A stretch of DNA of 64,000 bases, from contig JAUIJL010000005.1 of NCBI GenBank assembly GCA_030431255.1, positions 403,313-467,312 of the forward strand. The letters are read 5' to 3'. Shown here one piece after another: positions 1-64,000 of this stretch (its first letter is position 1; the number at the start of each line of letters is the position of its first letter). This stretch comes from Thermoanaerobaculia bacterium (GTDB lineage: Bacteria; Acidobacteriota; Thermoanaerobaculia; Multivoradales; J023). Below the pieces are notes generated by a model. It had not been told where the DNA came from. It ran no database searches and saw nothing but the letters and a program-made list of their open reading frames with translations. A program made the position numbers and the translations under genes.

Positions 1-2508
1 ATGCGACACCTTGCCGTTTTTCTGCTGCTCCTCCTATCCCCCAGCTTGCTTGCGGAGCCGAAGGGCCCGCGGATCGACCGCTTTTACGAGGATTGGGCGG
101 CGGCGGCGCGGCCGTTGATGGTGGATGAGGAAGTGGCCGCTTTTGAAGCGCTGACTTCGGACGAGCATCGGGAGCTTTTCATTTGGGAGTTTTGGCGGAC
201 TCGGGGCCTGCGGGCCGACGCGGGGGATGCTGGGCCGGCGGCTCGTTGGGGCGAGCGTTTCTCAGAGGCTCGACGGCGTTTCGAGAAGCTGTCCGGGGAT
301 CGGCCGCAGGCGCTTTTGAAGGTGGGGGTGCCGGATCGGATCTTCGTTTACGGCGGATGCCGCGGGGTGATCCGACCGCTGAGGATCTGGTGGTACAACA
401 GCTGGCAGGCGAGGGAGCTGGCGGGGGAGGAGCGGAAGGGTTTTTATTTGGTGTTCGCCCGGGACTACAACGCCGAGGATGGGCTTTTCGGTCAGTGGAG
501 CCCGGAGGTCGGTATTGGTGCCCTTTCGGAAAATGACGCGCCGTTCAGCCGACGCTCCATTGAGCAGGTGATTCAATATTCCCGTGAGCGCAATTGCTTT
601 CGCACCGGTGAGGACGAAGCGAAGACCTTGCGCAGCGCCTTGACCCACGCGGTGGGGCCCGACACGGTGAGCGCATGGATCGAGCGTCGCGCTCCGGACC
701 CCGCTTGGCTGGAGACCTTCGAGCGCAAGCTGAAGGCCGGGATTTTGAAGCTGCCCACCGACCATGTGGCGGTTGGGTTTCCCGGCCGGGACGGACGCAA
801 GACCGTGGTGCTGGGACGGGTGGAGGTGCCGGTGTCGAAGATCCGGCGGGGCGACGCGGGTCAGCTCTTCGACCGCTTTGTGCTCACCGGCGAGGTCTTG
901 CTGGGGCGACACGTCTCGGATCGCTTCGAGATCGTCTACCACTTGGCCGGGAAGGCGCCGAAAAGCGACACCGTTCAGCTGGATTTCTATCGACGACTGC
1001 GGCCGGCCAAATACATCATGCGCCTGCGCCTCGAGGACGACCACGGCTTGGCTTTGATGCGTCGGGATCTGACCCTGCGGGTGTCGGAATCGAATGAGGA
1101 GCTGAGCCCGGCCGGCAAACGCAAGATGACCGAGCTGACCAAGCGGGAGATCGTCAGCTTGCTGACCTTCCCGAGCATTGAGCTGGTGCCGCCCGGAGAG
1201 AGTCTGGCGGGCAATGTGGACATCGAGACCGTGACCCACGGTGGAAAGATCGCGCGGGTCGATTTCCAGCTCGACGGCGAGACCGCCGGCAGTGATGCGG
1301 AGGCGCCGTTTCAGACCACCCTCGAGCTGGGCGACATCCCGGCCTTGCATCGGGTCACGGCAATCGCTTATTCGGCGGACGGCGAGGAGCTGGCCCGGGA
1401 TCAGCTCCAGCTCGATCCCGCCGAGCGGCCGTTTTCGGTGCAGCTGACCTCGCCCGCCCAGGGTCGGCTGAAGCCCGGCCAGAGCTTCCCGGAGCCGGTG
1501 GACGCCGTGGCCGAGGTGCACGTGCCCAAGGCTAAGCAGCTGAAGCGGTTGGAGATCTACCTCGACGGCCTGCTGTTGGGGTATTTCGACCGACCGCCCT
1601 TCCGAGCCACCCTGCCAAATCCCTTGCCTGACACGGCCAAATTCGTGCGCGCCGTGGCCGAGCTGGAAAGCGGCGGACGGGCCGAGGCCTTGGTGTCCGT
1701 GGGCTCACAGCCCCTGGAGTCCACCAACGTCCGGTGGGTGGAGGTCTACACCACCGTGGAAGACGCCACGGGTCGACCGGTGACGGGTTTGGACGCGGAC
1801 AGCTTCCAGCTCTTTGAGGACGGCGAGCCCCAGGAGCTGACCCGATTTGCCACCGTGGCGGATTTACCGATTCAGGTGGTGTTGGCCATGGACACGTCCG
1901 TTTCCATGCGCGATCGGCTGACCTTCGCCGTCGACAGCGCGCGACGATTCTTCGAAACCGTGCTCACCCCCAAGGATCGCGCGGCGCTGGTGACGTTCAA
2001 TCACGATCTCCGCTTGACCGTGCCCTTCACCGACGAGATCCAACCCCTGCGGCTGGGCTCCAGCGGTTTGGTGCCGTGGGGTGGCACCCGGCTCTACGAC
2101 ACCCTGGTCTACACCGCCGGTTATTTCGGTGGACGCACGGGACGCCGCGCCCTGGTGCTGCTTTCCGATGGCAAGGATGTGGAGAGTGATTTCGCCTTCG
2201 ACCCGGCCATGGATCAGGTGTTGAGGGCCGGGATCGCGGTGTATCCGATCTTGTTGTCGGTCGCCGACGAATCCACTCGCGAGCAGCTGGGTCGGCTCGC
2301 CCAATCGAGCGGCGGACGGGCCTTTTCAATCAGCTCCGTGTCTTCGCTCGATCGGGTCTACGAGCAAATCGAGCAGGATCTGCGGTCCCAATATTTGTTG
2401 GCTTACGGCTCGCCGGAAGGCAAGGGGCGGGGCACGTTTCGTCGCATCGATGTGGAGGTCGATCGTCCGGGTCTGCGCACCCGCTCGATCCGCGGGTATT
2501 ACCCCTGA
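1..2508 (+). CDS. Secreted GWxTD/VWFA-domain protein
   Basis: An 835-aa exported protein. Residues 1-18 form a signal peptide ending LLA, which supports the ATG at base 1 as the true start. Residues about 27-200 resemble the GWxTD domain of Acidobacteriota exported proteins (WEFWRTR, KVGVPDRIFVY). Two Ig-like segments follow, about 395-570. The C-terminal third is a von Willebrand A domain with a complete MIDAS metal site: DTSVS at 631-635, T696 in GGTRLYD, and D723 in SDGKD. The ending matches the VWFA-related family common in Acidobacteriota. The role is probably extracytoplasmic adhesion or protein-protein binding; no ligand can be named. Upstream context lies outside the window. Confidence 0.85.
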   Translation: MRHLAVFLLLLLSPSLLAEPKGPRIDRFYEDWAAAARPLMVDEEVAAFEALTSDEHRELFIWEFWRTRGLRADAGDAGPAARWGERFSEARRRFEKLSGDRPQALLKVGVPDRIFVYGGCRGVIRPLRIWWYNSWQARELAGEERKGFYLVFARDYNAEDGLFGQWSPEVGIGALSENDAPFSRRSIEQVIQYSRERNCFRTGEDEAKTLRSALTHAVGPDTVSAWIERRAPDPAWLETFERKLKAGILKLPTDHVAVGFPGRDGRKTVVLGRVEVPVSKIRRGDAGQLFDRFVLTGEVLLGRHVSDRFEIVYHLAGKAPKSDTVQLDFYRRLRPAKYIMRLRLEDDHGLALMRRDLTLRVSESNEELSPAGKRKMTELTKREIVSLLTFPSIELVPPGESLAGNVDIETVTHGGKIARVDFQLDGETAGSDAEAPFQTTLELGDIPALHRVTAIAYSADGEELARDQLQLDPAERPFSVQLTSPAQGRLKPGQSFPEPVDAVAEVHVPKAKQLKRLEIYLDGLLLGYFDRPPFRATLPNPLPDTAKFVRAVAELESGGRAEALVSVGSQPLESTNVRWVEVYTTVEDATGRPVTGLDADSFQLFEDGEPQELTRFATVADLPIQVVLAMDTSVSMRDRLTFAVDSARRFFETVLTPKDRAALVTFNHDLRLTVPFTDEIQPLRLGSSGLVPWGGTRLYDTLVYTAGYFGGRTGRRALVLLSDGKDVESDFAFDPAMDQVLRAGIAVYPILLSVADESTREQLGRLAQSSGGRAFSISSVSSLDRVYEQIEQDLRSQYLLAYGSPEGKGRGTFRRIDVEVDRPGLRTRSIRGYYP

Positions 2509-2526
2509 GTGGACTGTTCCTCGCGC

Positions 2527-2546
2527 GGGCGGGGCAAGCCCCGCCC
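2527..2546. repeat. Interspersed GC-rich palindrome
   Basis: Arms GGGCGGGG and CCCCGCCC are separated by CAAG, and CCTAC follows. It sits between two convergent genes. A near-identical copy lies at 18676-18700, so this is an interspersed element; it may also act as a transcript-end hairpin. There is no T-tract. Confidence 0.6.
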
Positions 2547-2631
2547 CTACGCCAGAAAAAACCAGCAGGAGCAGTGGCGACGAGCGACGACATGACTCGG
2601 CTCTACCCCTACCAAGAGAAGGCAAGCTTTG

Positions 2632-4020
2632 CTAGCGGACGGCCGATCCCAGCGACCGACGACGTACCGCGCCGGGCACCGGCTCGTCCTCGCGGAAGCT
2701 TTCCACGGCGGTGCGGATCAACTCTTCCACCTCGGGTTCGATGCTGCCGGTGAAGCGATACAAAAAGACGTAGAGCGCCCGATAGGTCTGCACCACGTGC
2801 AAGGCGAGGTAGCGATGATCCGGCCCGGGCGCGAAACGTGACGGCGGCAGCTCGAAAAGCACGTGACGGGCCAGCAGCGGGCCTATTTTGAACTTCTCTT
2901 GACGCAGCACTTTGGACAAGCCGGGGGGTTTCAGGACCTCCCACAGGTGACGCAAACGCCTGGCGGTGCACACCACGGCGGTGTCGCCGCAGCGAAAAGA
3001 GAAGACCGTCGCGGGTTTGCCCGACACTTCCAGGGGCTCGACCCCTGCCGGCAGCAGCATCCGCACCCCGTGCCGATGATTTCGCACCTCGTGGCGGGTG
3101 GCGGTAGCGGTGCGTTCCACGGACACCGGCGAGCGGCGAATCGGCTCGGTGCTTTCTTTGGGAGCGAGGCGAAAAAAGCTCAGCTCATAGAGCTTCCGCC
3201 AGGCTTTGGCCAGCCAAGAGATCGGCCGGACGACGAAGAACATGAACCGGGCCCGGCGCCGCATTTGCTCCATCTCCGCTTGCAGCTCCGGCGACAAGCG
3301 GACCTGCTTGGTGGCTTGCTCTTCCCATCCCGGCGGCGGAGCGCCATCGATTTCCACGCCGTGGAGATCCAAATCTCCCTCGATGGTTTCCAACGCACGG
3401 TGATAGTCGAAGTAGACCCATTGATCCCGATTCCAACCCTCCAGAGTCCCTTCGAGCTTGCCGGTTTCGAGATCGTCGTAGCTGGCGGCGGCCGGTTGGA
3501 CGTCCATCAAGGCGCAGAGCTCTTGGCAGATTTCCTCCTGGAAGGGACTGACCTTCTTCATCGTCGCCGCGATTTGCGGGGCCAGCTCGGGATCCAATCC
3601 CAGCAGCTCGACCATCGACTCGGGATCCAGCGGCGGCCTCTGCTCGCCGGGCACGACCTCGTCGGCAAAGCTTTGGTGATCTCTGGGATCGGAGGAAAAG
3701 GAGCCGGCAAAACCGTGGGCATCGAAGAGGTCGACGCCCCAGACATCGCTGTCGTAGACCCACACGTAGGCCAGCGGTGCCCGCTTGGTTTGAAGCTCGC
3801 GGATCAGGCGCCGTTCCTCGCCCCAATGGCTGAAGTAGATGATGGTCCAGCGATCATTCCAGACCAGAAAGACGCTGCGTTCGGAATCACCGTCCAGGTC
3901 GAAAAGCACCGCTTCCTGGGAACGGCGAAATCCGCGCCCCAAGAGCCAACGCTCCACGGACCGACGCACCTCGGCAGGCCGGCTGCCGGGCAGACAAATG
4001 CTGTTGTAAAAGGCTCCCAT
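2632..4020 (-). CDS. Hypothetical protein
   Basis: A 462-aa protein I do not recognise. It begins MGAFYNSICLPG with no signal peptide. One hydrophobic stretch with aromatics (FMFFVVRPISWLAKAW, about residues 258-273) splits it into two halves. The C-terminal half (SGKPATVFSFRCGD ... HVVQTYRALYVFLYRF) could be a separate alpha/beta domain. An equally long opposite-strand frame covers nearly the same bases. I prefer the minus frame because its composition is protein-like and it lies in tandem with the downstream-oriented kinase gene. It may belong with the kinase at 4183-7923, but the 160-bp gap gives no firm operon evidence. Confidence 0.6.
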   Translation of the reverse strand: MGAFYNSICLPGSRPAEVRRSVERWLLGRGFRRSQEAVLFDLDGDSERSVFLVWNDRWTIIYFSHWGEERRLIRELQTKRAPLAYVWVYDSDVWGVDLFDAHGFAGSFSSDPRDHQSFADEVVPGEQRPPLDPESMVELLGLDPELAPQIAATMKKVSPFQEEICQELCALMDVQPAAASYDDLETGKLEGTLEGWNRDQWVYFDYHRALETIEGDLDLHGVEIDGAPPPGWEEQATKQVRLSPELQAEMEQMRRRARFMFFVVRPISWLAKAWRKLYELSFFRLAPKESTEPIRRSPVSVERTATATRHEVRNHRHGVRMLLPAGVEPLEVSGKPATVFSFRCGDTAVVCTARRLRHLWEVLKPPGLSKVLRQEKFKIGPLLARHVLFELPPSRFAPGPDHRYLALHVVQTYRALYVFLYRFTGSIEPEVEELIRTAVESFREDEPVPGAVRRRSLGSAVR

Positions 4021-4182
4021 GCTCTCCCGCGCGCGAAGGGCTCCAGCCCGGAAAATAGACGAGACTCGGACTCACGACTGAGACCACAAGCTGTTCGAGG
4101 TTCGGTCCATCATTGTATGGGATCCCAGCCCCCACGTCTCACAGAGGAGATAACCGGAACGGTGAAAATCGTATTCCGAGGC

Positions 4183-7100
4183 TCAGCGAGCCCAATAACC
4201 GGGAGAGAGCATAAAGGCGAAGCGGTCGGGACGGGCGATGCCGGCGCCTAGCATGACTTGATCCGCGGCCTCGATTTCCCGCGCCAGGCCTTGGACCAAC
4301 GCCCGGTGACGCTGGACCGCGGCGGCGTGAATGACCATGTCCGCGGACTCGAACGCGGCCTCGGCGACTGCCAGCGCTTCCAAGGCCGAATCCGACTCAC
4401 CGCGCAACGACGCCACCCCCGCCCGCAGGGCCGAAGCCAGGGCCAGGGGCCAGGCCGTTCCCATGCGATCCAGGCGGCGAGCATCCGCGCTCGCTTGCTT
4501 CAGCAGCGGTCGCATGTCCGCGAGACGGCCCTCTGCCTGCAGCTCACCCGCGGCCGCCAGGGCACAGCGACCGCGCAAATCGTGGCTCTGCACCCACACC
4601 ATCTCGATCCGCTGAATCATCGACTCCGTCAGCTCGGGCCAACGGGTTTGGATCCGCGCCCAGGCCTCCGCTCCCTTGCCGCGGTAGAGCGACACTTGGG
4701 ATTGGGCGATCAAATGACCGAAGTGCTGATAATGAAAGCCCTGCTGCGACCAAGTCTCCGACCCGATCTCCGCCGCGCCCGCGGCGTCCGACGGTCGATC
4801 CTCGACCAAGTCTTTGATGCTCTCCACCCACTGGTGCAGGTGGGTTTCCAGGTAGAGATCCTCCTGCTCGCGCGCCCGTTCCAACAACGTCGGTAGCTCG
4901 AGGAAAAGGTCGCTCCAGCGGCCGAGGTTGAGCAGCGCCACGGCCCGGAATTGACGCACCGTATCCAGCTCCCAAGTGACCCCACGCCGGTTCTCCCTCA
5001 GGTGCATCTCCGCCCGCGAAAGACGCCGTTGGGCGTCGCGCCACTCGCCTTTGGAGCACGCCAACATGCCGGCCGCCATTTCGGTCAGGCTGGAGGCATA
5101 TCGCCCTTCCACCTTGCCGGCCAGCTCGCGGGCTCGCTCGAGGGCCGCGCGATCGTCCGCTCCCTCCATGGAGCCGAAGAAGACCTCCAGGGCCAGGCCC
5201 CGCGCCACCCGTTGGGGCTCCCCCACTTCCAGAGCCAGCCAAAGATGGCGGACATGGAATTCCGACGCCCGCAGCACATCGACCAAACAAAGCCCGATCA
5301 CCACCGACCAACAAACGTCGATACGACGCAACATGGCCGGATCGACCTCGTGCTCCGCCTTCTCCTCGAAGTCGAAGCCGCGCAAACGCAAACGGAGGCG
5401 CCACCACCACAGGCTCAAAAGGGACCGCCAAGGGCGTGGCTCAAGCTCCAGGTCTACGGTCCGTAAGACATGGCGCAGCACCGCTAGGCCCCGGTCGATA
5501 TGGCCGCTGATCAACAGCTTCTCCGCCGCAGACCGTTGGGCTTCCAAGGGATCCACAATGCCCGAGCCGACCGCCGCCAAGAGGGTCTCGGCGGCGTCGC
5601 GGCTTCGACCGGCGTTACCCAAGGCTTCTCCGAGTCGAACCTGGAGATCACTGCGGTGCTGAGGATCCGCCGGCCCCAGCTCTAAGGCCAGCTCGTAGAG
5701 ACGGGCGGCGCGATCGAACGCCAGGGCCTCCACCGCCCGTTCCGCCGCGGATACCGCGTAGCGGCAAGCCCTTTGGATCTCTTCCGTGGCTTGGAAATGC
5801 ATCGCCAGGGTTTCCGGGTCCGCTTGGCCGGAGGACTCCAGCGCCTCCGCCAACCGGCCGTGCAAGGAGCGCAGCCGATCGACGTCCATCAGCTCGGTCA
5901 AGGCCTCGCGGATGCGATCGTGGTACGTCTCGACCTCTTGGTCGTCGGAATCCAACAGACGCACCATACGCTCTTGACGCAGCTCCGAAACCGCTGAAAT
6001 GCCGCCGCTTTCCAATCCGGCGGCTTGGCGCGCGATCTCTAAAGCCAGGGGCTGACCCGCGACTGCCACGATCTCCAACAACGCTTTGGCCGCCGGTGAC
6101 AGCAGATCCACCCTGGCGCGAATCAAATCATTGACCTTGGATTCCGAATCGCCCCCGCGCTCGGATCCGCTGTGCTCGACATCCGCCGAAGCCTGCTTCT
6201 CCGTCGCCCGCGCCAGCTCCGAAAGAAAAAGCGGGCTGCCTTCGGCGTCGGACAGCAGCGCGTCGGCCTGGGAATCCTCAATGCCGCCGAGATGTTGAAC
6301 CAGCTCGCGGGCTTCGAGCCGGGACAGCTCACCGAGCTGGATCTCACGCATGTCGACACCGCGCCAGGCAAAGGCTTGGCGCTGCTCGGAAAGCGCTCGC
6401 AGGAAGGTGCTGTTGTGCTCGTTTTCACTCCGATAACAGCCGATCAAAAGCAACGGCAGGGTGTCGGCGGTCTTGAGCAGCTCGTCGAGCAACATGGCGC
6501 TGTCCAAATCTCCCCATTGGAGATCGTCGATCACCAACACCACGGTGCGCCGCACCGCCAGCCTCGCCAGCAGCTCGCGGAGGGCGGCGAAGGCCCGGCG
6601 ACGCAAGACCTGCGGCTCCACCAGATGACTCTCGCGGGTGCTGGGTGCCCGCGCCACGGACGGCACCCGCGCCAGCACCGGAAACAGCCGCGCCAATGCC
6701 GTCATGTGGGTGGGCAAAAGGACCTCGACCTCTTGGGTCGGCAGGCTCATGAGGAATTTGGACAGGGCGTCGATCAGGCTGTCGATCGCTTTGTAGGGCA
6801 CGGACTCCTGCACATAGCAACGGCCGGACAACACCACGGCCTGGGGATCGCGCTCGACGACACGCTCCGTAAACCGCGCCGCCAGGGCGGATTTACCCAT
6901 GCCGGAAGGGCCTCGAATCGTCACCACCACGGCCTTCTCGCGGCTTGCCTCCAAGGCCGCGTCGAGCTCGGCCAGGGGTTGCTGCCGACCGACGAAGGGG
7001 GTCTCGATCTCGACCGCCTTGAAGCTCGACGTGGCGGTTAGGCGGCCCTCGAGAATCGACAACGCTTCCGGGCCGGTGAGCCGATCGCTCGGCTCGGTTT

Positions 7101-7923
7101 CCAAAAACCCGAGACAAACCTGCTCGAGGTCTTCCGGCACCTCCGGCATCCGGCTGCGGATCGCGTCCGGGGCGATGCCTTCCTGCTTCTGGGTCAGGAC
7201 CTTGATCAAAGAGCCTTGGAAGGGCAGCTCCCCCAACAACGCCTGATAGAGCATGACGCCGACGCTGTACCAATCGCTGCTCGGATTGCCCACTCGGCCA
7301 TTGGCTTGCTCGGGAGACATGTAGGCCGGCGTGCCGACCATCTGTTGCTCGACTTCCGGAAGGGGTCCTTGGGTCAGCTCCGCCACCAACCCGAAGTCCA
7401 AGAGCTTGGCCCGGTCCTCCGGTGTGACCAACACATTCGGCGGTTTGATGTCCCGATGCACCTTGCCGTGCTGGTGCACGGTCTGCAGACCCTTGGCCAG
7501 CTGGGCGGTGACTGAGCGCACCCGGTCGAAGTCGGGCCGCTCGCCGGGCTCGAGCCCGTGGCGCAAGGCCTCGTCGAAGGGTGCTCCGGGGATCAGCTCC
7601 ATGGAGAAGAACCACAGCTCGTCGTGGTTCATCAGCTCATAGAAGGCCACCAAATTGGGATGCCGAATATCCGCAAGGGAACGGAAATCCTTCTTGAAAC
7701 GATAGAGCGCGTCCGCCTCGGCCAAACGCAGGACCTTGAGCGCCACCAAGGCATTCTCGCGCCGATCATAGGCTTCGTAGACAACACCAAAAGCGCCCGC
7801 GCCCAGGCGTTTTTGGATCAGGAACCGATCGGTGCCGAGGAAGTGATCGGCGTCCGAGACGATCCGAGGCTCGGACCCTGTGCCTGGCGTCGCTTGAACC
7901 GTGCTAATGAGAGGCTCTCCCAT
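4183..7923 (-). CDS. Ser/Thr protein kinase fused to AAA ATPase and TPR region
   Basis: A 1246-aa cytoplasmic signalling protein of PknK/AcoK-like layout. The N-terminal kinase spans about 33-293: glycine loop GAGAFG 41-46, Lys63, HRDIK with D159, DFG 176-178, and the activation-segment motif GTPAYMSPEQ. From 310 a STAND/AAA-type ATPase follows, with VGR at 311, Walker A GPSGMGKS 338-345 and Walker B VVLVIDDLQW (D466, D467). Residues from about 700 to the end are helical and TPR-like, typical of ligand- or partner-sensing arms. There is no transmembrane segment. The start is supported by GGGAG five bases upstream of ATG. In this family the kinase usually regulates a transcription factor or metabolic enzyme; the target here is unknown. 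Confidence 0.9.
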   Translation of the reverse strand: MGEPLISTVQATPGTGSEPRIVSDADHFLGTDRFLIQKRLGAGAFGVVYEAYDRRENALVALKVLRLAEADALYRFKKDFRSLADIRHPNLVAFYELMNHDELWFFSMELIPGAPFDEALRHGLEPGERPDFDRVRSVTAQLAKGLQTVHQHGKVHRDIKPPNVLVTPEDRAKLLDFGLVAELTQGPLPEVEQQMVGTPAYMSPEQANGRVGNPSSDWYSVGVMLYQALLGELPFQGSLIKVLTQKQEGIAPDAIRSRMPEVPEDLEQVCLGFLETEPSDRLTGPEALSILEGRLTATSSFKAVEIETPFVGRQQPLAELDAALEASREKAVVVTIRGPSGMGKSALAARFTERVVERDPQAVVLSGRCYVQESVPYKAIDSLIDALSKFLMSLPTQEVEVLLPTHMTALARLFPVLARVPSVARAPSTRESHLVEPQVLRRRAFAALRELLARLAVRRTVVLVIDDLQWGDLDSAMLLDELLKTADTLPLLLIGCYRSENEHNSTFLRALSEQRQAFAWRGVDMREIQLGELSRLEARELVQHLGGIEDSQADALLSDAEGSPLFLSELARATEKQASADVEHSGSERGGDSESKVNDLIRARVDLLSPAAKALLEIVAVAGQPLALEIARQAAGLESGGISAVSELRQERMVRLLDSDDQEVETYHDRIREALTELMDVDRLRSLHGRLAEALESSGQADPETLAMHFQATEEIQRACRYAVSAAERAVEALAFDRAARLYELALELGPADPQHRSDLQVRLGEALGNAGRSRDAAETLLAAVGSGIVDPLEAQRSAAEKLLISGHIDRGLAVLRHVLRTVDLELEPRPWRSLLSLWWWRLRLRLRGFDFEEKAEHEVDPAMLRRIDVCWSVVIGLCLVDVLRASEFHVRHLWLALEVGEPQRVARGLALEVFFGSMEGADDRAALERARELAGKVEGRYASSLTEMAAGMLACSKGEWRDAQRRLSRAEMHLRENRRGVTWELDTVRQFRAVALLNLGRWSDLFLELPTLLERAREQEDLYLETHLHQWVESIKDLVEDRPSDAAGAAEIGSETWSQQGFHYQHFGHLIAQSQVSLYRGKGAEAWARIQTRWPELTESMIQRIEMVWVQSHDLRGRCALAAAGELQAEGRLADMRPLLKQASADARRLDRMGTAWPLALASALRAGVASLRGESDSALEALAVAEAAFESADMVIHAAAVQRHRALVQGLAREIEAADQVMLGAGIARPDRFAFMLSPGYWAR

Positions 7924-8127
7924 CGTTGCTCCCCAGAAGGGCGCTGTTGAAGCAGTGGAAAAAACGAAAAAATAACAATGACTCTAGTGATACGGATCAA
8001 ACTACACAGAGTTTAAGCAGATTCAACCAAACAACCCCGCCTGGACGCGGCTCGTCCCAACGGGTTTGGCCGTTTCGTCCCAGCGGGGCTGGTCCCTGTG
8101 AGGCAGGAGACTCTCAGCTTACCGACT

Positions 8128-8181
8128 CGCGAATCGATCCGCTCCCCGGGCGGCGGATCCTTGGGATCGGATCGATTCGCG
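8128..8181. repeat. 14-bp inverted repeat
   Basis: CGCGAATCGATCCG at 8128-8141 is the exact reverse complement of CGGATCGATTCGCG at 8168-8181, with a 26-base spacer containing CCCCGGG. It could be a cruciform, a protein-binding site or the remnant of a small mobile element end. No T-tract follows. Confidence 0.6.
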
Positions 8182-8229
8182 GCGGTTTTCCCATGTCCGC
8201 TGTCCAGACCTGATGGTTTGCCTAGGTCC

Positions 8230-8259
8230 AGCTGAGAACAAGCTGAGAACATGTTCTCA
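8230..8259. promoter_or_regulatory. Palindromic operator-like site with tandem half
   Basis: TGAGAACATGTTCTCA (8244-8259) is a perfect 16-bp palindrome. Its left part extends to an 11-bp direct repeat AGCTGAGAACA at 8230-8240 and 8241-8251. This is the form of a repressor site with an extra half-site. The core GAACATGTTC has 2-bp spacing, so it is not the usual GAAC-N4-GTTC LexA box. The binding protein is unknown. Confidence 0.5.
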
Positions 8260-8272
8260 ACAGCTGATCCAA

Positions 8273-8295
8273 TAGTGGACCAAAATGGTCCACTA
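8273..8295. promoter_or_regulatory. Palindromic operator-like site TAGTGGACC-N5-GGTCCACTA
   Basis: Nine-base perfect arms (8273-8281 and 8287-8295) flank AAAAT. The last base overlaps an ATG that opens a short frame with no recognisable product. It lies 13 bases from the previous palindrome, so the two may form one regulatory region. The nearest downstream gene is the TonB protein at 8705, about 400 bases away. Confidence 0.45.
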
Positions 8296-8345
8296 TGTCA
8301 AATCCCTTGCTTCGTATCCTCTCGACGATTTCATCAAGGCGGCTT

Positions 8346-8389
8346 CCAGCCGGACGACCTCCAGCGGGACGACCTCCAGCGGGACACCT
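8346..8389. repeat. 15-bp tandem repeat, three copies
   Basis: The unit CCAGCGGGACGACCT starts at 8346, 8361 and 8376; the first copy differs by one base and the last is shortened. In one frame it would encode DDLQR units. No convincing gene surrounds it. It belongs to the 15-bp tandem repeats seen elsewhere in the window. Confidence 0.7.
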
Positions 8390-8704
8390 TGACCTTTATG
8401 GAGGTCGGTCCCTTCGGCGCCCGGCGATCACCAACGTGCCCAGCACCCGCGCTCAGTGCTCGCTTTGGTGGTGCGGGCCCAAAAAAGGTCGAGCTCGGGC
8501 TTACTTTCTAGTCTTCTTCCGGTGTTCCACGGCGCCTCGGGACCAATCGTCCCGGAAAAGGGACCCCGGGCACATCCGGCAAGAATGTTGCACGCGAACC
8601 TCTGATAGGGTCCACGAAGCGATGGGCCCTGGAGTCGGTCTCGGTGTCAATCGGCTGATGTCGAGCCGAGACCGCCGACGCTCCTTCGACCCGAGGTCCA
8701 GACC

Positions 8705-9571
8705 ATGCCAGGAAGCCTTTCGACCCTGACACGCAATATGAGCGCCGAACCGAGCTTAGACGCCATCCCTCCATCCCCGCTCCATAGTGGACGGGCGTCC
8801 ATGCCGAAAGGGCCCGAGCCCCAACCCCCCGACTCCGACGAGCCGACCGAGCCGGCGAGCCTGAGCTCTGCGGAGCTGATCCTCGCCCAGCTCGAAAGCA
8901 GCCGGCTCAACGACCGTCGGCGCTTCCGGGTGGCGGCTATTTGCGCCCTGATTTTTCACCTCGCGCTCTTCTTCGTCACGTTCCCCAACGCTCGACGGGA
9001 AGCGAAATTCGTCGGCAAGCCGGGCAAGGTCTTCGTCATGAAACAGGCGCGTTTCAAGAAGCCGCCTGCCAAAGCGGCACCTACCAAACAAGAGATCCCT
9101 AAGAAGAAAGCGAAGAAGATCCCGATTCCCGATCCCACTCCGGACGAGCCCGAGCCCATTGTGGAAGAGGAGATCGAGATCCCGGATCTCGAGCCCACCA
9201 ATCTCGACGAGGTGGTCTTCGGCATCCCGGACGCCCCACCCTCGGACGGCGGCCAATTCGGGACGGGACGCTACACCGGTGACGCCCTGGAAATTGGTGA
9301 CGGGGTGCCCAAACCCGTGGCGATCTCCAAACCGCAGCCCCTTTACACCGAGGAAGCCCGCCAAAGACGCATTCAAGGCGTGGTGATTCTGCAAGGCATC
9401 GTCGACGAAGAGGGCAATGTGCGAAATCTCAAGGTGGTCAAAGGGCTACCCTTCGGCCTGGACCAAAAGGCGATCGAAGGGGTCTATCAGTGGAAGTTCA
9501 AACCCTCTATTCACGAGGGCAAACCGGTGGCGGTGCACTTCTACTTCACGGTCAACTATTGGTTGCAGTAG
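8705..9571 (+). CDS. TonB-family energy transducer
   Basis: A 288-aa inner-membrane protein that would pass proton-motive energy to outer-membrane receptors. One transmembrane helix (AAICALIFHLALFFVTF) lies near residues 82-98, after an unusually long cytoplasmic N-terminus. A Lys/Pro then Glu/Pro-rich periplasmic spanner follows (about 115-170). The C-terminal TonB domain includes YTEEARQRRIQGVVILQG and ends with a hydrophobic beta strand, YFTVNYWLQ. The ATG at 8705 is preceded by GAGG; a second ATG at 8739 is possible. The gene stands alone, with its own terminator and no exbB/exbD beside it. Receptors at 18808-21390 and 53750-56326 are candidate partners. Confidence 0.9.
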   Translation: MPGSLSTLTRNMSAEPSLDAIPPSPLHSGRASMPKGPEPQPPDSDEPTEPASLSSAELILAQLESSRLNDRRRFRVAAICALIFHLALFFVTFPNARREAKFVGKPGKVFVMKQARFKKPPAKAAPTKQEIPKKKAKKIPIPDPTPDEPEPIVEEEIEIPDLEPTNLDEVVFGIPDAPPSDGGQFGTGRYTGDALEIGDGVPKPVAISKPQPLYTEEARQRRIQGVVILQGIVDEEGNVRNLKVVKGLPFGLDQKAIEGVYQWKFKPSIHEGKPVAVHFYFTVNYWLQ

Positions 9572-9592
9572 CCCACGCACCCCGAGCCATAC

Positions 9593-9627
9593 AAAAAGCC
9601 GCAGCGCAAAACGCTGCGGCTTTTTTT
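9593..9627 (+). terminator. Rho-independent terminator of the TonB gene
   Basis: A 14-bp perfect stem (AAAAAGCCGCAGCG / CGCTGCGGCTTTTT) with loop CAAAA ends in seven T. It lies 22 bases after the stop codon. The A-rich left arm makes it usable from both sides, since the next gene converges on it. Confidence 0.95.
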
Positions 9628-9721
9628 GGGCTGATCGAGCCGACTCGGTATTTATTGTCGGCCAGCGGGCGACTCGGTATCGTCGCCCACCGACGGCATC
9701 GTCAGCCGAAACGGGCTCTGA

Positions 9722-10216
9722 TCAAGGCAAGCTGCGGAGATAGGCGGCGATGGCCAAAGCGTCCGCTTCCGTCAGCCGGAAGGGGGGCATCGGAGCCAGA
9801 ACCTCCTTGCCGTCGCGATTGATGCCCGTGGTCATCAACACGACGAATTCCTCGTCGGTGTGCTGGGGCAAGCCGGCGATGCGCGGCGCCTTGTAGGCCC
9901 AATTTTCATAACCACGAGGCGTGGTCACCGGGACCGGGCCGCCGTGCAGCCACTCGTCCATCTGCAGATTTCCTTTTTCGTCGCGGGGTGAGTGGCATTG
10001 ACCGCACATCCCCACTCCTTCAACCAGGTACTTGCCCCGCTCCACGTCGCCGGCTGCGGCGCCGGCGGTCGAAGGGGTTGCGTCGTCCGAGCCCGCCGCG
10101 TTGTCCGCCTCTTGGGAGGAAAGGGAGAGCGACAAGGCCATCAAGGGCAATAGGCATATGGCGAGCTTTTTAGCGATCGGCCCACGAAGGCCGAGGCTTT
10201 GGAAGAGGCGTTTCAA
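9722..10216 (-). CDS. Exported c-type cytochrome, TTG start
   Basis: A 164-aa monohaem cytochrome c for periplasmic electron transfer. I place the start at TTG 10216 (then AAA CGC CTC) because AAGGAG lies seven bases upstream. The longer open frame begins with an Arg/Pro-rich stretch unlike a signal sequence. Residues about 17-32 (AICLLPLMALSLSLSS) are the export signal. The haem site is CGQCH (C71, C74, H75) and the likely axial Met is M143 in APMPPF. The tail ALAIAAYLRSLP is the usual last helix of class I cytochromes. It is the third gene of a same-strand group with the CPLC membrane protein and the DUF899 protein, which suggests a redox role. Confidence 0.85.
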   Translation of the reverse strand: MKRLFQSLGLRGPIAKKLAICLLPLMALSLSLSSQEADNAAGSDDATPSTAGAAAGDVERGKYLVEGVGMCGQCHSPRDEKGNLQMDEWLHGGPVPVTTPRGYENWAYKAPRIAGLPQHTDEEFVVLMTTGINRDGKEVLAPMPPFRLTEADALAIAAYLRSLP

Positions 10217-10430
10217 GGTGAGTCTCCTTCGTTCGTTTCTGCCGGGCTCCGCCACGGTCGTGACAGGCGGGGGCCACTCGGTGGCGGCTCGCTCGGGCGG
10301 CGCCCTCGATGGCGGGCCCGCCGATAGCGGCCCCTCCGAGAGCGATCTCGTGAATGACCGCATTATTTCACTGAACTCCGGATTTTCACCAACTTCATCG
10401 GCAATCGGCCTTGAATCCACGAACCAATCC

Positions 10431-10904
10431 TCAGGGAGACGGACTGCACGGCTCGGAGGCTAGGCAGATCCTCGCGAATCGAATCAGCAGCACCAGCGAT
10501 GCCGCCAGCACCACCGTGCCCATCAAACCCCGCCAAAGACCGAGGGTCGAGGCGGATAGGCCGAGCATCGCCAAAGCCGTGGAATAACCCGCGAGACAAA
10601 GCGGGCATTTGGGCAATACCGCCAGACCGAGGCCTGAAACGAGAAGAGAGGCCGCCGCCGAGCGATCGGCGGCGGTGCCAAAACCCATTGAGCGCAACAG
10701 ACGCCGCGGGTCGGGCTCCTCCGGCCGCGACGGGGCCTCTCCGTGCCTGGTCTCTCCGTGCTTGGTCTCTCCGTGCCGGTGCTCCCCGTATGGCGACGCA
10801 TTCGACTTGGGAGGTCCGCAAGCGGGACAAAACGACCGGGACCCGGAAACACCCGAATCGGATGTTCCCTTCCTCGGATCGGAATCAGCTTTCGTAGCGG
10901 TCAT
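10431..10904 (-). CDS. Small membrane protein with CPLC motif (MerC-like)
   Basis: About 157 aa. The ATG at 10904 lies inside the end of the DUF899 gene (20-bp overlap), so translation is probably coupled. The N-terminal part is hydrophilic, with FCPACG and three HGE(T/A) five-residue repeats encoded by a 15-bp tandem repeat. The C-terminal half has two hydrophobic segments around LPKCPLCLAGYS, which recalls MerC-type small membrane proteins with paired cysteines. Metal or thiol handling is plausible but not shown. A later start at MGFGTAADRS would remove the repeats. Confidence 0.6.
   Translation of the reverse strand: MTATKADSDPRKGTSDSGVSGSRSFCPACGPPKSNASPYGEHRHGETKHGETRHGEAPSRPEEPDPRRLLRSMGFGTAADRSAAASLLVSGLGLAVLPKCPLCLAGYSTALAMLGLSASTLGLWRGLMGTVVLAASLVLLIRFARICLASEPCSPSP
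10739..10783. repeat. 15-bp in-frame tandem repeat
   Basis: Units of CTCCGTGCCTGGTCT start at 10739, 10754 and 10769; the third is degenerate. On the minus strand they encode HGET(K/R) repeats in the N-terminal part of the CPLC membrane protein. Confidence 0.8.
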
Positions 10905-11658
10905 GGTGGCGGACCCAGGCCATGGTGAACGGCAAACCGGCTTCATCGCGTCCCTTCGGCACCAGGTCCAGAAAGTTGTAGGCGCCGATGAAGACGTCCA
11001 GGCCGCGGGCGAAGGTCGAGTAGGTGTGGAAAATACGCCCCTCCTCATCCTTGTAGAAGACGCTCAGGCCCGGTGCTTCCGGCTCCGGGAAATGCTGCAG
11101 GGTGTAGTTGTAGTCCATCTCCTTGCGCTCGATCTCTTCCGGCGAGAACGACACCCGGTAGTCCCAATTGAAGTCGTTGCCCATGGACGAAACCCATTTG
11201 AAATCCCAGCCCATGCGTCGTTTGAACGCGTCCAGACTCGACAGCGATCCCCGAGAGACGGTAACCAGGGTGGTATCGCGCTGCGCCAGATGCACGATCG
11301 CCGGCTCGTAATGGTCCGCCAACAATGAGCAAGCGGGACAGCCCTCGGTCCAGTCCGGACCGAGCATGAAGTGGTACACGATCAGCTGACTACGGCCCGC
11401 GAAGAGATCCGAAAGGCTTTCCGGCCCGTCCTGTCCCTCGAAGACGTACTCTTTTTCCACCCTACGCCAGGGCAGCGACCGTCGTTTTTGCGCCAGCTCC
11501 TCTCTCAATCGAGTGAATTCTTTCTCCTGGCTCAGCAGCTCCCGGCGGGCCGCCAGCCAAGATTCGTTGGACACGATCTCCGCCTTCATGGAGTCGGAGG
11601 CATCTGCAGACCACTGCTTTTCGGACGGCTGCTTTTCGGACGGCTGCTCTTCGATCAT
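10885..11658 (-). CDS. DUF899 family thioredoxin-like protein
   Basis: A 257-aa cytoplasmic protein. The family signature is clear: LPWRRVEKEYVFEG, YHFMLGPDWTEGCPACS, VTVSRGSLSSLDAFKRRMGW, and NYTLQHFPEPEAPGLSVFYKDEEG. DUF899 proteins have a thioredoxin-like fold; GCPACS is the candidate redox site. The ATG at 11658 is preceded by GGAG six bases upstream; longer starts lack this. The first residues contain five-residue EKQPS repeats from a 15-bp tandem repeat. It is the first gene of the minus-strand group with the CPLC protein and cytochrome c. Confidence 0.85.
   Translation of the reverse strand: MIEEQPSEKQPSEKQWSADASDSMKAEIVSNESWLAARRELLSQEKEFTRLREELAQKRRSLPWRRVEKEYVFEGQDGPESLSDLFAGRSQLIVYHFMLGPDWTEGCPACSLLADHYEPAIVHLAQRDTTLVTVSRGSLSSLDAFKRRMGWDFKWVSSMGNDFNWDYRVSFSPEEIERKEMDYNYTLQHFPEPEAPGLSVFYKDEEGRIFHTYSTFARGLDVFIGAYNFLDLVPKGRDEAGLPFTMAWVRHHDRYES
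11613..11657. repeat. 15-bp in-frame tandem repeat
   Basis: Units of GCTGCTTTTCGGACG start at 11613, 11628 and 11643. They encode EKQPS/EKQWS repeats right after the start codon of the DUF899 gene. Confidence 0.8.
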
Positions 11659-11778
11659 CGGTTTCTCCGGACATAGGAGTCCCATGTGCCGTCTCGGTCG
11701 AGACCACACCCTGTCCTTCTGGACCCCTGGTTTTCTAGCTTGGGCCGACAAACGGCCCGCGGATAGGTTCGTCTAACA

Positions 11779-11808
11779 GGCTCTCTTCAAACTGGCTCTT
11801 TTCAAACT
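11779..11808. repeat. 15-bp tandem repeat between genes
   Basis: GGCTCTCTTCAAACT at 11779-11793 is followed by GGCTCTTTTCAAACT at 11794-11808 (one mismatch) and the beginning of a third unit. It lies just past the stop of the AHSA1 gene, upstream of the DUF899 gene. Confidence 0.75.
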
Positions 11809-11837
11809 GGCTCTCGCCTAAAGCGTTGGGGAGATGC

Positions 11838-12302
11838 TCACGTCGTACCGGTCTCCACGCAGCGAATCAGCGAGCCGATGCACGCCGCCCAGCCTTCCCC
11901 ATGCTCGGCCCTCAGCTGCGGATCGACGATGCGCTCGTGGGTCAGCACGATTTCGGTCTCATCCCCCAAGTCGAGAAAGTCCACGGTGACCACCGTTTCC
12001 CCCACCTCCGCGGCGGGTGGCTCCCAATCCCAGGTGTAGACCAAGCGCTGGGGCTCGACGACTTCCAGGAACTCGCCGAAACAAACGAAAACTTGGTCCG
12101 ACTTCGGGTCCCGCATGCCCAGCCGATATTTGCCACCCACCCTCAGGTCCACCTCCGCCAGCGCCGTGCTGCCGTCGGGATCGGCGTGCCACCAGCGCTT
12201 GAGGTGCTCCGGTTGAGTCCAGGCGGCGAAGACCCTAGGCCGGGGCGCCGGGATGGTTCGTCGGACGACGAGCGCGTCGTGCTCAGTCTTTTTCAGAAAC
12301 AT
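11838..12302 (-). CDS. AHSA1/SRPBCC-domain protein
   Basis: About 154 aa from the ATG at 12302, which overlaps the end of arsR by 20 bp. The fold is the START/AHSA1 helix-grip. Visible family motifs are VVRRTIPAPRPRVFAAWTQPEHLKRWW, the GGKYRLGM strand, and the C-terminal HGEGWAACIGSLIRCV helix. These single-domain proteins bind hydrophobic ligands and are very often paired with an ArsR-type repressor, as here. No catalytic residue can be assigned. Confidence 0.9.
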   Translation of the reverse strand: MFLKKTEHDALVVRRTIPAPRPRVFAAWTQPEHLKRWWHADPDGSTALAEVDLRVGGKYRLGMRDPKSDQVFVCFGEFLEVVEPQRLVYTWDWEPPAAEVGETVVTVDFLDLGDETEIVLTHERIVDPQLRAEHGEGWAACIGSLIRCVETGTT

Positions 12303-12672
12303 GACGGGTAGTCCCCCCGGAGTCGTCGGCATCGCCGGTTTCTGTTTCCGACTGGGCGAGGTACTCGGCCAAGCTGTCGAGCTTGCTCTCCCAGAAGCTA
12401 CGGTAGCGGTCGACCCACTCCGCCGCCCCCTGCAGGGGCTCGGGCACAAATCGGGCCCGCTTGCTCCGACCCACACGCTCCCGGGCCAGCAGGCCCGCTC
12501 GCTCCAGAACCTTCAGGTGTTTGGAAATCGCCGGCGCCGAGATGTCGAACGGCTCCGACAGCTCCGCCACCGTCAGGTCCCCATTCGCCAAGCTGGCGAG
12601 GATCGCCCTGCGGGTGGGATCCGAGAGGGCGAAGAAGACTTCGTCCAGTTGTTGCGCTCTTGAATTAACCAT
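12283..12672 (-). CDS. ArsR-family transcriptional repressor
   Basis: A 129-aa winged-helix DNA-binding protein. The core reads FFALSDPTRRAILASLANGDLTVAELSEPFDISAPAISKHLKVLERAGLL, where ISAPAISKHLKVL is the recognition helix. It lacks the metal-binding ELCVC box, so it belongs to the group paired with AHSA1 proteins rather than to metal sensors. The start is ATG 12672, which lies at the centre of a perfect 20-bp palindrome; a longer frame to 12723 would run upstream through that operator. It is transcribed ahead of and coupled to the AHSA1 gene. Confidence 0.9.
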   Translation of the reverse strand: MVNSRAQQLDEVFFALSDPTRRAILASLANGDLTVAELSEPFDISAPAISKHLKVLERAGLLARERVGRSKRARFVPEPLQGAAEWVDRYRSFWESKLDSLAEYLAQSETETGDADDSGGTTRHVSEKD

Positions 12673-12682
12673 ATGGTTAATT
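12663..12682. promoter_or_regulatory. ArsR operator over the start codon
   Basis: AATTAACCATATGGTTAATT is a perfect 20-bp palindrome. The arsR ATG is its centre (12672-12670 on the minus strand). It matches the TTAACCA/TGGTTAA type of site used for autorepression by ArsR regulators of AHSA1 pairs. Confidence 0.8.
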
Positions 12683-12864
12683 ATCGGAGCCACCGGCTCA
12701 GCTGTCAAGGCTTTGGTCGTCAAATCGCATCCAATCTGCGAAATCGAGGCTCATTGGGTTCTTTTTCCTGAGCTTGGCGCCTTAGGCATCGAGGCGGAGA
12801 GATTCTTCTCCGATCCCTTCATCCATCGATTCACACCGCTCAATTCGTTGAGCAAGGAGATGCC

Positions 12865-15800
12865 ATGTCTAATCCCAGTGTCCCCCTGTGTGGGACGTTA
12901 AAACCGACGTCCACGAAGGCTCGATTCTCACACTCTCTGAAGCGGCTCGGTCTTTGCCTAGCAGCACTTTCCCTGGGGGCTTTTGCCGCCCAGGGAGAGG
13001 TCTTGCCGCACCCGGAAAACCTGATTCCCGATTCGGGTTTCGAAGGCGGCTTGTTGCAGGATCCGTTCAGTAGCAGCTTCAAAGGCAGCCTATTCATCGA
13101 CACCACGGAGGCCTTGACCGGCAATGCTTCGCTGCGCCTCACCGCCAATCACAACAACGCCTATACGGCGCCTTGGCGCAACAGCCCCGACGCCGCCGTC
13201 GCCGCCATCTCCGGCGAGCAAGCTTTCGAGCTGTCGGCCTGGGTCAAGGCCGACTCCGCCGCGAGCCAGGTCAAGATGTTCATCTTCTGCCTGGACGAAA
13301 CCTACGAGTACCTCACCTATCCCTTCACCAGCCAAGGGTTTACGGTCGGTACCGATTGGTCCCCCGTATCCATGAGCCATAGCTGTCCGGCGGGCAGCAA
13401 ATTCGCCAGCGTGCGTTTGCAGGTTTCAGTGGCCGGCACCACCACCTGGTGGGACGACGTCTCCCTTCGACGGATCAGCGACGGCGGCTCGAATTTGCTC
13501 GCCAACGGTGGATTCGAAGGTCCCGCGCTGATCCCGCCTTTCGCCAACGCCTGGCAGGGCTCATTGACGCGAGACCCCGGCACCAAATACGTCGGCAATT
13601 ATGCGCTGAGGCACGATTCCACGAGCACGGACAGCTTTACCCTGCCCTATCGGATCGAACCGGGAGCTGGTGTGGTCGCCCTCGACGGCCAGGGGGGTGA
13701 CTTCGAGCTGTCGGCTTGGGCCAAGGCGGCGACCGCCGACACCCAGGCTCAGCTGCGCATCTTCTGTCTCGACGCGGCCTACGAATTCACGTCCTTCCCG
13801 GTGGCGACCCAAACCGCGAGCCTCGGCACGGACTGGCAACGGGTCGCCGTCGAGCACAGCTGCGATCCAGCGGCGAAATTCGTGGCGGTCCGCCTCGACA
13901 CGGACGGCGTGGGATCTACCATTTGGTGGGATGAGGTCCGACTCTCGGACAAAAGCGGTTTCGTCAACCGGATTCCCGACCCCGACTTCGAATCGGGCGT
14001 GCTGAGACGGCCGTTCGCCAATGCTTTCCAGGGCACGTTGGCGATCGACAGCGCGGAGTCGCTGACCGGTGACTATTCCTTGCGGCTCACCGCCACCCAG
14101 AACAACGATGGTTTCACGGCCCCCTACCAAGGCTCCTCCGACGCGGCCCTGATCGCCCTCGACGGCGAAACCCCGCTTCGGCTTTCGGCCTGGGCCAAGG
14201 CCGACGCCGCCGGCACGCCGGTGCAGATGCGCATCATTTGCCTCAGCTCCACCTATGTATTCGGTGTGCCGACGGGACTGCTTTCGGCCACCGTGGACAC
14301 CGACTGGCAACGCTTGGAGCTCGAGCACACCTGCCCCGAAACCGCCGCCTTCGCTTCCCTGCGCTTGGATGTGGACCAGAACGGTCGCAGCGTTTGGTGG
14401 GATCAGATGGCCTTCGGCAGGAGCCCGAGCCACCTGGACGTGCTCAAAGAGCACTACGCCATTTACGTGGAAGCCCAAGATCAAAGCTTCGGTCAAATGC
14501 AGGTCGACTTCCTGAGCTTCGACCACTACGACGTCTCAGAGATGGCGGGGCTGAATACCCTCGATCTCCACGTGTTCGACCCGTCGGGCCAATTCGGCCT
14601 ACAAACCGTGACCCTCGCCGGCCCTTCGGGAGACGAGGCGGCGATTCGCAGCGTCTGGCGGAGCTACACCGCTGAGGAGACCCAGGCTTGGAACGTCAAA
14701 CGCAGCCAGGCCCCTAGCACTGTAGACCAGCTCGCGACCTTGGTGGAAAGCTCCTATTCCGAGATCCACGGCGGCACGTTCACCACTGAAGCGGTCTCTT
14801 CCTACGAGATCTCGGCCCAACTGGGCTCGAGCTCCAGCACCTATCGAGCCATGGCCTTCTGGCTGCGCAACCAGAGTAGCTCGGCGCTCGAATACCTGAT
14901 TCTCGACCCGGTGCTCGTGGGCGTGGAGAACATCGAGCAAAGGCTCGGAGCCCTCGACGCGGCCATGGAAGCTCAAGCCAACCAAGGTTTCGAATACCAA
15001 CCCCAGCCTACAAAATCCGGAAATCCCCAATGCAAAGCGGATCCGTTCACCAACCATTATCGGTACAACGGCCAAAGCTTGGAGATTGACTACCAAACCA
15101 CTGGAGTCGCCCTGCCGACAACGGTGCGAAAAACCGACGCCCAAGGGCATACGCAAGGTAATCACTACTTCGAAGGGGCCGTAGACCTCACCTGTCAGTG
15201 CTATGAGAATTGCGACAACGTAGCCGTGACGCAGGTCAGGGACGTCAATCGCCACGAAACCTCACCCAACTACCACGCACCGGGTTGTCACGGTATTCCC
15301 TTGGTGGTGGCTTCGGATTCTTCGATTCAAACCGGCAACGACGGAAACGCGGTCTGGGGTAAGGCCGCCATGGGCTCGGCGATCGTCGAATGCAACGACT
15401 TCGGTATTTATTGCCACTGCGAAGACGTCACCGTGGGCGTGACGATTGAAAGCAATCTTCCCGGATTATTGATAGAGGGCCAGATCGGCTTCACCGCCAG
15501 CACCCAAGTGACGCCGCTGAAGATGGCGGTCAACGCCCAATGCCCGGCCTGTACCAAGCTCTTCAACGCCGACGTGACCGTGAGGGGGCTGGCCAACGGG
15601 GCCTCGACCACCGTCACCCGCAGCTACCTCGACGAAGGCCAACACCATCAAGCGTCCAAAACCGTGACTCAATTCGGAACGGAAGAGGACGACATCTCGG
15701 TAACCTTCGACACCAAAGTGCCGGACGGGGTCGAGGTGACCTTCGACCCATCGAATCCCGCTTGTGGAAAGGCGTCCTCGAACGTGCGCGGCGAGGATCT

Positions 15801-18447
15801 CTCCCTGACAATCCAATGCAACTCCGAATGCACGGGCACCAACGGTGGCCCGGAGTGCGATCCTGTGCCTTTGGGCGGCATGGCCTCCGGTATCGATTAC
15901 GCCGAATACGTGACCATCACCATCGATGCCGACGACGGTCAATCTTCCGGCAAGCTGGTGGGCAGCAACGGTTTCTTCCCGTTGAATATGTCGGCCCACA
16001 TCGGCACCGGCTTCACGGTGGAGATTCGCAACCAAAGCAACGAAGCCAAGGAGTGCACCCTCACGACCCACAACAGCGGCGTGGTGGGAGAAGCGAATAC
16101 CAACAACGGCTTCTTCAAAGCGGTGACCGTGGCTTGCGAGTGCCCGTCCGGTGAAACCTGCGACGACCCCACCCCACCGGCGTGGGAAGACAGCGAGCTG
16201 CGGGAGCTGATCCAAGAGATCACCCCACCACCGACGGATCTATGGCCCTTCGACGTGGGTATTCCCGCTCCGAATTGCAACTATGAATGCCCGGAGAATA
16301 TGGAGCCCACGTGGGAGTGCACGGACGTCTACGACGATGAAGGAAACTTCCTCTACGAGGATTGCACCCTCGAGCAACCGACCTGCAAATGGAATTGCGA
16401 TTTCGGCTCCACCGCGGGTCCGACCATCCTCGGCTCGACCTATTTGGCGACCCAGCCCAACGGCTTGGAGCTGCTGACCATCGACGTGACGGCCCGTGAC
16501 AACGAAGACGGAGTCGACGGATTCTTGATCTTCATCGACGGCGAGCTGGTCAAGGGCGTGCAAACCCCCGAGGGCGGTGCCACGGGCTCCATGAACGCCA
16601 CCTTGGACGTCAGCGACTATCCGGACGGCAATCACGAGCTGGTGATCCTCGCCCTCGACGACGCTCAAGGCAACCAAACCCCGACCATGGAGGTCTTGAC
16701 CTTCGAAACCACCGCCGGCGCGGGGCCGTGTGCCTCGGATTCGGCCGGCCCCGGCTTGTCGGTGCTACCGTCGGCGGGTTCCGTCTTGCCCCCGGGTCCG
16801 GTGTCGATCCAAGCCTTTGCCGACGACGAGAACCTCGTCGATCGGGTCAAGATCTGGATTGACGGACAGGCCCAAACCCTCCACTCGGAGCCCTGGATCC
16901 GCTCTTGGAACGCCACCCCCGGCGTGCACGACATCATGGTCCGGGCCTGGGATTCCTGCGGCAACTTCCGCACCCTCAGCTACCAGCTGACCGTGCAAGC
17001 GGATTGCACCAACGATTCCACCTATCCGACGGTCACTTTGGACAGCCCGGCCCATGGGGCGAGCCTGACCGAGGGAGTCGTGACTTTGGAAGCCACCGCA
17101 AGCGACGCCAACGGCATCAGCGCAGTGCAATTCAAGGTCGGCGGCACGGTGATCGGCACCGACTCGGTGGCCCCCTACACCTTCGATTGGGCGGCGACAC
17201 CCGGCAGATTCAGCGTGACCGCCAAGGCGATCGACGGCTGCAACCTCGCCGCCACGTCGTCCGCCCACACGGTGACCATCACCGAGGAACCGGCGGATTG
17301 CTCCACGGACAACGTGGGACCGGTGGTGCAGATCAGCTCGCCGGTCGATGGGGGTCAGCTCACCGCCGGCCAGACTGTCACCTTGGCGGCCACCGCCAAC
17401 GACACGAGCGGCGTCGAGAGGGTGCAATTCTTCGTCGACGACATGTTGTTGTCGGCGGATCTGTGGGCGCCTTACCAAGGCAGCTGGAATCCGAGCCCCG
17501 GCCTGCACACCCTCAAAGCCCGAGGCATCGACCATTGCGGCAATATGAGGTCTCAGGAGATCACGGTTACCGTCGGCGATGAGGACGGATGTGATGTCGA
17601 CAGCACCAATCCTTCGGTCGGCTGGATCTCGCCGTTGCAGGGGGACTTGGTGACCCCGGGCACCGTGCAGCTCCAGGCCTCCGCGGCCGACGCCAACGGC
17701 ATCGACAAGGTGCAATTCTTCGTCGACGGCAGCTTGCTGGCCGCCGACCACGATGCGCCTTTCAGCCTGCCTTGGCAGGCGGCTCCAGGGGATTACACCC
17801 TCAAAGCCCGGGCGATCGATACCTGCGGACGGATGGCGTCCTCGGAGATCTCGATCACCGTCGGTCAGGCCAACGCCTGTGATACCGATCAGGTGTTGCC
17901 GACAATCTCCGTGACCTCACCGGCCGACGGCGCGAGCTTGTCTCCGGGACAAATCGCCCTCAACGCCAATGCCTCGGACGCCAACGGGGTGGAAAAGGTG
18001 CAATTCTTCGTCAATGACGCCTTGATCGGCGCCGACTTCACCGCACCCTACGCCACCACCTGGACCGCGCCCCCAGGCAGCCACACGATCAAGGCGCGAG
18101 CCACGGATATGTGCGGCAATCTCAAGGCCCAGGAGATCGACGTCACGGTGGGTGATCCCGCCGGCTGCGACGCCGACAGCACCAAACCGTGGATCAACCT
18201 GGTGACCCCGGCCGCGGGCTCGAGCCTCAACGCCGGAACCCCGGTCAGCCTGTCCGCTCAAGCTTCCGACGACAGCGGCATCGACAAGGTGCAATTCTTC
18301 GTCGACGGCAGCTTGATCGGCGCCGACCACACTGCGCCCTACGAGCTGATGTGGAATCCCTCCCCGGGTGACCACGAGGTCAAGGCGCGGGCGTTGGACA
18401 CCTGCGGCAACCTGAAAGCGGACATTCACATCGTGAACGCCCAATAA
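12865..18447 (+). CDS. Giant secreted mosaic protein with jelly-roll and Ig-like repeats
   Basis: An 1860-aa exported protein with AAGGAG five bases before ATG. The signal region is near residues 25-44 (LGLCLAALSLGAFAAQG). Three tandem modules of about 155 aa (about 52-202, 207-365, 366-525) each begin with (G/D)FE(G/S)G-like text and contain LSAW(V/A)KA and WWD, resembling jelly-roll carbohydrate-binding modules. A Cys-rich middle region spans about 700-1180. Seven Ig-like repeats of about 93 aa follow to the end. Six of these carry a Cys at each end (C-x-x-D ... DxCG), likely forming disulphides, with motif VQFFVDGSLIGADHTAPY. No catalytic domain was seen. An adhesin or polysaccharide-binding surface protein is the best guess. 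It has no C-terminal sorting tail. Confidence 0.8.
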   Translation: MSNPSVPLCGTLKPTSTKARFSHSLKRLGLCLAALSLGAFAAQGEVLPHPENLIPDSGFEGGLLQDPFSSSFKGSLFIDTTEALTGNASLRLTANHNNAYTAPWRNSPDAAVAAISGEQAFELSAWVKADSAASQVKMFIFCLDETYEYLTYPFTSQGFTVGTDWSPVSMSHSCPAGSKFASVRLQVSVAGTTTWWDDVSLRRISDGGSNLLANGGFEGPALIPPFANAWQGSLTRDPGTKYVGNYALRHDSTSTDSFTLPYRIEPGAGVVALDGQGGDFELSAWAKAATADTQAQLRIFCLDAAYEFTSFPVATQTASLGTDWQRVAVEHSCDPAAKFVAVRLDTDGVGSTIWWDEVRLSDKSGFVNRIPDPDFESGVLRRPFANAFQGTLAIDSAESLTGDYSLRLTATQNNDGFTAPYQGSSDAALIALDGETPLRLSAWAKADAAGTPVQMRIICLSSTYVFGVPTGLLSATVDTDWQRLELEHTCPETAAFASLRLDVDQNGRSVWWDQMAFGRSPSHLDVLKEHYAIYVEAQDQSFGQMQVDFLSFDHYDVSEMAGLNTLDLHVFDPSGQFGLQTVTLAGPSGDEAAIRSVWRSYTAEETQAWNVKRSQAPSTVDQLATLVESSYSEIHGGTFTTEAVSSYEISAQLGSSSSTYRAMAFWLRNQSSSALEYLILDPVLVGVENIEQRLGALDAAMEAQANQGFEYQPQPTKSGNPQCKADPFTNHYRYNGQSLEIDYQTTGVALPTTVRKTDAQGHTQGNHYFEGAVDLTCQCYENCDNVAVTQVRDVNRHETSPNYHAPGCHGIPLVVASDSSIQTGNDGNAVWGKAAMGSAIVECNDFGIYCHCEDVTVGVTIESNLPGLLIEGQIGFTASTQVTPLKMAVNAQCPACTKLFNADVTVRGLANGASTTVTRSYLDEGQHHQASKTVTQFGTEEDDISVTFDTKVPDGVEVTFDPSNPACGKASSNVRGEDLSLTIQCNSECTGTNGGPECDPVPLGGMASGIDYAEYVTITIDADDGQSSGKLVGSNGFFPLNMSAHIGTGFTVEIRNQSNEAKECTLTTHNSGVVGEANTNNGFFKAVTVACECPSGETCDDPTPPAWEDSELRELIQEITPPPTDLWPFDVGIPAPNCNYECPENMEPTWECTDVYDDEGNFLYEDCTLEQPTCKWNCDFGSTAGPTILGSTYLATQPNGLELLTIDVTARDNEDGVDGFLIFIDGELVKGVQTPEGGATGSMNATLDVSDYPDGNHELVILALDDAQGNQTPTMEVLTFETTAGAGPCASDSAGPGLSVLPSAGSVLPPGPVSIQAFADDENLVDRVKIWIDGQAQTLHSEPWIRSWNATPGVHDIMVRAWDSCGNFRTLSYQLTVQADCTNDSTYPTVTLDSPAHGASLTEGVVTLEATASDANGISAVQFKVGGTVIGTDSVAPYTFDWAATPGRFSVTAKAIDGCNLAATSSAHTVTITEEPADCSTDNVGPVVQISSPVDGGQLTAGQTVTLAATANDTSGVERVQFFVDDMLLSADLWAPYQGSWNPSPGLHTLKARGIDHCGNMRSQEITVTVGDEDGCDVDSTNPSVGWISPLQGDLVTPGTVQLQASAADANGIDKVQFFVDGSLLAADHDAPFSLPWQAAPGDYTLKARAIDTCGRMASSEISITVGQANACDTDQVLPTISVTSPADGASLSPGQIALNANASDANGVEKVQFFVNDALIGADFTAPYATTWTAPPGSHTIKARATDMCGNLKAQEIDVTVGDPAGCDADSTKPWINLVTPAAGSSLNAGTPVSLSAQASDDSGIDKVQFFVDGSLIGADHTAPYELMWNPSPGDHEVKARALDTCGNLKADIHIVNAQ

Positions 18448-18466
18448 GCGGCCCTCACCCCCCTCT

Positions 18467-18495
18467 CCCCCCTCTCCCGGGACGGGAGAGGGGGG
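18467..18495. repeat. 12-bp inverted repeat after the mosaic gene
   Basis: CCCCCCTCTCCC and GGGAGAGGGGGG are perfect arms around GGGAC, about 20 bases after the stop codon. It may end transcription, although only ATTT follows. Confidence 0.55.
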
Positions 18496-18636
18496 GATTT
18501 GATTGCTTGCGCTTCGCGCGCGCATTGGAAGGTGATTCTGAACCGTTTGGGCGTACAGTCATCGCGCGATCCCTCCCCCCCCCGAACCCGACGTCGCCGA
18601 AAACATCACAAACCATTGATTCGAAGCTACTTAACG

Positions 18637-18700
18637 TAGGCGAGGGGCTTGCCCCCTCCCGCCGACATCTCAGACGGGCGGGGACAAGCCCCGCCCCTAC
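18637..18700. repeat. Composite inverted copy of the interspersed palindrome
   Basis: The right half GGGCGGGG-ACAAG-CCCCGCCCCTAC matches the element at 2527-2550. The left half starting GTAGGCGAGGGGCTTGCCCC is a diverged inverted copy. The two together form a larger inverted structure in the gap between convergent genes. Confidence 0.6.
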
Positions 18701-18728
18701 ACCCTGAGGATTCCGGCTTAGAGCCATC

Positions 18729-18758
18729 AAAAAGGGCCACTCCGAAGAGTGGCCCTTT
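18729..18758 (-). terminator. Terminator with UUCG loop for the TonB receptor
   Basis: Read on the minus strand, AAAGGGCCACTC-TTCG-GAGTGGCCCTTTTT gives a 12-bp stem closed by a stable TTCG tetraloop and followed by T. It lies 50 bases past the receptor stop codon. Confidence 0.9.
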
Positions 18759-18807
18759 CCTTCTTCAGGATCCGACGAACGAATCCCGATCGATGGTAAC
18801 GACTAGA

Positions 18808-21390
18808 TCAGCCGCCCCATTGGTACTTCACGCGGGCGTAGTAGAACGCACCGTTGAAGCCGAAGGGGGAGAATTGGCTGTAGAGGTTACCGACGCCGGA
18901 ACGGGCACCGGGGTTCTCGTCCGGGGTCTCGTCGAAGATGTTCTGACCACCGATGACGAACGTGGTGTGGTCGTTCCAGGTGTAGGCGGCTTCGAGGTCG
19001 GCGAGATATTTGCCGTCGTAAACGTTACCGTCCTCAGAATCGAACCACTCGTCGTAGTAGCTGACCCGGAAGAGGAAACGCCAATCACCCACGGCGTGGT
19101 TGACGGCGGCGTTCCAGCGGATCTCCGGCAGGGCCTCTTGCAGCTCCCGGATGCGGGTCTGGTCGAGGGTGTCGGGGTTGAATTTGGTGACGTCGGTTTC
19201 CGTGTAGTTGAAGATGAAGCTGAACACGGTCCGGCCGTCCATAGCATACGGCGTGTAGGTCGACACCAGGTCGAGACCGGTGGTCTCGGTGTCGAAATCG
19301 TTGGTGAAGAAGCGGAAGTTCTGCAGATTCGCGGCGCTGGTAACACCTTCGGAAATCAGCTGATCCACCTCGTCTTGGGTCAAGGAGAAGAGCTGGGTGA
19401 CCGCCAAACGGTCGGACAGCTCGATGCGGAAAAGGTCCGCGGTGAAGTTGAACGGACCGCGATCGTAAACCATGCCCAAGGCGTAGTTGACGGAGGTCTC
19501 GGCTTCGAGCGGCTCGCCACCGCGCAATTGGGCGACGCGGGAGCTCGGCGGGATGGTGCCGTTGTTGACCAGATCCATGAGCACCAAGTCGAATTCGGTC
19601 GACACGTTGAACGCGTTCGACTGACCCGGGGTCGGAGCGCGGAAGCCGCTGCTGATGCTGGCGCGGAAAGCGAGGTCCTCATTGACCGCGTAACGACCCG
19701 CCAGCTTGCTGTTCATGGTGGTGCCGAAGTCTTCGAAGTCCTCGAAACGCACCGCGGCGCCGATGCTCCACTTCTCGTCTTTCGCCAATTCCAGATCACC
19801 GTAGAAGGCAAAGTTGCTGCGGCTCCAGGAGCCGGCCGCGATGTCACCAAATCCGGGGAAACCGTTGGACGCGGCGCTGAAGCCTTGGGTGGCCAGCGGA
19901 CCGATTTGATACGACTCGAGCTGGCCGATGCCGATCTCGAATTCCTCATCGCGCCACTCGATACCGGCCGCGATGTTGGCCATCTCGTTGACCGCGTAGG
20001 ACACGTCGAAGTTGAAATTGAGCTCGGTCTGCTTGTAGAGACCGGGGTCGAAGGAAGTCGGGGTGTTCGGACCCAAGGAGGCGTTCACCGTGTTGGTGAT
20101 GAAGAAATCCACCTCATTCTGGCCGTGGCTGACGCTCAAGTCCCAACCCATGCCGTTGGCGAAAGCGCCGCGGACACCGGCCACCACCGAGGTGTCGGTC
20201 AGGTCACCGCCGAATTGCGGCGTGAAACCACCCGGGAAGAGCTCTTGGAAAGAGAAGCAATTCGGGTTGGCGAAGACTTCGGCCAAGGCCGCCGGATCGG
20301 GCACGTTGTTGACGATGTTGACCGTCGGGCAGCCGGCGGATCCGTCGAGGATGCCGTCTTGGGCGTCGAGCAAGTCGCCGATCAACAGGGTCTGACCACC
20401 GTCGCCGGAGAAGACGGCGCTACGGGTGTTCGGATTACGGAAGTAGAAACCGCCGGTCACCGTTTTCGATTGGTAGTTGGTGTGGGCGTAGAATTGTTTG
20501 CCGCTCTCGCTCAAGTGGCCGAAGTTGCCCCAGAATTTGAGGTCGTCCTCGACCTCGGGGGAGCCCCAGACTTGCGCCGGGTTGGCGACGAAGTTGTTGC
20601 CGGCGGCGATCAGACCGGCCGCGTCGTCGCGCTGCACGCTGCGGTTGGTGGGGTCGGAGGAGCCGAACTCGACACTCAGGTTGGCGAAACCGTTCTCGCC
20701 GAGGGGCAGACCCACGTTGCCGGCGAAGGTCAGGGTGTCGCCGTCACCTTCGGAGTAGCCACCGGTGCGGACCTCGACGCTGCCACCCTCGCGGGCGTCT
20801 TTGAGCATGAAGTTCATCACGCCGGCGATGGCGTCGGAGCCGTATTGGGCGGAGGCGCCGTCACGCAGGACCTCGACTTGGCGCAGGGCGATCGACGGAA
20901 TCGCCGAGATGTCGGGACCTTGGGCACCGTCGGCCACACCGTTGCCGAGCCAGTAGATGACCGCCGCGCGGTGGCGACGCTTGCCGTTGATCAACACCAG
21001 GGTGTGGTCGGGCGCCAAGTTGCGAAGGTTGGCGGGACGCACCACCGTGGCCGCGTCACTGATCGGCTGGGTGTTGACGTTGTAGGAGGGAACCAGGGTG
21101 CGCAATTGGTTGCTCAGGTCGGTATCACCCTGATTGGCGAAATCGTCCGAGGAGATCACATCGATCGGCACCATGGACTCGACGGCCGAGCGAGGCTGGG
21201 CGCGGCTACCGGTGACGACGATTTCTTCGGAGAAGGTCTCCTCGGTGGCCTCTTTCTCGCCGTCCTGCTCGTCGGCGGCTTCTTGCTCCGCGCCGTCGTC
21301 TTGGGCGTAGATCTCTTGGGGTAGGCCGAAGAATAGCGGGACGATCAAGCCCGCCATCAACAATGCATCTCTAAGACTGCTCCAACTCAT
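18808..21390 (-). CDS. TonB-dependent outer-membrane receptor
   Basis: An 860-aa outer-membrane channel for TonB-driven uptake. A signal peptide covers residues 1-29 (ending YAQ) and an acidic linker follows. The plug domain starts near FSEEIVVTGSRAQPRSAVESMVPIDVIS and includes NLRNLAPDHTLVLINGKRRH and RQVEVLRDGASAQYGSDAIAGVMNFML. The beta barrel contains the usual GFRAPTPGQSNAFN and NIFDETPDENPG motifs and ends FYYARVKYQWGG. GAGGAG lies upstream of ATG. It is monocistronic with a strong terminator. The substrate is unknown; the plug wording resembles receptors for carbohydrates or other large organic ligands rather than known siderophores. Confidence 0.92.
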   Translation of the reverse strand: MSWSSLRDALLMAGLIVPLFFGLPQEIYAQDDGAEQEAADEQDGEKEATEETFSEEIVVTGSRAQPRSAVESMVPIDVISSDDFANQGDTDLSNQLRTLVPSYNVNTQPISDAATVVRPANLRNLAPDHTLVLINGKRRHRAAVIYWLGNGVADGAQGPDISAIPSIALRQVEVLRDGASAQYGSDAIAGVMNFMLKDAREGGSVEVRTGGYSEGDGDTLTFAGNVGLPLGENGFANLSVEFGSSDPTNRSVQRDDAAGLIAAGNNFVANPAQVWGSPEVEDDLKFWGNFGHLSESGKQFYAHTNYQSKTVTGGFYFRNPNTRSAVFSGDGGQTLLIGDLLDAQDGILDGSAGCPTVNIVNNVPDPAALAEVFANPNCFSFQELFPGGFTPQFGGDLTDTSVVAGVRGAFANGMGWDLSVSHGQNEVDFFITNTVNASLGPNTPTSFDPGLYKQTELNFNFDVSYAVNEMANIAAGIEWRDEEFEIGIGQLESYQIGPLATQGFSAASNGFPGFGDIAAGSWSRSNFAFYGDLELAKDEKWSIGAAVRFEDFEDFGTTMNSKLAGRYAVNEDLAFRASISSGFRAPTPGQSNAFNVSTEFDLVLMDLVNNGTIPPSSRVAQLRGGEPLEAETSVNYALGMVYDRGPFNFTADLFRIELSDRLAVTQLFSLTQDEVDQLISEGVTSAANLQNFRFFTNDFDTETTGLDLVSTYTPYAMDGRTVFSFIFNYTETDVTKFNPDTLDQTRIRELQEALPEIRWNAAVNHAVGDWRFLFRVSYYDEWFDSEDGNVYDGKYLADLEAAYTWNDHTTFVIGGQNIFDETPDENPGARSGVGNLYSQFSPFGFNGAFYYARVKYQWGG

Positions 21391-21720
21391 CTCGATCTCC
21401 TCGAAGTTCTACGCCTAGCCCTCTTCTAAAGCTCGGCGCCACGCTCGGCAGGCCCCCCGAGACGATCCCGGGAGATCCGGCCTTGGGCGAGTCACTCGGT
21501 AGGCAATTTTTACCCGCGATGAGCTCGCACTTTTTCCTTGACGTGTAAAGGTCAAGATACCAAGCGCCAGAAGCAACGTCAATGCAACCAGCGGTAACAA
21601 CCACCCTCCCTCGGGAGCTCCTCCGGGCCGCCCGGTCGCGCCGAGGTCTCTGCCTGAAAACACTGGTTATAAAGGACTTCGACGGCCTACAAAGTCGACC
21701 CGAGCGGGGTCAAGCCTTGG
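21391..21720. other. Intergenic region upstream of the TonB receptor
   Basis: 330 bases between two minus-strand genes with no convincing gene. It contains an inverted repeat CTTGAC-N8-GTCAAG at 21537-21556, which could bind a regulator of the receptor. No clear -35/-10 pair was found. Confidence 0.4.
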
Positions 21721-23064
21721 TCAGGGCAACGTGGCCGACCACGACGTCGCGTCGCCCGACTCGAATCCGTCGGCGAAGACCACGCCCACCCCTTCGTAGC
21801 AGCCGGCATCGTGGGCAGCGCCGATCGGCCGCGCCCGACCCTCGAGGTCGTCCGGCACGTCCACCAAGACCTCGCCGACGTCCACGGCCGGGCCTTGCGC
21901 CAGGTGAAAATCTCCTGAGGCGCTGTCCACGAAGAGGGTATCGATGGTGGTCACCGCCACCGATTGCAAGTCCTGACCGGTGGCAGTCCGCCACTCGCTG
22001 AGGGTGAGCACCGAGTCGCCGTCGTCCAGGGTGAAACGATCCTCCGTCACGTTGTTGTTCGACACCAATCCGCTGACACAGGCCGAGCAAATCGACATCG
22101 CGCCCCGGAATCCATGGCGGCTGAAGAAGATGTTGTTCTTGACCACATTGCCGGTGGAGCCGTCTTGCACGTTCAAACCCCAACGGCCGTCATCGGCCAC
22201 CAACACCGTATTGTTGAGCACCCGATTGCCGTTCGACGGCGCGCCGCCATCGATTTGGTAGAGGGAGATGCCGCTGGCGTGGGTGTCGTAGATCAGGTTG
22301 TTGCGGAACAGCGAATTCTGGACACCGTCGCCGTTGATGCCCGAGCCGCCCCCATTTCCATTGCCGAAGATCACGTTGTCTTCCACCACGGCCTCACTGA
22401 TCACGCCGTCGCCGCCCTGGGAAATATCACCGTTCATGTGGATTCCATTGGCGTTGTTGTCGAAGATCAAATTGCCTCGGATCACCGGCCGATCGCCGCT
22501 GTTGCTGACGTAAATACCGTGCTCCACCAAGCTATTCGAGGTGGAATTCCCTTCGATCAGAAGGTCGTCGCAGAAACCGGTGAAGATGCCCCAACGGTCG
22601 TTGGCGTCGAGCACGTTGTCGCGAATCACGACGTGCTCGCAGAGGACCGCCCGAATGCCCGCCCGTCCCCGGCCGTCGATTCGGAAACCTTGGACCACGA
22701 CATGGTCCGCGCCTTCGATATTGATGCCGTCCGGGGTCGAAGCGTTGTCGGCCACCACCCGCGCGATCTCACCGTCGGCCGCCCGAAAGGTGATCGGCAG
22801 GGCCATGGTGCCGGAGGTGGTGATCTGCATGCCCACGTAGTCGCCGGCCCGCACGATCACCGTATCCCCGGCGGCCACGGAATCGGCGGCGTGCTGCAGG
22901 GTCGCCCACGGCGCACCCTCGGATCCCGCCTGGCCGTCAGAACCGAGCGGAGGAGGAGCTACATAATAAGTGTCGGCCTTCGATGCCTGGGCCAAGAATG
23001 ACAAAAAAGAAAGGGCTGTGAAACCGAAAGCGCAGGCGAGGGGTTTGAGGGGGGCTGAGCGCAT
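21721..23064 (-). CDS. Secreted right-handed beta-helix protein with ADGFESGD tail
   Basis: A 447-aa exported protein. The signal peptide is about residues 1-30 (ending QASKA). The start is supported by GGAG upstream of ATG. Next comes a DUF1565-like opening (YYVAPPPLGSDGQAGSEGAPWATLQHA) and then many beta-helix coils with NN/DN ladders (VIRDNVLDAND, VIRGNLIFDNNANGIHMNG, NVVKNNIFF). The fold is shared with polysaccharide lyases and other carbohydrate-active proteins, but no lyase active site can be assigned. The last residues, FADGFESGDATSWSATLP, closely resemble the end of the unrelated protein at 58407-59888. Confidence 0.85.
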   Translation of the reverse strand: MRSAPLKPLACAFGFTALSFLSFLAQASKADTYYVAPPPLGSDGQAGSEGAPWATLQHAADSVAAGDTVIVRAGDYVGMQITTSGTMALPITFRAADGEIARVVADNASTPDGINIEGADHVVVQGFRIDGRGRAGIRAVLCEHVVIRDNVLDANDRWGIFTGFCDDLLIEGNSTSNSLVEHGIYVSNSGDRPVIRGNLIFDNNANGIHMNGDISQGGDGVISEAVVEDNVIFGNGNGGGSGINGDGVQNSLFRNNLIYDTHASGISLYQIDGGAPSNGNRVLNNTVLVADDGRWGLNVQDGSTGNVVKNNIFFSRHGFRGAMSICSACVSGLVSNNNVTEDRFTLDDGDSVLTLSEWRTATGQDLQSVAVTTIDTLFVDSASGDFHLAQGPAVDVGEVLVDVPDDLEGRARPIGAAHDAGCYEGVGVVFADGFESGDATSWSATLP

Positions 23065-23192
23065 GGAACGTCTCCGGTTGGTGGGGTGAGAAGCTCATTT
23101 TCGACCACAGTGGCAATGCCTACAATGCCATATTTCAATACGTGAAACACCGCAGCACGAAACATCACAGCCCTCCGCCGGCATTGCCTTTA

Positions 23193-23208
23193 TGGACCGA
23201 GCGATCTA
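23193..23208. promoter_or_regulatory. TetR operator-like box 1
   Basis: TGGACCGAGCGATCTA lies about 50 bases before the tetR start. It differs by one base from the box at 24136 and resembles the TAGACC-GATC-GGTCTA type of NemR-like TetR operator. Confidence 0.65.
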
Positions 23209-23256
23209 CAATTCAACCGAGGCGCCCCCCGCCTCTTCTCCCAAGGAGCCGAGCCC

Positions 23257-23898
23257 ATGACGCGCGGACGTCCAAAAGCTTTCGACCGAGACGAAGCCCT
23301 GGCTTCGGCACTAGAGCTGTTCTGGCAACGCGGTTATTCCGCGACCGGAATCGGTGATCTGACCCAACACATGGGCATCGGCCGACAGAGTCTCTACAAC
23401 ACCTTTGGTGACAAGCACACCCTTTACCTGGAAGCGCTCCGTTCCTACACCGACGGTCGACTGAGCCATGCCCGCGAGGTCCTCGAAGCGGAAGGCTCTC
23501 CCCTCGGCAACCTACAGACCTTCTTCGGCATGTGGCGCGAGGAAAGCCTGACCAGCAGCTGCGGCTGCATGATGGTCAATTGCTCGACCGAAATCGGCGA
23601 CGTCGACGATGCCGCGGCCCGGATCATCGAAAGCAGCCAGAATCGCTTGGAGACCCTATTCCGCGACCTGCTCGAGCGGGCACGGGTCGCCGGCGAGCTA
23701 CCCGAGTCCGTCCAGCCCCGAGCTTTCGCCCGGTTGATCCTCAGCACTGCCAACGGCTTGGCCGCCCGCAGTCGCCTGGGGCTGACCGAAGACATCATCG
23801 ACGACGTCTTGGGCACCCTGCTGACGGTGCTCTCCGGCGGACGGGTCACCCGCTTGGTCGCCGCCGGCGCGGTGGCCGAGACCCCAGGCGACAGCTGA
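23257..23898 (+). CDS. TetR-family transcriptional regulator
   Basis: A 213-aa repressor. The N-terminal helix-turn-helix is typical: RGRPKAFDRDEALASALELFWQRGYSATGIGDLTQHMGIGRQSLYNTFGDKHTLY. The effector domain contains SCGCMMVN, a Cys-containing motif of the NemR/ComR-like subgroup, which often senses electrophiles or metals through cysteine. AAGGAG precedes the ATG. It lies upstream of, and on the same strand as, the MMPL exporter cassette. Matching operator-like boxes sit before and after it, so it probably represses itself and the cassette. Confidence 0.9.
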   Translation: MTRGRPKAFDRDEALASALELFWQRGYSATGIGDLTQHMGIGRQSLYNTFGDKHTLYLEALRSYTDGRLSHAREVLEAEGSPLGNLQTFFGMWREESLTSSCGCMMVNCSTEIGDVDDAAARIIESSQNRLETLFRDLLERARVAGELPESVQPRAFARLILSTANGLAARSRLGLTEDIIDDVLGTLLTVLSGGRVTRLVAAGAVAETPGDS

Positions 23899-23945
23899 TC
23901 GAGTCCGGCTGCCGGCTCTAGATCGTGGTGCTTTTTCAACTTTTT

Positions 23946-23961
23946 TGTATCGATCAGTCCA
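23946..23961. promoter_or_regulatory. TetR operator-like box 2 (inverted)
   Basis: TGTATCGATCAGTCCA is the inverted form of the same box, matching its consensus at 14 of 16 bases. It lies in the tetR-MMPL gap. Confidence 0.55.
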
Positions 23962-24135
23962 TAAATTGAAACCCCAGAAAACCGACTGCGTAGAGGGTAC
24001 GAGAACATGAGCCGGCGAGACTTGAGGCAGCTAGACAACCCCTAGAACCTTCAAACCCTAGAAAACTTCTCTCGCGGAGAATTCGCTCAGCTTGATCTGA
24101 TCTGAACCAGATCCAAGGTAAATTCATCTCATTTT

Positions 24136-24151
24136 TGGACCGATCGATCTA
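24136..24151. promoter_or_regulatory. TetR operator-like box 3
   Basis: TGGACCGATCGATCTA lies 14 bases before the MMPL start codon, where a bound repressor would block expression. Confidence 0.65.
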
Positions 24152-24165
24152 GAAAGAAGCACCCA

Positions 24166-26511
24166 ATGTCCGCAGAACCCAAAGCCCCCTTCGCGACCTA
24201 CACCGAAACGCTTCTGCGTTTTCGAGGTTGGGTCATCGTCATCACCTTGGCCGTGGTCCTCGGATTGGCCATGGGCGCCCAAAACCTGGGATTCAACGAC
24301 GACTACCGCACCTTCTTCGGGCCGGACAACCCGCAGCTCCAGGCCTTCGAAGAAGTCCAGAACGTCTACACGAAAAACGACAACATCCTCTTTGTGGTCA
24401 CCCCGAGCCAGGGCGACGTCTTCGCGCCGGAGGCCCTTTCCGCCATTGAGCGGCTGACCCACGAGGCTTGGCAGCTGCCCTTTGCGCGACGCGTGGATTC
24501 GGTGACCAACTTTCAGCACACCCGCGCCGAGGGAGACGATCTGATCGTCGAGGATTTGGTTGAGGGCGCCCTGGATCTGAGCCCGGAAGAGCTGGCGGAG
24601 AAGCGCGACATCGCCCTCGCCGAGCCGCTGATTCGAAGTCGGGTCCTGAGTGAGACCGCGGACGTGGCGGGCGTCAACGTCACCCTTCAGCTACCCGGTG
24701 AATCGGCGGAGGAAACCGCGCAGTCCGTGGCCCAGGCCCGCGAGCTGGCAAAGGCTCTCGAAGCCGACCATCCCGGCCTGGAGATTCGCCTCACCGGTTT
24801 TGCCCTGCTCAACAACGCCTTCAAGGAGTCGTCCCTGCACGACATGGCCACATTGGTGCCGGCCATGTACGGCATCATCCTGATTTTCCTGGTGATCCTC
24901 TTCCGCTCGGCAGCCGCCACCTTCGCCACGCTGGCGGTCGTCGGCCTGTCGACTCTGGCGGCCATGGGCGCGGCCGGTTGGTCGGGCCTGATGCTGACGC
25001 CGCCTTCGTCCATCGCACCGACTCTGATCTTGACCTTGGCGGTCGCCGATTGTGTGCACCTGCTGAAGGGCTTTCTGGCTCGCCTAGCGGCCGGAGACGA
25101 CCGCGAAACCGCCTGGGTCGAATCCCTGCGCAGCAATCTTTGGCCCGTCTTTCTCACCAGCGCGTCGACGGCCATCGGTTTCTTGTCGATGAACTTCAGC
25201 GACTCCCCACCCTTCCACGACCTCGGCAACCTGACGGCATTCGGTGTGATGGCGGCGTTCCTCTTCTCCGTCACCTTCCTGCCGGCATTGACCACCTTCT
25301 TGCCCTTCCGAGCTCGCCCCGCGCGCGCCCAATCGGAGGGCTGGGATCTGCTCGCACGCTGGGTGATCGCACGTCGGCTGCCGATTCTCGTGGGCACGGG
25401 TTTGCTCGCCGTGGTGCTCGCTTCCGCGGTGCCGCGCAACGAGCTCAACGACGAGTTCATCGAGTACTTTGCGCCTTCGATCGCTTTTCGGGCCGACACG
25501 GACTACGCGGTCGAGCGTTTGACCGGAATCTACCAGCTGGATTTCTCCCTCGGCGCCGGGGAAGGCGGGGGCATTGCCGAGCCCACCTACCTGGAAGCCT
25601 TGGATCGATTCGCCGAGTGGTGGCGTGCCCAGCCCGGAGTGATCCATGTGCGCACCCTGGCGGACACCATGCGGCGAGTCAACCGCAGCATGCACGGCGA
25701 CGCTCCGGAGTGGTACCGGCTTCCGGAGAGCCGAGAGCTGGCGGCCCAATATCTCCTGCTCTACGAGCTGTCCCTGCCCTACGGTCTGGACCTCAACGAT
25801 GAGATCGATGTGGACAAAGCGGCCACCCGATTCACCGTGACCCTCGAAGGCTTGTCCGCGAAGGACTTGATCGCCACCGCCGAGCGAGGAGAAGCCTGGT
25901 TGCGCCAGAACGCACCGGAGTCCATGTTCGCCCATGGAGTCGGACCCGCGCTCATGTTCTCCCACTTGGCCCAACGCAACGGCGAGCGCATGTTGACCGG
26001 CACCTTCTCCGCTCTGCTGCTGATCTCCGCCTTGTTGGTGGTGGCCCTGCGCAGCTGGCGCTACGGCCTCTTGAGCTTGATTCCGAATCTCGTGCCGGCC
26101 GGCATGGCATTCGGCATCTGGGCGCTGACCGTCGGTCAAGTGAATCTGGCCCTTTCCATGGTGGTGGCCATGACCCTCGGCATCGTGGTCGACGACACCG
26201 TGCATTTCCTCGCCAAATACCAACGGGGACGCAAGGAGCTGGGATTCGACGCCGAAGGAGCGGTGCGTTTCGCCTTCCGCTCCGTGGGCAGCGCCCTGTG
26301 GACCACCTCATGGGTTCTGGTGGCGGGATTCCTACTGCTTTCCTTCTCATCCTTCGAGATGAACGCGGGCATGGGTCGGCTCACCGCGATCACCATCGCT
26401 CTAGCGCTCTTCGTCGACTTCTTCCTATTGCCAACCCTTCTGGTCACCGTCGATGGCCGACATCGACCGAAGACCGAGGCCCTCGAACCTACTCCGAGCC
26501 CGATCTCATGA
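24166..26511 (+). CDS. MMPL/RND-superfamily exporter
   Basis: A 781-aa inner-membrane transporter. It has the doubled layout of the family: a first transmembrane helix near 20-40, a periplasmic loop, a block of five helices (about 225-385), then the same again from about 400. The charged transmembrane signatures are LTLAVADCVHLLKGF in the first half and LGIVVDDTVHFLAKYQRG in the second, as in HpnN-like MMPL proteins that move lipids or hydrophobic compounds. It heads a three-gene set with a LolA-like protein and an outer-membrane protein. Lipid or hydrophobic-compound export to the outer membrane is therefore likely, under TetR control. Confidence 0.9.
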   Translation: MSAEPKAPFATYTETLLRFRGWVIVITLAVVLGLAMGAQNLGFNDDYRTFFGPDNPQLQAFEEVQNVYTKNDNILFVVTPSQGDVFAPEALSAIERLTHEAWQLPFARRVDSVTNFQHTRAEGDDLIVEDLVEGALDLSPEELAEKRDIALAEPLIRSRVLSETADVAGVNVTLQLPGESAEETAQSVAQARELAKALEADHPGLEIRLTGFALLNNAFKESSLHDMATLVPAMYGIILIFLVILFRSAAATFATLAVVGLSTLAAMGAAGWSGLMLTPPSSIAPTLILTLAVADCVHLLKGFLARLAAGDDRETAWVESLRSNLWPVFLTSASTAIGFLSMNFSDSPPFHDLGNLTAFGVMAAFLFSVTFLPALTTFLPFRARPARAQSEGWDLLARWVIARRLPILVGTGLLAVVLASAVPRNELNDEFIEYFAPSIAFRADTDYAVERLTGIYQLDFSLGAGEGGGIAEPTYLEALDRFAEWWRAQPGVIHVRTLADTMRRVNRSMHGDAPEWYRLPESRELAAQYLLLYELSLPYGLDLNDEIDVDKAATRFTVTLEGLSAKDLIATAERGEAWLRQNAPESMFAHGVGPALMFSHLAQRNGERMLTGTFSALLLISALLVVALRSWRYGLLSLIPNLVPAGMAFGIWALTVGQVNLALSMVVAMTLGIVVDDTVHFLAKYQRGRKELGFDAEGAVRFAFRSVGSALWTTSWVLVAGFLLLSFSSFEMNAGMGRLTAITIALALFVDFFLLPTLLVTVDGRHRPKTEALEPTPSPIS

Positions 26512-26627
26512 CTCCGTCTTCAGGCCGATCTTCAAACCGATCCAACACGTCCACTCGTTCACTTTCGTCGTTGCCAATCATCCAGACCCTGATCCCGAAA
26601 TACCTACTGACCGTGAGGAAACAAAGC

Positions 26628-27500
26628 ATGTCCGTTCATTCCTACTCAGCATCTGTCCAGAAACGCTTCTCGGTGAGTCGCCGCGGCACCCTGGCCGCTA
26701 TCGCCTTGACGGCGTTGACCTCGTTGTCGGCAGCCACCACTGCGGACGCCCGTTCCGGCATGTCGGCTTCGGCTTCCGATCCCGCGGCGGAGAAGGGATT
26801 GGCGATCGCCCTCGAAGCGGATCGCCGCGACGCGGGTTTCTCCGACTACCAAGCCAAGCTCAAAATGATTCTGCGCAACGCCCACGGGGATCAATCCATG
26901 CGCGAGCTGCGTTCCCGGTTCTTAGAGCAAGAAAACGACGGCGATAAATCCCTGGTGATCTTCGACCACCCCCGCGACGTCAACGGCACGGCCTTTCTGA
27001 CCTTCAGCCACGTGGACGGCGACGACGATCAATGGCTCTATTTGCCGGCATTGAAGCGGGTCAAGCGAATCTCTTCTTCCAATAAGAGCGGACCGTTCAT
27101 GGGCAGTGAATTCGCCTACGAAGACATCTCCTCCCAAGAGGTCGAAGAGTTCACCTACCGCTTCTTGCGGGAAGACGTTTTGGCGGGCGAACCGACCTTC
27201 GTCGTCGAACGGGTGCCGACCCACCGCAAATCCGGCTATACCCGCCAGGAGGTGTGGATCGACCAGGCGGAATATCGGACCTTCAAAATCGTCTACTACG
27301 ACCGCAAGGGAGACCTGCTCAAAACCCTGGTGCAAAGCGATTTCGAGCAATTCCTCGGCCAATATTGGCGGCCCAAAACCATGAGGATGCTCAATCACCA
27401 AACCGGCAAATCCACGGATCTGCTGTGGTCGGAATTTTCCTTCCGCAACGGCTATGAGCAAGCGGATTTCGACCGCGCCGTGTTGGCCAGCGCACGCTGA
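26628..27500 (+). CDS. Outer-membrane lipoprotein-sorting (LolA-like) protein
   Basis: About 290 aa from the ATG at 26628, which has GAGG upstream; longer in-frame starts lack this and would overlap the exporter gene. A signal peptide ends near TADA (residues 14-41). The body matches the LolA-like periplasmic family often paired with MMPL exporters: RSRFLEQENDGDKSLVIFDHPRDVNGTAFLTF, DDDQWLYLPALKRVKRISSSNKSGPFMGSEFAYEDIS, and VWIDQAEYRTFKIVYYDRKGDLLKTL. It probably carries the hydrophobic cargo across the periplasm. Confidence 0.9.
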   Translation: MSVHSYSASVQKRFSVSRRGTLAAIALTALTSLSAATTADARSGMSASASDPAAEKGLAIALEADRRDAGFSDYQAKLKMILRNAHGDQSMRELRSRFLEQENDGDKSLVIFDHPRDVNGTAFLTFSHVDGDDDQWLYLPALKRVKRISSSNKSGPFMGSEFAYEDISSQEVEEFTYRFLREDVLAGEPTFVVERVPTHRKSGYTRQEVWIDQAEYRTFKIVYYDRKGDLLKTLVQSDFEQFLGQYWRPKTMRMLNHQTGKSTDLLWSEFSFRNGYEQADFDRAVLASAR

Positions 27501-27510
27501 GCACCTCGAA

Positions 27511-28803
27511 ATGCCTAGTCTGCGCCGAACGCACTTCCCCGCATGGCTGCCGTTGCTCTTTCTTTCGGCAATGGCGGCCGTGCCGGCCTTCTCCCAGGCT
27601 TCGGATCTCCAGTCGTCACCGCCGAACACCGAGCCCGCGCCGGCCCAGAGCGAGCCGGGTGAGTGGGCGGGTTTTTGGGGTCTCGAGCTGCGGGCCTTCG
27701 AATCGGAATCCGTTTCGGGGCAAGAGGATCAGGTTGGATCATTGATCCTCGAGCCGGAATATTTTCGCCAATGGAACGACGGTCGAGATCGGCTCGTCGT
27801 CCGTCCCTTCGCCCGTCTCGACTCCGAAGACGACGAACGCAGCCACTTCGATATCAGGGAGCTCTATTGGCAGCGCCTGGGAAAGCGATGGCAGCTGGAT
27901 GTGGGTTTCCGAAAAGTATTTTGGGGTGTCACCGAGTCCGTGCATCTCGTGGACATCGTCAATCAGGCGGATGGGGTGGAAGATCCCGACGGCGAGGACA
28001 AGGTCGGCCAACCCATGGTGCACCTCGGTTTGACCAAGCCCTGGGGTCGGCTCGACCTTTACCTCTTGACCGGCTTTCGCGAACGCACCTTCCCGGGGGC
28101 AGACGGCCGCCTTCGTCCCCCGATTAAAGTCGATGTCGACGCAGCCCGCTACGAATCCGGCGCCGAAGAGGGACACATCGACCTCGCCCTGCGCTGGTCA
28201 AGGGTGCTGGGCGACGTGGACCTGGGTGTCTCGTATTTCCGCGGCACCTCCCGGGAGCCTCTGCTGCTGCCTGAGACCCGAGGCGAAGCGCTGGTCTTGA
28301 CGCCGTTTTACGCGCAAATCGACCAACTCGGCATCGACGTCCAAGCCACTCTGGATGCCTGGCTCTGGAAGCTCGAGGCGGTGTCCCGGTGGAGCGGCGA
28401 GCCCGACGATCCGACCCCGGGATTCGGCGACTACCTAGCGGCCGCCGCCGGCTTCGAATACACCTTCTTCGACCTGCGTGGCAGCGGGTTGGATGTCGGC
28501 CTGCTGCTCGAATACCTGTGGGATGAGCGACGAGAACAAGCCACCACCGCTTTCGAGGACGATATCTTCGTCGGTGCTCGACTGGCCTGGAACGACGTGC
28601 AATCCACCGAGCTGCTCGTGGGCGCCGCCTTCGACGTCGACAGCGACGCCGCATTCATCAGCGTGGAAGGCAGCCGCAGGCTCGGCGAGCGCTACGAGCT
28701 CGAGCTGCGCCTACGCGCCTTCGTCAACCCCGAGCCCGACGATCCCCTCTCCGCCTTCGCCGAAGACGACTATCTCCAACTCTCCCTCAAGCGCTACTTC
28801 TGA
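27511..28803 (+). CDS. Outer-membrane beta-barrel protein of the MMPL cassette
   Basis: About 430 aa from the ATG at 27511, which leads directly into a signal peptide (LPLLFLSAMAAVPAFSQA). The body is rich in alternating strands, such as WGLELRAFESES, DLYLLTGFRERTFPG and YELELRLRAFVNPEP, and ends with a phenylalanine (YLQLSLKRYF), a usual mark of outer-membrane barrels. It follows the LolA-like gene by 10 bases. A role as the outer-membrane end of the export route is inferred from position. Confidence 0.75.
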   Translation: MPSLRRTHFPAWLPLLFLSAMAAVPAFSQASDLQSSPPNTEPAPAQSEPGEWAGFWGLELRAFESESVSGQEDQVGSLILEPEYFRQWNDGRDRLVVRPFARLDSEDDERSHFDIRELYWQRLGKRWQLDVGFRKVFWGVTESVHLVDIVNQADGVEDPDGEDKVGQPMVHLGLTKPWGRLDLYLLTGFRERTFPGADGRLRPPIKVDVDAARYESGAEEGHIDLALRWSRVLGDVDLGVSYFRGTSREPLLLPETRGEALVLTPFYAQIDQLGIDVQATLDAWLWKLEAVSRWSGEPDDPTPGFGDYLAAAAGFEYTFFDLRGSGLDVGLLLEYLWDERREQATTAFEDDIFVGARLAWNDVQSTELLVGAAFDVDSDAAFISVEGSRRLGERYELELRLRAFVNPEPDDPLSAFAEDDYLQLSLKRYF

Positions 28804-29193
28804 ACCGGTGGGCGTCCGCCCCAACGGCGCCGAGTCCTGTTCCGAGCGTTGACAGGCTTGTTCACGCTCGCGACGAGCGCTGAAGTCTAGTAGGCGGATC
28901 CGCTTCCTCGCAGGCACAGATCCACCTAGAAAAAACCGCTGGCTGCAACACCTAGGGCCATGAGCGGCACCCGAAAACGGCAGTTGGTCCCAGCGTTTTG
29001 CCACTGGCACAGTGGTTGCTAGATCATGGGTTCGAGAGCGAACGATCTCTCCTTCGAGACGAATCCATGAGCACCCAAGCCACCCGACGAAAAACCATCG
29101 AGCCCACCGGTTCCGATCCGATCACACCGGATCCGATCCTGGAGCAAGAGGCCGCACCCAGACGGATCGCACCCTGCTCGGCAACGTGATCCA
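28804..29193. other. Non-coding stretch before the permease remnant
   Basis: No gene or strong hairpin was recognised. The frame of the permease fragment is open from 29071, but the upstream residues do not look like permease sequence. Confidence 0.4.
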
Positions 29194-29574
29194 GTGGCCA
29201 CTCTTTGCTCGATCATGGCCGCGGTCGGTCTGTTGATGGCCGGCACCGGCCTCTACGGCATCTTGGCGTTCTTCGTCAGCAAACGCACGGCGGAGGCGGG
29301 CTTGCGGGCAGCCCTCGGCGCCAACAAGGTGAAGCTCGCCCTGTGGATTGCAAGCCAAGGGCTTCGGCATGTGGCGATGGGGTTGGGAATCGGCCTGGCT
29401 CCGGCTTTTCTTTTGGCCCAGGCCTTGGCCGGCGGTCTCGAAGGCATCCGCTTCGGCGATCCGCTGGTATTCGGCGGAGTGACCCTTGCGCTTTTGGCTG
29501 TTGCGCTGATTTCAACCTTGGTCCCGGCATGGCGCGCCACCCGTGTGAACCCGTCGGTAACGCTACGTCGCTGA
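29194..29574 (+). pseudogene. C-terminal remnant of a MacB/ADOP-type ABC permease
   Basis: A 126-aa frame matching only the last FtsX-like domain of ABC permeases: GLLMAGTGLYGILAFFVSKRTAEAGLRAALGANKVKLALW, a middle helix pair, and the end STLVPAWRATRVNPSVTLRR. Intact family members have several hundred further residues (MacB core and a first FtsX domain), which are absent upstream. There is no ribosome-binding site and only a GTG. I read it as the tail of a deleted gene that kept its terminator. Confidence 0.75.
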
Positions 29575-29680
29575 GCTGTGCGGCAGCACACTCCGTGTCG
29601 ACCAAGAACGGCAAAGGCTCATGATCAGAGCCTCAAATCTCGCAGCAAGGCGGCCGAGCTCCGGCTCGACCGTACGCTTA

Positions 29681-29715
29681 CCCCCCGGGGCTCCCGGAGC
29701 CTCGGGGGGCTTTTT
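29681..29715 (+). terminator. Rho-independent terminator behind the permease remnant
   Basis: Arms CCCCCCGGGGCTC and GAGCCTCGGGGGG, with one G-T pair, close a three-base loop and are followed by TTTTT. Confidence 0.85.
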
Positions 29716-30171
29716 GGCCCTAGCCCGCGGCGCAAAGAAGCGCCTAAGAAACTACTGCACGGGAAGACGACGGGCCCACGATGGGCCCGCCTGTCAGACT
29801 TTTACAACTATGATGCGGACTAGGAATAGGATCGACCCTCAGCATCGTCGGAGCCCTGCCCACCCTGCCCTTCCCGGGGTTTTTAAGTGGCCGGTCGAGG
29901 CTCCTTCGTTGCTGCATACCCATCTAGAGCAAAGGTGGCGCCAACCCCGGCCGTCGGGGACAAAATGGTCAAGAACCGGGGTCCGAGCCCGTTCATCAGG
30001 GGTAAATGGAAACCTAGACCCGTGTGGAGACCGACTTGGACTTGCTGGAACCGCGCTTCCGGCCGAGAACGGCCACGCGATTGTCGCCATCGTCAACACC
30101 CCTGTCCCGATCGTTGACAACCCCAATCGTGGCGACTCGATCGATGACGGCCCATCGACACCCGTTCCGTC
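29716..30171. other. Intergenic region upstream of the FHA regulator
   Basis: About 455 bases with no convincing gene. I see no clear sigma-54 type (GG-N10-GC) promoter next to the regulator and no strong palindrome. Confidence 0.4.
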
Positions 30172-32088
30172 GTGACGAGCGTTAGAATCGAAACACTTCT
30201 TCCCAGCACCTACCCGAGCGAGGCTGCCTTGACCCCAAACGACCCCTCCACGTCTTTCCCTTCGAGTGTCCCCTCTTTCTGCTTGAAAGCAGACATCGAC
30301 GATCAGGAACGGACCTATCCCCTACACCAGGGCTCCAACCTGTTGGGAGCGTCCAAATCCTGCGATGTGGTCTTGTCGGTCAAAGGAGTGTCTCGACGCC
30401 ACGCCGTCGTTCACGTCGATGGGGATACCGTCCGGGTCGAAGACCAGGAGAGCCGCAACGGCACGTACGTGGACGGCTCTCGGGTGAGCACCTCACCCTT
30501 GGTCGCCTCCCAGACTCTCCGCCTGGGTCCTTTGGCGTTGCGCCTGGAGCCCCTCGACCCCGACGACGGCAAGCTCGGTTTGGCCTTGGATCTCTCCGCC
30601 CACACCCCCCAGGCCTCCGCGTTCTTCCAAACCTCCCACCTTCATGAGCCGCCGACTTTCGAAGCTGGACGGCTGCGCCTGATCACCGCGGTGCTGCATT
30701 ATTTGACCTTACCGGAGCCCGACGTCCCCGCCGCCTTGGCGCGGGTCGTCGCCGGGCTGGGGGCCGAGGGAGCCGCATGGATCGAAACGCCGGGCACTGG
30801 TTTGTCCGCGGCGGTCTTGGCATCGGTCGGCAGCTTGGGAGCGCTTCCGGAAAGCTCGGCCCTCCAAGGCCTCAAGCCCGACCGCCACGACCCGAGCTGC
30901 TTCAGCCGGCAGGGCCCCGGGGAGATCGGCATTCTGCAACGACCCGAAGGCTCGATCCCCCAAGGTCTTTGGTTGTGGTTCGACCCGGCCCCCGACCACC
31001 CTACCTTGGACCCCGCCGAGTCGGGACCGATCCTCAACGTGATCCTGCACATGTTGCGTCGCCTCGGAGCCGGGGGTCTCGAAGCGATCTCCGCCGATGC
31101 CGAGCAGACCGAAAGCCCGTCCGGTTTGGCGTTTCCCGAGGGGGTTTTGCCCGGTCGCTCGCCGTCGATGGTCTCCCTCTACCAGCAAATGCGTCGCTTG
31201 GCCGACGGCAAGATGCCGATTTTGGTGCTCGGGGAAACGGGTGTCGGCAAGGAGCATTTGGCACTCACGATGCATCGTTCCTCCGAGCGCGCGCCGGGAC
31301 CCTTCGTCGCCATCAACTGCGCGGCCATTCCCGACGAGCTGCTCGAGGCGGAGATGTTCGGCATCGGCAAAGGCGTGGCCACCGGCGTGCAGGAACGCGA
31401 CGGCAAATTCCAACAGGCTTCCGGCGGCACTCTCTTTCTCGACGAAATCGGCGATATGCCCCTATCCCTCCAAGCCAAGCTTCTGCGCACCCTGCAGGAC
31501 GGCCAGGTCCACCCGGTGGGCAAACCGCCGGTGCAGGTGGACGTGCGCATCGTTGCCGCCACCCACACCAACTTGCATCAGCGCATTGAGGACGGGCAAT
31601 TTCGTGCTGATCTCTACTATCGATTGGCGGGTTATGAGCTCGAGGTGCCGCCATTGAGGCGCCGCACCGAGGATATTCCGGGATTGATCGCCCATTTCAT
31701 GCGCAAATTCACGGCCGAAGCCGAGAAGCGCATTCCCGGCATGAGCATCAAAGCGCTTCGCGCGCTCACCGCCTACGGTTGGCCGGGCAATGTGCGCGAG
31801 CTCGAGCACGAGGTGCGACGCCTGGTCTACCTGTCGCCGCCGGGCCAAGCCGTGGACTCCGCCATGTTGTCGTCGAGGGTGCTTTCCCGCGAAGGTGCCG
31901 GCTCGGCCACCCAGCTCGACGAGCGAGGTCTCGACGAGCGCCTGGCGTCGTTGGAAGAGCAGCTGATCCGTACCGCCCTAACCCAAACCGCGGGCAATCA
32001 AACGCGCGCCGCCGAGGTGCTTCAAATTTCCCGCGGCGGCTTGATCAAACGCATGAAACGACTCGAAATCGACCCCAAGGGGTTTTGA
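30172..32088 (+). CDS. FHA-domain AAA+ regulator of the NtrC type with altered GAFTGA loop
   Basis: A 638-aa DNA-binding regulator. The N-terminal FHA domain (about 36-127) keeps the phosphothreonine-binding signature RRH (75-77) and NGT (96-98). The AAA+ domain has Walker A GETGVGKE (354-361) and Walker B LFLDEIGDM (D424, E425). The C-terminus is a Fis-type helix-turn-helix (NQTRAAEVLQISRGGLIKRMKRL). The sigma-54 contact loop, normally GAFTGA, reads GVATGV at 401-406, so classical sigma-54 activation is doubtful. Phosphothreonine input from a Ser/Thr kinase, perhaps that at 33461-36433, is a reasonable inference. The start may lie further in; the first 35 residues are low in structure. Confidence 0.88.
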   Translation: MTSVRIETLLPSTYPSEAALTPNDPSTSFPSSVPSFCLKADIDDQERTYPLHQGSNLLGASKSCDVVLSVKGVSRRHAVVHVDGDTVRVEDQESRNGTYVDGSRVSTSPLVASQTLRLGPLALRLEPLDPDDGKLGLALDLSAHTPQASAFFQTSHLHEPPTFEAGRLRLITAVLHYLTLPEPDVPAALARVVAGLGAEGAAWIETPGTGLSAAVLASVGSLGALPESSALQGLKPDRHDPSCFSRQGPGEIGILQRPEGSIPQGLWLWFDPAPDHPTLDPAESGPILNVILHMLRRLGAGGLEAISADAEQTESPSGLAFPEGVLPGRSPSMVSLYQQMRRLADGKMPILVLGETGVGKEHLALTMHRSSERAPGPFVAINCAAIPDELLEAEMFGIGKGVATGVQERDGKFQQASGGTLFLDEIGDMPLSLQAKLLRTLQDGQVHPVGKPPVQVDVRIVAATHTNLHQRIEDGQFRADLYYRLAGYELEVPPLRRRTEDIPGLIAHFMRKFTAEAEKRIPGMSIKALRALTAYGWPGNVRELEHEVRRLVYLSPPGQAVDSAMLSSRVLSREGAGSATQLDERGLDERLASLEEQLIRTALTQTAGNQTRAAEVLQISRGGLIKRMKRLEIDPKGF

Positions 32089-32093
32089 TCGGG

Positions 32094-33317
32094 TCAGGAA
32101 GGCGGCACCCACGGACCGCCGGTGGGGTCGACCACCACCTCGAGGGGTAGGGGGTCTTCGTACGACTCGCCGTTCACCCGGAAGAAGTGGAACCGACCAT
32201 AGTCCTTGGTGGGATCGAAGAGGCCGAAAACGACCTCATGCCGGAAAGCTCCGAGTTTGACCGAGATGGGAATGGCAACGTCATCGCCGCGATCCCGCGC
32301 AGAGATGGAGCTCACGGCACCGCCCAAAGCGGGTTTGTGCCAAAAGATCCGCGTTTCCAAATCGAAGATGCCGACCCAATCTTTGCCCTTGGCGAGCCAG
32401 TCTCCAACCAACGGCCAGGCCCGTTCAACATGCTCTCCGACGTCGTTGACGATGCGCTCACTGTCGGATTCCAACACCAAGTGCCCGAACACACCGGCAA
32501 CATCATCCTGGTACCGATAAACCCCGAGCTCAGAGGAGGCTCCTTCCAACCAGCTGCCTGCCACGGGCCAATCCCCGGCCTCACCGACCCACCATTGGTC
32601 GACCAAGGCCAAGCTCGCCGCTTGGTCGCCGGCCCCATTGGGCACGATGGTGTAGACCTTGGTCAGGCCCGATTGGGGATCCCGCAAGGCCAGCTCGTGC
32701 CAGCCGTCGCCGTCGCGGTCGAGCACCAGTGGGGTCCAGGCTTGCAAGCTGTCGGAGCTGGGGACAATCAGCTTGGCGCACTCGGTCACCACGCGGCCTT
32801 GCCAGTCGCAGAGATAGAAGGCTTGCTCCAAGGCGTCGTACCACCCGAGCTCGGAGCCGTGGCCCGGGGAAGTGCTCATAGGACAAGCTCCTTCAGCCTC
32901 CGTCTTGTCGAGACGACATCCCGCCGTCGGCCAACGTCCGGCGATCGGGAATTTGGCCGGCACCACCAAGAGATAGGCCTGAAAGGTTTGATCACCGACT
33001 CGGTAGGTAAAGGAATCTCGACCAAAGAAGCCGACGTCGGGACGGTATTTCCAGGCCGGCTCACCGGCCGAGACGTCCGGATCGAGCGAGCCGAAAGTCG
33101 GTTGAGATTCCATCTGCAAGAGCTGTGGGCTCGGCTCCTCGGAAGGCCCCGACATCCAAGACAGATCTAAGTCTTCCTCGAGCAGAATCAGCTCGGTGTC
33201 GCTCACCAGAGCATAGGTTTTTCCTGAGCCGTTATCCGGCCCTCCTTGGGCGAGCGCGAGACAAGGAAAGATCCACGCGGCGGCCACGGCAGCAGCAAGA
33301 CGAATGAAGTGGAACAT
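32094..33317 (-). CDS. Secreted propeller-like protein, paralogue A
   Basis: 407 aa with a signal peptide (about 1-23, ending ALA) and AGGA upstream of ATG. An Ig/cadherin-like module (YRPDVGFFGRDSFTYRVGDQTF) is followed by blade-like repeats with PIAGRWPT, DRDGDGWHELALRD, DWPVAGSW and WPLVGDWL, resembling FG-GAP/VCBS propeller blades that bind calcium. It is clearly homologous over its full length to the protein at 36501-37721. Both end in DPLPLEVVVDPTGGP plus a few residues. The stop codon is 5 bases from the convergent FHA regulator gene. The function is unknown. Confidence 0.75.
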   Translation of the reverse strand: MFHFIRLAAAVAAAWIFPCLALAQGGPDNGSGKTYALVSDTELILLEEDLDLSWMSGPSEEPSPQLLQMESQPTFGSLDPDVSAGEPAWKYRPDVGFFGRDSFTYRVGDQTFQAYLLVVPAKFPIAGRWPTAGCRLDKTEAEGACPMSTSPGHGSELGWYDALEQAFYLCDWQGRVVTECAKLIVPSSDSLQAWTPLVLDRDGDGWHELALRDPQSGLTKVYTIVPNGAGDQAASLALVDQWWVGEAGDWPVAGSWLEGASSELGVYRYQDDVAGVFGHLVLESDSERIVNDVGEHVERAWPLVGDWLAKGKDWVGIFDLETRIFWHKPALGGAVSSISARDRGDDVAIPISVKLGAFRHEVVFGLFDPTKDYGRFHFFRVNGESYEDPLPLEVVVDPTGGPWVPPS

Positions 33318-33336
33318 GATCGAATCCTGAAACTAG

Positions 33337-33360
33337 GCGGGAAGGGCGGGCACGGCGGCC
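33337..33360. repeat. 24-bp upstream repeat of paralogue A
   Basis: A GC-rich 24-mer beginning GCGGGAAGGGCGGGCACG lies just upstream of paralogue A. It matches 23 of 24 bases of the copy at 37744-37767 in front of paralogue B, so the duplication included the leader. Confidence 0.8.
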
Positions 33361-33460
33361 TCACAAACACTTGAACGGCTCGGCTACGAAAAAGTTTTCC
33401 GATTTCCGAATTTCGCCGAAAAAGTTTTTGAGCTGTGCTCGCAGCGAGCGGCCGACCTCG

Positions 33461-36433
33461 TCAACGGCTGCGATCGGCAAGCCAGGCTTCGACCTCTTTC
33501 GCTTTCTTTCCGTGACTCGGGGATCGTGCGAGTTGATCGAGTGCGGATCGAGCCATGTCCAGGGCCTGCTCGACCTGGCCCAGCTGCCAAAGACCCTGGG
33601 CGAGATAGAACGCGGTTTCAGCGGCGTAGGCGTCGGGTCGATCCGCCTGCTTCCACACCTCGGCGGCCTGCTCCAAGGATTTCACGGCTTCCGCCGGGCG
33701 CCCCAACCCCAAGAGGGCACGACCTTCACCGGTCAACCCATGGGCGATCAAGAAATGGCCTCGGCCCAACCGCCGGCGCCAGATTTCGAGCACGGCGCGG
33801 TGGTGCTCGAGGGCCGCTTCGAAGTCCCTCATTTCGTTGAGGGCCTCCGCCAGGTTGTAGCGGGCCAAACCCGTGGACGGATGATCGGCGCCGTGGATCG
33901 AGGTCTGCACGGATAGGGCGGTTTCAAAATGGACCAAGGCCTGTGGATAGTCGCCCTCTTGCAAAGCCGCCGTGCCGAGATTTCCGGCGACCACCGCCAT
34001 CTTCGGACCGGCCACTTCATCCTGCGCTCGATAAATGTCCGCTGCTTCCTGGAAGGCGGCTCGGGCTGCGGCCGGCTCCTGCAGCCGGAGCAACACGGAA
34101 CCGAGATTCTGCAAGGTATCCGCCAGCATCGGATGCTGGTCTCCCAAACCCCGTCGAACGATCTCCGCCGCCTGGCGCCTCAGCTCCAGAGCCCGTTCCA
34201 GCTCCCCACGCTGGGAAACAATGCCCCCTAGCCGCTCCAGGGCCAGGGCGACGTCCGGGTGGGAGCCACCGTGAACCCCCGAGTAGAGATCGACGGCCTG
34301 CTCCACGTGACGCTCCGCATCCGCCAAACGACCGGCGGCGAGCTCAGCATTGCCCAAGCGGATCAGGGTGCCGGCCCGAGCCAAGTCGTGGGCCGGGGTC
34401 TCCGCTCCGATGATCGACAAGGCCTTGCCGTGGTGCTCTGCCGCGGCCTCATAGTCGCCGCGGCGATAGCTCAGCAGCCCGAGGTGGTCTTCGAGCATCA
34501 GCTCGAGCCGCCAGCGCTCCCCCAGCTCCTGAATCAAAGATCGAGCCATGTCCGCGTAGCGTTGCCCTCCCTCTACGTCGACTTTGCGATAACCCACCAG
34601 CCGTACCAATCGGAGGAAAGACTCCGCGGCCACCCGATCATGACGACCCGCTTCGGCCGATAAGAGAGCCTCTTGTAGGCTGCCGATGGCTGCGTCGACC
34701 TCTTCCAGTCGCTCCTGGACGCGCCCTTCCTCGAAATAGGCCTCGGCGATCAGTGGCCAGTATCCCAGCTCCTCGGCGGAAGCCACGACTTGCCGGCTCA
34801 GCTCCAGGCCACGATCGAACAATCCACCGTCCGAGAGGGCCCGAGCCCGCGCCAAGCGCGAGCGGGCGGCCGCGACCTGCTGCTCGGTTTGTGGATCCGG
34901 TGGGGCCAAAGGCGCGAGCAAAGCCACCGTATCCGCGCAACGCCCCAGGGCTGGAAGCGCGGCGGCCGCTTCCGCCGCCCCGCGCACCGCCTCGTCCGCG
35001 TTCTGGGTGAGCACATCGACCAGGGCGTCGAGCTCTGAGCGACGCTGCTCCAGGCAAGTCATGCGCAAATCGAGCAATTCTTCGCTCTGCTCGCCCCGGC
35101 GGGTCGCCCGGCAGGTCTCACCGTGCATCTCCACCCAAGCTTCTCGATAGTGGTCGAGGGTCGAGGCCACGGCTTGGGTCGCGTCTCCGGCATAGCCCGA
35201 GCCGGTGGCCATGAAAGCTTTTCGAAGAGCGGCCCGACGTGGCCCATCCCAAATACCCGTCATGCGCGACTCGCCCCCGGAGCATGCACCGGCACCCGAG
35301 AAAGCGATATATGACCCCGCCGACACGACCAACGCCAACAACACGCCTGCAACCGCGAGTCTCGCCCACTGGTTGCCGCGTCGCTGTCGCTCGAGCTCGG
35401 CCAACAACTCGGCCATGGATTCGAAACGATCCTCCGGCGCCGGCTGCAGACCGCGGATCAACACCGGCTCGAGCCGTTGGGCCAACGGCTCGGGGATGCG
35501 CTCCGGGTCCATCACCTCCCCGAATCTGGGATGCCCCTCGGGCCACTTGCCGAAGAGGGCTTGGTAGAGGGCGATGCAAAAGCTGTATTGGTCCGCGGCG
35601 GCACCCACCACCCGCCCCTCCCGCTGCTCCGGGGCCATGTACGACGGTGTGCCGAGCACCGTGCCGGTTCGGGTGACTCCCCGCGGATCGAGGGACGCTA
35701 TGGCTTCGAGATGCTCGGGGCCGGCGGACTCCAGCTCCTCCCAGTCGAGCCGAAGGCTGTCGTCCGAGCCGGAGGCCAGACCGAAGTCGCACACCCGCAC
35801 CCGGCCGTCGTCACCGACCAGCACGTTGCCGGGTTTGAAGTCTCGATGCACCAAACCGGCTTCGTGGGCGGCAGCGAGCCCTCGGCCCGCTTCCAAAAAC
35901 ACGTTGAGGATGTCTTCGCTCGAACGGGAGGCGCCCTGCAACCAGCCGCGAAGGTCGACCCCTTCCACCAGCTCCATGGCGACGAATACACGCTCTTGCT
36001 CGGCGTCCGCCACGACCCCGACATCGAAAACCGCCACCACCTGAGGATGGTTGAGCCGCGCCAACGCCTTGGCCTCTTGCAGCAACCGCGTCTCCAGACG
36101 CTGTCGATGGCTGGAGGTCGGTCTCAGGAGCTTGAGGGCGACTTTGCGGTCGAGATCGGGATCGTAGGCGGTATAAACCCGGCCCATCCCCCCGGAGCCG
36201 AGCAGGTCGAGCACCAAATAACGACCCACCAGGCTGCCGCGGCTCGGCTCCCTCGGTGACTCGGCATCCCGGGCCTGCCCATCCGCCAGGGTCGAGGCCA
36301 AGGTCGTGGTCTCGCTCGACGGAACGTCTAGAGCCATTGCCGCGGTCGACGATTCCCATTCCGACATCGCCGCGGTCGGCTCGTCGATCGACGGCTCGTC
36401 GGGCACGGAATCGGGATCTCGTTTTCCTTTCAT
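33461..36433 (-). CDS. Membrane Ser/Thr protein kinase with periplasmic TPR domain
   Basis: About 990 aa from the ATG at 36433 (a TTG three codons earlier is possible). The cytoplasmic kinase spans about 70-345: LGSGGMGRVY glycine loop, VALKLL lysine, HRDFKPGNVL and CDFGLAS. One transmembrane helix (LAVAGVLLALVVSAGSYIAF, about 359-378) precedes WDGPRRAALRKAFMATGSGYA and a long TPR array to the C-terminus. This is the common Myxococcota/Acidobacteriota layout. It lies between, and on the same strand as, two paralogous secreted proteins, so the periplasmic TPR arm may interact with them; that is inference. Confidence 0.9.
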   Translation of the reverse strand: MKGKRDPDSVPDEPSIDEPTAAMSEWESSTAAMALDVPSSETTTLASTLADGQARDAESPREPSRGSLVGRYLVLDLLGSGGMGRVYTAYDPDLDRKVALKLLRPTSSHRQRLETRLLQEAKALARLNHPQVVAVFDVGVVADAEQERVFVAMELVEGVDLRGWLQGASRSSEDILNVFLEAGRGLAAAHEAGLVHRDFKPGNVLVGDDGRVRVCDFGLASGSDDSLRLDWEELESAGPEHLEAIASLDPRGVTRTGTVLGTPSYMAPEQREGRVVGAAADQYSFCIALYQALFGKWPEGHPRFGEVMDPERIPEPLAQRLEPVLIRGLQPAPEDRFESMAELLAELERQRRGNQWARLAVAGVLLALVVSAGSYIAFSGAGACSGGESRMTGIWDGPRRAALRKAFMATGSGYAGDATQAVASTLDHYREAWVEMHGETCRATRRGEQSEELLDLRMTCLEQRRSELDALVDVLTQNADEAVRGAAEAAAALPALGRCADTVALLAPLAPPDPQTEQQVAAARSRLARARALSDGGLFDRGLELSRQVVASAEELGYWPLIAEAYFEEGRVQERLEEVDAAIGSLQEALLSAEAGRHDRVAAESFLRLVRLVGYRKVDVEGGQRYADMARSLIQELGERWRLELMLEDHLGLLSYRRGDYEAAAEHHGKALSIIGAETPAHDLARAGTLIRLGNAELAAGRLADAERHVEQAVDLYSGVHGGSHPDVALALERLGGIVSQRGELERALELRRQAAEIVRRGLGDQHPMLADTLQNLGSVLLRLQEPAAARAAFQEAADIYRAQDEVAGPKMAVVAGNLGTAALQEGDYPQALVHFETALSVQTSIHGADHPSTGLARYNLAEALNEMRDFEAALEHHRAVLEIWRRRLGRGHFLIAHGLTGEGRALLGLGRPAEAVKSLEQAAEVWKQADRPDAYAAETAFYLAQGLWQLGQVEQALDMARSALDQLARSPSHGKKAKEVEAWLADRSR

Positions 36434-36500
36434 CGACAGCAATGGCTCCTAAAGGGTCGTCACCTGCTTTCTACCTTTCTACGCGTCTGGCGCGCGCGGG

Positions 36501-37721
36501 TCAATACGCCGGCGGTCGAGGGCCGCCCGTGGGATCGACCACCACCTCCAACGGCAGGGGGTCGTCCTCGTCCTCACGCACCTGGGGCAGATGAAAAACC
36601 CCAAAGCCTTCGGAGGCGTCGAAGAGCATGAAAACCGCTTCGGTTCGGGCGGTGGCCACGGGTGTGACCATCGGCACCGACTCCGGCGCACCCCGCTGGG
36701 GGATCCACTCCGAGGTCACGGTCCCACCGCCGGCCGGAGTCACGCGCAGGATCCGAGAGTCCAGATCGAAAATGGCCACCTGATCCTTTCCTTGGCGGAG
36801 CCAATCCCCGGCGAGGGGCCAAGGCTGGGCCACGAAAGAGCCGACATTCGCATGCCAGGTACCGCCTTGGCCGTCCTCCAATCGGAACACACCGATGTTC
36901 TCGCTCAGGTCGTCGGGATATTCGTAGACTCCGAGCTCCGAGGCGGGGGTCCCGGCCCAATTACCGGCCAATGGCAGCTCTCCCGAATCTCCCAACAGAA
37001 ATTGATCCACTTGCGCCAATCCGGTCGGCGACGTGCTCGAGCTATTGGTCAACACGGTAAAAACCCGCACCTCCGCGGTCACCCAATCCCTCAGGGCGAG
37101 CTCATGCCAACCATCACCGTCCACGTCGATTACCAGGGGGCTCCAGGTTTGCACCTCCGAGCCGGCGAGCACCCCGAACGCCACACACTTGCGGAGATGA
37201 TCGCCCTCCCAATCGCACAGATTGAAGGTCGTGGACAGGGCGTCCCACCAACCCAGCTCCATGCCGTGACCGGGCTCAACGCTCGGCGGGCAAGCCGAAG
37301 CGTCCGAGCCTTTGGCGGCGCAGGACTCGGTCGGCCAACGGCCGGCGATGGGATTCGCCACAGGCTGCACCAAAAGCCAGGCCTTAAATGGTCGATCACC
37401 GATCCGATAGGTGAATCCGTCGCGGCCGAAAAACCCTGGATCGGGGGTGTAGATCCAGGCCGAGGTCGGTGATTGGGGGTCTCGCTCCAGAGAGCCGTGG
37501 GACGGTGGTGAGGTGATCGAAGGGCGGGCGAAGGCTCCGATTCCAGACATCAGCTCCGCGTCGGAAATCGTCAGGGAGCGATTCGCCAACAGGGCGAAGC
37601 GCGAATCTTGGTTGGGGCTCGAGTTGGGATTGAGTTGGGCCCAAGCCGAAACAGACGGAATCAGCACAGCAGCCACCGACAAAGCGGCCGCAAAGGCAGC
37701 AAGGCGCACATTGAAGAACAT
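36501..37721 (-). CDS. Secreted propeller-like protein, paralogue B
   Basis: 406 aa with a signal peptide (about 1-28, ending AWA). It shares the layout of paralogue A: YTPDPGFFGRDGFTYRIGD, PIAGRWPT, DVDGDGWHELALRD, LPLAGNW and WPLAGDWL. Identity is scattered over most of the length but absolute across the tail DPLPLEVVVDPTGGP. CAGGATT precedes the ATG, as in paralogue A. It lies upstream of the Ser/Thr kinase gene on the same strand, separated by about 65 bases, so co-transcription is possible. Confidence 0.75.
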   Translation of the reverse strand: MFFNVRLAAFAAALSVAAVLIPSVSAWAQLNPNSSPNQDSRFALLANRSLTISDAELMSGIGAFARPSITSPPSHGSLERDPQSPTSAWIYTPDPGFFGRDGFTYRIGDRPFKAWLLVQPVANPIAGRWPTESCAAKGSDASACPPSVEPGHGMELGWWDALSTTFNLCDWEGDHLRKCVAFGVLAGSEVQTWSPLVIDVDGDGWHELALRDWVTAEVRVFTVLTNSSSTSPTGLAQVDQFLLGDSGELPLAGNWAGTPASELGVYEYPDDLSENIGVFRLEDGQGGTWHANVGSFVAQPWPLAGDWLRQGKDQVAIFDLDSRILRVTPAGGGTVTSEWIPQRGAPESVPMVTPVATARTEAVFMLFDASEGFGVFHLPQVREDEDDPLPLEVVVDPTGGPRPPAY

Positions 37722-37743
37722 AGCTCAAATCCTGAGGCACTGG

Positions 37744-37767
37744 GCGGGAAGGGCGGGCACGACGGCC
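37744..37767. repeat. 24-bp upstream repeat of paralogue B
   Basis: The second copy of the 24-mer found at 33337-33360, at the same distance from its gene, with one mismatch. Confidence 0.8.
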
Positions 37768-37900
37768 CTCTAGCCGAAGCTAGGAAGACCAACCTATCCC
37801 AAAAACGAACGGCCTTCCAGCTCTTGATGTCAACCGTCCGGCTTTGCGGACCAACTGCCGGTCGCGCGCTGTGGATCCCCCGCCGAACGGCGCAGGGCCC

Positions 37901-39184
37901 CTAAGCCGAGCGAGCGGAGGTCGGCAATCGGCTCCGTTCGATGCCCTCCGCCACGCGCACGGCGGAGCCCGCCGCGCTCTCCAGCAGGGGAATGCCGGCC
38001 ATGGCGTAGGAGCCGCAAAACCAAAGGCGTCGGTCGGGCTCGTCATGCACGGCCGACAATCGGTCCAGAGCTTGTTGGGTGTCCAGGTTGACCACCGGAC
38101 GCTCAAAGGAAGAGCGGGCGAGCAGGGCTCGGGGATCGGGCTCGATCGCCGGATGCACGGTTTGAAAGATCGGCTCCTCGCGCTTCAACTCGGGATACAC
38201 CGTGTTGATCCACAGGGTCGCCATCGGCCGCTGCCAATTCGGATCGACGACGTAATTGACCGGCGACCAATATTTCTTCGCCTCCGGCATCACCCGTCGG
38301 TCCCTGTGCATCACCACCTCGATCGGCGTGTAAGAAAACCCCGCCAGCGCGGTGCGCTCGGCATGGGTCAAATCGGAAACGACTTTCAGGGCGCTGTTGC
38401 TCTGGGTCGCCACCACCACATGGTCGTAGGTGCGGCGTTGGTGTCCGTCGATCACCACCACCCCCGAGTCGGTCCGCTCGATGCCTTGCACCTCCACGCC
38501 GCACAACACCTCGTCCGCCCTCGACGCCAGAGCCTTCACCACCGCGCTCGCGCCGCCCACCGCCTTCTTCAGCTTGCGATGGACCATGCCTTTTCCCAGA
38601 TACTCCAGAACCGTGCGGGCAGGAAAATCTTCCGCCTGCTCGTAGGTACACGTGCAGAGGGTGGCGAAAATCGGCAGCAGCAGCTTGTGGACGAAAACTG
38701 GATTATAGGCGTCCCGGGCCAATAGCTCGCCGAGCGTCAAGCCGTCGAGATCCTCGGTGCCGTCGCCGTGGACGAGATCCCTGGCCGCCCTCGAAAGTCG
38801 CATGAAGTCGCTGATGATCCGCAAAGATTCTCGGGAAATCCAAGCGCGCAACCAGGGTTTGGGCATGGCAAGCGGACCGTAGGTTTCGTTCGAGTAGCGA
38901 AAATAGGTCGATCCGTCAAAATCCGTGAACGAAGCGCTGCCGTCGAGAAAACGGGTTTTCACCCCGGCCTCGGCGAGGATCCCGAGCAACGCCGGATAGT
39001 AGGCCGGGCTCATCACTCGGATCGGCACGTCGACCGCGGTTCCTGATTCCGTCTGCCAGCCGTGGGCGGCCATGCCCAAAGACGGCGCCCGCTCGTAGAG
39101 GGTGATGTGATGGTTGAGGCCGAGGCGCCAAGCGGCGCTCAAACCGGCGATACCCGTGCCGATGACCGCGACGCGATAGGTCAT
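37901..39184 (-). CDS. FAD-dependent amine-oxidase-like oxidoreductase
   Basis: A 427-aa cytoplasmic flavoprotein. The dinucleotide-binding motif is at the very N-terminus (VAVIGTGIAGLSAAWRLG), followed by LYERAPSLGMAAHG. The C-terminal FAD contact is LWFCGSYAMAGIPLLESAAGSAVRVAEGI. The wording (DVPIRVMSPAYYPALLGIL, KYWSPVNYVVDPNWQRPMATLWIN) fits the NAD(P)-binding amine-oxidase group near cyclopropane-fatty-acid or carotenoid-type genes. No fatty-acid synthase neighbour is present, so the substrate is open. No signal peptide was seen. Confidence 0.8.
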   Translation of the reverse strand: MTYRVAVIGTGIAGLSAAWRLGLNHHITLYERAPSLGMAAHGWQTESGTAVDVPIRVMSPAYYPALLGILAEAGVKTRFLDGSASFTDFDGSTYFRYSNETYGPLAMPKPWLRAWISRESLRIISDFMRLSRAARDLVHGDGTEDLDGLTLGELLARDAYNPVFVHKLLLPIFATLCTCTYEQAEDFPARTVLEYLGKGMVHRKLKKAVGGASAVVKALASRADEVLCGVEVQGIERTDSGVVVIDGHQRRTYDHVVVATQSNSALKVVSDLTHAERTALAGFSYTPIEVVMHRDRRVMPEAKKYWSPVNYVVDPNWQRPMATLWINTVYPELKREEPIFQTVHPAIEPDPRALLARSSFERPVVNLDTQQALDRLSAVHDEPDRRLWFCGSYAMAGIPLLESAAGSAVRVAEGIERSRLPTSARSA

Positions 39185-39337
39185 CGAGCCCCGTCCGGTC
39201 GTTCGAATACTGAAAGGTAACCCATGGGGGTCGAGCTTATCTCTTTTCTTCTTGCGGCCGATCCGGAATTTACCGGCCCGATTCGTGGTTATGGCCTACA
39301 AGCGCGTCGCTGACGCCTGATCTCAGGAGCTCCCGCC

Positions 39338-40636
39338 ATGTCACCCTTGTCCGCCCTGGCCTCCGTGCCGATGACCGAGACCCAACCCCAGCTACCGTCC
39401 CGCGACGGTTTGGCCCTCTTGCACGAGGTCAGCCGCGAGCTTTCGTCGATCCTGCATTCCGAAAAGCTGTTGGGTCGAGTCGCGGAGCTGGTCAAGGGAT
39501 TGATCGACTATCAACACTTCGGGGTCATGCTCTTCGATCCCGAGTCGAATTCCCTGGAGCACGGCATCGCCGTCCACCACAACGGCTGCAAAAGCACCAA
39601 GGATCGCATTCCCTTGGGCCAAGGTTTGTGCGGCACAGCGGCAAGCCTCAAAGAGGCGGTTCGGGTGGGCGATGTGCGTGCCGACTCCCGCTACTTCTCC
39701 TGTGGCGACGATCGGGTCCGTTCGGAGCTGGTGGTGCCGATGTTGATCGAGGATCGGCTGATCGGCGTCATCGACCTGGAGAGCTACCACACCGACGCGT
39801 TCGGCCCGGAAGCGGAGCTTCTGATGTCGACCCTGGCCGCCAATCTGGCGGTAGCCCTGGAAAACGCCAGGCTCTACGAAACCATCAAAAAAGAAGAGCG
39901 ACGTCTCGACCGCGAGCTGAAAGCGGCCCGCCAGGTCCAAGATCTTCTGCTGCCGCGCATCAGCCCGTGGGCACCGGATCTTCAGACCGCCGTCGCCTGG
40001 TGCCCCGCCCGCCACCTCGGGGGCGATCTCTACGACTTTCTGCCCTACGACGAGCACCGCACGGGCTATTTGGTCGCCGACGTGGCCGGCAAAGGCACCG
40101 GCGCCGCCCTCTACGGCGCCATGGCCATCGGCATGTTGCGGGGATACGCCGCTGAAAATCGATGCGATCCCAGCTGTTTGTTGTCGTACCTCAACGACGA
40201 GCTGGCCGGCAAAGCCGTGGATCGGCGTTTCTTGGCCATCGCCTTCGCCATTTACGACCGCCGGGACCACAGCGTGACCCTCGCCAATGCGGGTCTTCCC
40301 TACCCCTACCTGTTGCGCGACGGCAACACCGAAGAGCTCACCGTGGCGGGCGTGCCCGTCGGCGCCATGTCCGGCAGCGAGTACCCGCAAATCACCATCA
40401 CCCTCGAGCCCGGTGACGCCTTGGTCCTCGCCACCGACGGCATCGAAGAAGCCGTCAACAAAGATCAACAACACTTCGGCGAGCGACGCACCCGCCACAC
40501 CCTCGAAAAGCTCGCCGATCGACCGGCGTCCGACATCGCCCAAGGGCTGCTCGAAGCCACCGACGACTTCCTCGGCTCCACCTGCAGCCCCTCCGACGAT
40601 CGCACCGTGGTGGTGATCAAACGTAATCCCGACTGA
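39338..40636 (+). CDS. GAF-domain PP2C-type (RsbU/SpoIIE) phosphatase
   Basis: A 432-aa cytoplasmic signalling phosphatase. AGGAG precedes the ATG. A GAF domain covers about 20-185 (GLCGTAASLKEAVRVGDVRADSRYFSCGDDRVRSELVVPMLIEDRLIGVIDLES). A short coiled linker, KEERRLDRELKAARQVQDLLLPR, leads to the SpoIIE domain, with metal-binding motifs GGDLYDF, DVAGKGTGAALY, TDGIEEA and SDDRTVVVIKR. Such proteins dephosphorylate anti-sigma-factor antagonists. No antagonist or anti-sigma gene lies beside it. Confidence 0.9.
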   Translation: MSPLSALASVPMTETQPQLPSRDGLALLHEVSRELSSILHSEKLLGRVAELVKGLIDYQHFGVMLFDPESNSLEHGIAVHHNGCKSTKDRIPLGQGLCGTAASLKEAVRVGDVRADSRYFSCGDDRVRSELVVPMLIEDRLIGVIDLESYHTDAFGPEAELLMSTLAANLAVALENARLYETIKKEERRLDRELKAARQVQDLLLPRISPWAPDLQTAVAWCPARHLGGDLYDFLPYDEHRTGYLVADVAGKGTGAALYGAMAIGMLRGYAAENRCDPSCLLSYLNDELAGKAVDRRFLAIAFAIYDRRDHSVTLANAGLPYPYLLRDGNTEELTVAGVPVGAMSGSEYPQITITLEPGDALVLATDGIEEAVNKDQQHFGERRTRHTLEKLADRPASDIAQGLLEATDDFLGSTCSPSDDRTVVVIKRNPD

Positions 40637-40749
40637 GCCTGGGCGTAGCGGGACACTGAGGACTACCACCCAAACGGGTGGGTGATTTGGGCATCCGTTT
40701 TCGCTGTAGACCAGTAGAGCTTCCGTCTACAACGATCTAGGAGCCTGCC

Positions 40750-43308
40750 ATGCGAGCCGTCCCACTCTTCTTCGTCGTCACAACCAAGCTGATCGTGGTC
40801 TGCCTCACCTGGAGTCCAGTCGCCTTGGCCCAAGATTCGGACTCCGAATGTGATCCAAATTCCTTGCTCACGGGTAAAATTGTCGTTCCCCTCGACGCCA
40901 CCGGTATCGGAGATTGGGGATTCTTAAATCCCAGGGCCCCTTTTCCCCTGCTGAGGAAATCCACTGGTTTTCGAAAGACCCAAGCGGACGACGGCTGCTG
41001 GGCGGCGGCCGAAAATCTCAAAAAAGTCCAGGTTGAATTCCACAACCGCACATCCAATCGCACCTTTAATGTTTCCATGGAGCTGGAGCAAGCTTCTCCG
41101 TTTCCAAACATCTTAGAAACCTTCGATGAGCTCCTCTTGGAATCTGCGGAACGGCGTTTCTTGGCCTTGCCGCCACCGGCCGCCACAGCTGCGGATTCCC
41201 AAAAGCGGTACGACGAGCAACTACTCGATCAAATCAAAGACGCGAATCAGAATATTCAGAATCTGAAAGCCCAGCGCTCCCGCAAGGAGTCGGCCTCCGA
41301 AATAGAAAAGGCCGACCAAGAGCTCGAAGAAGAACAAGACAAAAAACGAAAGATCCAGGTCGCGCTTCTGAATGCCGCTCTAAACCACTTGGATGCCGAG
41401 GACCGAGAGCTCGTCCAAGCCGAGCTTCTCCTAGTTCCGGAAAAAGAGCGGATCCGTTGGCTCGCGAGCCGTTTCGAAAGGGAAGTGAAAAAGTCCGGGG
41501 ACGATTCGGACGACGATCCCTACACGAAGCTGAATGAGGCGTTCGAAACCTACCAAAAGAGCTTATCTCCGTTCAGAAAAGCCAAATTACCCTCCAACGA
41601 TGACATCGAGAAAGCCAGGAATGGGCTAGACGCAATGCGCAAGCTAATCCAGGCTCAGGCCGGGCTCAGCTGGGCGGGCCCTTATCTTGAGATCTCGAGC
41701 AGCGCGTTCAGTACACTCACCCAGATTCAACAAGACATCAACGCCTCCGAAGGCGGAGGAGAGCTGGCGAAAGCATGCAAGAAGACGGCGGGTAACAAAC
41801 TGAGCTGCAAACGCATTTGGACGATCCAGCCGCGATCCAAAAAGAACCTTTCAGGCGATACCGTCGCGCTTTTCACCGACGCGAGCGGAGTGAGAAGCTT
41901 CTCCGTGAGCTTTGTGGGCGATCCCGACATTCCCGACAACAGCACGGGATACTTTCGAACAGCTGAGAACATCGTCGAGCCGAAGAGCAGCACCAGCTGG
42001 AATCTTTCGGCGTCCGTGTCCGCCCAACGGGCCCCGGAATTCGTTGAAAAAGTCACCGTGCCCTCGGAAGAGGAAGGCAAGGACGACGAGGTCCAGAAAA
42101 TCCCACCCACCGTCGACAATCCCTACGACGGCAACAGCGTCCGTCAGGTCAAAGGCAGCGGCAGCTTCAAGCTCAAACAAACCCTAGGCAATCGGGCCTT
42201 GGGTACGGCGACCCTGGCTTTCAAAAACGGCGCTTTTGGCGCCGCGGATCAAACCGACGACGTGGTGGTCTCGGAATATACGATCCAAACCTACGGCATG
42301 AACGATCTCCAATTCCGATTCGGCAAATATAGATTCCTGAGCTCCCTACAGGCCAACCCCAAAGGAGAGGGGCTCGAGCTCTATCTCAGGGGATTTTCCA
42401 TCGGCCACATCATCAATAGAGAAAGCTTATCCGGCGAAGCGAACGACGCCGATCAAGACTCTCGAATCACGTTCATCCTAGGTGAGAATCTGCGGCTGTC
42501 CAACGATGTTCGCATGGATGTCTTCGCACTTCAGGGAGAAGACGAGAATCCGGCCGAAGAAAGCAAATTCAAATCCTACGGCTTGACCGCCTATTTCGAT
42601 ACCCAAGCTTCGTGCAAAAACTCAAAAGACGAGATTTGCTCCGCCTATGGCGCCGATCTGGACATCGGTTTCAGCGAAATCGAATATGGCGACCTTCATC
42701 CCGAGCCTGCTGACGAAGGTGAAGGGTGGCATTACAATCTGCTGCTCCAATTCATCGACCTAGCATCCCCGAACGAGGTCAAAGCGGGTGACGTAAAGAA
42801 AGGGACCAAAGTCTCGGACGTTCAACGGACGTACAGCATCCAATACGCCCAAGGGGACGGTGACGAGGCGACGACTCCCGAGATGAACGAAGGTTATTCC
42901 GGCCCTTCCGCCGGCTTCTCCGTGGACAAAATCTTCCTCGCCGCGCTGGCGCCGAATCTCCTGGATGAGCAAGGTCGCAAGCTCGGCGGTCTCACCAACA
43001 TGCGCTACCTAGGCCTGAACCTCGCTTTCCAACAATACTCGCCGCTGGAGCCTATTTGGGAGCTGTTCGACGCGGCCGGAGATATTCAAAGCCGCTCGAC
43101 TCGTTTTTCCGTGCATCGCTACAAATTCCAGGAGCCGGTGTTCGGCAATCAAGATATCGGCTATGAGATGGATGTGGACTTCAACATCGAAGCCCCGAAG
43201 GGCATCACCACCTCGGTCGGGCTCGGCTACTTCTTCGCCGACGAAGCCTTTGCTTTCGTGGATAAAGACCCCTGGGTTTTCGACTTCAAGGTGAGCCTCA
43301 ATCTCTGA
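40750..43308 (+). CDS. Exported protein of unknown function, possible outer-membrane barrel
   Basis: An 852-aa protein I do not recognise. AGGAG precedes the ATG. A signal peptide ends near ALAQ (residue 28). Residues about 150-215 are a charged coiled coil (QKRYDEQLLDQIKDANQNIQNL and on). The second half alternates strand-like segments (QFRFGKYRFLSSLQ, LELYLRGFSIGHII, ITFILGENLRLSNDVRMDVFAL) and ends VFDFKVSLNL, with a hydrophobic last residue. A beta-barrel anchor with a periplasmic coiled coil would fit. Base use looks somewhat richer in A/T than in the neighbours. A hairpin follows the stop. Confidence 0.6.
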   Translation: MRAVPLFFVVTTKLIVVCLTWSPVALAQDSDSECDPNSLLTGKIVVPLDATGIGDWGFLNPRAPFPLLRKSTGFRKTQADDGCWAAAENLKKVQVEFHNRTSNRTFNVSMELEQASPFPNILETFDELLLESAERRFLALPPPAATAADSQKRYDEQLLDQIKDANQNIQNLKAQRSRKESASEIEKADQELEEEQDKKRKIQVALLNAALNHLDAEDRELVQAELLLVPEKERIRWLASRFEREVKKSGDDSDDDPYTKLNEAFETYQKSLSPFRKAKLPSNDDIEKARNGLDAMRKLIQAQAGLSWAGPYLEISSSAFSTLTQIQQDINASEGGGELAKACKKTAGNKLSCKRIWTIQPRSKKNLSGDTVALFTDASGVRSFSVSFVGDPDIPDNSTGYFRTAENIVEPKSSTSWNLSASVSAQRAPEFVEKVTVPSEEEGKDDEVQKIPPTVDNPYDGNSVRQVKGSGSFKLKQTLGNRALGTATLAFKNGAFGAADQTDDVVVSEYTIQTYGMNDLQFRFGKYRFLSSLQANPKGEGLELYLRGFSIGHIINRESLSGEANDADQDSRITFILGENLRLSNDVRMDVFALQGEDENPAEESKFKSYGLTAYFDTQASCKNSKDEICSAYGADLDIGFSEIEYGDLHPEPADEGEGWHYNLLLQFIDLASPNEVKAGDVKKGTKVSDVQRTYSIQYAQGDGDEATTPEMNEGYSGPSAGFSVDKIFLAALAPNLLDEQGRKLGGLTNMRYLGLNLAFQQYSPLEPIWELFDAAGDIQSRSTRFSVHRYKFQEPVFGNQDIGYEMDVDFNIEAPKGITTSVGLGYFFADEAFAFVDKDPWVFDFKVSLNL

Positions 43309-43317
43309 GCCATTCCC

Positions 43318-43342
43318 CGGGGTAGCGCCGCGCGTTACCCCG
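43318..43342. terminator. Bidirectional hairpin between convergent genes
   Basis: CGGGGTA-GCGC-CGC-GCGT-TACCCCG folds into an 11-bp stem with one G-T pair. It lies in the 44-base gap between the 852-aa gene and the foldase gene. No T-tract is present. Confidence 0.5.
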
Positions 43343-43352
43343 AGGTGACCTG

Positions 43353-44285
43353 CTACCGCTCGATTCGATCCAAGGCGCGGACCCGCTTCTGCTCCAAGGG
43401 GTTGAAGCTTTCCATCAACAATCCCTCGACCGCGCGCCGTTTCTCTGCCGGGGCGAGCTTCGACCTCTCGATGGTCGCTCGTTGTGCTCGGTAGGTTTCC
43501 ACTCGACGCTGCCACTCCACCCGTTCTAGGTCCAGCCGTGCCAGGCGATCGGCGGCTTCGGGACCGTAGGCTTGGGCACGAGCCGCCCAGATGTCATCGG
43601 AGCCGGCACCGGCGGCGCGCAGGGTTTCGATCCGCTCCCGCAGAGCGACGGGACCGAGGGCCGCGGACCGTGCCTGACGTTCATCGGCGGAAAGGGAGAC
43701 TTCCCACTCCTGACGAGCGGCGCTCAAAGCGTCGGTTTCGTCGGCGCTCAAGAGCTTCGATTGGAGCTGAAGGGTCGCCGCTTCTCGGCCGAGGTCCGCG
43801 CCGAAAAGGGCCAACGCGCGATCCTCACCGAAGATCTCGCTCCGCAGATCGGTCATCTGACCGTAAACCTTTTGGATGCGACTTCCGTCGTCCAAAGCTT
43901 TGGCCGGTCCGTCCCCGAGCACTCGGGGTGCTTCGTCCAGGTAACGGAGGTAGAGGTCGAAGAGCTCGAGAGCCTGTTTCGCAGCCGGCGCCGGCAAGCG
44001 ATCCATCACCGCTCGCTCTGCCGCTCCTCGGAGGGCGTCGTCGCTGAGCTCACCCCGGGCGGCCAGGAAGTAGTCGATGAACCGACGCACCTCGGAGTCG
44101 ACCACCAAATTACCCTGATCGTCCGTTCGAAGATCACCATCGGCAGTGGTGCCCGCCAGGGAGGTGGCGCTCAAGACCGGGTCGGCTTGGATCGGCAGAG
44201 CCGTGCATAGGGCTATCAAGGCTGCCGCCGACAAGCATGAGCCAAACGATTTCGTCACCAGCGGATTGCAATTAAAGGTTTTCAT
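43353..44285 (-). CDS. lifO: Lipase-specific foldase (lipase secretion chaperone)
   Basis: A 310-aa periplasmic steric chaperone that folds the lipase encoded just upstream. A hydrophobic anchor lies near residues 17-34. Then come LSATSLAGTTADGDLRTDDQGNLVVD and the family signature RRFIDYFLAARGE at 67-79 (consensus RxxFDY(F/C)LSAxGE). The rest is long helices with Glu/Arg/Ala repeats, as in the Burkholderia and Pseudomonas foldases. GGGAG precedes the ATG. It starts 16 bases after the lipase stop, in the lipase-foldase order usual for this operon. Confidence 0.92.
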   Translation of the reverse strand: MKTFNCNPLVTKSFGSCLSAAALIALCTALPIQADPVLSATSLAGTTADGDLRTDDQGNLVVDSEVRRFIDYFLAARGELSDDALRGAAERAVMDRLPAPAAKQALELFDLYLRYLDEAPRVLGDGPAKALDDGSRIQKVYGQMTDLRSEIFGEDRALALFGADLGREAATLQLQSKLLSADETDALSAARQEWEVSLSADERQARSAALGPVALRERIETLRAAGAGSDDIWAARAQAYGPEAADRLARLDLERVEWQRRVETYRAQRATIERSKLAPAEKRRAVEGLLMESFNPLEQKRVRALDRIER

Positions 44286-44301
44286 TTGTCGTCTCCCTGG
44301 A

Positions 44302-45249
<948 letters not shown>

Positions 45250-45476
45250 TCAGAGCCACGATCCTGGCGCTGACCAGCGGTCGTCCGAAGCTCCGTCACC
45301 GGAGCCGGGGTGAACGTCCCGAATTGGATCTCATGCGTGCTTCATTTGAGCAGCGGCCGTCAGTCGGAACGAACCCGACCATTTTGCCGCGTCTTGGCTA
45401 AAACTTGCCGCGATGCGTCAAAACTAGAGCATCGAGCTCCGTCTGTCAAGCGATAGGTGAGACGGGATCGGAGGTC

Positions 45477-47264
45477 TCAGCCGTCGACAGTGGGATGTTG
45501 AGGATTGACCGAAGCCGGCTCCATCGAGTCTCCGATGGGCTCTCGCTGGTCTCGATAAGGAGGTGAGGTCGCTAGAATTTGGTGGACCTTTCGGGTCAAC
45601 TTCGCGGAATCGAAAGGTTTGCTCAAATAGCCGGCCCGGTGCCTGGGATCGTGCAGCTCCGTCGTGGAGGTTTCGGGGTCGTAGCCTGAAACGAACAGCA
45701 CCTTCAGATTTGGATAGCGCTCGGAAAGCCGTCTAGCGAGATCAAATCCGCTCATTCCCGGCATCACGATGTCGCTGATCAAAAGATCGATGTGCGCATC
45801 GGCCTGACCCGGACCGGAGAAATGCCTGAGGGCCTCGTCCGGGCTGCCTTCCAGATGCACGGTAAATCCATCCATCAAAGCGAGCATCTCACCCAAGATC
45901 AGTCGCACCGCGTGGTCGTCTTCTACCGCCAAAATGGTTCCGCCCGAGGGAGAGGAGGCCGATTCTTCCTGTGCGGGGATCGCGACGGCCTGATCAGTAA
46001 TCGGGAACGCGATCACGAACTCACTGCCTTTTCCCGGCTCGGAATCGAGATGAAGGGTGCCACCGAATTGACGCACGATGCCGTAGACCGTCGCTAGGCC
46101 GAGGCCCGTGCCTTTGCCGGGCTCCTTCGTGGTGAAAAACGGATCGAAGATGCGCTCTTGCACTTCCGGAGACATGCCGCACCCGTCGTCTTGGATGCGC
46201 AAGAGCGCGAAGTCGCCAGATTCGCGGATGTTGAAGGGGGGGTCGTCGCCCACGGCGATCTTCTCCGTCCGGACCCAAATCCGGCCGGTGCCGGAAATCG
46301 CGTCCGAGGCATTGATCACCAGATTCAGAAGAATTTGCTGCAAGCGAGTTCGATCGGCCAGGATCGCGCAATCATCGGCATCGAGCTCGATGGTCAGCTC
46401 GATGTTCTCGCTGACCAACCGGAGCAGAAGCTCCTCCACATCGCGAACTGCGTGGTCGAGAGACAGCGCCTCCGGCTTGAGCACCGCGCGGCGGCTGAAG
46501 GCCAGGAGCTGCGAGGTCAATTCCGAGGCTCGGGCGGAGGCTTTGGAAATCTCATTCAGAAGCTTGGAGATGTCCGGATCCATCGAGCCGACCTTCCTTC
46601 GGCTGAGATCACAGCATCCTGAGATCACGGTCAGTAGATTGTTGAAATCGTGGGCGATGCCGCCCGCGAGCTGACCCACCGCTTCCATTTTCTGACTTTG
46701 TCGGATCTGCTCCTCGAGGCGCCGCTGCTCGGTGACGTCTTTGAAGCTCCAAACCCGGCCGATGATCTCGCTGTCGTGGGTCATGGGCCGGGAGAATCCT
46801 TCTAGGATCCGGTGATTCTGGAGCGTGATCTCGTCGTAGCTTTCCCCGCCGGCATCGGCATAGATTTCATCGAGGCGTCGAGAAAAATCCAATGGCTCCA
46901 CAATGCCCAGGATCGCTTGCGCGACCCGGGCCTGCGCGTCTTTCAGGTCCAGCTTTTCGTCGGGTGAGCCCCACATCTCCAGCACCCTACGATTGAAGCT
47001 TTTGACCTGCCGATTGAGGTCGGTGACCACGATTCCGTCATCGGTGGCTTCCAAGGTCGCCTGCAGCAACGACAACGAATGGCTCAAAGCATCGTTGCGC
47101 TCGAGCAGCTCGTCCGAGGTCAGCTCCATGGCGCGCTCCAAGAGCAGGCGATCCTCGTCGGCCTGCTCGTAGGCTTTGCTCACGGCGTCTAGAAAGCTCG
47201 CCGGTACTTTTTCGGCGGCTCTCCCCAGGAGCCGCCGAATCTGGCGTTCCAGGAGCTTGTGCAT
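45477..47264 (-). CDS. Hybrid PAS-histidine kinase with receiver domain
   Basis: A 595-aa cytoplasmic sensor kinase. A coiled N-terminus (about 1-65) is followed by a PAS domain (about 66-180: [29 protein letters not shown]), a HisKA domain with phospho-acceptor H205 in [14 protein letters not shown], and an HATPase_c domain with G boxes [22 protein letters not shown] and [15 protein letters not shown]-terminal receiver carries VEDD and the phosphoryl-accepting [10 protein letters not shown]. No transmembrane helix was seen. The start ATG 47264 overlaps the FIST stop as TGATG, so the two are translationally coupled. The FIST protein is the probable input partner. Confidence 0.93.
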
Positions 47265-48397
47265 CACAGCTCGGTAAATGTGGTGACCGTCATCGTTTGG
47301 TTGTGCAGCTCACAACGAGCGCTCGGCGTGAAGGGAGAAATCTCTCCCAACGAATAGAAGCCCGTCAAGGCCGGACGATTGCCCAACACATCCCGGACCG
47401 CTTCTACTTCTTCCTCCACCCTTTGTTTGAGCACGAGCTTGCGGCCCACACAGCTCACCAAAAGCGCGAAATCAGCGCTATTCTCGGCGAAGGCCTCTGA
47501 GCTGACCCGCGCCGCGCCCACGGCGCCGTCGATGAGCCGCTCAAAATTCGCTTTCATCAGCTGCACCCGAGCTCCTTGCTCCAGATCGCCGGCAAAGGTC
47601 ATGGATTGATCGCCCTCGTCGACCGCCAAAACCGTGCGGACGACACTCGATTCGTCGCCGACGCGCAGACTGAGGGGAAAGAGCAGGCCGCTGGCCGGCA
47701 GCTCGGACGCTCTTTCGCCCAGGAATTTCTTGTACAGCGAAAGCGCGGACTGTCCATCCAGCTCATAGAGCACGTTGCCCGTCGATTTGGTGATGATTCG
47801 CTCCGGGCCGAATGGGTCCCATCCGCCCAAGGAGCCACATCCGACCTTTAGGCGATCTCCGTAAAAGCCGACGGCCGCAATGAGGCGCTGACGGGGAGGC
47901 TCGTGGGTGCACACCAACGTATGTCCCATGTCCTGACCGTCCCCGGCCAGACCGCCGGTGACCGTGACCCGGCGAGACAAACCCGCGTTCAATCCCTCGA
48001 CCAGCTCGCTACCATTGACGTGCAGACCGTCCGACAAGACCAAAAGGTGGGCTAAATCCTCGTCCCAGAGCTCTCGGCTGATCGCCTCGCCGGCCTCCCG
48101 GCTGCTCAACCCTTCCTCGAGCGCCACCTGATGGCTGCGCAGGCGGGTCGAGTCGAACGTCAATGCGGTGGCGACCAAGCTCTCGTCTCGGACCCAGACG
48201 TCCTGAATCTCTCCCGCGGTGGAGCAACCCAAAACGATCGCCTGCGGGTGGTCCTGGCGAAGATCTCTGAGCAAATCCTCCTTTTCGAGAGCTCCCGTCG
48301 CTCCGAAAACCAGCAGTAAATTCGTTTCGACACAGGGCTCGTCGGATCGACCGGACCAACCTTTGTCTTCCGTCCACCAGCTTTGGGTTACCTTCAT
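47264..48397 (-). CDS. FIST-domain sensory protein
   Basis: About 377 aa from the ATG at 48397, with AGGA upstream; the longer frame adds an Arg-rich stretch. The FIST N domain is visible (LLLVFGATGALEKEDLLRDLRQDHPQAIVLGCSTAGEI, VTGGLAGDGQDMG), followed by the FIST C domain (GFYSLGEISPFTPSARCELHNQTMTVTTF). FIST domains sense small ligands, possibly amino-acid-like, and feed signalling kinases. The stop overlaps the hybrid kinase start, so this is a clear two-gene unit. Confidence 0.92.
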   Translation of the reverse strand: MKVTQSWWTEDKGWSGRSDEPCVETNLLLVFGATGALEKEDLLRDLRQDHPQAIVLGCSTAGEIQDVWVRDESLVATALTFDSTRLRSHQVALEEGLSSREAGEAISRELWDEDLAHLLVLSDGLHVNGSELVEGLNAGLSRRVTVTGGLAGDGQDMGHTLVCTHEPPRQRLIAAVGFYGDRLKVGCGSLGGWDPFGPERIITKSTGNVLYELDGQSALSLYKKFLGERASELPASGLLFPLSLRVGDESSVVRTVLAVDEGDQSMTFAGDLEQGARVQLMKANFERLIDGAVGAARVSSEAFAENSADFALLVSCVGRKLVLKQRVEEEVEAVRDVLGNRPALTGFYSLGEISPFTPSARCELHNQTMTVTTFTEL

Positions 48398-48582
48398 GTT
48401 TCGTATCCTGAGGCGATTTGCCGTTCGATGGGGGGCTCGCTCATCTCTCCTCCGAAACCTCGGCTTGCTCAGCGTATCAGACAACGAGCTCAATAATGTC
48501 GGAACCACGTACGTCGTTAACCATTCAACTTCATTTTCCCGCCGAGGCGCGCGTCTCCAGCCTCAACCTCCTGCCGTCACGG

Positions 48583-48610
48583 TTTGCCCTTATGGCCTTT
48601 TAGATATAAT
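48583..48610 (+). promoter_or_regulatory. Possible sigma-70 promoter of the DUF413-like gene
   Basis: A perfect -10 box TATAAT (48605-48610) lies 16 bases downstream of TTTGCC, about 75 bases before the start codon, in an AT-richer patch unusual for this window. Confidence 0.45.
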
Positions 48611-48685
48611 ACTTTGAATGTACCCAGCTCAGATGGACGACCCCGAAGCTTCTTCTTTCGCAGGCATCCAACCAGAGGTCACCCG

Positions 48686-49009
48686 ATGAAAGATCTCGAG
48701 CTCACCAAAGAGGAACAAGCCCTGATCGACCAGTGGCTCCCCTTCTACCGGAGCCTCGCGGACGGAACCCGCGAGCCTCAGAATCGAATTCAAAAGCACT
48801 TTGCCGCGGTTTTCCAGGGCAAAGCCTCCGACCCGGAACGCACTACCCACGAAATCGCTTACGCCAAATACCTCCGCCAAGCCGCGCAGGATCAAGAGCG
48901 CCGGCGGATCGATTTCGAGGAGGAGCGGGAGCAGCGTCCGAAAGGAGAATTCGGCAACCGCGAGGATCATAAGAAAATCCGACGCCAACAGACGACCTGG
49001 GGGCACTGA
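48686..49009 (+). CDS. Small DUF413/MaoP-like protein
   Basis: A 107-aa hydrophilic protein. The segment LTKEEQALIDQWLPFYRSLADGTREPQNRIQKHFAAVFQG, then E and KYL, follows the spacing of the DUF413 family (E. coli MaoP/YifE: L-G-REP ... F-AV-G ... KY). MaoP is involved in organising the Ori macrodomain in enterobacteria; that role is not implied here. The tail is charged (EEEREQRPKGEFGNREDHKKIRRQ). AGAGG precedes the chosen ATG, and a TATAAT promoter lies upstream. Confidence 0.65.
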   Translation: MKDLELTKEEQALIDQWLPFYRSLADGTREPQNRIQKHFAAVFQGKASDPERTTHEIAYAKYLRQAAQDQERRRIDFEEEREQRPKGEFGNREDHKKIRRQQTTWGH

Positions 49010-49135
49010 CACCCAGCCTTTCTAAAACAAAAATAAGACGGCATGATGGGATTCCGGTTCCTTCTTCGCACTTGGGGCTAGACGACACGTTCTTCTAAAC
49101 CCCTCCTTTAATCTTCAAGTGCGCAGGAGCCCAGA

Positions 49136-50803
49136 ATGCCCCAATATTCGTTTTCTTTTGCTCATCGCTCGAAGCGAGCGGTCGCCCCGATCGTCGCCTT
49201 GCTCCTCTTCTCCATCTTTTCGATCCTTCCCTCAACTGCTCCCCCCGCGGATGCCCAAGGGCTGACTTGGATCACCGACCTCAACGGCTGGGCCGGTTGG
49301 GGTGCCCTCGAGCACGGCAACGGTGACAAAGTGGCCATCGGTCGTTTCAACACCCTGCACGTGGTCTGGGAAGACAGCGGGCTGATCAAATATTCGACCT
49401 CCAACGACGGCCTCGGCTGGACTTCTCCCGAGGTGGTCGCCCCCGGAGTGCCCTCGGGTATGCCGGCCATCGCCTCGGACTCCAACGGCACCTTGGTGGT
49501 GGCGTTCGTCGCCAACCCGGACGCCCAGGGCATGGGCCAGATCCATTTCGCCCGCAAGGCCTGGGGGGCGACCGGTTGGTCCCATTGCCAAGTGGTGACC
49601 TCCGGCACGCAACCGGATATCGACGCGCGCGGCGGACGGGTCCATCTGACTTGGACCACCATCAATCGGGTGCAATACACCACCTTCCCCACCACCTCTC
49701 CGCCGGCGCCGATGGCCTTCGGTGAGGAGATCGAGATCTCCTCGTGCCCGAACACCGGCTTCGTCCGTCCTTCGGTGGCCCTGGTGCGTGAGAGCTGTGA
49801 CCTGGTGCCCAAAGTGGCCTACCTGCGCTACTCCGACGAAACCACCAACCCCGACGGCGCCTGTGCGTCGGTGATGACCGAGGTCGGACCGCGGGTTTGT
49901 GCCCGGGACGACGATACGGCCACTTGGAGCCTGGACTACACGGATTTGGTGACGGAGGTCACTCCCAGCCTTAGCGTCGAGGCCATTTCCTTGTCCATGA
50001 ACGCCCAATACACCACGGGCAATACCTACGTCGCTTGGTCGGATACCTCCAACGGCAATTCCCGCACCCGCCTCGCCCACGGCCGTTACGGCACCTGGGA
50101 CGCCGTCACCCTGGGCACGGACGAGCGGCACGCCCATGTCGCCGCCAAGCGCAACAGCCTCAACGGGGAGTATCGGGTCGCCTGGGTTTCCAAAGACGGC
50201 GCCCTGCCATTTGTCGATTGGGACGCCTCGTTCCGCACCGGCCAATGGCACACGGGCGCGGCCCCCACCTGGACGGATCCCGTGGCGATCAATATCCCCG
50301 TCACCACGGGAGGTGCGACCGCCGGGCGGCCCCAGGCCACCTATTGGTGGAAATGCTCGGGCGGCCTCTTCGACACCGTGGAAGCGGTAGCCGAAGTCGA
50401 GCAGGTCTGCGCCAATACCCGCTTGATGAACCACATCACCGAAGACCAGAGCTGCCCGCCGATCACCGGCCTGCCCCTCGACCCGTGCATGAAGGCCCAC
50501 GTCGCCTACGCATTCGCCAGCGAATTCGCAACCCACGTCGACACCGACGGGCTCGGTGAGCCGTCCCGCGTCGGCCGGAGCTTCGTGGAATTCTTCCTCG
50601 AAGGGGAAACGCAGCCGGCATCCATCGTCATCTCGTGGGATCGGGGAAACCTGCTCGAAGCCGACGCCGACGGCATCGTCATCGACGATCCCCAGGCCCA
50701 AGTCCGGGTCACGGCCGACGGCATCCAGGCCAAATTGGTTCAATTGGCCGACAACACCGTCTACGACGAGATCGAGCCCCGGCAGCAGTGTCGAGAGAAG
50801 TGA
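49136..50803 (+). CDS. Exported propeller-like protein of unknown function
   Basis: A 555-aa exported protein with AGGAG six bases before ATG. The signal peptide is about 1-41 (ending ADAQ). Repeats such as LHVVWEDSGLIKYSTSNDGLGWTSP, LVVAFVANPDAQGMGQIHFARKAW and VHLTWTTINRVQYTTFP look like Asp-box (sialidase/BNR) propeller blades. No sialidase Arg triad or other active site can be assigned. Cysteines late in the protein (CPPITGLPLDPC) may pair. A nucleotidyltransferase gene converges on it, leaving 4 bases. Confidence 0.65.
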   Translation: MPQYSFSFAHRSKRAVAPIVALLLFSIFSILPSTAPPADAQGLTWITDLNGWAGWGALEHGNGDKVAIGRFNTLHVVWEDSGLIKYSTSNDGLGWTSPEVVAPGVPSGMPAIASDSNGTLVVAFVANPDAQGMGQIHFARKAWGATGWSHCQVVTSGTQPDIDARGGRVHLTWTTINRVQYTTFPTTSPPAPMAFGEEIEISSCPNTGFVRPSVALVRESCDLVPKVAYLRYSDETTNPDGACASVMTEVGPRVCARDDDTATWSLDYTDLVTEVTPSLSVEAISLSMNAQYTTGNTYVAWSDTSNGNSRTRLAHGRYGTWDAVTLGTDERHAHVAAKRNSLNGEYRVAWVSKDGALPFVDWDASFRTGQWHTGAAPTWTDPVAINIPVTTGGATAGRPQATYWWKCSGGLFDTVEAVAEVEQVCANTRLMNHITEDQSCPPITGLPLDPCMKAHVAYAFASEFATHVDTDGLGEPSRVGRSFVEFFLEGETQPASIVISWDRGNLLEADADGIVIDDPQAQVRVTADGIQAKLVQLADNTVYDEIEPRQQCREK

Positions 50804-50807
50804 CGGG

Positions 50808-51740
50808 TCACGGAGCCGGAGCCCAGAGCCCCTCTGGGTAGACGCCTTGGGCCGTCAGCTGTGCCAGCAGCTCTTCGGCCCGCGCTTTATCCGACGGATA
50901 GGTCAATCCGCACCAAGGTCCGGGTCCCCTTAGGGCTCGGACCTTGATTCGGCTTTCCCGCGCCAAAGCCTGGATCTCGTCGGGCAATAAACACTCCGAC
51001 GTCTGCTCGCCGCCGTGCAGTTTCAGGAAGCTGCGAAAACGGCGCCGGAGATCCGGCAGCACCGCGGCCGGCAGCTGCCACATATTCATCGACACCAGCT
51101 CGTGGCCGGCCAGAAAACGGTCCTCACCGTCGGCATCTTGGTAGCGGCCACCGTCTTCGTGACGCCAGATCTTTTTGATCTCCACCATCTCCTGGACCCA
51201 GCCCCCGTCGTCCGAACGGCACCAAGCTCGGGAGACGGGTCCGGCGTCGCTCAAGGTATCCGCCACCCGAAAGCCGACGACCGCCGCCACCGGCATCTCT
51301 TCAAGCTCGGACCCGGAATCCGTGCGCTTGTCGGATTCTCTCTCCAGCTCTCGGAACGCCCCCAGGCCATAGAAGTCGTCGGCATTGAGCACCGCGAACG
51401 GACCGTCGATCGCCGGCGAAGCGGCCAGGACCGCCGGTAGGGTGCCCCACGGCTTCGATCGACCGACCGGCGGCTCGAATCCCGACGGCAGGTCGTCGAG
51501 CCGTTGAAACACATAGGTCAAAGGAATCGCGCGACCCACGGTGGCGTCGAGCCGCCCCCGGATCTCAGCCTCGGTTTCCGCACGAATCACCATCACCACC
51601 CGCGAAAAACCCGTGCGCAGAGCGTCGAAGATCGAATATTCCATCAGGGTCTCGCCACACGGCCCGACGGGGGTGAGCTGTTTCAGGCCGCCGTATCGGC
51701 TGCCGACCCCCGCCGCCAAAACCACCAAGGTGCGACTCAC
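50808..51740 (-). CDS. Sugar-nucleotide-type nucleotidyltransferase, GTG start
   Basis: About 310 aa. GTG 51740 is chosen because GGAGG lies seven bases upstream; the longer frame has no such site. The Rossmann-type signature follows at once: LVVLAAGVGSRYGGLKQLTPVGPCGETLMEYSIFDAL (the LAAGxGxR...K motif of NTP transferases), then the metal-binding FAVLNADDFYG. The substrate cannot be named; family members activate sugar phosphates. No glycan cluster surrounds it. Confidence 0.82.
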   Translation of the reverse strand: MSRTLVVLAAGVGSRYGGLKQLTPVGPCGETLMEYSIFDALRTGFSRVVMVIRAETEAEIRGRLDATVGRAIPLTYVFQRLDDLPSGFEPPVGRSKPWGTLPAVLAASPAIDGPFAVLNADDFYGLGAFRELERESDKRTDSGSELEEMPVAAVVGFRVADTLSDAGPVSRAWCRSDDGGWVQEMVEIKKIWRHEDGGRYQDADGEDRFLAGHELVSMNMWQLPAAVLPDLRRRFRSFLKLHGGEQTSECLLPDEIQALARESRIKVRALRGPGPWCGLTYPSDKARAEELLAQLTAQGVYPEGLWAPAP

Positions 51741-51995
51741 AGTCGTTCCTCCGTGCCCGGTCGCTCCCACACGAAATGCGAGAAAGCTCCGCGCCCCCGA
51801 AGGTTATCTCGACCCCTTTCAGATCTGCCAGCGACCCGCTTCTAGAAGAATCTTCGAAAGCTGGAGCCGTCGACCTCGAAGAAATGACCAACCCGAGCCT
51901 CTATTCAACTTTTTAACTCTGCTTTTTATTAAACTTTGACTTTCCTTCTATATCTTCGTAAGATGTCCGAAACCCAAAAACACGAAAGGATCACC

Positions 51996-52292
51996 ATGAA
52001 GAAGCTGCTCGCTTTCGCCATCCTGCTTTCCGTCGGCCTGATCGTTCCCGCCACCCTCGCCGACACCGCACCCACGAGCACCGTCGACTTGGGTCTCTTG
52101 CCCTTGCTCGGCTTCGAAACACCGGTGTGGATGGTCACGGATACGGCGCTGCGCCCCAAACCTTCCCCGGGGCCGCAATGGTGCATCGACCGCAACAGCC
52201 AATACTGCAGCTACTCCTGGGATGCCGCCAACTACTGCTGCCGCGGCACGGTGATCATCCCCAACTCCTATTGCCCGGACATCTGCTACTGA
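51996..52292 (+). CDS. Small exported six-cysteine peptide
   Basis: 98 aa from the ATG at 51996, with AAAGGA upstream. A clear signal peptide (KKLLAFAILLSVGLIVPATLA) leaves a mature peptide of about 76 aa. Its C-terminal 37 residues hold six cysteines with spacing C-x7-C-x9-CC-x10-C-x3-C, ending DICY. This suggests a compact disulphide-knotted domain. I do not recognise the family. The upstream region (51890-51960) is AT-rich, and a GC-rich hairpin follows the stop. The gene stands alone, so a secreted effector, inhibitor or surface peptide are all possible. Confidence 0.65.
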   Translation: MKKLLAFAILLSVGLIVPATLADTAPTSTVDLGLLPLLGFETPVWMVTDTALRPKPSPGPQWCIDRNSQYCSYSWDAANYCCRGTVIIPNSYCPDICY

Positions 52293-52313
52293 TCCCACCC
52301 GCAGCGACCGAAA

Positions 52314-52336
52314 ACGACCCGCCCCCGGCGGGTCGT
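52314..52336 (+). terminator. Hairpin after the six-cysteine peptide gene
   Basis: ACGACCCGCC-CCC-GGCGGGTCGT is a perfect 10-bp stem, 21 bases after the stop. The following CTTCGTCTTC is only weakly T-rich. Confidence 0.65.
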
Positions 52337-52358
52337 CTTCGTCTTCGGGCTCCACCGC

Positions 52359-53129
52359 TCAGCCACGACCGGCGGTAACCCCACCGTCCACCGGCAACAC
52401 CGCTCCGGTGACCCAACCCGCGCCGTCCCCGGCTAGATAGAGGATCGCCTCACTGACGTCCGCCGGCTGTCCATTGCGGCCGATGGGATGGAAGGCGTTG
52501 AAGGTCGGTAAGACCTCGGTCACCTCTTGCTCCGACAAAAACGTGCCGTAGACCGGCGTCTCCACCACCGCCGGCGCCACCGCATTGACCCGAATGTTGT
52601 CCGCCGCGAATTCGATCGCCAGATTGCGGGTCAAAGCATGGACCCCGGCCTTGGCCGCGGAATACGCGGACGAGGGAGTCGCGCCCACGGCGTGGTCCGC
52701 CCACATAGAGCCGACGTTGACGATGGCGCCTCCACCGCGTTTCCGCATCTCGGGGATCGCGCTCTGGCTGGCGAAAAACGTGCCCTTGACGATGATGTCG
52801 AGGTAGCGGTCCAAGTCGTCGGGACCGTGCTCCAGGAAGGGTTGGGGTTTGAAGATGCCCGCATTGTTGACCAAGACGTCGACACGGCCGAAGCGGTCCA
52901 CGGCGACCTTCACCATCGCCTGGGCCACCTCGGGATTGGCGATCGATCCCGCCACCGTAGCGATCCGCTCCCCCGTTGGGTCGAGCTCCTCGGCCGTGGC
53001 CGCCAACACATCCGCCCGCCGGCCGTTGATCACCACCGAGCCTCCTTGCTCGAGCACCGCCCGCGCCACCTCCCGACCGATACCCGTGCCACCACCCGTG
53101 ATGAGAACGACTTTTTGATCCATTGACAT
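52359..53129 (-). CDS. Short-chain dehydrogenase/reductase
   Basis: A 256-aa NAD(P)-dependent oxidoreductase. GGAGG lies six bases before the chosen ATG at 53129. The cofactor motif TGGGTGIG is near residue 12, NNAG is present, and the catalytic set reads VNVGSMW (Ser) and YSAAK (Tyr, Lys). The C-terminal VTGAVLPVDGG is typical of the family. A divergently encoded HxlR regulator 216 bases away probably controls it. The substrate is unknown. Confidence 0.92.
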   Translation of the reverse strand: MSMDQKVVLITGGGTGIGREVARAVLEQGGSVVINGRRADVLAATAEELDPTGERIATVAGSIANPEVAQAMVKVAVDRFGRVDVLVNNAGIFKPQPFLEHGPDDLDRYLDIIVKGTFFASQSAIPEMRKRGGGAIVNVGSMWADHAVGATPSSAYSAAKAGVHALTRNLAIEFAADNIRVNAVAPAVVETPVYGTFLSEQEVTEVLPTFNAFHPIGRNGQPADVSEAILYLAGDGAGWVTGAVLPVDGGVTAGRG

Positions 53130-53257
53130 GAAGGCCTCCAATCGCCATCGATGTCGCTTCGGCGACGTCGAAAAAGCTGTCTTTGTGAAATCGAGAGCGA
53201 GCCCAACGTCCGCTCCCGAGGCCTTCAAGCTACCGGCCGATCCCGCCGCTGAACAGT

Positions 53258-53280
53258 CCGTACTTTGTGGTACCGTACTT
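53258..53280. promoter_or_regulatory. Possible HxlR operator in the divergent gap
   Basis: A direct repeat CCGTACTT (53258-53265 and 53273-53280), with an internal GTAC-N6-GTAC palindrome, sits between the SDR and hxlR starts. GTAC-type repeats are common at HxlR/YodB-family sites. Confidence 0.45.
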
Positions 53281-53345
53281 ACCTCTCGGTGCTATTTACA
53301 CGAAACAAATGATTTAGCTATATAAGAAAAATCCACATAAGAAAC

Positions 53346-53672
53346 ATGCAGACCCACCGCAAGATCATGGCTCCTCGAGTCGGCACCATGGTGCAAATCA
53401 TCGCCGGCTGTAAATGGTCCTTAACGGTTTTCGAGCTGCTTCGCCAAGGCGTCAACCGACCCGGCGCCATGGTCCGAAGCGTCGAAGGTCTCTCCACCAA
53501 AGCCCTCAACGAGTGCATGCGCCGCCTGCTCGACTTCGAGTTGATCGACAAGACCACCTTCCCCGAGATCCCTCCCCGGGTGGAATACAGCATCACCTCG
53601 AAAGGCTCCCGTCTGCTGGAGATCTTCGACGCCATGGACCGCCTAGAGAGTGACTTCGACCAGCAGCCCTAG
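53346..53672 (+). CDS. HxlR-family transcriptional regulator
   Basis: A 108-aa winged-helix protein: IIAGCKWSLTVFELLRQGVNRPGAMVRSVEGLSTKALNECMRRLLDFELIDKTTF, then PPRVEYSITSKGSRLLEIFDAM, the usual HxlR layout. The single Cys in AGCKW is at the position used for redox sensing in some relatives. It is divergent from the SDR gene, its likely target. Confidence 0.88.
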   Translation: MQTHRKIMAPRVGTMVQIIAGCKWSLTVFELLRQGVNRPGAMVRSVEGLSTKALNECMRRLLDFELIDKTTFPEIPPRVEYSITSKGSRLLEIFDAMDRLESDFDQQP

Positions 53673-53749
53673 CTATCCGCACACGGGACTTTTCTCTGGA
53701 TCGGCCCTCGGAGGTCGACGATCGACCGGGGATCGAGACAGAATCACCC

Positions 53750-56326
53750 ATGGGGCGACGACGGCGGTTGAATAAGAAGATGGGGCGCGGGCTGCTCGGT
53801 GGTTTATTGTGCGGGCTCCTGGGTGGACCCTTGTGCGGACCCTGGCTGGCCGCCGCGGCTTGGGGCGAGCCTTCCCGAGAGCCCAGCCCGACTCCCGGGC
53901 TCCCATTGGGTCAGGTTTTGGAACGGCTTCGGGCGGACGGCATCGACACGGTGTACACCAGCCGATTGGTGACCGACGCCTTGCGAGTCGAGCGCTTCCC
54001 AGACGGAGATCAAGCCGGGGCCGATGCCGTCGAGGATCGGCTCAAAGGGCTGCTGAGCCCCTTCGGTTTGACGGTCAAACCCATGGCGGACGGTCGTTGG
54101 CGGGTGGTGGTGTCCCGCGTCGGCGCTGTTGAGGGTTGCGTGGTGTCGGATCCCGGAGGCCGGGCCTTGGTCGGTGCCGAGGTGCGCGTGGATACCACCC
54201 CACCAGCCGCTCGTTCCGGACCCGACGGCTGTTTCCGCTTGAGCGAGATCAGCCCGGGCTCACGGGTTTTGGAGGTTTCTAAACCGGGATATCTGCCCCA
54301 TCGCCTCGACATGAAGGTCAAGGCCGGGCAGACCCGGCGTCTGACGATCGCGCTGGTGATCGACGCCCGCGCCGCCGAAGAGATTTTCGTCACCACCACC
54401 CTCGAAGAGCCGCCCCTCGGCACGCTCGCCCTTCGCCCCACCCGATTGGCCGAGGCCAGGCGCTCCGATCCGGACCTGCTCACCGCCGTGCAGCAGCTGC
54501 CCGGCACCTTGGCCGAGGCGGGAGCGTCATTCGGAGTAAGAGGGCGCTCGAGCGAGCGCGTGACCCTGGTGGTCGACGGCATGGACATTGTGGAGCCCTA
54601 CCATTTTCGTCACCTGGGCAGCTTAGCGGGCACCGTCACCCCCCAAGCGGTGGCCGAAGCCCGTTTGCACCGCGGCAGCCCACCCGTGAGCTTCGGCAAT
54701 CGGGCCGGAGGCGTGCTCGAAGTGGTGACCGCCTCACCCACCGAGCCCTTTTCCGGACGTCTGAGCGCCACCACGGAAAGCCTCCAGCTCGGTTTGCTCG
54801 GCGCTTCGGCGAACGGTCGGGCCCGGTGGATGGCCGCCTATCGCTCGGGTCGGCCGGACATTCCCAGGGAGATCGCCGAGCTCGACCCCAAGCCGCGATA
54901 TGGAGACGGCCTGCTCAAGGTGTCGTCGGCCCTCGGCCGGCGGCAAGATGTGGCACTTCAAGCCCTGTGGGCGAGGGACGACTTCTCCTTTCGCCCCGCT
55001 GAGAATTATTTGCTCGCCGCCGACGATCCGTCGCCGGTGTTATTCGCCCACCAGCGCAGCCGGCACCTTGCCCTGCGTCACCGACTGGTTTGGAGCGACC
55101 GCCATTGGGTGGAGACCCTGCTCAGCGACGCGCGTACGGACCGCCGTCGATTCGGCTATGAGCACGACTATTCCGAGCTTCAACCCGCTCCCCCCGGGGC
55201 CTACCGTTTGGAGGATTTTCGACTTTCCCACCGCCGAGCCCTGAAAGTCGAAGGTCAATCGAGCACCACTCGCCGCCTCGATCTGAGCTGGGGTCTGGAA
55301 GCGAATCACGAGCGCACAGGCTACGATTACGCGGGTTTCGACCTGGGCGGATTGGAACGCCTGGTCACGGAGCTGGACCAGCGACACCAAGGCGGTTTTG
55401 CCCTGGCGACTTGGCGACCCTTGAGCCGGCTGACCGTGGAGACGGGGCTGCGGTTGGATCGCGATCTAGGTCCGGGTGCCCGGGATGTCGGCACCCGAGC
55501 CGCCCCTCGGGCCACCGTCAGCCTGCGGCACGGAAAGTCGATTTGGAGGCTGGGCAGCGCGAGGGTGGTCTCCGTTCCGGCGACCCATGAGCTGCGCTTG
55601 GGAGACGGTGAGTCCGAGCTGCCCGGCCGTGAAACCACCGATCATCTTTCTTTGGCCTGGAACCGTTCGGGAGACAACCCATCCCGCGCGCCGAACCTCT
55701 CCGTGGAGCTGTTCAGCCAATGGATCGAGGATCCCCGGCCTCGGTTCGTCAACCTTTTCAAACCCATCAGCCGAATCCCGGAGCTGGAAATCGACCGCTT
55801 GCGCCTAGCCCCTGAGACTTCCCGCATGCAGGGCTTGGAGGCGCGGGCCGAATGGCGGTGGTCCGGTCGACGGGCCGGCCTGTCCTATCAGCTCAGCCGG
55901 TCCGAGGATCATCTCGACGGCATCTGGCGACCTCGCCGCACGGACCGACGACATGTGGTCGACGTTTGGGCGACGTTTCAGCTGCCCCACAGCATCAACG
56001 CCGGTCTGCGTGGATCCGCAGCCACCGGTCGGCCGACGACCCATTTCGATCCGGAAGCGTTCGTGCGCGGAGGATTTGCCGCCGCTTTGGGCCCGTACCA
56101 CGGCGAACGATTGCCGCCGGAGCATCGGCTCGATCTTCGGTTGAGCCGCCAGTGGCGATGGAAAGGGGCGCGGATTTCCGCGGAAGCGGGCATCGACAAC
56201 CTCTACGATCGTCGACCCGTGCGCGGCTTCGACTTGTCGGCACTGCAACACGACGCCCCCGCGGCCTTGGCTCCCGAGCTCGGCCTCGGGCGACGCTTCC
56301 GTTGGGGCCTCGAGCTGGCGTTCTGA
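53750..56326 (+). CDS. TonB-dependent receptor with N-terminal STN and carboxypeptidase-like domains
   Basis: An 858-aa outer-membrane receptor. A signal region lies near 11-39. Residues about 50-122 form an STN (secretin/TonB N-terminal) signalling domain (LPLGQVLERLRADGIDTVYTSRLV ... PFGLTVKPMADGRWRVVV). A carboxypeptidase-regulatory-like beta domain follows (about 128-205). Next come the plug (LLTAVQQLPGTLAEAGASFGVRGRSSERVTLVVDGMDIVEPYHF) and a beta barrel ending RRFRWGLELAF. The STN domain is the part that signals to FecR-type anti-sigma factors. A FecR and an ECF sigma gene converge on it directly downstream, so the three probably form one surface-signalling system. The ligand is unknown. 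Confidence 0.88.
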   Translation: MGRRRRLNKKMGRGLLGGLLCGLLGGPLCGPWLAAAAWGEPSREPSPTPGLPLGQVLERLRADGIDTVYTSRLVTDALRVERFPDGDQAGADAVEDRLKGLLSPFGLTVKPMADGRWRVVVSRVGAVEGCVVSDPGGRALVGAEVRVDTTPPAARSGPDGCFRLSEISPGSRVLEVSKPGYLPHRLDMKVKAGQTRRLTIALVIDARAAEEIFVTTTLEEPPLGTLALRPTRLAEARRSDPDLLTAVQQLPGTLAEAGASFGVRGRSSERVTLVVDGMDIVEPYHFRHLGSLAGTVTPQAVAEARLHRGSPPVSFGNRAGGVLEVVTASPTEPFSGRLSATTESLQLGLLGASANGRARWMAAYRSGRPDIPREIAELDPKPRYGDGLLKVSSALGRRQDVALQALWARDDFSFRPAENYLLAADDPSPVLFAHQRSRHLALRHRLVWSDRHWVETLLSDARTDRRRFGYEHDYSELQPAPPGAYRLEDFRLSHRRALKVEGQSSTTRRLDLSWGLEANHERTGYDYAGFDLGGLERLVTELDQRHQGGFALATWRPLSRLTVETGLRLDRDLGPGARDVGTRAAPRATVSLRHGKSIWRLGSARVVSVPATHELRLGDGESELPGRETTDHLSLAWNRSGDNPSRAPNLSVELFSQWIEDPRPRFVNLFKPISRIPELEIDRLRLAPETSRMQGLEARAEWRWSGRRAGLSYQLSRSEDHLDGIWRPRRTDRRHVVDVWATFQLPHSINAGLRGSAATGRPTTHFDPEAFVRGGFAAALGPYHGERLPPEHRLDLRLSRQWRWKGARISAEAGIDNLYDRRPVRGFDLSALQHDAPAALAPELGLGRRFRWGLELAF

Positions 56327-56350
56327 GCCGACCCCATCGCCAAGGACGCA

Positions 56351-56389
56351 GCGCTAGGGCACAGCGCTAGGGCACAGCGCTAGGGCGCG
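56351..56389. repeat. 13-bp tandem repeat at the fecR stop codon
   Basis: GCGCTAGGGCACA-type units start at 56351, 56364 and 56377. The repeat crosses the end of the FecR-like gene, whose TAG stop lies inside it, and forms the spacer to the convergent receptor gene. Confidence 0.75.
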
Positions 56390-57438
56390 GCGCTCACCCG
56401 CACCACATCGCCATCGATCCGATAGGCCAAACCCGCACCGTCCAACACCACCGACAAGGCTTCTTCGATGGGATAGTGGCCAAATTCCCCGCTCACATCG
56501 AACGGCTCGCCATCGTCCTCCAAGAGCAGCAATGGGTCCACCTCCACCCGCCGGCCGGATTCTCTCTCGATCCACCGCAACACGGCTTCGAGGGTGGCGC
56601 CGTCGGTTTGGAAGGCGGGCGCCGCGCGGCGGGTCCAGGCCCACTCCGCGCCGTGGGTCGGCCAAGGCTCCACCTCGAGGGGGGCCGTCGTCACCACCAC
56701 CCGCTGCGCCCGTTCTAGCTCCACGGAATCGTCGGCTCGGCGGACCCGGACCCGGCCCTCGCGCACTCCCACGGACACGGCCCCGGAGGGCTCGTGGCGC
56801 ACGGCGTAGCGGGTCCCGATGTGCTCGGTCACCGTGTCGCCGGCTCGTACCCGCAGCGGTGCCGGCACCGCTTCAATGTAGATTGCCCCGCGCACCAGCT
56901 CCACCTCTTCGGCGGTGCTGACCAAGAGCTCCGTGCCGGCGTCGAGCCGCAATCGATGGCCGGAGCTCAGCTCGAGCGTCAGCCACCGGGGTGGATCGGC
57001 GGAGGCTCGCAAGACCCGACCTCTTTGCACCACCGGATCGAGGAACGTTGGGTCGAGGAACGTTGGGTCGAGGAACGTTGGGTCGAGAAACGCCGGATCG
57101 TGACCCGTTCGAGCGACGTCCAGAGGACCGTCCACTCCGGCCTGCGCGATCACTCGGCCGACCACCGGGCCCGAGGGCGCCGGTGTCCAGGATCCGGAGC
57201 GCCAAAGCACGAAGACCGCGATCGCCATCAACAATCCCGCCGCGGCCGCCAGGGCCACCGAGCGCCGACGACGGGTTTCGCGACGCTCCTGTTGCGCTTG
57301 CCAAACGGCCAGCGCCGGCGCGGCCAGCGACTCCAAATCCAACGGCGGCTGATCCAAAGCCGGAGCGGCAGGTCGCGGACCGGCTTCGCGCAGCAGCTCT
57401 GCCAGCGAATCGTTGTTCAGCTCATCGTCAGAGCTCAT
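56380..57438 (-). CDS. FecR-like anti-sigma protein with C-terminal STN domain
   Basis: A 352-aa inner-membrane regulator. The cytoplasmic N-terminus (about 1-60) would hold the ECF sigma factor; one transmembrane helix (SVALAAAAGLLMAIAVFVLW) spans about 64-83. The periplasmic FecR domain follows (about 135-255: GHRLRLDAGTELLVSTAEEVELVRGAIYIEAVP ... GTRYAVRHEPSGAVSVGVREGRVRV). The end (about 272-352, LEAVLRWIERESGRRVEVD ... YPIEEALSVVLDGAGLAYRIDGDVVRV) is an STN domain, like that on the receptor. FLDPT repeats at about 114-133 come from a 15-bp tandem repeat. It overlaps the sigma gene by 11 bp. Confidence 0.88.
   Translation of the reverse strand: MSSDDELNNDSLAELLREAGPRPAAPALDQPPLDLESLAAPALAVWQAQQERRETRRRRSVALAAAAGLLMAIAVFVLWRSGSWTPAPSGPVVGRVIAQAGVDGPLDVARTGHDPAFLDPTFLDPTFLDPTFLDPVVQRGRVLRASADPPRWLTLELSSGHRLRLDAGTELLVSTAEEVELVRGAIYIEAVPAPLRVRAGDTVTEHIGTRYAVRHEPSGAVSVGVREGRVRVRRADDSVELERAQRVVVTTAPLEVEPWPTHGAEWAWTRRAAPAFQTDGATLEAVLRWIERESGRRVEVDPLLLLEDDGEPFDVSGEFGHYPIEEALSVVLDGAGLAYRIDGDVVRVSAAP
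57040..57099. repeat. 15-bp in-frame tandem repeat in fecR
   Basis: GAGGAACGTTGGGTC occurs exactly at 57040, 57055 and 57070 and, diverged, at 57085. It encodes FLDPT units in the linker between the membrane helix and the FecR domain. Confidence 0.9.
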
Positions 57439-58090
57439 GGGCTCTCTCCCCTTCCCTCGCGGCAGGTCCCACAGCGACAGGTCCCACAGCGACAGGTCCC
57501 ACAGCAGCAGGTTCCATGGCGGCGGAGAACAGCTTGCGAAACGCCGCGCGGGCGCGGGTCAAGGCGGATTCCGCGGCTTTTGGGCTGACCTCGAGACGCC
57601 CTGCGATTTCTTTCACGCTCAAATCCTGCAAATACTTCCACTCCAAAATATCACCGTAGGGCGGAGGCAAAAGGTCGAGGGTGCCGTGCACCGTCGCTCG
57701 CCGGTGGTCGGACTCCAACCGCTGCCAAGGCGAGTCCTCAGCGGATTCTATGTCGTCCAGCACCACGCTCGAATCCACCTCCGTCTGACGACGGACCTTC
57801 CAACGGCGCCAATACGTGCCGATTTGGAAACGACAAATGCCCAGCAGCCAAGCCCCGAGCGGCCCGTCGCCCCGAAACGAGTCGAGACGCTCCACCGCCG
57901 CCGCCAACGTGGATTGCACGATGTCGGGCACGACCTCGTCGTGTCCGGCCAGGTGGTTTTGGGCATAGCGCACCAGCACCGGTGTGTAATGGGCGACAAA
58001 CCGGTCGAAGGCAGCGCGATCCCCGCGGGCCATTCCCCGCAGCAAACCACGCTCCCACAAGCTCTCGTCGATCGACGACTCCCCTCTCAT
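57428..58090 (-). CDS. ECF-type RNA polymerase sigma factor
   Basis: 220 aa from the ATG at 58090. Region 2 reads DRFVAHYTPVLVRYAQNHLAGHDEVVPDIVQSTLAAAVERLDSFRGDGPLGAWLLGICRFQIGTYWRR. Region 4 reads LDLLPPPYGDILEWKYLQDLSVKEIAGRLEVSPKAAESALTRARAAFRKLF. The C-terminal tail after region 4 carries AVGPV repeats from a 15-bp tandem repeat and varies from the usual ECF end. It is the first gene of the pair with the FecR-like protein, which should keep it inactive until the receptor signals. Confidence 0.92.
   Translation of the reverse strand: MRGESSIDESLWERGLLRGMARGDRAAFDRFVAHYTPVLVRYAQNHLAGHDEVVPDIVQSTLAAAVERLDSFRGDGPLGAWLLGICRFQIGTYWRRWKVRRQTEVDSSVVLDDIESAEDSPWQRLESDHRRATVHGTLDLLPPPYGDILEWKYLQDLSVKEIAGRLEVSPKAAESALTRARAAFRKLFSAAMEPAAVGPVAVGPVAVGPAAREGERAHEL
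57463..57522. repeat. 15-bp in-frame tandem repeat in the sigma factor tail
   Basis: CAGGTCCCACAGCGA starts at 57463, 57478 and 57493, with a diverged fourth copy at 57508. It encodes AVGPV units after region 4 of the sigma factor. Confidence 0.9.
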
Positions 58091-58406
58091 CACCTCTCTT
58101 GTCGCGCCGAAGGACGGGATCCTTCGCGCTGCGATGAAAAAAACTCAAATCGCTTCGAAGGATCCGGCTCGACGACGCGACAAGGGGCCCGAAGCAGGGA
58201 GCCGAGCTCCCGATGCTTTCGTGAAACCCACTCTTTTCTAGGAGCCTTTAGATGCGTTGTTTTTTTTTCTTGCCCCCAACCATCGATTCAACCGCCCTTC
58301 ACTGAGATCCTGTCTTTGTCGCCGCTCGAGCCCGACCACCGATCCGTCTTCGGGCACCGGCCTGGGGTCTTCCCCGGCCTTCCTGCCCTGGGTCGCAGGG
58401 CTCCGG

Positions 58407-59888
58407 ATGCCGCTGGCGTGGATGCTCTCGTTCGCGCTCCCATGGACCCTGGCCGCGCTGTCCACTCTAAACCCAACCCTGTTGCGAGCGCTCGAAGAAA
58501 TTCCCCTGGCCACCTCCACCCTCAGTCAATCCACCGACAGCTCGGGACAAGTCGTCGTGGCTTTGCCGGGGGGCGGATTTGCCGCGGTCTGGGTCGCCGG
58601 TAGCTTCGGCGACTCCTTCCTCCAAATGCAATGGCTCGACGCCGACGGCGAGGTGATGTTCGAGGCCGACGGCAAGACCCTGGCCGAAGGGGTGGAAAGC
58701 GCCACCTTGGTCGCCAATCCGTCCGGGGGTGTTTTCGTCGCCTTCGGTGGCTCCTTCGCCCAGCCCGACGGCATCACCATCCAATCCTTCGATGCCGACG
58801 GCGATCCCCAATGGCCGGGGGAGGGGGTCTCGGCCACCAATCTGGAGGGATTGCAGAGCTCGTCGTTCCTCGTGCCCGACACCAGCGGCGGCGTATTCAC
58901 CTGCTTTTCCCTATCGTTCACCGAGGAAATTCGCTGCCAACATCTCGACGCCAAAGGAAACCGCCTCTGGCCGGCCGAAGGCATCGCTCCGAGCACGTCT
59001 CCCGGTGCCCACGCGCGTCCCCGGGGCATCGCCGACCCGGCGGGCGGTCTGATGGTGTTCTGGCGCAACCAAAGAGACCCGAACGACGGTCAAACCGACA
59101 CCATGTTGATGGAAGGCCAACGCCTGAGCAGCGCCGGCGCCCGGCTCTGGGGTGACGACGGTGTGGTGGTGCGGGATACCTTCTTGCCCGAGGGCTCTTC
59201 GTTCTACCACCCCGACTTTTTCGACGTGCACGAGGACGGAGCCGGAGGCGCGGTGCTGACCTTCGAGGCTCAAAGGAACGCGGTGTCCAACGCCGGCATT
59301 ATCGCCCAGCGGGTGGCTGCCGACGGCTCGTTGCTTTGGGGCGACGGCACCGTGGTGGTGGACGACGCGGCATCGACCCAACACCGCGCCGCGATCCAGC
59401 CCCACGACGGCGGCATCGTGGTGATCTCGTCGGAAGATGTCGGCAAGGTGACCACCCGCCTGAGGATGTTCCGGCTCGACGCCGAGGGCGAGCACCTCTG
59501 GCCCACCGAGGGCGTGCTGCTCTCCGATCCCCTTTCCACCGGCCACAACTTCCATCCCGAGGGCTCCTTCGACAAAGGAATTCTGCGGGTCGCTTGGACG
59601 TTTCAGCTGGCGGACAGCCCGTTCGAGATGGACATCTCCTTGGCTCGCTTCCGCCCGGACGGCACCCGCCTCGACACCCAGCTGGTGACCGACGCGCCGA
59701 TCGTGCAAACCTGTAGCGCCGTGACCTACTCCGAGGAGACGGATACCTTCCTCATCCTGTGGGACGACCTGCGCAGCAACAACTTCGAAAACAGCGACAT
59801 CTACGCCGCCAAAGCCGAGGCCGCATACATCTCCGCCGATGGCTTCGAGCTGGGCGACACCTCGGCCTGGTCCTGGGTCGTGCCCTAA
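58407..59888 (+). CDS. Exported repeat protein with ADGFELGD tail
   Basis: About 493 aa from ATG 58407, which leads into a signal peptide (WMLSFALPWTLAALS); the open frame extends further upstream but is Ser/Pro-rich. Repeats of about 60 aa share the motif Q-x-(L/F)DAxGxxLWPxEG (LQMQWLDADGEVMF, IQSFDADGDPQWPGEG, CQHLDAKGNRLWPAEG, FRLDAEGEHLWPTEG), probably propeller blades. The final residues are ISADGFELGDTSAWSWVVP, matching the tail of the beta-helix protein at 21721-23064 although the bodies are unrelated. It is divergent from the ECF sigma gene. The function is unknown. Confidence 0.72.
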   Translation: MPLAWMLSFALPWTLAALSTLNPTLLRALEEIPLATSTLSQSTDSSGQVVVALPGGGFAAVWVAGSFGDSFLQMQWLDADGEVMFEADGKTLAEGVESATLVANPSGGVFVAFGGSFAQPDGITIQSFDADGDPQWPGEGVSATNLEGLQSSSFLVPDTSGGVFTCFSLSFTEEIRCQHLDAKGNRLWPAEGIAPSTSPGAHARPRGIADPAGGLMVFWRNQRDPNDGQTDTMLMEGQRLSSAGARLWGDDGVVVRDTFLPEGSSFYHPDFFDVHEDGAGGAVLTFEAQRNAVSNAGIIAQRVAADGSLLWGDGTVVVDDAASTQHRAAIQPHDGGIVVISSEDVGKVTTRLRMFRLDAEGEHLWPTEGVLLSDPLSTGHNFHPEGSFDKGILRVAWTFQLADSPFEMDISLARFRPDGTRLDTQLVTDAPIVQTCSAVTYSEETDTFLILWDDLRSNNFENSDIYAAKAEAAYISADGFELGDTSAWSWVVP

Positions 59889-59912
59889 CAGCCTACGGCA
59901 AACCTCAAATAC

Positions 59913-59943
59913 CGAGGCTGGTCGCGAGCAATGGCCAGCCTCG
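59913..59943. repeat. Hairpin A of a repeated downstream family
   Basis: CGAGGCTGG and CCAGCCTCG are perfect arms with a 13-base spacer, 24 bases after the stop of the ADGFELGD gene. The preceding AACCTCAAATACCGAGG matches the context of the hairpin at 62586. Confidence 0.6.
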
Positions 59944-60199
59944 ATCCGACCTACGCGGTAGGGTCGGATTCGCTCCTCACGCTCCTGCCCTTTCTGGCAG
60001 GTCCAGACAGATTGAAAAGGTCAGGGCCAGACAGACTAAAAGGGTATTGGGGAGAAATCGCAAGATTGACATGGTTAATGAGAGGCCCCGCTGGATCCAC
60101 CCTACCGGGCGATCCGGCCGAGCTTCCGCCGGTAGGCGACCCTATCGGCGCCCTTTTAAAGGGTCATCGACGCTTTCGAAATATTAAAGGAGGCAAACC
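59944..60199. other. Leader region of the 790-aa gene
   Basis: It contains an 18-bp imperfect direct repeat (CCAGACAGATTGAAAAGG at 60003-60020 and CCAGACAGACTAAAAGGG at 60027-60044), an 8-bp inverted repeat (CCTACCGG 60101-60108 / CCGGTAGG 60129-60136) and CCCTTTTAAAGGG at 60151-60163. A TTGACA at 60066 lacks a matching -10 box. Regulation at this leader is likely but unspecified. Confidence 0.45.
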
Positions 60200-62572
60200 A
60201 TGGCAAAAACTAAAACTCAGAAAAAGTCAGAGCAAACTCTCCAGGTACGGGTGCTCCTAGAGCAGCCTCCCAACGATATGTCTTGGGATCGGCTTGCGAC
60301 CTATCTCCATACGCGTTCCGGAAGATTGCTCGCCAAAGCGCAGCTGGTCGCTGCCGAGGGTGAAGGCTGGGACGAGGGCGTCGCCAGTTTCGTTCTTCCG
60401 AAAACCCCGCCGAAAACGCTGATCGTCAAGGTGGGACCGAATGCCGAAAACCGCCGCGAGCTGGCCGGCAAGGAGCTGACTGCTCAACGCGTGCTGGTGA
60501 CCCCCAAAGATGTCCTCCACACCGAGGTGAGGATTCATCCCGAGCTTTGGAAGAAGTGGTTGGTACGGCCCTATGTGGTCACCGGAACGGTAAAGAAATG
60601 GCAAGACGACCGAATGATGGCGGTGTGTCACGGCGAGGTGGATATCTTTGATGTCAACGTCCGGTGTTTGCTGCGCCTTCCCGATTCGGTGGTCGAAGAC
60701 ATCCGCCATAGCTTCTTGGATTTGGTGATAGATCCCCTGCCGGTCGACGGTCCGCGGCTCAAATCATCGTATAGGGCCGACTTGAGCTTCGTCCGTAAGA
60801 ACGACTACGAGGTTGGTGGAATGGGCGCGCTCGTCACCGGCTTCATGAGCCAGGTCGCCAACAGAATCGTTTGGTGTGGGACTCCACCACGACCTTTGCC
60901 TCGAAAATGGTTGAATCCCCGCTATCTGCGAGCCCAGCTCCAAGTGTTCGCTCCGGACTTGGCCCCACGGGTCGATGCCGTCGACACTGCGGCTGGAAGA
61001 GTCGAGGCATTGATGGACCAAATGGGCTCGCTCGACCGCCAAGCTTGGCTCGCCGGCGACGCCACGGAAGGGGTTAAGGTCTCGCAGCTCGTGCATACGA
61101 CCACCGAGCAATTCCGACACCTCCTGGTGGAACGTTTTGAGCCTTTCCGCTTCTGGCTCTGCGGCTGTCCTTGGATCTACTGGCGCTGGTGGCCCTATTG
61201 CTACCCCTATGGTCTGCAGCATCTGGGCACGGCAAAGCTCGAGGCTGAGGGTCAGTTCCAAAAAACGGTCTGGTTACCGATCTTCCGGCGTGACACTCCC
61301 GACCTTTGGTTCTCGGTGAGGCAAAGGATCAGCGGTGTCGAACGCACCATCTACGGTCGCCATCCGGTGCTCTGTCACACCTTTTGGAATCACCCCAACG
61401 GTGAGCCCGTGCACCTCCGAGTCACAGACCCCGAGGCAGCAGCCTGTAAAGGACCAACCCCAGATCATGACGCCTACGTGATGCCCCTAGGCATCGGCAA
61501 CGACGGCTGGGATGAAATCGACTATCCGCAGCTTACGAATGAGGTAGACCGAACCCAATACGAGCTCCATGGAGGCCTCTATAATGGCTCGGACCCATAT
61601 GGCACCCGCTTGGATTTGCAGATGCAATTCCACGATGAGCTGCGACAGCGCGGTATTCGCTACTATCGGTGGTCCTACCATCTGGAAGGAACCCAACCCG
61701 AATCCTGGACATCGATCTCGGCTCCTGTCACCCATCGTTACTTGGACGAAATCGACGACGAATACTACTTGGTCAACGAGCAACTCGGTCCGAAAACGGT
61801 AGGCACCGAGCACGATCTCTTCGAAGTCCCGGACCCGGACAAAGACTGGGTGGCGATAAATCGGAACGACCGAGTTGCCGCCATTTGGCATACTGCCCTC
61901 TGGGACGCCCGCCTCGGCCGCTACGTGCCTCAAGTGCCCAACGGTCGTTACATGCTGCGGCTCCAGATGTTCGACGAGCAAGGATCTGTGGTTAGGCCCT
62001 CAGACTCGACCTTCCGCTATCTCCTACCGTCTGGCCCTGCGGACGGGGGCCCTCTGCCCGTGGATTCGGACCTCAGCGTGCTCGCGGACGGTAGCGTGAT
62101 CTTCCGGCTCTTCGTGGACAACCGGGACACCACCGCGAACATCAAATCCGTCGGCCTCGGCGGGGCAGCTACCCAGGAATGTCAATTCATGGAATATGCG
62201 GATCGAGAGCACGACGAGGTCACAGTGACCTTCGAGGCCGATCACCATCCCGGCCCGCCGAGGGATTTCGTCCATAGCTACGGGCTGTCGATTCGCCGAG
62301 GAGTGTCCGGCATCGGCGTCGGCTCGGCCAACCAAACCTTTGCCGCTCCCGGCGAGTCGAAGACGCCTCCCTACGACCCACCGGGAGAGATCGCCAAGAC
62401 CTTCAAGGTCGACGACCTGCTCCGGGCAACCGGCGGCAAGGGACCATTCAACCGATGCAGCTTCGCGGTGCATCTGCACACCTACCCCCGAGCCCGTGAC
62501 GGCTACGGACGGATTCGAGCCTACGAATCGAGCGATACCAGCACTTTCGCGCTCGTGGAAGGCGAGTCCTAA
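60200..62572 (+). CDS. Large cytoplasmic-type protein of unknown function
   Basis: A 790-aa protein I do not recognise, with a perfect GGAGG ribosome-binding site. The Lys-rich start MAKTKTQKKSEQ shows no signal peptide. A striking segment at about 314-337 packs aromatics and cysteines (FWLCGCPWIYWRWWPYCYPYG). The middle and C-terminal parts look beta-rich (FQKTVWLPIFRRDTPDLWFSVRQRI; PNGRYMLRLQMFDEQG; SVIFRLFVDNRD), with a late segment like a carbohydrate- or protein-binding sandwich. It sits alone between two hairpins of the same family, with repeats in its leader, so it may be a recently gained unit. Confidence 0.65.
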   Translation: MAKTKTQKKSEQTLQVRVLLEQPPNDMSWDRLATYLHTRSGRLLAKAQLVAAEGEGWDEGVASFVLPKTPPKTLIVKVGPNAENRRELAGKELTAQRVLVTPKDVLHTEVRIHPELWKKWLVRPYVVTGTVKKWQDDRMMAVCHGEVDIFDVNVRCLLRLPDSVVEDIRHSFLDLVIDPLPVDGPRLKSSYRADLSFVRKNDYEVGGMGALVTGFMSQVANRIVWCGTPPRPLPRKWLNPRYLRAQLQVFAPDLAPRVDAVDTAAGRVEALMDQMGSLDRQAWLAGDATEGVKVSQLVHTTTEQFRHLLVERFEPFRFWLCGCPWIYWRWWPYCYPYGLQHLGTAKLEAEGQFQKTVWLPIFRRDTPDLWFSVRQRISGVERTIYGRHPVLCHTFWNHPNGEPVHLRVTDPEAAACKGPTPDHDAYVMPLGIGNDGWDEIDYPQLTNEVDRTQYELHGGLYNGSDPYGTRLDLQMQFHDELRQRGIRYYRWSYHLEGTQPESWTSISAPVTHRYLDEIDDEYYLVNEQLGPKTVGTEHDLFEVPDPDKDWVAINRNDRVAAIWHTALWDARLGRYVPQVPNGRYMLRLQMFDEQGSVVRPSDSTFRYLLPSGPADGGPLPVDSDLSVLADGSVIFRLFVDNRDTTANIKSVGLGGAATQECQFMEYADREHDEVTVTFEADHHPGPPRDFVHSYGLSIRRGVSGIGVGSANQTFAAPGESKTPPYDPPGEIAKTFKVDDLLRATGGKGPFNRCSFAVHLHTYPRARDGYGRIRAYESSDTSTFALVEGES

Positions 62573-62585
62573 CTAACCTCAAACA

Positions 62586-62617
62586 CCGAGGCCGGTCGCA
62601 ATCACGACCGGCCTCGG
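62586..62617. terminator. Hairpin B of the repeated downstream family
   Basis: CCGAGGCCGGTCG-CAATCA-CGACCGGCCTCGG is a perfect 13-bp stem just after the 790-aa gene. It has no T-tract, but its position and likeness to the hairpin at 63564 suggest a transcript-end role. Confidence 0.7.
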
Positions 62618-62738
62618 ATCACATCCCAGTCCCTCGCGCTTCTTTGAACGGTGGCCCTGGACAAGAAAAGCCGGCACATTCATCGTCCGTTTCGCGCCCT
62701 ACAGGCCGAACCATTCAGCAATCCCCAGGAGACGGACA

Positions 62739-63557
62739 TTGAAAACAAATAATTCACGGATCACGGGCCTCGTCGTTAAGGCGAGCTTCCTATTGTGTTT
62801 TGCCCTGCCGCTTGCGGCTGCCGAAGACTCTGAATATCTCGAATTCTTTCAACGTTACGACGCTCTCTACCAGAGCTTTGATCCAGAGGTGATCGACCTC
62901 TACTCCGACCAAGTCGTGGTTTCGGCCGTCCAAATCTTACCCGATGGTGGACAGCGCACCCTTCAGCTCAAAGGCGAGCAGTGGAAAGAGATGCTTCGAG
63001 ACTCCCTGGGTTTGGCGAAGAAACGTGGAGATCGAAGCGAATACACCAACATCGCCGTCGAGCACTTGGAGGACGGCGCGCGGATCACCGCCGACCGCTA
63101 CTCCACGGTGAAGTGCTTCCAAGACGACGGCTTTCATCTACGGGTCAGAAAAGAAGCGGACGGTCAGCTTCGAATCGTTGAGGCGGCCATGCAGTCGCCC
63201 ATGCAAACCAGATGCGAGGGATCCGAGAACGACGTAGAGCTGGTGCTGCAGGGGGCGGTCGATATGCTGAGCAAACAGCTGCCGATCATGGTGGATCAGG
63301 ACACCCAATTGAAAAGAGTCTCGTCCGACGGCAAGGTGCTGACCCTGCACTACGTTTTGGTCAACATCACAGTGGAAGAGCTGGACCTAGAAGCCTATGC
63401 CGAAGCCATGCGCCCAGCCCTCTTGCAGAATTCCTGCACCGTACCCAGCTTTAAGGGATTGATCGACCAAGGGGGTCGGCTCGCCTACTCCTACCGGGAC
63501 CGAGACGGGCGGGAGATCTACAACCTGCAGCTCGGCGCCGAGGATTGCTCAGGTTAG
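62739..63557 (+). CDS. Exported protein of unknown function, TTG start
   Basis: 272 aa starting at TTG 62739 with AGGAG seven bases upstream; no ATG gives a full signal peptide. The signal sequence is GLVVKASFLLCFALPLAAA. Residues about 30-150 (YLEFFQRYDALYQSFDPEVIDLYSDQVVVSA ... VKCFQDDGFHLRVRKEADGQLRIVEAAM) resemble an SnoaL/NTF2-like fold. The second half (LKRVSSDGKVLTLHYVLVNI ... NSCTVPSFKGLIDQGGRLAYSYRDRDG) recalls small periplasmic domains with one conserved Cys near the end. No function can be assigned. Confidence 0.7.
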   Translation: MKTNNSRITGLVVKASFLLCFALPLAAAEDSEYLEFFQRYDALYQSFDPEVIDLYSDQVVVSAVQILPDGGQRTLQLKGEQWKEMLRDSLGLAKKRGDRSEYTNIAVEHLEDGARITADRYSTVKCFQDDGFHLRVRKEADGQLRIVEAAMQSPMQTRCEGSENDVELVLQGAVDMLSKQLPIMVDQDTQLKRVSSDGKVLTLHYVLVNITVEELDLEAYAEAMRPALLQNSCTVPSFKGLIDQGGRLAYSYRDRDGREIYNLQLGAEDCSG

Positions 63558-63563
63558 GAAAAA

Positions 63564-63594
63564 AGAGGCCGGTCGTGAATGACGACCGGCCTCT
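63564..63594 (-). terminator. Hairpin C of the family, terminator for the edge gene
   Basis: AGAGGCCGGTCGT-GAATG-ACGACCGGCCTCT is a perfect 13-bp stem. On the minus strand it is followed by TTTTTT, so it ends the minus-strand gene at 63627; it also closes the plus-strand gene that converges on it. Confidence 0.85.
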
Positions 63595-63626
63595 AAATTT
63601 CCATCAACTGATTGCAATGTCTCGTA

Positions 63627-64000
63627 TCAACCTCCACCCGGGGAAGGAGTTCCCGTGGGCGTCGGCGTGGGTGCTGCGGGTGGGGTGGGAGCCGGTACGG
63701 GTGCCGGTCCCGGCGGTGGGGGTGCCGCCGTCGGTCCTTGGAACCAGCCCATGGTGTCGTTGATAGCACCGCGGATTTCCGAGTTGGTGAAATACCCGAC
63801 GGTCATGGCGAAGAGCTGCCCGGCCGCCACGCTGGGATCACCCAGCGGAGATCCCGGAATCATCGACATTGCTCCACCGGTTTCCTTGGTGATCGTGATG
63901 GCGGTCGACGCACCTCCGGTCGGCGCGTAGAGAGCCGTCGCCAAAGCGTCGGTGCCTTTGTCGAAACCGATCTCACCCACCAAGGCCAACGATTCCAAAT
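63627..64000 (-). CDS. Partial unknown protein with Pro-rich tail (runs off the window)
   Basis: The C-terminal 124 or so residues of a gene that continues beyond the window edge. It reads ESLALVGEIGFDKGTDALATALYAPTGGASTAITITKETGG, then FTNSEIRGAINDTMGWFQ, and ends in a low-complexity tail of Pro/Ala/Thr/Gly (PPPPGPAPVPAPTPPAAPTPTPTG). The family is not recognised. Its terminator is the hairpin at 63564-63594. Confidence 0.6.
   Translation of the reverse strand, partial: LESLALVGEIGFDKGTDALATALYAPTGGASTAITITKETGGAMSMIPGSPLGDPSVAAGQLFAMTVGYFTNSEIRGAINDTMGWFQGPTAAPPPPGPAPVPAPTPPAAPTPTPTGTPSPGGG

Follow-up and report, generated by a model that had tools for sequence, protein, structure and literature searches.

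In the window, the whole 64,000-nucleotide stretch of DNA analysed here, the open reading frames give a minus-strand gene order of P0002, the TPR receptor Ser/Thr kinase P0003 and P0001. P0001 and P0002 are paralogues, which we refer to, together with their homologues, as S. Proteins of 407 and 406 residues flanking a receptor kinase on one strand had been predicted from the DNA, and the reading frames at 32094-33317, 36501-37721 and 33461-36442, all on the minus strand, bear this out. Convergent to P0001, with a gap of 5 nt between the gene ends, lies the gene of a sigma54 enhancer-binding protein, P0004. The features are as follows.

36501..37721, minus strand: S protein 1, P0002, 406 aa (open reading frame, Big_9 match and structure model), with a signal peptide, an Ig-like (Big_9) domain at about 40-120, a predicted propeller-like beta region at about 122-328 and a flexible C-terminus with the tail DPLPLEVVVDPTGGP
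33461..36442, minus strand: receptor Ser/Thr kinase P0003, 993 aa from TTG (open reading frame; likely ATG start at 36430), with Pkinase at 77-301, one TM at about 358-386 and then a Cys-containing domain and a TPR array, predicted to be periplasmic
32094..33317, minus strand: S protein 2, P0001, 407 aa, 45% identical to P0002 and with the same tail
30172..32088, plus strand: FHA-domain sigma54 enhancer-binding protein P0004 (Pfam), convergent
36519..36563, minus strand: coding stretch of the P0002 tail DPLPLEVVVDPTGGP, residues 387-401
32112..32156, minus strand: coding stretch of the P0001 tail DPLPLEVVVDPTGGP, residues 388-402
33336..33359: 24-nt leader copy upstream of P0001
37743..37766: 24-nt leader copy upstream of P0002, 23/24 identical

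The receptor kinase and the sigma54 activator

From its sequence, P0003 fits the TPR receptor type of Hanks Ser/Thr kinase, with a Pkinase domain (5.6e-33), a single TM and a C-terminal TPR array (TPR_12, 5e-50); a 19-residue hydropathy scan gave one hydrophobic segment above 1.6, at about 358-386, between the kinase domain and the TPRs. It is not a PASTA kinase of the PknB/Stk1 type (NF033483 at 210.7 bits, with a cut-off of 450), and PASTA repeats were absent from it among 25 of the 26 Pfam families listed. Nor is it of the PknG type, a cytoplasmic kinase with cytoplasmic TPRs, since the TM segment lies between its kinase and TPR parts. The predicted layout is the same as that of the Hanks-type receptor Ser/Thr kinases with C-terminal periplasmic TPRs of Planctomycetota and Myxococcota. 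According to PMC11032199, TPR receptor kinases have a cytoplasmic kinase, one TM and periplasmic TPRs, 26% of 317 kinases of Sorangium cellulosum are cited as carrying C-terminal TPRs, and the function of the kinase TPRs is given as mostly unknown. The best relatives of the P0003 kinase in named records are mostly myxobacterial, and 29 of 80 loci have a kinase above 400 bits. An S homologue at E 1e-5 was found at none of these 80 named loci holding P0003 relatives, and in this they differ from the window locus.

Pfam matches in P0004 (FHA, 4e-14; Sigma54_activat, 1.6e-59; HTH_8, 1e-09) fit an FHA-sigma54 enhancer-binding protein with a Fis-type HTH. FHA-domain sigma54 enhancer-binding proteins of Myxococcus xanthus were reportedly the subject of work by Jelsbak in 2005; P0004 is like them in its FHA, sigma54 AAA and Fis-type HTH parts and, compared with them, stands beside a kinase and S. 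We infer that P0004 is the partner of the kinase P0003. The genome of the window also gave 178 matches to P0003 at E up to 1e-10, that is, very many Ser/Thr kinases, and 75 matches to P0004, which are sigma54 activators and partly pieces of one gene.

The S family and its C-terminal tail

P0001 and P0002 are members of a small family, the S proteins, with a signal peptide, an optional Ig domain, a predicted propeller and a C-terminal tail. Both N-termini are hydrophobic and signal-peptide-like, and BLASTP aligned the two proteins with 175 identities over 388 positions (45%). The Big_9 match scored above the gathering score of 23.6 in P0002 (32.0 bits, E 2.4e-07) and below it in P0001 (20.1 bits); a Pfam match to FG-GAP, the integrin-alpha-like propeller, fell below the cut-off in P0002, and none was listed for P0001. 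An AlphaFold2 model of P0002 (12-row alignment, pLDDT 66) has an Ig-like region and beta strands up to residue 328, and residues 330-406, including the tail, have a pLDDT below 50 and are predicted to be disordered. The best structural matches of this model included a UmbA4 complex chain and, also at Z 8 to 10, propellers of DDB1 and integrin-alpha, with phage collar chains at similar Z, and Foldseek gave no convincing single relative.

With P0002 as the query, the 10.2-Mb genome of the window gave further relatives, two of which adjoin TPR kinases and convergent sigma54 activators; the same query alone found no S in distant taxa of the genome contig collection. A nine-row profile run on 148 genomes of the class, with up to 13 candidates taken per genome, gave at least 12 full-length S proteins, all within the family of the window genome (among the matches listed, seven in that genome, three in G005 and one each in G001 and G003). 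A partial profile match from another family, G020-C13, proved to be a shorter S member without the Ig region, and a further member at G005-C342 is cut by the contig end, giving at least 13 full-length S and one partial gene at the 11 loci found in these 148 genomes. Weaker profile matches were many and, among those listed, covered parts of the S profile only. Gene calls outside the window came from a simple script that overcalled some starts, and the signal peptides of S proteins other than P0001 and P0002 were judged by eye. In a draw of 396 genomes from the phylum, with the best four candidates per genome scored, near full-length S was found in G000 and G001 only and partial repeat matches in G344; this draw missed three of the seven S genes of the window genome and says little on the distribution of S, and G003, G005 and G020, for which it listed no match, were perhaps not drawn.

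The paralogues were predicted to be moderately alike with identical ends. Indeed, at 45% identity overall, P0001 and P0002 share the tail DPLPLEVVVDPTGGP at 15 of 15 residues; this is the longest identical run between them, and a run of 15 was reached in a fraction of 0.00145 of 20,000 column shuffles. As 7 of the 15 tail codons differ synonymously, the tail is conserved as protein and not as a recent copy. Two S genes occur together at three loci, and at each the tail is identical within the locus and different from those of the other loci. The bodies of the window pair are 44% identical. In the C27 pair, with bodies 31% identical over 319 residues, the tail PSTLPLKFPHEPPG (14/14) is the sole identical run of seven or more. 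The identity of the tail PGTVPVDFPNDPPGG (15/15) in the G005-C228 pair is less telling, since the bodies are 65% identical; here, identity is seen in 9 of 371 windows. The identity within a locus could also be put down to gene conversion or chance, in which case the tail would have no particular function, and conversion could explain the leader common to the two window copies. However, synonymous codon differences at all three pair loci (7/15 in the window, 4/14 at C27 and 10/15 at G005-C228) argue against recent conversion, and the pattern is repeated in three pairs at three loci, so that we consider this explanation highly improbable.

Homologues were expected to keep the tail, and the same pattern, [FVLI][PVIL]x[DE]P within the last 40 residues, was found in 12 of the 13 full-length S, the S protein of G005-C80 being the one without a clear tail. 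The earliest members had given a D-only pattern, which was widened to D or E because the C27 pair has E for D; the other two of the four S found later, from G003-C18 and G020-C13, fit the D-only form. Among the five S loci of the window genome the tails differ, those of C42 and C6 being alike. The tail follows a variable, poorly aligning stretch of S, and this bears on whether it serves the fold of S structurally, as a closing strand or a dimer contact kept for folding, in which case S would not touch the kinase directly. In propellers, a terminal strand commonly closes the fold, and the tail does have a beta-like hydrophobic stretch before [DE]P. Nevertheless, a structural piece would be at odds with its place after the variable stretch, with its very low confidence in both structure models, where it is taken as disordered (the alignments being shallow, with 5 and 12 rows), and with the pair that keeps it letter for letter between bodies 31% identical. 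A structural role thus seems rather improbable.

When the tail was searched for in other proteins, hardly any were found outside S. The coding pattern VVDPTGGP had two matches in the 148 genomes, both of them the window S genes, and the exact tail was rejected as a widespread motif. Two relatives of the tail were likewise rejected as general sorting signals. FPxDPPG had seven matches in the seven genomes of the family, comprising three S tails, three sites in short frames and one in a longer frame that is unrelated and ends well beyond the site; DPDPPP had seven in the window genome, comprising two S tails, four in frames of 17-60 residues and one in a frame of 216 residues, at 61 residues from its end. 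As a background, 1/245 and 2/113 non-S proteins carry the loose tail motif within their last 30 residues (a few genes being counted twice where loci overlap, and the partial S frame of L120 being left out), so that the single G020 tail match is modest evidence. The proposal that the tail is a general export or anchor signal is disfavoured, since the exact tail and its relatives are hardly found in non-S proteins and the tails differ between loci. At L103 (3960-4853), near another FHA-sigma54 activator, a 297-aa secreted-looking protein without a Pfam match ends in VVLVDEDDPPPVSPSEP, which is loosely S-tail-like.

Linked genes and sigma54 sites at the S loci

All 11 S loci found include a TPR kinase. 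S adjoins it at nine (the window, C16, C42, C6, G005-C80, G005-C228, G005-C342, G003-C18 and G020-C13); at G001-C198 the activator sits between S and the kinase, and about 13 kb separate the kinase of C27 from its S pair. A contig end truncates the kinase of G005-C80, and that of G003-C18 is in pieces in the gene calls. The kinase of G020-C13 is the best-scoring one outside the family among the matches listed (792 bits), and an S gene lies just downstream of it. An FHA-sigma54 activator is found at seven of the 11 loci; of the four S loci without an observed activator, contigs end at two, G005-C228 and G005-C342; G005-C80 and the 14 kb of G020-C13 showed none. Near such kinases there is a second family of large secreted-looking proteins (L098 11195-14881, L118 4478-7000, L120 3703-6363, L126 11709-14444 and L166 4435-7335), which are mutually related by BLAST; two that were scanned had no Pfam match above the cut-off.

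The kinases at S loci are themselves related. In a tree of 19 kinases of the family, drawn from a search that took up to 121 candidates per genome, the 10 that are S-associated lie on one side of a branch and the nine without S on the other (support 99/99), and none of 500 shuffles of the S label scored as low. A 32-kinase tree consisted of these 19, 12 of the matches listed from other families of the order (with up to 11 candidates per genome) and G003-C136, which the smaller tree lacked. Here, 10 of the 11 S-associated kinases form a clade (93/99), including that of G020 from another family, and the eleventh, outside the clade, is a 285-residue fragment. The S label needs two changes versus a shuffled mean of 9.3 (0/500 shuffles as low); a single change is found in 40% of bootstrap trees, and the 93/99 branch falls below the star mark of the tree tool. 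The predicted co-occurrence of kinase and paralogues is thus upheld, with a TPR kinase at each of the 11 loci and all but one short fragment in one clade. The groups {C42, C6, G003C18} and {C27, G001C198, G005C228} are common to the S and kinase trees, which disagree inside the former, where the kinases pair G003C18 with C42 (99/97) and S pairs G003C18 with C6 (87/86).

Nine S kinases have 13 conserved positions that 21 others do not conserve; all 13 lie in the ectodomain, 11 in the TPRs and none in the kinase domain. The ratio of TPR to kinase identity is 0.71 in the S clade, 0.50 in another set of nine and at most 0.61 in 60 random sets (the partial kinases G005C80 and G003C18 were left out of the ectodomain comparisons). 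Since the ratio is similar, 0.67, in a nine-member clade that lacks S, the ectodomain conservation is weak evidence.

Upstream of the window S genes, the 24-nt leaders at 33336-33359 and 37743-37766 have one mismatch, a match that appeared in none of 100 shuffles, and, with up to three mismatches allowed, the 10.2-Mb genome has exactly two copies of a 25-nt form. The 23/24 identity of this repeat had been predicted correctly, with starts, 33337 and 37744, that were off by one. On the plus strand, the shared leader is a series of G tracts lying close together, which might form a G-quadruplex, and the two S genes of G005-C228 (L121) are preceded by another shared leader. The leader was rejected as a sigma54 promoter, because the best upstream matches of the window S genes have 5 and 3 mismatches; neither gene has a good sigma54 site upstream. 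Of the 14 S genes found, 6 have a sigma54-like site with at most two mismatches in the 300 bp upstream, versus 9 of 143 background gene starts from loci of the window genome (Fisher p 0.0005), and none of the eight kinases tested has one. In the window, a sigma54-type site without mismatches, TGGCACAGTGGTTGCT at 29005-29020, precedes a 126-aa frame and lies about 1.1 kb ahead of the activator gene. Sigma54-like sites are also found before other secreted-looking proteins at sigma54-activator loci (L095 11697, L119 10153, L123 5999 and L105 4871), and it is suggested that modules with such activators commonly control exported proteins.

Alternatively, the tail might be a retention, sorting or processing signal for another locus-linked factor, such as a secretion helper, a protease or a surface anchor, with the kinase merely regulating the expression of S. 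S looks secreted, its tail is at the extreme C-terminus, a usual place of sorting signals, and the sigma54-like sites at 6/14 S genes would fit S as the output of the kinase-activator pair. A general signal, however, should be common to the loci and to other exported proteins, whereas the tails differ between loci, the motif is in 1/245 non-S proteins of the same loci, and no further gene common to all S loci was seen in the gene listings, which were read by eye. We regard a sorting role as doubtful.

A candidate ligand for the periplasmic TPR arm

The tailed S proteins are good candidates for the kinase's partner, because the S family goes with one branch of such kinases. At a probability of about 0.5, S would be secreted and act as a partner by docking its flexible tail on a receptor specific to the locus, for which the cognate kinase's TPR arm in the periplasm is the likeliest candidate; that the TPR arm may bind the tail is what we infer. 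The earlier suggestion that the tail is recognised, perhaps by this arm, is supported in part and indirectly, in that S goes with one kinase clade and has a tail specific to the locus. P0001 and P0002 would be secreted partners of the kinase that they flank, exported by Sec, and their propeller/Ig part would meet an extracytoplasmic target. The tail would lie as a peptide in a groove of the cognate kinase's periplasmic TPRs, and occupancy would set the kinase activity. The FHA domain would then recognise phospho-threonine and pass the signal to the sigma54 activator, which may drive S itself at several loci, although not visibly at the window locus. With two S copies per kinase, one receptor would have two sensing heads and one plug.

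Kinases of this type and FHA-sigma54 activators are already known, and so is the idea that a TPR kinase has an extracytoplasmic helper, as in PknG-GlnX-GlnH. This last system, of Actinobacteria, has a TPR-bearing Ser/Thr kinase to which a protein outside the cytoplasm signals (PMC8546545 and PMC11032199); the kinase, PknG, is itself cytoplasmic, and GlnX carries the signal across the membrane (PMC11032199). The likeness lies solely in how the systems work, with an extracytoplasmic protein signalling to a TPR kinase: unlike those of PknG, the TPRs of P0003 would be periplasmic and contact S directly. A second comparison is PknD of Mycobacterium tuberculosis, a receptor kinase with an extracellular propeller sensor, as described in PMC6213207. 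The propeller of PknD is part of the kinase, whereas the propeller-like part at the window locus belongs to a separate protein, S. In the open-licence literature searched, we recognised no description of such a pair of kinase and secreted protein.

Tentatively, this clade of kinases might read the outside via separate, exchangeable propellers, one or two per kinase, plugged into the TPR arm by a locus-specific tail, and a private lock-and-key fit of tail and groove might insulate five receptors in one cell. The S tail is a short, well-defined candidate ligand for TPR arms, co-occurring and genetically linked with them and testable by peptide pull-down; since the tails of the five S loci in the window genome differ, swap tests of specificity are possible in one genome.
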